Shown in pieces: positions 1 through 19,851 of a stretch of 19,851 nt of DNA. Position numbers and translations under genes: made by a program. The stretch is from NCBI GenBank assembly GCA_900319885.1, contig ONQH01000022.1:1-19851 (forward strand), given 5' to 3'. Source of the stretch: Candidatus Avelusimicrobium ruminicola (GTDB lineage: Bacteria; Elusimicrobiota; Elusimicrobia; Elusimicrobiales; Elusimicrobiaceae). Under the pieces are notes generated by a model. It was given only the letters and a program-made list of their open reading frames with translations. It made no database searches and was not told the origin of the DNA. Every line of letters begins with the position of its first letter. Within the stretch, counting starts at the first letter, position 1.

Positions 1-161
1 GTTGCGGGGAAAAGTTGCCCGCATAGGCGTGTCTGGATGACACGTCAAGGGCAAGTCACCGCAAGATAAACAGGTTTTGGAAAATTGTATCGCATAAAAC
101 AACCCTGGTTAAACTTTTCCCGTTTAACCTGGGTGCGTAAAAGCGTAACTTCGCGAAGTCG
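1..161. repeat. Dispersed repeat, copy 1 (cut by window start)
   Basis: Bases 1-99 match 2246-2344 base for base. The following ~65 bases match 2395-2460 with a few substitutions. The copy ends directly against the gdhA stop codon, as the second copy ends against the histidine kinase stop codon. It contains an inverted repeat at 102-134 and has a single 50-bp unit (50-99) where copy 2 has two. No credible coding sequence is seen in it. It may be an intergenic repeat family used as a 3' untranslated region and terminator. Confidence 0.85.
102..134 (-). terminator. Possible terminator hairpin after gdhA
   Basis: A 13-bp inverted repeat (102-114 against 122-134, one T-T mismatch, 7-base loop) lies 28 bases beyond the gdhA stop. 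On the minus strand it is followed by TTGTTTTATG, a short U-rich tail, so it is a plausible but weak factor-independent terminator. It is part of the dispersed repeat. Confidence 0.45.
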
Positions 162-1511
162 TTAAACCAACCCTTGGTCAATCATTGAATCGGCTACTTT
201 AATAAACCCCGCAATATTCGCGCCGGCTACATAATCACCGGGCGTGGCAAACTCTTGGGCGTAGGTCAAACAACTGGTGTGGATACTGGCCATGATACGT
301 TTTAAGTAATCGTCCACTTCTTGCGCGGTCCAATAAATACGCATACTGTTTTGGGTCATTTCCAGGCCGGACACCGCCACCCCGCCGGCGTTGGAGGCTT
401 TGCCGGGGGAGTACAAAATTTTTGCCGCCTTAAACGCGTCTACCGCTTCGGGCGTAGAGGGCATGTTGGCCCCTTCGCACACTAACTTGCACCCGTTTTT
501 AAGAAGTGTCTTGGCATCCGCCCCGGTGAGTTCGTTTTCACACGCAGTGGGGAAGGCGCAATCGCACGGGATATCCCACGTTTTTTGGTGCGGGCGGAAA
601 ACCGCAGACGGGAATTTGTCCGCATATTCTTTGACACTGCCGCGCCGCACAAACACAAGGTCTTTTAAGAACGCCAGTTTCTCTTCGTTAAGGCCGTCTT
701 TGTCGTAAATACTGCCGTCGTAATCTAAGAACCCGACGACTTTAGCCCCTAACTGGGTCAGTTTTTCCATGGTGTAAATGCCCACGTTGCCCGCGCCGGA
801 CACCACACACACTTTGCCCTTGAGGCTATCTTGGCGGGTGGCGAGCATATTTTGTGCAAAATATCCCACCCCGTAGCCGGTGGCTTGCGGGCGCAACAGA
901 CTGCCGCCCCAGTTGGGTTTTTTGCCGGTAAATACGCCGGTGAAATCGTTGGTGAGTTTTTTGTACTGGCCGAACATGTAGCCAATCTCGCGCGCGCCAC
1001 AGCCCAGGTCTCCGGCGGGGACGTCGGTATGATAGCCGATATGGTGGTACAGTTCGTCAATAAACGCATGGCAAAAGCGCATGACTTCGTCGTCACTCTT
1101 GCCGCGGGTGTCAAAGTCACTGCCGCCTTTGCCGCCGCCCAACGGAAGCGTGGTGAGGCTATTTTTGAAGGTTTGTTCAAAGGCTAAAAATTTGAGCGAG
1201 TCCATCGTCACCGAACTATGAAAGCGAATCCCCCCCTTGTACGGGCCCAGTGCGCTGTTGAACTGCACGCGGTAGCCGCGGTTGACGTGGATTTCGCCCT
1301 TGTCATCTTTCCACGGTACGCGGAACACAATCATCCGCTCCGGCTCTACCATGCGCTCTAAAATCTTCTCCTTTATATAAAGGGGTTTATGTTCCAGCAC
1401 CGGGGTAAGGGTTTGTACTACTTCTTCCACCGCTTGCAAGAAAACTTTTTGCGTGGCGTTTTGGGTATGTACTTCTTCTAAAAAGTGAGACAAATAGGTT
1501 TTCGTAGTCAT
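162..1511 (-). CDS. gdhA: NADP-type glutamate dehydrogenase
   Basis: Catalyses the reversible reductive amination of 2-oxoglutarate to glutamate in the cytoplasm, the main low-affinity route of ammonium assimilation. The 449 residues match the usual length of the hexameric class I enzymes. Visible landmarks are LPLGGGKGG at 122-130 with catalytic Lys128, PAGDLG at 165-170 with the catalytic Asp168, the NWGGSLLRPQATGYG block from about 200, and the Rossmann-fold GAGNVG at 239-244. NADP specificity is assumed from family resemblance. The start at 1511 is chosen over an in-frame ATG at 1541 because an AGGAG ribosome binding site lies between them, eight or so bases before the chosen ATG. It is divergent from the metalloregulator at 1597, and the shared 85-bp gap must hold both promoters. 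Confidence 0.96.
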   Translation of the reverse strand: MTTKTYLSHFLEEVHTQNATQKVFLQAVEEVVQTLTPVLEHKPLYIKEKILERMVEPERMIVFRVPWKDDKGEIHVNRGYRVQFNSALGPYKGGIRFHSSVTMDSLKFLAFEQTFKNSLTTLPLGGGKGGSDFDTRGKSDDEVMRFCHAFIDELYHHIGYHTDVPAGDLGCGAREIGYMFGQYKKLTNDFTGVFTGKKPNWGGSLLRPQATGYGVGYFAQNMLATRQDSLKGKVCVVSGAGNVGIYTMEKLTQLGAKVVGFLDYDGSIYDKDGLNEEKLAFLKDLVFVRRGSVKEYADKFPSAVFRPHQKTWDIPCDCAFPTACENELTGADAKTLLKNGCKLVCEGANMPSTPEAVDAFKAAKILYSPGKASNAGGVAVSGLEMTQNSMRIYWTAQEVDDYLKRIMASIHTSCLTYAQEFATPGDYVAGANIAGFIKVADSMIDQGLV

Positions 1512-1581
1512 GGTTCGGTTCTCCTTGCTATTATTAAACATCTATTGCACGCGAAATGCAAGCCACTTTTGCGGGAAAATA

Positions 1582-1590
1582 TGTTACACT
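1582..1590 (+). promoter_or_regulatory. Extended -10 promoter, leaderless start of the DtxR-like gene
   Basis: TGT-TACACT lies exactly six bases before the ATG at 1597, so the expected transcription start coincides with the start codon. The AAGGG just before the ATG is only one base away and is too close to act as a ribosome binding site. No good -35 box is seen. The same architecture occurs at 4644, 6910 and 13106. Confidence 0.55.
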
Positions 1591-1596
1591 AAGGGT

Positions 1597-1974
1597 ATGA
1601 AACTGACTGCCAACATGGAAGACTATTTAGAAGCCGTTGCGTTCTGCGCCGATGAAAACGGCATGACCCGCGTGAGTGACATACGCGATATGTTGGGCGT
1701 AAAAACCCCCAGCGTAACCGGGGCTATGAAGGCCCTGGCGCAGGAAGGCTACGTGGTACACGCACGCTACAGCGGTATCACGCTCACCGCCAAAGGCCGC
1801 CGCGCCGCGCAGGATGTAAAAAGCCGGCACGAACTCTTCCGTCATTTCTTGCAACACGTGCTGGGCGTCAGCCCCAAAACCGCCGAAGAAGACGCGTGCA
1901 AAATGGAACACACCGTAAGCAAAGAAACGCTGAACAAATTGCACACGTACGTCCATAAACTTAGCGAAAAATAA
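1597..1974 (+). CDS. DtxR/MntR-family metal-dependent transcriptional regulator
   Basis: A 125-residue protein with an N-terminal winged helix-turn-helix (about 5-65) and a C-terminal dimerisation and metal-binding part. There is no third SH3-like domain, so the length is that of MntR rather than DtxR. Candidate metal ligands are Asp9, Glu12, His78, Glu98/Glu99, Cys101, Glu104 and His105. The C-x-x-E-H arrangement resembles the iron sensor DtxR, whereas Asp9/Glu12 resemble MntR, so iron or manganese cannot be decided. Members of this family repress metal uptake genes when metal is bound. No metal transporter lies in the window, so its targets are elsewhere unless it also acts on the divergent gdhA. 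The ATG at 1597 is chosen because the family begins with the MEDYLE helix and an extended -10 box sits six bases upstream. Confidence 0.85.
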   Translation: MKLTANMEDYLEAVAFCADENGMTRVSDIRDMLGVKTPSVTGAMKALAQEGYVVHARYSGITLTAKGRRAAQDVKSRHELFRHFLQHVLGVSPKTAEEDACKMEHTVSKETLNKLHTYVHKLSEK

Positions 1975-2009
1975 ACCCACACAACGCGCGGCAACAGCGT
2001 GCGTGGAAG

Positions 2010-2030
2010 ATCCCGGATCAAGTCCGGGAT
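2010..2030. repeat. GTCATCCCGG-type palindromic repeat
   Basis: ATCCCGGA (2010-2017) and TCCGGGAT (2023-2030) form a perfect 8-bp stem with a 5-base loop, inside the frequently seen GATCCCGG...CCGGGATGAC intergenic motif. When translated it yields the GHPGLDPGS string that often appears in false gene calls. Confidence 0.8.
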
Positions 2031-2107
2031 GACCGCCTTTATTATAAAGCGTCATTTTCAAAGGCTGTAAGCGGGAATCTACACCTCTTGAGAAGAACAA
2101 GGAGAAG

Positions 2108-2132
2108 ATCCCCGACAGAAACACTCGGGGAT
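2108..2132. repeat. Second palindromic repeat, GTCATCCCCGA type
   Basis: ATCCCCGA (2108-2115) and TCGGGGAT (2125-2132) form an 8-bp stem with a 9-base loop. It is a sister of the hairpin at 2010-2030 with the same GATC...GATGAC borders. A degenerate third unit may lie at about 2051-2081. Confidence 0.75.
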
Positions 2133-2149
2133 GACATTTATAAGAGGAT

Positions 2150-2177
2150 GCGTAAAAGTGTAACGTCGCGGTGTCGT
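2150..2177. repeat. 28-base cassette shared with the large repeat
   Basis: These 28 bases, starting GCGTAAAAGTGTAACGTCGC, are identical to 2431-2458 and match 135-162 with four differences. In the large repeat the cassette adjoins a 13-bp-stem hairpin. Here it instead adjoins the 2108-2132 palindrome, so it behaves as an independent module. Confidence 0.8.
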
Positions 2178-2245
2178 GAACCTTGGCTGTGCAGGCTAGC
2201 ACCGGTATTTGCGCTGCCCAGATGATTTTTCAAAACCGCTTTTAG

Positions 2246-2457
2246 GTTGCGGGGAAAAGTTGCCCGCATAGGCGTGTCTGGATGACACGTCAAGGGCAAG
2301 TCACCGCAAGATAAACAGGTTTTGGAAAATTGTATCGCATAAAAGGCAAGTCACCGCAAGATAAACAGGTTTTGGAAAATTGTATCGCATAAAAGCAACC
2401 CAGGTTAAACTTTTTCCGTTTAACCTGGGTGCGTAAAAGTGTAACGTCGCGGTGTCG
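2246..2457. repeat. Dispersed repeat, copy 2, with internal 50-bp tandem duplication
   Basis: 2246-2344 equals 1-99 exactly. The unit 2295-2344 is then repeated perfectly at 2345-2394. The remainder, 2395-2457, matches the end of copy 1 and abuts the histidine kinase stop codon. The perfect identity of the tandem units implies a recent slippage or recombination event. Confidence 0.9.
2398..2430 (-). terminator. Possible terminator hairpin after the histidine kinase
   Basis: A perfect 13-bp stem (2398-2410 with 2418-2430) and a 7-base loop lie 28 bases past the stop codon, followed on the minus strand by TGCTTTTATG. The U tract is short, so termination efficiency is uncertain. It is the same element as 102-134 but with the mismatch repaired. 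Confidence 0.5.
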
Positions 2458-3399
2458 TTAATTTAGCGGAAGGGTGAACCAGAAGGTGGAGCCTTGTCCT
2501 AGCCCCGCACTCTCCACGCCAATCTCTCCGCCGTGCGCTTCTATAATTTCCTGCGCAATAGAGAGGCCTAAGCCCCAGCCTTGTTTTTTGGCGGTGCGGT
2601 CCACGTCGGACTGGTGGAACTTTTGGAAGATTTTCTCTTTTTCGCTGTGAATTACGCCGGGGCCGTTATCGGTCAGTTGGAAAGTCAGTTGCCCGTTATC
2701 CACGTAAAAGCGTGCTTCAATGCGTCCGCCCTGGGGCGAAAATTTAATAGCGTTACCCAACAGATTGTTAATCACTTGCGAAATGCGGAACCGGTCCGCC
2801 ACAACCATCACGTCGGTGGGATAGTCGCACTTTTGCAGGTAAATGCCTTTCTTCTGCGCGCCTACGTTTTGCAACGCCATCACATCAGCAAGTAGCGCAT
2901 TAAACGAGAAGGGTTGCTTGTCCATACTGAACTGGCCGGACTCTATGCGCGAAATATCAATCAAATCCGCCATGAGCATATTCATATTGTCGGTAGCCTT
3001 TAAGATGTTGTTGAGGGCGGTTTGGTCGCTGGTGCCGCCGGCGGCGTTGGCGGTGGTGTTGCGGTCCATCATCAGTACCGAGGTAAACCCCTGGATCGCC
3101 GAGAGCGGCTGGCGCAAATCGTGCGCGGCAATAGACATAAATTTGGAGCGGATGTCGTTCAAGCGGTTGAGTTCCTGGTTGGACAGGCGCAACTTTTCCA
3201 CCATGCTTTCCAGCATATTTACTTTACCGGAAAGTTGCATTTGCAAGTTGGCAATTTGTTGCTGGTAATTGTGCTCGGCCTTGAGGATGGTGCGGTTCAT
3301 TTTTTTGAGCACAAACTTGCGCGTAATCCAATACGTCAGCAGTGCAATAATGGCAATAATCAGTAGTGAATAAGACAGCAAAAATTGGGATGTACTCAT
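2458..3399 (-). CDS. Membrane-anchored sensor histidine kinase without a sensor domain
   Basis: A 313-residue kinase that should autophosphorylate and pass phosphate to a response regulator. In order: one N-terminal membrane helix (about 7-25), a coiled coil (about 40-82), a HisKA domain with the phospho-acceptor His93 in AAHDLRQPLSA, then the ATPase domain with an N box (NNLLGNAIKF, 211-220), G1 box DNGPG (244-248) and G2 box GWGLGLS (274-280). Nothing that looks like a periplasmic or PAS sensor domain is present, so the signal may enter through the membrane helix or the coiled coil. No response regulator is encoded in the window. Its ATG overlaps the upstream gene's TGA by four bases (ATGA), so it is translationally coupled to the TsaC-like gene in an rsmI-led operon. 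Confidence 0.92.
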   Translation of the reverse strand: MSTSQFLLSYSLLIIAIIALLTYWITRKFVLKKMNRTILKAEHNYQQQIANLQMQLSGKVNMLESMVEKLRLSNQELNRLNDIRSKFMSIAAHDLRQPLSAIQGFTSVLMMDRNTTANAAGGTSDQTALNNILKATDNMNMLMADLIDISRIESGQFSMDKQPFSFNALLADVMALQNVGAQKKGIYLQKCDYPTDVMVVADRFRISQVINNLLGNAIKFSPQGGRIEARFYVDNGQLTFQLTDNGPGVIHSEKEKIFQKFHQSDVDRTAKKQGWGLGLSIAQEIIEAHGGEIGVESAGLGQGSTFWFTLPLN

Positions 3400-3959
3400 A
3401 AATAATCTTCTACGTCTTCATAGACGCAGCGTAACTCCTCGGGGTCAATACTGCCCGCCCGTAGCACGGTGTACGGCAGACAGGTAGCGTCCAGCACGGT
3501 GGAAGCCAACGGGCTTAGCGTGCCGTCCGTCAAAATATATTCTACTTTTCCGTCAAAAAAGTCTAACACGTCTTCTTCGCGCGTCAGCACCGCTTGCCCG
3601 TGCAAGTTGGCACTGGTGGATGCCAGCGGCATATTCATCTGCACTAAAATACGCAGCAGCGGCAAATGCGCCGGCACGCGTATCCCCAACGCTTGGCTGC
3701 CGCGCAGCAGCGGCTTACCCGCCGGGCTGGGCGGCACAATCAGCGTCAGCCCCCCCGGCCAAAATACTTGTGCCGCGTGCAACGCCCCCGGGCCAAAAGA
3801 CGCAATCTGTTGGACGCTGTCTTCACAAAACGCGCCGGTGCCTATGCCATAGACAGTATCGGTAGCGTACACCGCCACCGCACCGCCCGACAACGCGTGC
3901 GCCACCGCGGCAATTTGGGCGTCTGTTAAGGTGCGGATGTTATAGATCTGTGTCATCAT
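3396..3959 (-). CDS. Shortened TsaC/Sua5/YrdC-family protein
   Basis: The family makes threonylcarbamoyl-AMP from threonine, bicarbonate and ATP for the tRNA modification t6A, in the cytoplasm. The 187-residue product keeps the YrdC landmarks ATDTVYG (32-38), WPGG-LTLI (67-74), LGIRVP (91-96) and STSAN (114-118). The interval between ATDTVYG and WPG is only 28 residues, roughly half that of E. coli TsaC. The missing part includes the conserved KxRP segment that binds substrate, and no Sua5 C-terminal domain follows. It may be a diverged enzyme or a YciO-like relative of unknown role. The start at 3959 (or 3956) is chosen because GGAGGAAG precedes it at suitable distance. It overlaps the end of rsmI by about 20 bases. 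Confidence 0.8.
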   Translation of the reverse strand: MMTQIYNIRTLTDAQIAAVAHALSGGAVAVYATDTVYGIGTGAFCEDSVQQIASFGPGALHAAQVFWPGGLTLIVPPSPAGKPLLRGSQALGIRVPAHLPLLRILVQMNMPLASTSANLHGQAVLTREEDVLDFFDGKVEYILTDGTLSPLASTVLDATCLPYTVLRAGSIDPEELRCVYEDVEDYL

Positions 3960-4644
3960 CAGGTTCTTCCTCCCGGGCACCGAAGCAGTCAATAATCAGC
4001 ACAAACTCGCCCTGTACTTTATTTTTTTTAGCAAATTGGGCGGCTAAGGTTCCGGCTGGGCCGCGCAGATACTCTTCATATACTTTAGAAATTTCACGCG
4101 CCACTACTACGGGGATATTTTCCCCCAACGTTTTGGCAATCAGTTCCAACATTTTTACCACGCGGTAAGGCGATTCATACACCACCACGGGATGTTGCAG
4201 TTCGGCCGCCGCGCTAAGCAGTTTGGCGGCTTTACCCGGCTTGCGCGGCAAAAACCCTAAAAACGTAAACGCGCCGCCCGTCAGCCCAGCGCCCGAAAGC
4301 GCACACGCCACCGCACTGGGGCCCGGCAGAGCCGTCACCGGGATATTCGCGCCCACCGCGGCTTGGACCAATTTCCACCCCGGGTCGGAAATACACGGCG
4401 TGCCGCAATCGCTCACCAGCGCACAGTTTTTGCCGGCCTGCAACGCCTGCAAACAGCGCGCCACCGAACGCTCGTCATTTTCGTTATATCGGTAGAGCGG
4501 TTTATGAATTTGAAAATGCGTGAGCAAAGTTTGCGTGCGGCGGGTATCCTCGCACAGCACGGCGTCCACCGTCTGCAACACGTCCAGCGCGCGAAGCGTA
4601 ATATCCCGCAAGTTTCCCAAAGGCGTAGGCACAATGTAGAGCAT
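3940..4644 (-). CDS. rsmI: 16S rRNA (cytidine-1402 2'-O)-methyltransferase RsmI
   Basis: Methylates the 2'-hydroxyl of C1402 in the decoding centre of 16S rRNA, using S-adenosylmethionine. The 234-residue protein shows the tetrapyrrole-methylase-like fold motifs: VPTPLGNLRDIT (5-16), CEDTRRT (31-37), YNEN (53-56), SDCGTPCISDPG (78-89, usually SDAGTP, so Cys replaces Ala here) and ALPGPSAV. The C-terminal helical extension found in longer RsmI proteins is largely absent. It is first in a minus-strand operon with the TsaC-like gene and the histidine kinase. The ATG has no ribosome binding site; an extended -10 box lies six bases upstream, suggesting a leaderless message. Confidence 0.94.
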   Translation of the reverse strand: MLYIVPTPLGNLRDITLRALDVLQTVDAVLCEDTRRTQTLLTHFQIHKPLYRYNENDERSVARCLQALQAGKNCALVSDCGTPCISDPGWKLVQAAVGANIPVTALPGPSAVACALSGAGLTGGAFTFLGFLPRKPGKAAKLLSAAAELQHPVVVYESPYRVVKMLELIAKTLGENIPVVVAREISKVYEEYLRGPAGTLAAQFAKKNKVQGEFVLIIDCFGAREEEPDDDTDL

Positions 4645-4650
4645 AGTATC

Positions 4651-4659
4651 AGTATATCA
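4651..4659 (-). promoter_or_regulatory. Extended -10 promoter, leaderless start of rsmI
   Basis: On the minus strand TGA-TATACT is followed by GATACT and then the rsmI ATG (4644-4642). The six-base gap places transcription initiation at the start codon. No purine-rich ribosome binding site is present. The -35 region is only A/T-rich. Confidence 0.6.
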
Positions 4660-4715
4660 AAAAAAACAGGAAATTTTTTTCCAAATCTTTTCCATATTTT
4701 TATAAAATATTTACT

Positions 4716-4724
4716 TGTTATAAA
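4716..4724 (+). promoter_or_regulatory. Probable extended -10 promoter of the YfcC-type transporter
   Basis: TGT-TATAAA lies in a very A/T-rich stretch (4660-4740) and would start transcription near 4731. That gives a leader of about 29 bases that contains the AGAGGTGA ribosome binding site at 4741-4748. The -35 region has no clear consensus. It is back to back with the rsmI promoter. Confidence 0.45.
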
Positions 4725-4759
4725 TTATCTTAAAACATATAGAGGTGAAACAAAAAACA

Positions 4760-6223
4760 ATGGCACGCATCCTAAAAAAAATCAAACTAAATACATTTGC
4801 GATGATTCTAGGCATCATTGCCGTAGTAACGGTGATGACTTGGGTAGTTCCCAGCGGTTCGTACGACCGGGTAGAACACGAAGGACGGATGATGGTAGTC
4901 TCCGGCACGTATCACGCGGTAGAACGCGCCCCGCAAGGAATTTTTGATGTACTTACGGCCCCGATTACCGGGTTTGCCGAAACAGCCGAAGTAATTGTAT
5001 TTTTGTTAGTGATTGGCGGGGTGCTGTGCGTCGTTGAAAAAACAGGCGCCATTACCGCCGGGATCGGCGCGGTGAGCCGGTTCTTTCAAAAGAACCCGAA
5101 ACTGCGTTTCTTGTTTATCCCGCTGGGGATTATTGTGTTTTCGCTGTGCGGGGCCACGTTCGGCATGTGCGAAGAGGCGCTCATCTTCATCCCCATTTTT
5201 ATTCCGCTGGCTTTGTCTTTAGGCTATGACTCCGCGCTGGGGACCGCCATCCCGTTTGTGGGCGCGGGCGTAGGGTTCGCCGCGGCATTTACCAACCCGT
5301 TTACCGTCGGGATTGCACAAGGTATCGCGCAAGTGCCGCTGTACTCGGGCATTGGGTACCGTTTTGTGATTTGGATGGTGTGCACCGCCGTAGTAATTAC
5401 CTGGATGATGTGGTACGCGCACAAAGTACGCAAAAATCCGCAAGCCAGTTTAACGTACGAATTTGACCAGGAAAAACGCAAAGAACTGAAACTGGAAAAA
5501 GAACCCATCCGCATGACCCGTCGGCAAAAGTGGGTACTCCTAGCGTTTGGCTTGGGGTTGGTGGGATTAGTGATTGGCGTACTTAAACCGCAAATCTGCT
5601 CGTTCATCCACAACACCTGGGGCGTTGATTTAATGCAAATGCTAAACCTGGAACAAGAAGGCTGGTACATTACCGAAATTGCCGCGTTGTTTTTGGGCGT
5701 AGGGTTTGCGTGCGGTATTTTGGGCAAGATGAATATGCAAGAGTTTAGTGATGCGTTCTTTGACGGGGTACGCAGCATGGCGGAAATTGCCATGCTCTTG
5801 TGCTTTGCCAAAGCCATTGTGATTATTGCCAATAACGGGCACATTTTAGATACGCTACTGGAGTGGATGAGCAGTGCCATTAAACACCTCCACCCGATTT
5901 GCGCCTCGTGGGCGGCTATGATGCTGCAGACGGTGATTGATTTCTTCATCCCGTCCGGGTCCAGCAAAGCGGTACTTACCATGCCGGTATTGGCCCCGCT
6001 GGCTGACCTAATCGGCATTTCACGCCAAACGATGGTACTGGCGTTTCAGTTGGGCGGCAGTTGGCTCAATATCTCTATGCCGACCGACCCGGTAACGATT
6101 GCGGCCATCGGCTTTGCGCGCATTAGTTTTGGGCGGTGGCTCAAGTGGATTTTGCCGCTACTGATTTTAATGTATCTGCTAAGTTTTGCGTTCTTAATTC
6201 CGCCGTACTTCACCGGCTGGTAA
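4760..6223 (+). CDS. YfcC/DcuC-family membrane transporter
   Basis: A 487-residue, very hydrophobic protein with about twelve predicted membrane helices, resembling the YfcC branch of the DcuC/ArcD group (C4-dicarboxylate carriers and basic amino acid antiporters). The N-terminal TWVVPSGSYDR and the C-terminal SGSSK (399-403) followed by a GGSWLNISMPTDP re-entrant-like segment are typical of this group. Substrate cannot be read from sequence; amino acids, peptides or dicarboxylates are all possible. The ATG at 4760 is chosen because AGAGGTGA sits 11 bases upstream. The GTG at 4745 lies inside that site. It is a single-gene transcript closed by a strong terminator at 6241. Confidence 0.9.
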   Translation: MARILKKIKLNTFAMILGIIAVVTVMTWVVPSGSYDRVEHEGRMMVVSGTYHAVERAPQGIFDVLTAPITGFAETAEVIVFLLVIGGVLCVVEKTGAITAGIGAVSRFFQKNPKLRFLFIPLGIIVFSLCGATFGMCEEALIFIPIFIPLALSLGYDSALGTAIPFVGAGVGFAAAFTNPFTVGIAQGIAQVPLYSGIGYRFVIWMVCTAVVITWMMWYAHKVRKNPQASLTYEFDQEKRKELKLEKEPIRMTRRQKWVLLAFGLGLVGLVIGVLKPQICSFIHNTWGVDLMQMLNLEQEGWYITEIAALFLGVGFACGILGKMNMQEFSDAFFDGVRSMAEIAMLLCFAKAIVIIANNGHILDTLLEWMSSAIKHLHPICASWAAMMLQTVIDFFIPSGSSKAVLTMPVLAPLADLIGISRQTMVLAFQLGGSWLNISMPTDPVTIAAIGFARISFGRWLKWILPLLILMYLLSFAFLIPPYFTGW

Positions 6224-6240
6224 AAATATTACTATCAAAG

Positions 6241-6277
6241 AACCCTCACCGGCCCAAGGTGAGGGTTTTGTTTTCTT
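6241..6277 (+). terminator. Strong factor-independent terminator of the YfcC-type gene
   Basis: AACCCTCACC (6241-6250) pairs perfectly with GGTGAGGGTT (6258-6267) around a 7-base loop and is followed by TTGTTTTCTT. It lies 18 bases past the stop codon and separates this gene from the convergent pilin gene. Confidence 0.9.
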
Positions 6278-6292
6278 ATAAAAAGTACCGTG

Positions 6293-6811
6293 CTAGTCAC
6301 CTAGCCGATAATACGAAAACCACTGCTCCCCCACATAAGTACCCCCTGCGTTTTGGCATACTCGCTTGGAAAGATTATCCTCCACATTGGCAAAACAATA
6401 CGCCTTCCCTTGCTGAAAGGTAACATTCCCAATAACTGTATCACGGAAAAACTTAACGTACATAATTTTGTCATTTCCGCCTTCCGCGCTACTCAAATTA
6501 TTCGTTATGCCAAACTGTTCATTTCCACATTCATAATAGTTGAAAGTACCGTCTCCGCCATCTATTTTTTCTTCACAATTTGAAGATGGTAGCGAGATAG
6601 CGAACTCTAATTCATTTACGTGCCTTGCATAGTGCCCGTGTTCCATATAATAGAACTGCTCGGCCTGATACAGAGCATCCACGATAGGCATATATTTTGC
6701 AAAAGTAGCTTTGCGCACCGCTTGCTGATACTGCGGCAAGGCAATAGCCGCCAAAATACCAATAATAAGCACCACTACCAGTAGTTCGATAAGCGTAAAT
6801 CCCCGATTCAT
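6293..6811 (-). CDS. Type IV pilin-like protein (pseudopilin)
   Basis: A 172-residue prepilin. The leader MNRG is cut before Phe by prepilin peptidase, giving mature FTLIELLVVV with Glu5, and the hydrophobic helix continues to about residue 24 (LAAIALPQYQQ). The rest is a globular head with a glycine-rich insertion and several cysteines (the SNCEEK and YYECGN segments, and Cys residues in YCFANV and RVCQNAGG) that could form disulfides. It would be assembled into a type IV pilus or type II secretion pseudopilus. No assembly ATPase, platform protein or peptidase is nearby. The start at 6811 is chosen for the short leader and a GGGGGAG ribosome binding site just upstream; the in-frame ATG at 6841 would give an unusually long leader. 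Confidence 0.92.
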   Translation of the reverse strand: MNRGFTLIELLVVVLIIGILAAIALPQYQQAVRKATFAKYMPIVDALYQAEQFYYMEHGHYARHVNELEFAISLPSSNCEEKIDGGDGTFNYYECGNEQFGITNNLSSAEGGNDKIMYVKFFRDTVIGNVTFQQGKAYCFANVEDNLSKRVCQNAGGTYVGEQWFSYYRLGD

Positions 6812-6855
6812 AACTCCCCCTGCTTCTTCACAAACGTTCAAACCCGATTACTATA

Positions 6856-6883
6856 AGTATACATATATTCTACTAAAAATCAA
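6856..6883 (-). promoter_or_regulatory. Promoter of the pilin gene
   Basis: On the minus strand, -35 TTGATT (6883-6878), a 16-base spacer and -10 TATACT (6861-6856) lead to a start about 40 bases before the pilin ATG. The -35 box lies close to the divergent extended -10 of the symporter, so the two units may interfere with each other. Confidence 0.55.
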
Positions 6884-6894
6884 GGCCTTGTTTT

Positions 6895-6903
6895 TGATAA
6901 AAT
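6895..6903 (+). promoter_or_regulatory. Extended -10 promoter, leaderless start of the symporter gene
   Basis: TGA-TAAAAT is followed by six bases (AATAGT) and the ATG at 6910. No ribosome binding site fits. A leader of zero bases also excludes a riboswitch ahead of this putative vitamin transport unit. Confidence 0.55.
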
Positions 6904-6909
6904 AATAGT

Positions 6910-8334
6910 ATGCTTAGCGAACTGAAAACCGTTACGTATTTTCACTGGGTTGATTGGGTCGTTTTTGCCGCGGTACTGCTGGTTACTGCGGCGGCGGCGG
7001 TGTACGGTTCGTGGCGGCTGAAAATCAACCGCAACAAACAACCCTCCGCGCTGGACTACCTACTTATGGGGCGGCAACTTACCCTGCCGCTGTTTGTGTG
7101 CACGCTGGTGGCCACGTGGTACGGGGGCATTTTCGGCGTGAACGAAATTACGTTTAATTACGGGATTTTTAACTTTGTAACCCAGGGATTTTTTTGGTAC
7201 GTGGCGTATTTGATTTTTGCGTTCTTTGTGTCCAAACGCCTAGCCAAATACTCTTCCTACACGCTGCCCGATTTAGCCGGGCGCATGTTCGGCCCCAAGT
7301 CCGCCAAAGTGACCGCGGTACTTACGTTTTGCTATATTGCGCCGGTGGCGTACGTACTCTCGTTAGGTTTATTTTTGCACATGGTCTTTGGCATAAGTGT
7401 ACTTTCCGGGATGATTTGGGGAACGCTGTTTGTGTGCCTCTACAGTGCGTGGGGTGGGCTGCGCTCCGTCGTATTTTCGGACCTGGTACAATTTTTTGTG
7501 ATGTGTAGCGCGGTGGCGATGGTGGTGGCATTTTCCGTACATAGTTTTGGGGGGCTGACGTTTCTAAAAGCAAACTTGCCCGCCGGACACTTTACGCTCA
7601 CGGGTGGAAACTCGTGGTTGGCTACGCTGATTTGGGGGTTTATTGCGCTGTCTACGTTAATTGACCCCAGTTTTTACCAACGCTGTTTTGCCGCCAAATC
7701 ACCCACCGTAGTACGCCGGGGCATTTTGATTTCCACCGTCATCTGGTTTTTGTTTGATTTCTGCACTACCACCGGCTCGCTCTATGCGCGTGCGGTGTTG
7801 CCGCAAGCACAACCGGGCCAGGCGTATTTCTTCTACGCCTTGCAACTCTTACCCGTGGGGCTGCGCGGATTTTTTGTCGCGGGCATTTTGTCTATCATCC
7901 TTTCTACGCTTAACTCGTTTTTGTTTATTGCGTCCAACACGCTGAGTTTTGACCTCTTGCGCAAACGCTTTGCAAACGTGGTACTTTCCAACCGGATTTC
8001 TATTTTTCTGGTGGGGGCGTTTTCCGTGGCAATGGCGCAATTTTTCCACGGCAGTTTTAAGGAAATTTGGTTGGTGTTGGGGTCGTATTTTTCGGCGTGT
8101 TTGCTGGTGCCCATTTTGCTCAACTACCTCTCCCCCAACCGCATTAGCGACACGCTGTTTGTAGGCAGTGCGCTGACCAGTGCTACGCTGATGACGGTGT
8201 GGTACGCGCTGCCCAAAAACGAATTTTTGCAAATTATTGACCCCTTTTACATAGGGATTTTAACCAGTTTAGTGATTTTACTTATTGGGAGGAAACCCCC
8301 GCATGCCAACTTATCGGGCGTTACTGATTGGTAA
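6910..8334 (+). CDS. Sodium:solute symporter (SSS family), candidate thiamine transporter
   Basis: A 474-residue inner-membrane protein with about 12-13 predicted helices. The family couples inward Na+ flow to uptake of sugars, amino acids, pantothenate or other solutes. The signature YSAWGGLRSVVFSDLVQ at 178-194 corresponds to the conserved SSS block after helix 5, and the LDYLLMGRQL segment near 50 is the usual N-terminal loop. The next gene, thiamine pyrophosphokinase, starts inside its last 32 bases, so the two are made together. From this the likely substrate is thiamine or a precursor, comparable to the predicted ThiV branch of SSS proteins. That is inference from context only. The message appears leaderless. 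Confidence 0.88.
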   Translation: MLSELKTVTYFHWVDWVVFAAVLLVTAAAAVYGSWRLKINRNKQPSALDYLLMGRQLTLPLFVCTLVATWYGGIFGVNEITFNYGIFNFVTQGFFWYVAYLIFAFFVSKRLAKYSSYTLPDLAGRMFGPKSAKVTAVLTFCYIAPVAYVLSLGLFLHMVFGISVLSGMIWGTLFVCLYSAWGGLRSVVFSDLVQFFVMCSAVAMVVAFSVHSFGGLTFLKANLPAGHFTLTGGNSWLATLIWGFIALSTLIDPSFYQRCFAAKSPTVVRRGILISTVIWFLFDFCTTTGSLYARAVLPQAQPGQAYFFYALQLLPVGLRGFFVAGILSIILSTLNSFLFIASNTLSFDLLRKRFANVVLSNRISIFLVGAFSVAMAQFFHGSFKEIWLVLGSYFSACLLVPILLNYLSPNRISDTLFVGSALTSATLMTVWYALPKNEFLQIIDPFYIGILTSLVILLIGRKPPHANLSGVTDW

Positions 8335-8929
8335 CGGGACAACATTAAGCCAAACGCGCCTGGCCGAACTGGCCCGGCAAGCACACGTGCTACTAGCGGT
8401 GGACGGCGGGGCGGACCACGCGTTACGCGCCGGCCTGACGCCCGACGTGGTGATTGGGGACCTGGATTCCGTTTCTCCCCGCACTAAAAAATTACTGGCT
8501 CCCCGCCTGGTGCACGTACCCACGCAAGAAAATACCGATTTAGAGAAAGCCCTTTTGTGGGCACGTCAAAACCACGTAACGCACGTTACGCTGGCAGGCT
8601 TTGTGGGCAACCGGTGGGATTTTTCTATCGGCAATTTACTTACGCTAAGCGCGTATGCGCGCAAACTGGACGTGCGCGTGGCCGGGGAAGATTGGATGAT
8701 TTACCCGCTGGTCAAAAGCGCGCAACTGGCGTGCGCCAAAAACAAGCGTCTTAGTTTAATCCCCTTGCAACCGTGCCGCCACGTCACCCTCACCGGATGC
8801 AAATATCCCTTACGCGACGAAAATTTACCACCGGGCACCACCCGCACGCTAAGCAATCAAACGACTTCCACCCGGGTACGCCTCACGTTTACCCGCGGGA
8901 AATTGTTGGTCTATTTGGAAGGAAATTAA
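8303..8929 (+). CDS. Thiamine pyrophosphokinase
   Basis: Transfers pyrophosphate from ATP to thiamine to give thiamine diphosphate, the last step of salvage. The 208-residue product has the family motifs DGGAD (34-38), GDLDS (52-56, metal and ATP binding) and QENTD (75-79), then a GFVGNRWDFSIGNLLTL block in which the usual Asp-His is Asp-Phe. The C-terminal thiamine-binding domain ends with a RLTFTRGKLLVYLEGN strand pattern. The start at 8303 follows a GGGAGGAAA ribosome binding site; the upstream in-frame ATG at 8285 precedes that site. It overlaps the symporter gene by 32 bases, and its TAA overlaps the stop of the convergent TPR gene within TTAA. Confidence 0.92.
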   Translation: MPTYRALLIGNGTTLSQTRLAELARQAHVLLAVDGGADHALRAGLTPDVVIGDLDSVSPRTKKLLAPRLVHVPTQENTDLEKALLWARQNHVTHVTLAGFVGNRWDFSIGNLLTLSAYARKLDVRVAGEDWMIYPLVKSAQLACAKNKRLSLIPLQPCRHVTLTGCKYPLRDENLPPGTTRTLSNQTTSTRVRLTFTRGKLLVYLEGN

Positions 8930-9396
8930 AAGTAACGCTGCATCTCTTTTAAGCACGTTTTGACCGGCCGCTTGCCGCACCCTAAATGAAAAACGTGCAC
9001 GAGGTTGGGCTCGTCATTTTGGGCCGCGTAAATGTAAGCGGCGTGGTAGGCAATTTCCGGATTTTCCGCCAAAATTTCATCTGGGATAGCGTGCATCACA
9101 TCTGCCGCTTGCTCGGTTTTGCCTTGCTTAAAAAACACCCAGGCTTGGGTATCAATATAGGAATAATTATCGGGTTCTTGCGCCAAGGCGCGCGCAATAT
9201 AATCGGCCGCCACGTCCAAGCTTTCGCCGCGTTGTGCCAGTGAAAACGCATACAAATTTAGCCAGTTGCTCTTCCATGGCGGAAAAATCTTTGAGTCCTT
9301 CCAACGCAAACGCATATTGCAAGCGCAGGTTAAAATCGTCCGGTTCTTTTTCCACCCACGGAGCCAACACCCGGGCCGATTTTTTGTATTGTTCAT
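8926..9396 (-). pseudogene. C-terminal part of the frameshifted TPR protein
   Basis: From about 9258 down to the stop at 8926 this frame reads NLYAFSLAQRGESLDVAADY and continues with TPR-like helices (YIDTQAWVFFKQGKTEQAADVM). This is the natural continuation of the TPR protein that is in another frame upstream of 9262. The first ~45 residues of this frame are an out-of-frame shadow of the upstream part, so it is not an independent gene. Deleting one base, or adding two, near 9253-9262 would join the parts into a ~502-residue protein. Confidence 0.7.
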
Positions 9397-10435
9397 CTTC
9401 GTACAACGCGAGCGCGTAAAAATACGCTACTTTGGACTGGTCTTCAAATTGTTCGTAGGCACTTTTAAGCGTCTGCAGGCTGGCCTCGTTTTGCCCCAAT
9501 TTGCGCTGATAGAAACTTACCTGCACTTGCTTTTGGGCGGACGCGTCATAGTCAGCCGAGTCTTTCAGATAGGTAATAGCACGGGGATAATCGCCGGCTT
9601 CTTCGGCCAGTAACGCCAAAAAATAGTTGGCGGCCAGGTTATCGTTTTCCAGTTCTTTGGCACGCAAATAATACTGCTCAGCCCGGGGAAAATCTTTCAC
9701 AATTACAAATACCGAGGCCATCTGCGTGAGTGTTTGCGGCGTAACGTACCCCATTTTTTCCAGTTCTTCCAACTCGTGCAACATCAAAAAATACTGGTTG
9801 GTGCGTTCGTACACGCTGGCCCGGCCCAGACGGGGTTGCGGGTCGTTCGTATCCAACTGGGCGGCGTGATTAAACGCTTCCAACGCTTTGGGATACCGCT
9901 GGTGATATAGGTAAATTTTGCCGATTTCCGTGTAAATATCCGGTGCAATCACCGGGCGCGTGTTGGCCAACTGCGTAAGTTCTTCTTCGGCCTGTTGCGG
10001 ATCCAGGGCGGAGAGCATGGTAATATACTGAAATAAAATCAACTCATTATCGGGGTCCAGTTCTACGGCTTTTTCGTATGCCGCAAGGGCTTCTTTCGGG
10101 TGATCGGTTTGCCACTCGTATGTGGCGTAAATAGCCCAGGCTTCCGGGTCGTCTTGGGCGTTGTCAATAAAATCAATATACGCTTGGGCCAGTTTGGGAG
10201 TATCGGCCGCCAAGGCTTCGGCTACCAGTTGCTGTTTAATGTAGGCACTGTCCGGTGCTTGTGCCAGCACCCGTTGCAGAAGTTCAAAGCGTTGCGGGTC
10301 GCCGGCGCGTTGGGCGTAAACCGCTTGCAGATAATCGTTAAAAAGTTGTGCTTCCTGTTCCCCTTGCGAACTAAGCGGCAATGCAGATACGCCGCCCGCC
10401 AAAGCCAAACACAAGCACAACAAAAGGGTCCTCAT
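9167..10435 (-). CDS. Secreted TPR-repeat protein, frameshifted near its C-terminus
   Basis: A periplasmic or secreted protein with a cleavable signal peptide (MRTLLLCLCLALAGGVSA, cut before LPLSS) followed by at least eight tetratricopeptide-like helix pairs, for example EALAAYEKAVELDPDN and KALEAFNHAAQLDTND. TPR arrays bind other proteins; no enzyme domain is seen. The frame is sound to about residue 391 (EEQLAK). After that it turns into arginine-rich nonsense ending at 9167, while the TPR pattern continues in the +1 frame to 8926. The shift lies at the AAATTT run near 9254-9259. It may be a true mutation, a sequencing or assembly error, or recoding. It is the last gene of the operon, and its ATG overlaps the rimI TGA (ATGA). 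Confidence 0.8.
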   Translation of the reverse strand: MRTLLLCLCLALAGGVSALPLSSQGEQEAQLFNDYLQAVYAQRAGDPQRFELLQRVLAQAPDSAYIKQQLVAEALAADTPKLAQAYIDFIDNAQDDPEAWAIYATYEWQTDHPKEALAAYEKAVELDPDNELILFQYITMLSALDPQQAEEELTQLANTRPVIAPDIYTEIGKIYLYHQRYPKALEAFNHAAQLDTNDPQPRLGRASVYERTNQYFLMLHELEELEKMGYVTPQTLTQMASVFVIVKDFPRAEQYYLRAKELENDNLAANYFLALLAEEAGDYPRAITYLKDSADYDASAQKQVQVSFYQRKLGQNEASLQTLKSAYEQFEDQSKVAYFYALALYEDEQYKKSARVLAPWVEKEPDDFNLRLQYAFALEGLKDFSAMEEQLAKFVCVFTGTTRRKLGRGGRLYCARLGARTR

Positions 10436-10866
10436 AACCGCTTCCCTAAAATCAGCGCGTCGCTACCGTCGGGGTAGAATTTTTTGCGTACCCCCAGCGT
10501 ACTAAAAGCGCCGCTTTGATAGAGGGCGCGGGCCGGCTCGTTGGCGGTGCTGACTTCCAACGTCACTTGCGCCGCCCCCAGTTCTTTCAACTGACGTAGC
10601 GCGTGGGTTAGTAACGCGCGGCCGATTCCTTGGCGCGTATGCCCCACCGCGACGGCTAAATTGGTAATTTCATACTGGCCCGCCGCGCCGCGCACACAAA
10701 TAAACCCCACCAACCGCTCATCTACAAAGGCAGCCCATACCCGGGCGGCCGGGTGCGCCAGTTCGGCTTGCCAACCGGCCTCTTTCCAATGTGCGCTGAA
10801 GGTTTGCGTGCGGTCTATGTCAAAGAGAATATTGCTTTCACTGGGTAAAGCGGTGCGGATGTTCAT
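10432..10866 (-). CDS. rimI: Ribosomal protein S18-alanine N-acetyltransferase RimI
   Basis: A GNAT-fold acetyltransferase that acetylates the N-terminal alanine of ribosomal protein S18 in E. coli. The 144-residue protein shows EITNLAV, the acetyl-CoA pyrophosphate-binding motif RQGIGRA (78-84), and the C-terminal ANEPARALYQSGAF segment with the Asn and Tyr (109, 116) usual in RimI. It sits directly after tsaB, as in many bacteria, with a four-base ATGA overlap at both ends. A more general GNAT role cannot be excluded, but context favours RimI. Confidence 0.9.
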   Translation of the reverse strand: MNIRTALPSESNILFDIDRTQTFSAHWKEAGWQAELAHPAARVWAAFVDERLVGFICVRGAAGQYEITNLAVAVGHTRQGIGRALLTHALRQLKELGAAQVTLEVSTANEPARALYQSGAFSTLGVRKKFYPDGSDALILGKRL

Positions 10867-11549
10867 TTGGGAGCCTCCAATTCAAAACGTGCCGGCTTTA
10901 AGTAAAGCGGTTCTAACGCGTCTTTGGCCCATTTGGCCTCGCCCAGTAATTTAAGCAGTGTTTTGGCTTGCACGCGGCAAACGGTCTGCGGGGCGAGCGT
11001 ATAACGGGGCAGTAAGTCCGTAAGCGGGGCAAAGTCTTTATCCGTACCGGCTACAAAAAGCGGGTGGGGATAGGCGGCGAGTTGCGTGAGCAGTTCTTCA
11101 CGGCTCAGCCACTGTGGGGCCGATTTGGACGCGTCAAAAATCTGCAAAAAATATTCTTCCCGAAAGGCGTGTAACACCACCGCCACCGCCCCGGTAGGGT
11201 GCGTAGCCTGCCACGTTTCAAAGGCTTTTGAGGCGCGCACTTGGCGTTCAATCACTTCAAAAAGAGTCGCGGCTTTTACCTCACACCCGCTCAGCATACG
11301 CAGCATAGAGGCAAACGTAAGCGCGATACGAATCCCGGTGAAACGCCCCGGCCCGCGAATAATAAAAATGCGTGAAATATCCGGCAAGGCGGCCCCGGCT
11401 TTGGCCAGCAGTGCCTGCAAAACCGGAAAGAGTAATTTTTCCTGCTTGATGCCGCTACGCCGCGCGGAAAAAACTTTCCCGTCTTTTTCTACCGCTATAA
11501 GCAACGGGGAGTGGGACGTATCCATCACCACACTTACACCGCTTTGCAT
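10863..11549 (-). CDS. tsaB: tRNA t6A biosynthesis protein TsaB
   Basis: TsaB pairs with TsaD and TsaE to transfer threonylcarbamoyl to A37 of ANN-decoding tRNAs. The 228-residue protein belongs to the ASKHA fold: N-terminal VVMDTSHSPLLIAV with Asp10-Thr11-Ser12, and the GPGRFTGIRIALTFA block near 64-78 that matches the conserved GPGSFTGLRIG of TsaB. It is itself not catalytic in the family. The start at 11549 is chosen because GGAGGGATT immediately precedes it; upstream in-frame codons encode an arginine-rich stretch antisense to tsaE. It overlaps tsaE by about 16 bases and rimI by four. No tsaD is in the window. Confidence 0.92.
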   Translation of the reverse strand: MQSGVSVVMDTSHSPLLIAVEKDGKVFSARRSGIKQEKLLFPVLQALLAKAGAALPDISRIFIIRGPGRFTGIRIALTFASMLRMLSGCEVKAATLFEVIERQVRASKAFETWQATHPTGAVAVVLHAFREEYFLQIFDASKSAPQWLSREELLTQLAAYPHPLFVAGTDKDFAPLTDLLPRYTLAPQTVCRVQAKTLLKLLGEAKWAKDALEPLYLKPARFELEAPK

Positions 11550-12004
11550 AATCCCTCCAATAACCGGTCCGACACGCGCCCAAAGGACGCCAACTCCAGG
11601 GTGCGTTCGTCGCCTTCTTGCAAGACAAAATTCAGTTCCAGCCGGTCCGTCGGCAACATACGGGCAATCGGGTCCGGCCATTCGGCCAAGATGATGGCTT
11701 GTTCGTCTTCCAGCATTTCTTCAAAACCTAAGTTAAACACTTCGCCTTCTTCCAGGCGGAACAAATCAATATGAAACAAACGAAATTGTTTGTTGTAGTA
11801 TTTTTTCATCAAACTAAAACTGGCACTGGTGGGCGAACTTTTAAGCCCCAACGCCGCCGCAATCCCTTTGACAAACACCGTCTTGCCGGCCCCAATCGGC
11901 CCACGCAAAAACACAATTTCCCCCCCTCTAAGCAACTGGGCAAAATGGGCAGCCAACAGCAAAGTTTCTTGGCGGCTATGGGTTTGCAAGCGTGCTGTTT
12001 TCAT
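11534..12004 (-). CDS. tsaE: tRNA t6A biosynthesis ATPase TsaE
   Basis: A small P-loop ATPase that drives turnover of the TsaB-TsaD complex in t6A synthesis. The 156 residues show Walker A GPIGAGKT (35-42), the SPTSASFSL switch region (57-65), FHIDLFRL (77-84) and the AEWPD motif (107-111). Length is normal. The ATG is three bases after the preceding stop and has no clear ribosome binding site, so reinitiation after the upstream gene is likely. It is followed by tsaB and rimI, a common bacterial order. Confidence 0.94.
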   Translation of the reverse strand: MKTARLQTHSRQETLLLAAHFAQLLRGGEIVFLRGPIGAGKTVFVKGIAAALGLKSSPTSASFSLMKKYYNKQFRLFHIDLFRLEEGEVFNLGFEEMLEDEQAIILAEWPDPIARMLPTDRLELNFVLQEGDERTLELASFGRVSDRLLEGLCKAV

Positions 12005-12007
12005 AAC

Positions 12008-12469
12008 TTAACGTACCGTTTTAATACAAATTTCACGTCCGTCGGCCAGGGTTTGGCGGTCTTGGTTGGACGGGTCGGGTATTTCTTCGCCGTCTACGGC
12101 AAACACGTATTTGTATTCGCCCCCGGCTATTGCAACCGACGTTTCAAAATAGCCCTTCTTATACGGGGTAAGCACCAGCGGGTCTTTGCCCCAGCGGTTA
12201 AAATCGGCGCGCAGTTCCACTTGCTTGGCCCCGGGCGCGGTAATAAAAAACTTGCGGTATTTGACCTCGGTATCGTACGAAACTGCCGGTGGGGTAACAC
12301 GCGCTTGCATATCTTCTTTGTTAAGCGGAGCGACCGCGCGGGCGCCCTCAATCGTGCCGGAAGCAAAGGTGTAAAAATCTTCCACTTGCGTAAAAAACCA
12401 CACCAATCCCCCAATAAAGAGCACCAAAAAAAAGCCAAAGAAATTGCGAGGCAGATTAGTTGTTTTCAT
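12008..12469 (-). CDS. Membrane-anchored protein with a glycogen-binding (CBM48/AMPK-type) module
   Basis: A 153-residue protein. Residues 9-27 form one membrane helix, 28-70 a linker, and 72-150 an immunoglobulin-like carbohydrate-binding module. The module carries the typical KQVELRADFNRW (82-93), an aromatic/lysine strand LTPYKKGYFE, the YKYVFAVDGEE segment (119-129) and DPSN (132-135). Such modules bind alpha-glucans in AMP-activated kinases and branching enzymes, or serve as protein-protein modules. No enzyme domain is attached. The start overlaps the end of the radical SAM gene by 14 bases and has a GGAG site 8 bases upstream. It sits in an operon with tsaE, tsaB and rimI, which does not explain a glycan-binding role. 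Confidence 0.82.
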   Translation of the reverse strand: MKTTNLPRNFFGFFLVLFIGGLVWFFTQVEDFYTFASGTIEGARAVAPLNKEDMQARVTPPAVSYDTEVKYRKFFITAPGAKQVELRADFNRWGKDPLVLTPYKKGYFETSVAIAGGEYKYVFAVDGEEIPDPSNQDRQTLADGREICIKTVR

Positions 12470-13106
12470 CTAAAAAACTCCGGGCGTAGAAAGTGGCCCC
12501 GTACTTTTGGGCCAACGCGGCCAGGGCGGGCAAATCGGCCCCGGTGTTTTCCACGCAACTTAAAATTACTTTTTCAAACCCGGCTTGCACGCACTCTTTG
12601 AGAAACAAAAGCACGTCGGGGTAAGCGTCTTGATATTCCGGTTCCGGGCGGACCAGTTTCAGCCATTTTTCCTCACTTTCTGCGTTGACGCTGACGTTGA
12701 CAATATCCACCACGCGGCGCAACTGCGCCACGATAGAACGGTGGTTGATGCGGCTGCCCAACCCGTTGGTATTGAGGCGAATTTTGAACGGCGGAAATTT
12801 GGCTTGCGCTTGCCAGCCTTTGAGCGTTTGGGCAATATAGAGCAGCGCATCCAACCGCAGAGTCGGTTCGCCATAGCCGCAAAAAACAACTTCCTCAAAC
12901 GGGGCCCGGGCTAGTTCTTCTTCCAGCGTACGCAGAACATCTTGTGCGCTGGGCTCGTGACCGGCTAAATTCAAATTGTTCCCGTGAAAGTCCATTTTCC
13001 ACTTGGTCTTAATGCAAAACACGCACAAGTTGGGGCAACGGTTGGTTAAATTGATATAAACCCCGTTGTGGAAACGATACACGGTTTTGGGTTGCGTAGT
13101 AGTCAT
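12456..13106 (-). CDS. Radical SAM protein (TatD-associated type)
   Basis: A 216-residue radical S-adenosylmethionine protein. It has the cluster-binding triad C-x3-C-x2-C at Cys24, Cys28 and Cys31 (RCPNLCVFC) and the SAM-binding GYGEPT at 77-82, followed by a partial TIM barrel (IRLNTNG, VNVSVNAES). Short size and motif spacing resemble the radical SAM proteins often encoded next to tatD; the substrate is unknown. No tatD is in the window. The start at 13106 is chosen because the homologous region begins at MTTTQPKTVYRF, and an extended -10 box lies exactly six bases upstream. The longer frame to 13142 would begin inside the promoter. It leads the six-gene minus-strand operon. Confidence 0.88.
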   Translation of the reverse strand: MTTTQPKTVYRFHNGVYINLTNRCPNLCVFCIKTKWKMDFHGNNLNLAGHEPSAQDVLRTLEEELARAPFEEVVFCGYGEPTLRLDALLYIAQTLKGWQAQAKFPPFKIRLNTNGLGSRINHRSIVAQLRRVVDIVNVSVNAESEEKWLKLVRPEPEYQDAYPDVLLFLKECVQAGFEKVILSCVENTGADLPALAALAQKYGATFYARSFLDENN

Positions 13107-13112
13107 ATTTGT

Positions 13113-13121
13113 ATTATAGCA
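13113..13121 (-). promoter_or_regulatory. Extended -10 promoter, leaderless start of the radical SAM operon
   Basis: On the minus strand TGC-TATAAT, a perfect -10 consensus, is followed by ACAAAT and the ATG at 13106. It is the best of the four examples in the window. The -35 position shows no good match, as expected for an extended -10 promoter. Confidence 0.7.
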
Positions 13122-13146
13122 ATTTCCCCGGATTACGTACACGCGG

Positions 13147-13199
13147 CCTAGGTCTTATGGTCTAGGTCCTTTTTAAGGGAAAACCTAGGACTAAGGGCC
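13147..13199. promoter_or_regulatory. CTAGG-repeat hairpin region between divergent units
   Basis: Three near-identical 8-mers, CCTAGGTC (13147-13154), TCTAGGTC (13161-13168) and CCTAGGAC (13184-13191), lie between the radical SAM operon and the paralog array. The segment can also fold: CTTA..GTC.TAGG (13154-13166) pairs with CCTA.GAC.TAAG (13184-13195), with an inner CCTT/AAGG hairpin and outer GGCC ends. It could be an operator, an RNA switch or a degenerate terminator. Confidence 0.45.
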
Positions 13200-13252
13200 C
13201 TCGCAGTTTGCCTATGATTATCCTACATTATAAGAGAGGGATAAACCGTTAT

Positions 13253-14548
13253 ATGCGATACACTCAAAAAATTGCTCTTATTTTTTTAAGTGCCTGTTTG
13301 CTTGCCACGCAGGCGCAAGCCGGTTTGAAGATAAAACGCCCGGTAAAAAAAGCGGCCCCGGTGGCTACAGTTTCCCGGCGCGCCGGCTTGCCCAAACGAT
13401 TGGACTTAAGCGGCAAACGCCGCAAACAAATTTTAGAAACCCGCGTAGCACGTACCTTCCAACAGGCTATGGACGCTTACGCCCGCGCCAGCAATAATAA
13501 TGTATTGTGGGAAGCCATCCCGCCCCAATCCAACCGGGTAGTTAAATTGTTCCCGTTAAAACCGGCGCACGTCTATCCGGACAAGCCTTTCCTGCTTCAC
13601 CCGGTACGCGGCCCGCAACTCACCGAAGCGTATATTTTAGCGCAAAACAACCGTTTGTTTCTACAGCACCTACGCCGGATGGAAACCTTTTGGCCCCGCT
13701 TTGACGAGGCGATCCCGCGTTTTTATGAGGAGGCCCGCGCGCTGGTCCAGCCGGAAAATCCGCTGCAATATGCCGTCAGCCATATTCCCGCACAGGCTAA
13801 AAATATTTTTGTGGGCGAAATCCACGGGTACCCGGAACTTTCCGAATTTGTGAGCGATTTTCTTCCGCTTTTACGTCAACGCCACCCCAATACGCCAATC
13901 TTTTTGTTTACGGAATTTCTTTCAGATCCGGCCAGCCAAGGCGGCCACGTACTGACAAAGGCCCTGTCGGGCGACCCGTTCAAATATTATCAGCGCGTAT
14001 GGGACGCGGCCGAAGAAGAAGGCATCCGCGTCGTGGGTTTAGAACCGAAATTTGCCGATGCCAACTACTTTATCAAAGTACCGCACTTTTACAAAGAAAA
14101 ATCTATCTCTATCTGGAGCACGCTGGAAGGCATGCATATACGTAACGAGCATTGGTGGAAAATCTTGCAACAGTACCGCGCCCAAAACCCCGAGGCAATT
14201 TTTGTGGTTTACACCGGCAGCGCACACAGTCTGTATACCTATGAGTTTTCACTGGCGGCCCGCGCGCCCAAAGGCAGTGCCTTTATGCTGGAACTGGTGC
14301 CCACCAAGCAATTACGCCCGCAGGAACGCGTGTTTAATACCAACTATGCTGACAATTTGGAACGGACCGACCCACTACTTTCCTTCCCCCAGCAGGTATT
14401 GCATTGGAAATCCGGCGATTTGGCCCCCCTTTCCGGCTTTGATATGCGTATTAAAGTGCCGGTCAATTTAGAGTACAAGAAAATGGAAATAGAACAACAA
14501 ATTCTGATACACGATCAAATGGATAAGCTAAATACATTGTTTTTTTAA
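13253..14548 (+). CDS. Secreted GxxH-type (TIKI/TraB/ChaN superfamily) protein, paralog 1
   Basis: First of four tandem paralogs. The 431-residue product has a type I signal peptide (MRYTQKIALIF... ending TQAQA, cut before GLKIKRP), a basic segment, and an ~280-residue domain. In that domain GEIH (188-191), Glu221 in LFTEFL and GSAH (322-325) in VVYTGSAHSLY form the GxxH...E...GxxH pattern of the TIKI/TraB/ChaN-like fold. It also has the array's own motifs: YPDKPFL, NNRLF, LEGMHIRNE, KYRAQ-like QQYRAQNPEAIFVVY, and the C-terminal LSGFDMRIK. In that superfamily members bind haem (ChaN), are proteases (TIKI) or esterases (EreA), so function is open. The start at 13253 is chosen for the signal peptide; an AGAGGG site lies 12 bases upstream, rather far. 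Confidence 0.75.
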   Translation: MRYTQKIALIFLSACLLATQAQAGLKIKRPVKKAAPVATVSRRAGLPKRLDLSGKRRKQILETRVARTFQQAMDAYARASNNNVLWEAIPPQSNRVVKLFPLKPAHVYPDKPFLLHPVRGPQLTEAYILAQNNRLFLQHLRRMETFWPRFDEAIPRFYEEARALVQPENPLQYAVSHIPAQAKNIFVGEIHGYPELSEFVSDFLPLLRQRHPNTPIFLFTEFLSDPASQGGHVLTKALSGDPFKYYQRVWDAAEEEGIRVVGLEPKFADANYFIKVPHFYKEKSISIWSTLEGMHIRNEHWWKILQQYRAQNPEAIFVVYTGSAHSLYTYEFSLAARAPKGSAFMLELVPTKQLRPQERVFNTNYADNLERTDPLLSFPQQVLHWKSGDLAPLSGFDMRIKVPVNLEYKKMEIEQQILIHDQMDKLNTLFF

Positions 14549-14572
14549 CCTTACCATAAAATGGAGACATAT

Positions 14573-15841
14573 ATGATAAAACGAACCTGGTTATGGGTAG
14601 TAATTTTAAGTATATTGCTGTTTCCCTTCCAAGCGCAAGCTGGAGTAAAAAGCCCTAAACGCTCCCCCAAACGCCCCCCCAAAGCCGTCACCGCCCGGCG
14701 CGCTTTTACGCACGACATGCGCAAAGGGAATTATACCCTACAGCGTCAAAGGGAAATCTCCTCCTTGTTGAGCCGGCGCGCCATTCTCTCCTTTGATCGC
14801 GCCAGCCAAGCCCACTTGGATTTGAGTCTCCCCCTTCGCTCCCATACTGGCATGCCTGCTGCCCGCATGAAAAGTTTTGAGAATACACACTGGCAGAAAA
14901 TTTACCCGGATAAGCCGTTTTTAACTACGAGCCAACAAGTAGGCAATTACATGATTTCTCACAATAACCGCTTGCTCGTCCAAGAAACAGCACGTATGAA
15001 ACAACTTTCCGTGGATCTGACCGCGCGTTTGCCGCAGTTGGAAGAAGCCATTGCCAAAAGCCCGCGCCCGGAAAACCCGCTCACGTGGCTGTTGGAGAAC
15101 ATCCCCGACCAAACCAGTATGTTATTTCTGGGTGAAGTACATGACGTGCCGGAAATTCATGAAGCCATTGTCACGTTGTTAGCGCAATTACGCGAGAAAA
15201 ATCCCAACCGCAAAATTGTATTGTTTACGGAGTTCTTGCCCGAGGAACTTCACTATGCCGCCAACGCGGCCACCGCCACGCCGCTGGGAATGCTCCAGAT
15301 ATGGAAATCTGCTCTACGCCGCGATATAGAAGTAATCGGCTTAGAGCCAGAATTTGTAACAGGGGACTTAAGCAAACAACAGGTACAGAATACCGAAGGC
15401 ACCAAACTGGTAACATTAAACCAGTGGGCCAATTTGGAGGGGGTCCGCCTGCGCAACGAAGCCTGGGTACGCACCCTGGAAAAGTACCGTGCGCAAGAAC
15501 CGGAAGCCTTGTTTGTAGTATATAGCGGCATGGGGCACTGCGGGTATAATCAGCCGTTTACGCTCTCGCAAGCGTTTGAGCACGAAAAGCCCTACGTCGT
15601 TTCTTTTGTTCCGTCCCATAAAATAAGAACCCGGAAAATAGATGCCGAAGAGGGAAACCGCCACGTAGTTGCCAACTATCATGATATGTTAGAGCAAATG
15701 CTGGTAGAAAATCTCCCGCAGCCGCTCATCCACCTGCCTGACCCCGAACTGAGCCGCTTGGCCGGGTTTGATGTGCGCCTGAAATTAGAAGTTGATAAAG
15801 AAGGACTTATTTTTGACTTGTTAATGGATGAAATGTTTAAG
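14573..15841 (+). CDS. Secreted GxxH-type protein, paralog 2
   Basis: Second of the array, about 423 residues, 24 bases after paralog 1 and so probably cotranscribed. Signal peptide MIKRTWLWVVILSILLFPFQAQA, then a very basic proline-rich segment (KSPKRSPKRPPK). Core motifs are GEVH (187-190), Glu220 in LFTEFL and GMGH (319-322). It shares with paralog 4 the block LEGVRLRNEAWVRTLEKYRA almost unchanged, although the codons differ at many third positions, meaning the protein sequence is kept by selection. The DKPFL, NNRLL and C-terminal LAGFDVRLK motifs are present. The start follows GGAG at 14563-14566; the earlier ATG at 14561 overlaps that site. The stop codon follows at 15842-15844. Confidence 0.78.
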
Positions 15842-15851
15842 TAAAAACGAT

Positions 15852-17129
15852 ATGAACCGATGGTGCCTACTACTGATTAGTTTGTGTATACTGGCCGGCC
15901 CCGTCCGCGCGCAGGTAGCAATTGCTACTGCCAAGGAACTGTCCCTCCTTTCGCGCGGGGTGGCCCAATCGGTACGCAAGGGCAATCCGCTCTATATCCC
16001 CGGCAAAGCACGCGTAGGCCGCACGGGGTTGTATTCGTTTCAAGTAACCCGTGTACTTGAGCGCCGCGCCGCCCACGCCCGCAAACACGCTGTAAGGATA
16101 CGCCAGGGATTCCCCTTGGGGAAAACCACCATCCACGGTTCGCAACCCGTTTCCAATTTCAAATGGGGCCTTTCCGGCGATTTGCCCCTTTCACGCGCGC
16201 TGGAACATTACACCCCCCGGCAAAAAGCCTTATATCTTTCCGCCCTGGAAAACCGCATTTTCTTGAAAGAGGCCTACCGCCTGCGTGACCAAGTTTGGAC
16301 CCCTCTGGCAGAAAATTTACCCCGTTTACGTCAAGCCGCCGCCCAATCCCCGCAACCGGCGGACCCGATCGCGTTTGTCATCCAACAACTTCCTTCGCAA
16401 ATAAATACCCTGGCTATTGGGGAGGTACATTGTTTTGTCCCCGTGCGTAGCGTCATGGCCCAACTGCTCACGCAACTACGCCAAGCCCGCCCCACGCAAG
16501 AAATTTTTCTCTTTACCGAAGCGTTGGAACAAGAGCAAGCGCATTTCCACCCGCAAGGCAAATATAGTGTGCTACCTAAGGAAGAACGCTCCGGACTAGA
16601 CCAAGTATGGCGCGCCGCGCGGGATAATCATATCCCGGTTATTGGGTTGGAACCCCAAGAAGTATTGCAAGATGCCCAACTGTCGCTCTATGCCCGCTTT
16701 GAACATGCGGACCGGGCCACGCACGTAATCACCCCGTATTATGCTTCGTTGACCGGGATGAAATGGCGCAACAAACAATTTGCCCAAACCATCCAAAAAT
16801 ACCGTGCCCAACACCCCGACGCGCTGTTTGTCATCCACACCGGAGGGATGCATGTGGAATATACGGCCCCTTTTTCGCTGACTGCCCAAATGAACCCGGC
16901 CAAAACCTTTGTACTGCGCATTCTCCCCACCGAAAAACAAGTGCGTGCGGAATTTCCCGAGGAGTCTTTACCAAACATCTATTTTATGTGGGATCCGCTG
17001 GGCAGCGAACTCAACGGAGCGGCCTTGTTTAACCAACCGTTCTTGTATTGGCAGGACCCGCAACTGGCCCGTATGACCGGCGTAGATGCCTACTTGCAAG
17101 CCGAGGAGCGTTTTTGGCAAAAACCATAA
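15852..17129 (+). CDS. Secreted GxxH-type protein, paralog 3 (most diverged)
   Basis: Third of the array, 425 residues, beginning eight bases after the previous stop. Signal peptide MNRWCLLLISLCILAGPVRA, cut before QVAIATAK. It keeps GEVH (190-193), Glu223 in LFTEAL and GGMH (331-334), so the putative active or ligand site is intact. It lacks the DKPFL and NNRLF motifs in their usual form, and the C-terminal motif is altered to MTGVDAYLQ. No ribosome binding site is visible before the chosen ATG, so expression may depend on coupling to paralog 2. An ATG at 15828 would overlap paralog 2 and put eight polar residues before the signal peptide. Confidence 0.72.
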   Translation: MNRWCLLLISLCILAGPVRAQVAIATAKELSLLSRGVAQSVRKGNPLYIPGKARVGRTGLYSFQVTRVLERRAAHARKHAVRIRQGFPLGKTTIHGSQPVSNFKWGLSGDLPLSRALEHYTPRQKALYLSALENRIFLKEAYRLRDQVWTPLAENLPRLRQAAAQSPQPADPIAFVIQQLPSQINTLAIGEVHCFVPVRSVMAQLLTQLRQARPTQEIFLFTEALEQEQAHFHPQGKYSVLPKEERSGLDQVWRAARDNHIPVIGLEPQEVLQDAQLSLYARFEHADRATHVITPYYASLTGMKWRNKQFAQTIQKYRAQHPDALFVIHTGGMHVEYTAPFSLTAQMNPAKTFVLRILPTEKQVRAEFPEESLPNIYFMWDPLGSELNGAALFNQPFLYWQDPQLARMTGVDAYLQAEERFWQKP

Positions 17130-17137
17130 ACCGGAGT

Positions 17138-17165
17138 GGGCCTTTTTTCTTGAAAAAATAGGCCT
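17138..17165. other. T/A-rich inverted repeat between paralogs 3 and 4
   Basis: GGGCC-TTTTTT pairs with AAAAAA-(TA)-GGCCT around a four-base CTTG loop, nine bases after the paralog 3 stop. The T run is in the stem, not after it, and only TTTAG follows, so termination is uncertain. Together with the 90-bp gap and a good ribosome binding site before paralog 4, it suggests that paralog 4 may have its own expression control. Confidence 0.4.
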
Positions 17166-17219
17166 TTAGTCCCTGGGAAATACAAGCGGGACGTATTAAA
17201 GTATAAGTAGGAGCAAAGT

Positions 17220-18470
17220 ATGTTACGAAAAAAAATTTTACCGCTCATCCTGGTAAGTTTCTGTTTGCTGGCACTGCCGGCACAAGCCGCGTGGAAACTT
17301 CCGCTTAAATCACGCAAGGCTCCTGCCGCCAGACACTTGCCCAAGTCTGCCATGCGCCACCCTAATTTCATCCAGCGCGAACAAATTTCCAACCTATTAC
17401 ACCGGCGTGCCCGTAAGACCTACCAACAGGCCGTAAAACTCCAGCAGGAACTTCCCCCTTCGCGCGGGCTTACCATTGGCGAGCCGGTCCGCGCTATCCG
17501 CCGTCCCAATGATATGCCGACCGAACGCGTGTATGCCGATAAACCGTTTTTGACCTCGCGCCACCAAACCGCCGATTATATGGTGGCCCAAAGTAACCGT
17601 TTATTTATCCGCGAAGTGGCCCGCATGCGCCAATTATGGAACGAGTTAGATAAACATTTAGACGAATTAAAACAAGCCGCCGCCAACACCCCCCAACCGG
17701 CGGACCCGATCGCGTGGTTGGCCCGTCAAATTCCCGCGGATACCAGCATCCTCTTTGTGGGCGAAATGCACGGCTACGGAGAAATTCACGAAGCCACCGC
17801 ACAACTTTTAGGGTTACTGCGCCAACGTCATCCTACCCGCCGCATTGTGCTGCTTACCGAATTTTTAACGGAAGATTTCCATTATACCGCAGACGTTCCC
17901 ACGGATGCGCTACACCTGCCCGACTTTGAAGGCGTATGGCAAGAAGCACTGAGTCAACATATAGAAGTAATCGGTTTAGAACCTATGCACGTTATGAACG
18001 ATACGTGTGAAATGAAATACCGCAGCCGCGACAACGGCAAAATGAAAACCGCCCCCCAATGGGCCCATTTAGAAGGGGTCCGCTTGCGTAACGAGGCTTG
18101 GGTACGCACGTTGGAAAAGTACCGCGCACAAGACCCCGAGGCGTTATTTGTGGTCTACTCCGGCGCGGCGCACAGTATGTATAATTTCCCGTTTACACTT
18201 TCCACGGCCCTTACTAAAGAAGTTCCCTTTGTGGCCACATTTTACCCCGAAACGGTGTTTTACCTGGCCACTAATAACTGGCTGATTTCTTCGCTGGAAA
18301 ATGCGTTTATCCCGTTGGAAGAGCCCCTGGAAAGGATGACCCACCCGGACGCTTTTCCGCAACAAACAATTCACTTCCAAGACCCGCACCTAGCCAAACT
18401 GGCCGGATTTAACGTGCGCGTAAAATTGCCGATTAGTACCCAGCGTTATTACAGGGATCACGGGTTTTAG
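17220..18470 (+). CDS. Secreted GxxH-type protein, paralog 4
   Basis: Last of the array, 416 residues. Signal peptide MLRKKILPLILVSFCLLALPAQA, cut before AWKLPLK. Core motifs are GEMH (181-184), Glu214 in LLTEFL and GAAH (315-318); the array motifs YADKPFL, SNRLF, LEGVRLRNE, KYRAQDPEALFVVYSG and LAGFNVRVK are all present. Closest overall to paralog 2, but it shares with paralog 3 a 22-bp stretch of identical DNA (17694-17715 and 16353-16374), hinting at local recombination. The start has an AGGAG site at a normal distance, better than those of paralogs 1 and 3. No terminator is seen in the 58 bases before the tRNA. Confidence 0.77.
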   Translation: MLRKKILPLILVSFCLLALPAQAAWKLPLKSRKAPAARHLPKSAMRHPNFIQREQISNLLHRRARKTYQQAVKLQQELPPSRGLTIGEPVRAIRRPNDMPTERVYADKPFLTSRHQTADYMVAQSNRLFIREVARMRQLWNELDKHLDELKQAAANTPQPADPIAWLARQIPADTSILFVGEMHGYGEIHEATAQLLGLLRQRHPTRRIVLLTEFLTEDFHYTADVPTDALHLPDFEGVWQEALSQHIEVIGLEPMHVMNDTCEMKYRSRDNGKMKTAPQWAHLEGVRLRNEAWVRTLEKYRAQDPEALFVVYSGAAHSMYNFPFTLSTALTKEVPFVATFYPETVFYLATNNWLISSLENAFIPLEEPLERMTHPDAFPQQTIHFQDPHLAKLAGFNVRVKLPISTQRYYRDHGF

Positions 18471-18514
18471 CACCGCCCAATTAGCACCCCTAGCCAACCG
18501 GCGCGCAAAAATAA

Positions 18515-18520
18515 TACAAT
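18515..18520 (+). promoter_or_regulatory. Probable -10 box of the tRNA-Ser gene
   Basis: TACAAT ends eight bases before the first tRNA base. The -35 position (about 18492-18497) is a poor match, so the call rests on the -10 box and its position. Confidence 0.4.
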
Positions 18521-18528
18521 AGAAGAAG

Positions 18529-18615
18529 GGAAGGGTGGCCGAGTGGTTTAAGGCGTCAGTCTTGAAAACTGATGTAGGGGCAACTCTACCGAGGGTTCGA
18601 ATCCCTCCCCTTCCG
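18529..18615 (+). tRNA. tRNA-Ser (anticodon UGA)
   Basis: An 87-base class II tRNA. The acceptor stem GGAAGGG (18529-18535) pairs with CCCTTCC (18608-18614), followed by discriminator G. The anticodon stem TCAGT/ACTGA encloses CTTGAAA with anticodon TGA at 18563-18565. A long variable arm (GTAG..CTAC) marks it as serine, and the T arm is GAGGG-TTCGAAT-CCCTC. CCA is not encoded. It reads UCA and, by wobble, other UCN codons. Confidence 0.97.
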
Positions 18616-18617
18616 TA
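18598..18617 (+). repeat. attL-like 3' end of tRNA-Ser
   Basis: CGAATCCCTCCCCTTCCGTA covers the T-arm/acceptor end of the tRNA plus two bases beyond. It recurs exactly at 18799-18818, in the same orientation and 201 bases away, as a pair of attachment sites around an inserted element would. Confidence 0.7.
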
Positions 18618-18627
18618 TAATTAAAAC

Positions 18628-18649
18628 AGCACCCTTGCGGTGCTTTTTT
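18628..18649 (+). terminator. Terminator directly after tRNA-Ser
   Basis: AGCACC (18628-18633) pairs with GGTGCT (18639-18644) around CTTGC and is followed by a T run to 18649. The T run is also the left edge of the structured direct repeat. Confidence 0.88.
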
Positions 18650-18798
18650 AATTATATGATAGACATGGAGCAACACCAACTGCTTGGTGTTGCGTAGGGA
18701 TGAGAAAGCCGGAGCCTTATGCGAGTTTGAACGCAGTGAAAGGCGAGCATGGCGAGGCGGGGTCGCGAGCGCCGCACGTCAGTAAGGCGACTTGTGAC
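18642..18798 (+). repeat. Structured direct repeat, copy A
   Basis: 18642-18762 matches 19731-19851 (exact from about 18665, with a few changes in the A/T-rich left edge). Foldable parts: CAACACCAA-CTGC-TTGGTGTTG (18671-18692, perfect 9-bp stem); GCCTT/AAGGC (18714-18744) enclosing TGCG/CGCA; and GTCGC/GCGAC (18762-18791). No reading frame of note. It lies between the two tRNA-end repeats. It may be a small mobile element, an island remnant or a structured RNA. Confidence 0.75.
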
Positions 18799-18818
18799 CG
18801 AATCCCTCCCCTTCCGTA
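18799..18818 (+). repeat. attR-like duplicate of the tRNA-Ser 3' end
   Basis: Exact copy of 18598-18617 with no tRNA body in front of it. It is followed 23 bases later by a second terminator hairpin, which may have been the original tRNA terminator before insertion. Confidence 0.7.
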
Positions 18819-18841
18819 TTTTAGTTTTTGATTATTAGCAT

Positions 18842-18880
18842 AAATCTCCGTTAGAGTTTAACTCCGACGGGGATTTTTTT
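18842..18880 (+). terminator. Second terminator downstream of the tRNA-end duplicate
   Basis: AAATCTCCGT (18842-18851) pairs with ACGGGGATTT (18867-18876) with one G-U pair. Inside the loop GAGT/ACTC can also pair. Four more T residues follow, to 18880. No gene immediately upstream needs it except tRNA-Ser. Confidence 0.75.
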
Positions 18881-19049
18881 ATAAACAACCGATAGCATGC
18901 TCTTTTTGGCGGGTTTGTGCGCGTTTTGATAAATATTCTCGTTTTATGCTGACAAGACTAGGCAGGAAGTCGTGCACTTGCGATTATTTGTAGAAGATTT
19001 GCTTTTGTTCTTGCCAATTCGGTGTGCAAGGAGTAATTATTGCAAGGAC
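18881..19049. other. Non-coding spacer
   Basis: A/T-rich spacer between the terminator and the stop of the Sel1 gene. I see no gene, hairpin or repeat in it. Confidence 0.5.
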
Positions 19050-19520
19050 TTATTTCCCTGTTTCATATTTGCTTAGAGTATCTTGCAAAAACTGTCTGTA
19101 TTTGGCAGATTTTTCGGGAATATAAAGTCCGGGGGTTGGATTATCATATAATTCTATTGCCCGTTTATACATAGCGGCGGCTTGCTTTGAATCACGCGGT
19201 GTACCAACCCCTTCAAAGTATAGATCTCCCAGTTCAGTCAACACGCCCAAATCTTGTTCTTTTTGGGCAAGCTCTTGAGTAAAAGTAAAACACAATTCCG
19301 GAATAAATTGTTTGGGGCGAGGGAGTGCTTGATAATATTCTGTAATTATTTCATACTGTGCTTTTATATCTCCCTGTTGCGCTTTCTGGATAAGGTTCTT
19401 CCTTTTAGCCGAAATCTTGTATTGTTTTCCATTTACCTCTAGTGTAACGGGTTGAAAATTTTTCAAAAACAATAAAATACCTGCAAACAGCACAATTAAC
19501 AGAACAATGTATTTAGACAT
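19050..19520 (-). CDS. Membrane-anchored Sel1-repeat protein
   Basis: A 156-residue protein with one N-terminal membrane helix (about 4-20), a short beta-like segment (VTLEVNGKQYKIS), and a helical C-terminal part. It has at least one clear Sel1-type repeat, LGDLYFEGVGTPRDSKQAAAMYKRAIE, at about 97-123, and a degenerate one before it from about 47 (AQQGDIKAQYEI). Sel1 repeats are protein-binding helix pairs; the partner is unknown. The GGAG site seven bases before the ATG supports the start. Base composition is more A/T-rich than the neighbouring genes. It stands alone between two copies of a long direct repeat, which suggests it could move or be lost as a cassette. Confidence 0.8.
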   Translation of the reverse strand: MSKYIVLLIVLFAGILLFLKNFQPVTLEVNGKQYKISAKRKNLIQKAQQGDIKAQYEIITEYYQALPRPKQFIPELCFTFTQELAQKEQDLGVLTELGDLYFEGVGTPRDSKQAAAMYKRAIELYDNPTPGLYIPEKSAKYRQFLQDTLSKYETGK

Positions 19521-19730
19521 ACAATATCTCCGAATAATATATATTTTGTATTGTACTAAATCAGCACCTTGCTACTCAAACTACACACTCCGTTTGCTTC
19601 TTAAAACGCACCCCTACTTTGTTGCTCTCTCGGTCGGATACCTCCGCGCTACCGCGCGCGTCCCGCCAGTATTCCTTCCTCGTTCGCGCCGCGTATGGGC
19701 GTGTTTTTCTTTGCAAACATTTTCTCTTGC
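19521..19730. other. Gene-free stretch with a G/C-rich patch
   Basis: After the Sel1 promoter region, 19640-19700 is G/C-rich with CGCG-rich self-complementary words (CCGCGCTACCGCGCG). A weak CGCC/GGCG hairpin runs into GTGTTTTTCTTT near 19700. No gene is supportable. It could be a repeat remnant. Confidence 0.4.
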
Positions 19731-19851
19731 GCTTTTTTAACTATATACTAAGTATGGAGCAACACCAACTGCTTGGTGTTGCGTAGGGATGAGAAAGCCG
19801 GAGCCTTATGCGAGTTTGAACGCAGTGAAAGGCGAGCATGGCGAGGCGGGG
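19731..19851 (+). repeat. Structured direct repeat, copy B (cut by window end)
   Basis: Matches copy A (18642-18762) at a constant offset of 1089 bases; the perfect 9-bp hairpin CAACACCAA/TTGGTGTTG is present. Unlike copy A, no tRNA lies just upstream. Whether its right end also carries a tRNA-end duplicate is beyond the window. Confidence 0.85.

Follow-up and report, generated by a model that had tools for sequence, protein, structure and literature searches.

Four tandem genes of Candidatus Avelusimicrobium ruminicola encoding predicted exported hydrolases of the TIKI/Ere superfamily

In the window, that is, the whole stretch of 19,851 bp analyzed here (contig ONQH01000022.1 of assembly GCA_900319885.1 from the gut bacterium Candidatus Avelusimicrobium ruminicola), four tandem genes were found on the forward strand (Table 1), whose proteins belong to a new subfamily of the known TIKI/Ere/ChaN superfamily. 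We suggest, with a probability of about 65%, that they are exported hydrolases of the TIKI/Ere superfamily, and that the family is probably composed of secreted enzymes that the lineage keeps multiplying. With it, the superfamily, whose members include macrolide esterases and proteases of Wnt and Ras, gains a large, apparently catalytic and uncharacterised branch that occurs mainly in a single host-associated lineage whose genomes are small.

Table 1. Positions of the array genes, their motifs and the neighboring features in the window.
Feature	Position	Strand	Remark
Paralog 1, predicted exported TIKI-fold protein	13253..14548	+	431 aa
Paralog 2	14573..15844	+	423 aa; top PF04187 score among the four (26.1 bits)
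Paralog 3	15852..17129	+	425 aa; divergent; without DKPFL, TEFL, LEGxxxRNE
Paralog 4	17220..18470	+	416 aa; structure model with pLDDT 85.0, pTM 0.82
Signal-peptide-like start, paralog 1	13253..13321	+	ends in AQA; lipobox-like LSAC within; from sequence
Signal-peptide-like start, paralog 2	14573..14641	+	ends in AQA; from sequence
Signal-peptide-like start, paralog 3	15852..15911	+	ends in VRA; from sequence
Signal-peptide-like start, paralog 4	17220..17288	+	ends in AQA; from sequence
GEIH, paralog 1	13814..13825	+	Glu and base His by analogy
GEVH, paralog 2	15131..15142	+	
GEVH, paralog 3	16419..16430	+	
GEMH, paralog 4	17760..17771	+	E182, H184
TE, paralog 4	17856..17861	+	E214, water-binding Glu by analogy
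Arg290, paralog 4	18087..18089	+	oxyanion Arg by analogy; kept in 154/154 members
GSAH, second GxxH, paralog 1	14216..14227	+	
GMGH, second GxxH, paralog 2	15527..15538	+	
GGMH, second GxxH, paralog 3	16842..16853	+	
GAAH, second GxxH, paralog 4	18162..18173	+	H318
Radical SAM gene (PF04055)	12456..13142	-	relatives at same site in 4 other loci
tRNA-Ser(TGA)	18529..18615	+	directly 3' of array

As the original prediction held, the four genes are consecutive, lie on the same strand and each have a signal-peptide-like start. They are separated by 24, 7 and 90 bp, and paralogs 2 to 4 share 29-35% identity with paralog 1, which could be a lipoprotein, judging from the LSAC in its signal sequence. 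The basic stretch described behind each signal peptide is confirmed in all four, residues 24-63 of paralogs 1-4 having net charges of +11, +10, +6 and +9. It recurs widely across the family: 89 of 154 aligned members have at least +5 in this region against 6.7% of control windows. Promoter and terminator scans gave 5 and 9 hits, as expected from shuffled sequence (5.3 and 9.6), so no operon claim was built on them. Among flanking genes, those called TsaB/TsaE/RimI, ribosomal protein and NusG were named by eye.

The assignment to the TIKI/TraB/PrgY/ChaN/EreA superfamily, already proposed from the sequence, is supported by the predicted fold and by the GxxH...Glu...GxxH arrangement of all four proteins. 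The structure prediction, run on paralog 4, gave a confident model with the TIKI/Ere/ChaN fold, including the parallel beta-sheet core of the superfamily. Both GxxH motifs, the central Glu and YRAQ.P.A.FV are common to the four paralogs, as claimed. The other motifs taken to be array-wide are less uniform: paralog 3 has no DKPFL, has FTEAL in place of (F/L)TEFL, with the Glu retained, and LTGMKWRNK in place of LEGxxxRNE; NNRLF is exact in paralog 1 only (ENRIF in paralog 3), and instead of the C-terminal GF.VR.K, paralog 1 has GFDMRIK and paralog 3 GVDAYLQ. The ordered series GE.H, [TS]E, RN and G..H at the observed spacings, a pattern drawn up post hoc from these sequences, occurs in 4 of 4 real proteins and in 0 of 20,000 letter-shuffled ones.

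The ChaN-like PF04187 is the sole plausible profile match of the four proteins, with 17.2, 26.1, 21.3 and 22.2 bits in paralogs 1-4, below the Pfam cut-off of 27.7 bits; in a six-frame scan of the genome, paralog 2 reached 29.2 bits with neighboring pieces included. Neither the TraB/PrgY profile PF01963 nor the erythromycin esterase profile, which we take to be PF05139, matched any of the four in Pfam (E up to 10 for the latter, with HMMER filters dropping weak matches). There was no match in NCBIfam, nor in PDB by sequence with one protein as query, and a profile search of PDB returned one chance-level match in the N-terminal part (E 0.71).

From 165 collected members, 154 were aligned (320-560 aa; 11 were dropped for length), and 152 of these contain the complete set of Glu, His, Glu, Arg and His, the five positions important for hydrolysis by EreC and RRSP, while the loops and the N-terminal part are variable. 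The earlier reading as exported enzymes or ligand binders is supported, and we prefer the enzyme because of this near-absolute conservation of Glu-x-His, Glu, Arg and His. If the mechanism resembles that of EreC, the first His would serve as general base, fixed in this role by the Glu located two residues ahead of it; His184, Glu214 and His318 (paralog 4) would hold a water, and Arg290 would stabilise the oxyanion during attack of this water on the carbonyl of a peptide or ester, with no metal involved. Substrate choice may depend on the N-terminal helices, which vary, and on the loops that follow core strands two and three, so that tandem duplication would yield enzymes with differing targets. 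We regard extracytoplasmic peptides or proteins as the most probable substrates, followed by esters. The linker behind the signal peptide, basic and modelled with low confidence, may keep the protein near acidic surface polymers.

Within known hydrolases, the TIKI-family endopeptidase RRSP has E-x-H, Glu, Arg and His at nearly the same spacing as the array proteins. In contrast, EreC and BcR135, from the erythromycin esterase family, have E-x-x-H where the array has E-x-H and a far longer distance between the second Glu and the Arg, and the array proteins also differ from them by the export-type N-terminus, the arrangement in arrays and another N-terminal part.

Since PF04187 was the only plausible profile match, the possibility that the array proteins are ChaN-like carriers of haem or metal at the envelope was weighed first. 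ChaN is accompanied in the genome by a partner TonB-dependent receptor. However, no TonB receptor was found in the window genome (83% complete), and none exceeded the cut-off in 13 genomes of the same genus, four of which have weak matches (E 1.8e-5 to 6.8e-4). Moreover, Arg290 is invariant in the family, whereas Trp takes its place in 18 of 20 ChaN-type relatives. The closest known proteins of this kind are ChaN from Campylobacter jejuni (PF04187, 2G5G) and the ChaN-type proteins of the sister Elusimicrobiota family, the latter with Trp at this position. The sub-threshold Pfam scores and the many copies would also separate the family from ChaN, up to 26 being odd for a carrier. Exported hydrolases are therefore preferred, given the conserved Arg and the absence of a TonB receptor over the cut-off, and a haem carrier seems quite improbable. 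PrgY/TraB proteins sequester or destroy pheromones, and export, paralog divergence and the shared superfamily would fit proteins doing the same to signal peptides, with one paralog per signal; but PF01963 is unmatched in the four, its one weak match (E 0.082) being in a relative, and we give this role very little credence.

The favored hydrolases form a lineage-specific expansion, as anticipated: it occurs mainly in one genus, with none to 26 copies per related genome and 1-26 copies in the 49 of 66 genomes of the genus that have it; some of the rows counted contain in-frame stops. The genome contigs were scanned with two short patterns, and in the phylum-wide search no more than five candidates were scored for each genome. 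The family grows in tandem and at recurrent sites, where copy number would shift through birth and death, and close pairs are under purifying selection. As 26 copies are kept in one genome of 1.4 Mb, the lineage appears to pay for some benefit. The 40 array loci behind the 165 members were hand-picked among the matches, larger arrays first, and the members are not a random sample; the tree was built with FastTree, support unused, and some genomes stand under two locus identifiers, so locus counts overstate genomes. No report of a TIKI-fold array family in Elusimicrobiota was found among titles and abstract beginnings of the literature searched, which was largely open-licence; the literature covered also took in passages of PMC6254334, PMC7979712, PMC12946183 and PMC9662315.

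The genus also has a podovirus-like capsid cluster. Of its 66 genomes, 62 have the capsid protein (59 once, 3 twice), and host-type genes flank the cluster in the three genomes viewed. Distances of the portal and of the capsid protein follow those of RpoB (Mantel r = 0.84 and 0.77, respectively; 0 of 2000 permutations), with 16-27 genomes per test, RpoB being found in 43 of 66 genomes and the 30 best-scoring of the loci listed being used. Host-restricted phages could likewise track host distances. The cluster is a candidate gene transfer agent (GTA), domesticated-looking and co-diversified with RpoB. Like BhGTA, RcGTA and BaGTA (compared with PMC9662315), it is near-universal in its genus, mostly single copy and co-diversified with the host; it differs by podovirus-type genes, by TIKI-fold arrays between terminase and portal, and by its occurrence in Elusimicrobiota, a phylum that the passages compared do not name. 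No report of a GTA or such a capsid cluster in this phylum was found among titles and abstract beginnings of the open-licence literature searched.

Of the 52 loci in which one contig carries both terminase and portal, 17 have family members between the two genes, and the other 35 have a gap of 311-1159 bp without members. With cut contigs included, 22 of 62 portal loci have them (21 adjoining the portal and one the terminase) and 40 do not, the terminase being out of view in five of these. The 62 loci are one per genome, with a 47-residue portal fragment in G064. Nine genomes have additional portal matches, for the most part weaker, and G007, G026 and G080 each have a second capsid gene; these lie outside the count. 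This link offers a concrete place to seek function. The array proteins might be an accessory module of the cluster, in which exported enzymes would ready the envelope of the producing or receiving cell or control the entry of particles, with the window array as a copy elsewhere. The occupied gaps and the concentration of both cluster and family in the same genus favor this, but the window array and many others sit away from the cluster, most portal loci are without members, the IMG/VR contigs with relatives of the capsid protein have none (0 of 26, many incomplete), and insertion into a permissive gap would give the same picture; we consider it unlikely. In a broader scenario, equally speculative, a podovirus would have been domesticated by the genus and passed on vertically as a GTA, and the TIKI-fold hydrolases would have evolved alongside it as a diverse set of enzymes acting on the envelope. 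Often encoded in the terminase-portal gap, they would determine from which cells particles are released and which cells take them up, and the window would hold a four-gene satellite array of this family. We rejected phage cargo as the principal interpretation of the window, since the array there lies outside the capsid cluster; the capsid contig of this genome (G000:C122) begins inside the portal, which leaves the terminase side out of view. In viral collections, IMG/VR gave 39 pattern matches to the family alignment with no relative among them, INPHARED gave no tblastn match with one capsid-cluster member as query, and the top match in BFVD was a 187-aa protein of Klebsiella phage Miami (E 4.2e-4).

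By sequence searches, the exported proteins of this family are hard to place. In Pfam, the four paralogs stay below threshold for the ChaN-like profile PF04187 (17.2 to 26.1 bits, cut-off 27.7), with remaining hits at chance level, and no match was found by NCBIfam and PDB sequence searches with family proteins. The same profile is touched by 25 members of a 32-row alignment (E up to 1), from which a model of paralog 4 was built (mean pLDDT 85.0, pTM 0.82). For this predicted fold, VIA-align ranks the TIKI/Ere/ChaN superfamily first (HopBA1 15.2, EreC 14.7, ChaN 14.6, BcR135 14.5), followed after a gap by RRSP-type chains (9.4 to 10.0) tied with SRP GTPases (from 9.3). The Foldseek ranking of the model is less clear, with an SRP GTPase (3.1e-3) between ChaN (2.2e-3) and EreC (4.3e-3), and HopBA1 at 2.6e-4. 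Nearly all structural matches leave out the N-terminal helices, before residue 147. The original prediction was right in assigning the array to the TIKI/TraB/PrgY/ChaN/EreA superfamily; the PF04187 search that it proposed remained sub-threshold, and it was too generous about shared side motifs, to which paralog 3 shows exceptions.

In the paralog 4 model, E182 closes a core strand (177-182) with H184 just after it, E214 lies within strand 209-217, R290 within helix 284-304, and H318 after strand 309-315. Among 154 aligned members, E182, H184, E214 and H318 are each conserved in 153, R290 in 154 and N291 in 151, and all five residues (N291 apart) occur together in 152. Of the two exceptions, one carries Asp in place of the first Glu and the other, by this alignment, has lost three positions; the latter (L074:2880-4367) is possibly a non-catalytic paralog. 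The distance between the two His varies from 117 to 167 while the residues are constant. Mean column entropy rises from 1.3-1.9 bits across the motif strands through 2.3 for the Arg helix to 3.2-3.7 for the N-terminal helices and loops 218-248 and 257-283, so the active site appears to be retained within a changing frame. EreC is reported to work without a metal, as a hydrolase whose base H50 is oriented by E47, with water held by H50/E78/H289 and the transition state stabilised by R261 (PMC7979712); RRSP requires E3900, H3902, E3930, H4030 and R4001 (PMC6254334). The family has counterparts of all five key residues.

Ordinary PF04187 proteins are found in a sister family of the same order (up to 204 bits; the best in this genus reaches 39.5). 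When a ChaN-type profile from 20 of its loci, among the matches listed, was aligned to that of the 154 members, the probability was 93.2 (E 2.9e-7), with GExH, Glu and GxxH in register; 20 column-shuffled profiles reached at most 1.7. Unlike the family, 18 of these 20 relatives have Trp at the R290 position. TonB-dependent receptors above the cut-off were found in none of 13 genomes of the genus, window genome included (four have weak matches), but in 7 of 8 sister-family genomes. The proteins thus probably descend from a ChaN-like ancestor, and a role in haem uptake is unlikely. The original prediction was neutral between haem binding and proteolysis or ester hydrolysis; the evidence favours catalysis. 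These proteins form an exported and probably catalytic subfamily, new within a known superfamily.

The proposed lineage-specific expansion was confirmed: of the genus's 66 genomes, 49 match the 32-row profile (27 of the 36 good ones) and carry between 1 and 26 copies (a four-row profile counted 28 in the top genome). Across the phylum, where no more than five candidates were scored for each genome, 51 of 340 genomes match: these 49 plus two weak matches from the same family. The 40 fetched array loci and the window contain 165 members, and certain sites carry arrays repeatedly. Common upstream genes identify the window site in other genomes, where it holds five members in G009, two in G063, one each in G069 and G073, and two in G018, the second about 6 kb further on. 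Members cluster by site in the tree (16 site changes, where 200 shuffles gave no fewer than 77), and close pairs have a median dN/dS of 0.17 (maximum 0.41; 14 usable of 17). A further array site lies beside ribosomal protein/NusG-type genes, named by eye (L080-L083, L086); in four of those loci a secreted trypsin-like protein adjoins the array (PF00089 tested in L083 alone).

One recurrent site, an unexpected genomic partner, is a podovirus-like structural cluster (loci L176-L237; L235 on G000:C122 in the window genome) of terminase (PF03237, phrog_2), portal (PF12236, phrog_332), protease, GP7 major capsid protein (PF20911, 382 bits), tail protein and nozzle. The window array lies outside it. 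The portal is present in 62 of 66 genus genomes (61 above cut-off), as is the capsid protein (single in 59, double in 3), which is absent from all 83 other genomes of the order. Distances of four cluster proteins track RpoB distances (Mantel r 0.84 for portal, n=26; 0.77 for capsid protein, n=27; 0.77 for terminase, n=24; 0.59 for nozzle, n=16; 0/2000 permutations each). Mean divergence of the capsid protein (0.103) is no greater than that of RpoB (0.100); portal (0.34), terminase (0.28) and nozzle (0.48) reach about three to five times RpoB's. Flanks are host-type: MatE, FTCD, pilin and Wzy_C in G065, KsgA in G029, and secretin, T2SSE, T2SSF and Wzy_C in G071. In L177 (G071), the genes upstream of terminase include secretin, T2SSE, T2SSF and pilin-like ones. 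This picture fits a domesticated phage or gene transfer agent, for which the cluster is a candidate.

Terminase and portal share a contig in 52 loci: 17 hold one to eight members between them, and the other 35 have a member-free gap of 311-1159 bp; counting cut contigs, members occupy the site in 22 of 62 loci. Among the nearest IMG/VR relatives of the capsid protein (64-66% identity in 4 of 26 contigs, 34-40% in the rest), none of the 26 contigs, many incomplete, carries family members, and the 90 matching INPHARED records are each below 60% identity. Members in the gap may reflect a functional link or a permissive insertion site.

The window genome (1.2 Mb, 176 contigs, 83% complete) has four family matches, all of them the array genes. 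Seven loci with relatives come from named records, each bearing the title Elusimicrobiaceae bacterium or uncultured Elusimicrobium sp.; their sources are RUG isolates, a yak rumen and horse faeces.

Features of the window around the array
Feature	Position	Strand	Remark
Type IV pilin-like gene (by eye)	6293-6841
Four-gene tandem array	13253-18470	+	ORFs spaced 24, 7 and 90 bp
tRNA-Ser(TGA)	18529-18615		starts 58 bp past array end
Repeat, first copy	18642-18812
Repeated tRNA-Ser(TGA) 3' end	near 18799-18819		about 20 bases
Repeat, second copy	19731-19851		95% identical to first

The reappearing tRNA 3' end may be the trace of an old integration event. Elsewhere in the window genome, other contigs carry three more copies of the repeat (80-83%), and by these matches it belongs to a dispersed repeat family. 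The pilin-like gene has relatives in 6 of 41 sources compared (11 members including the window).
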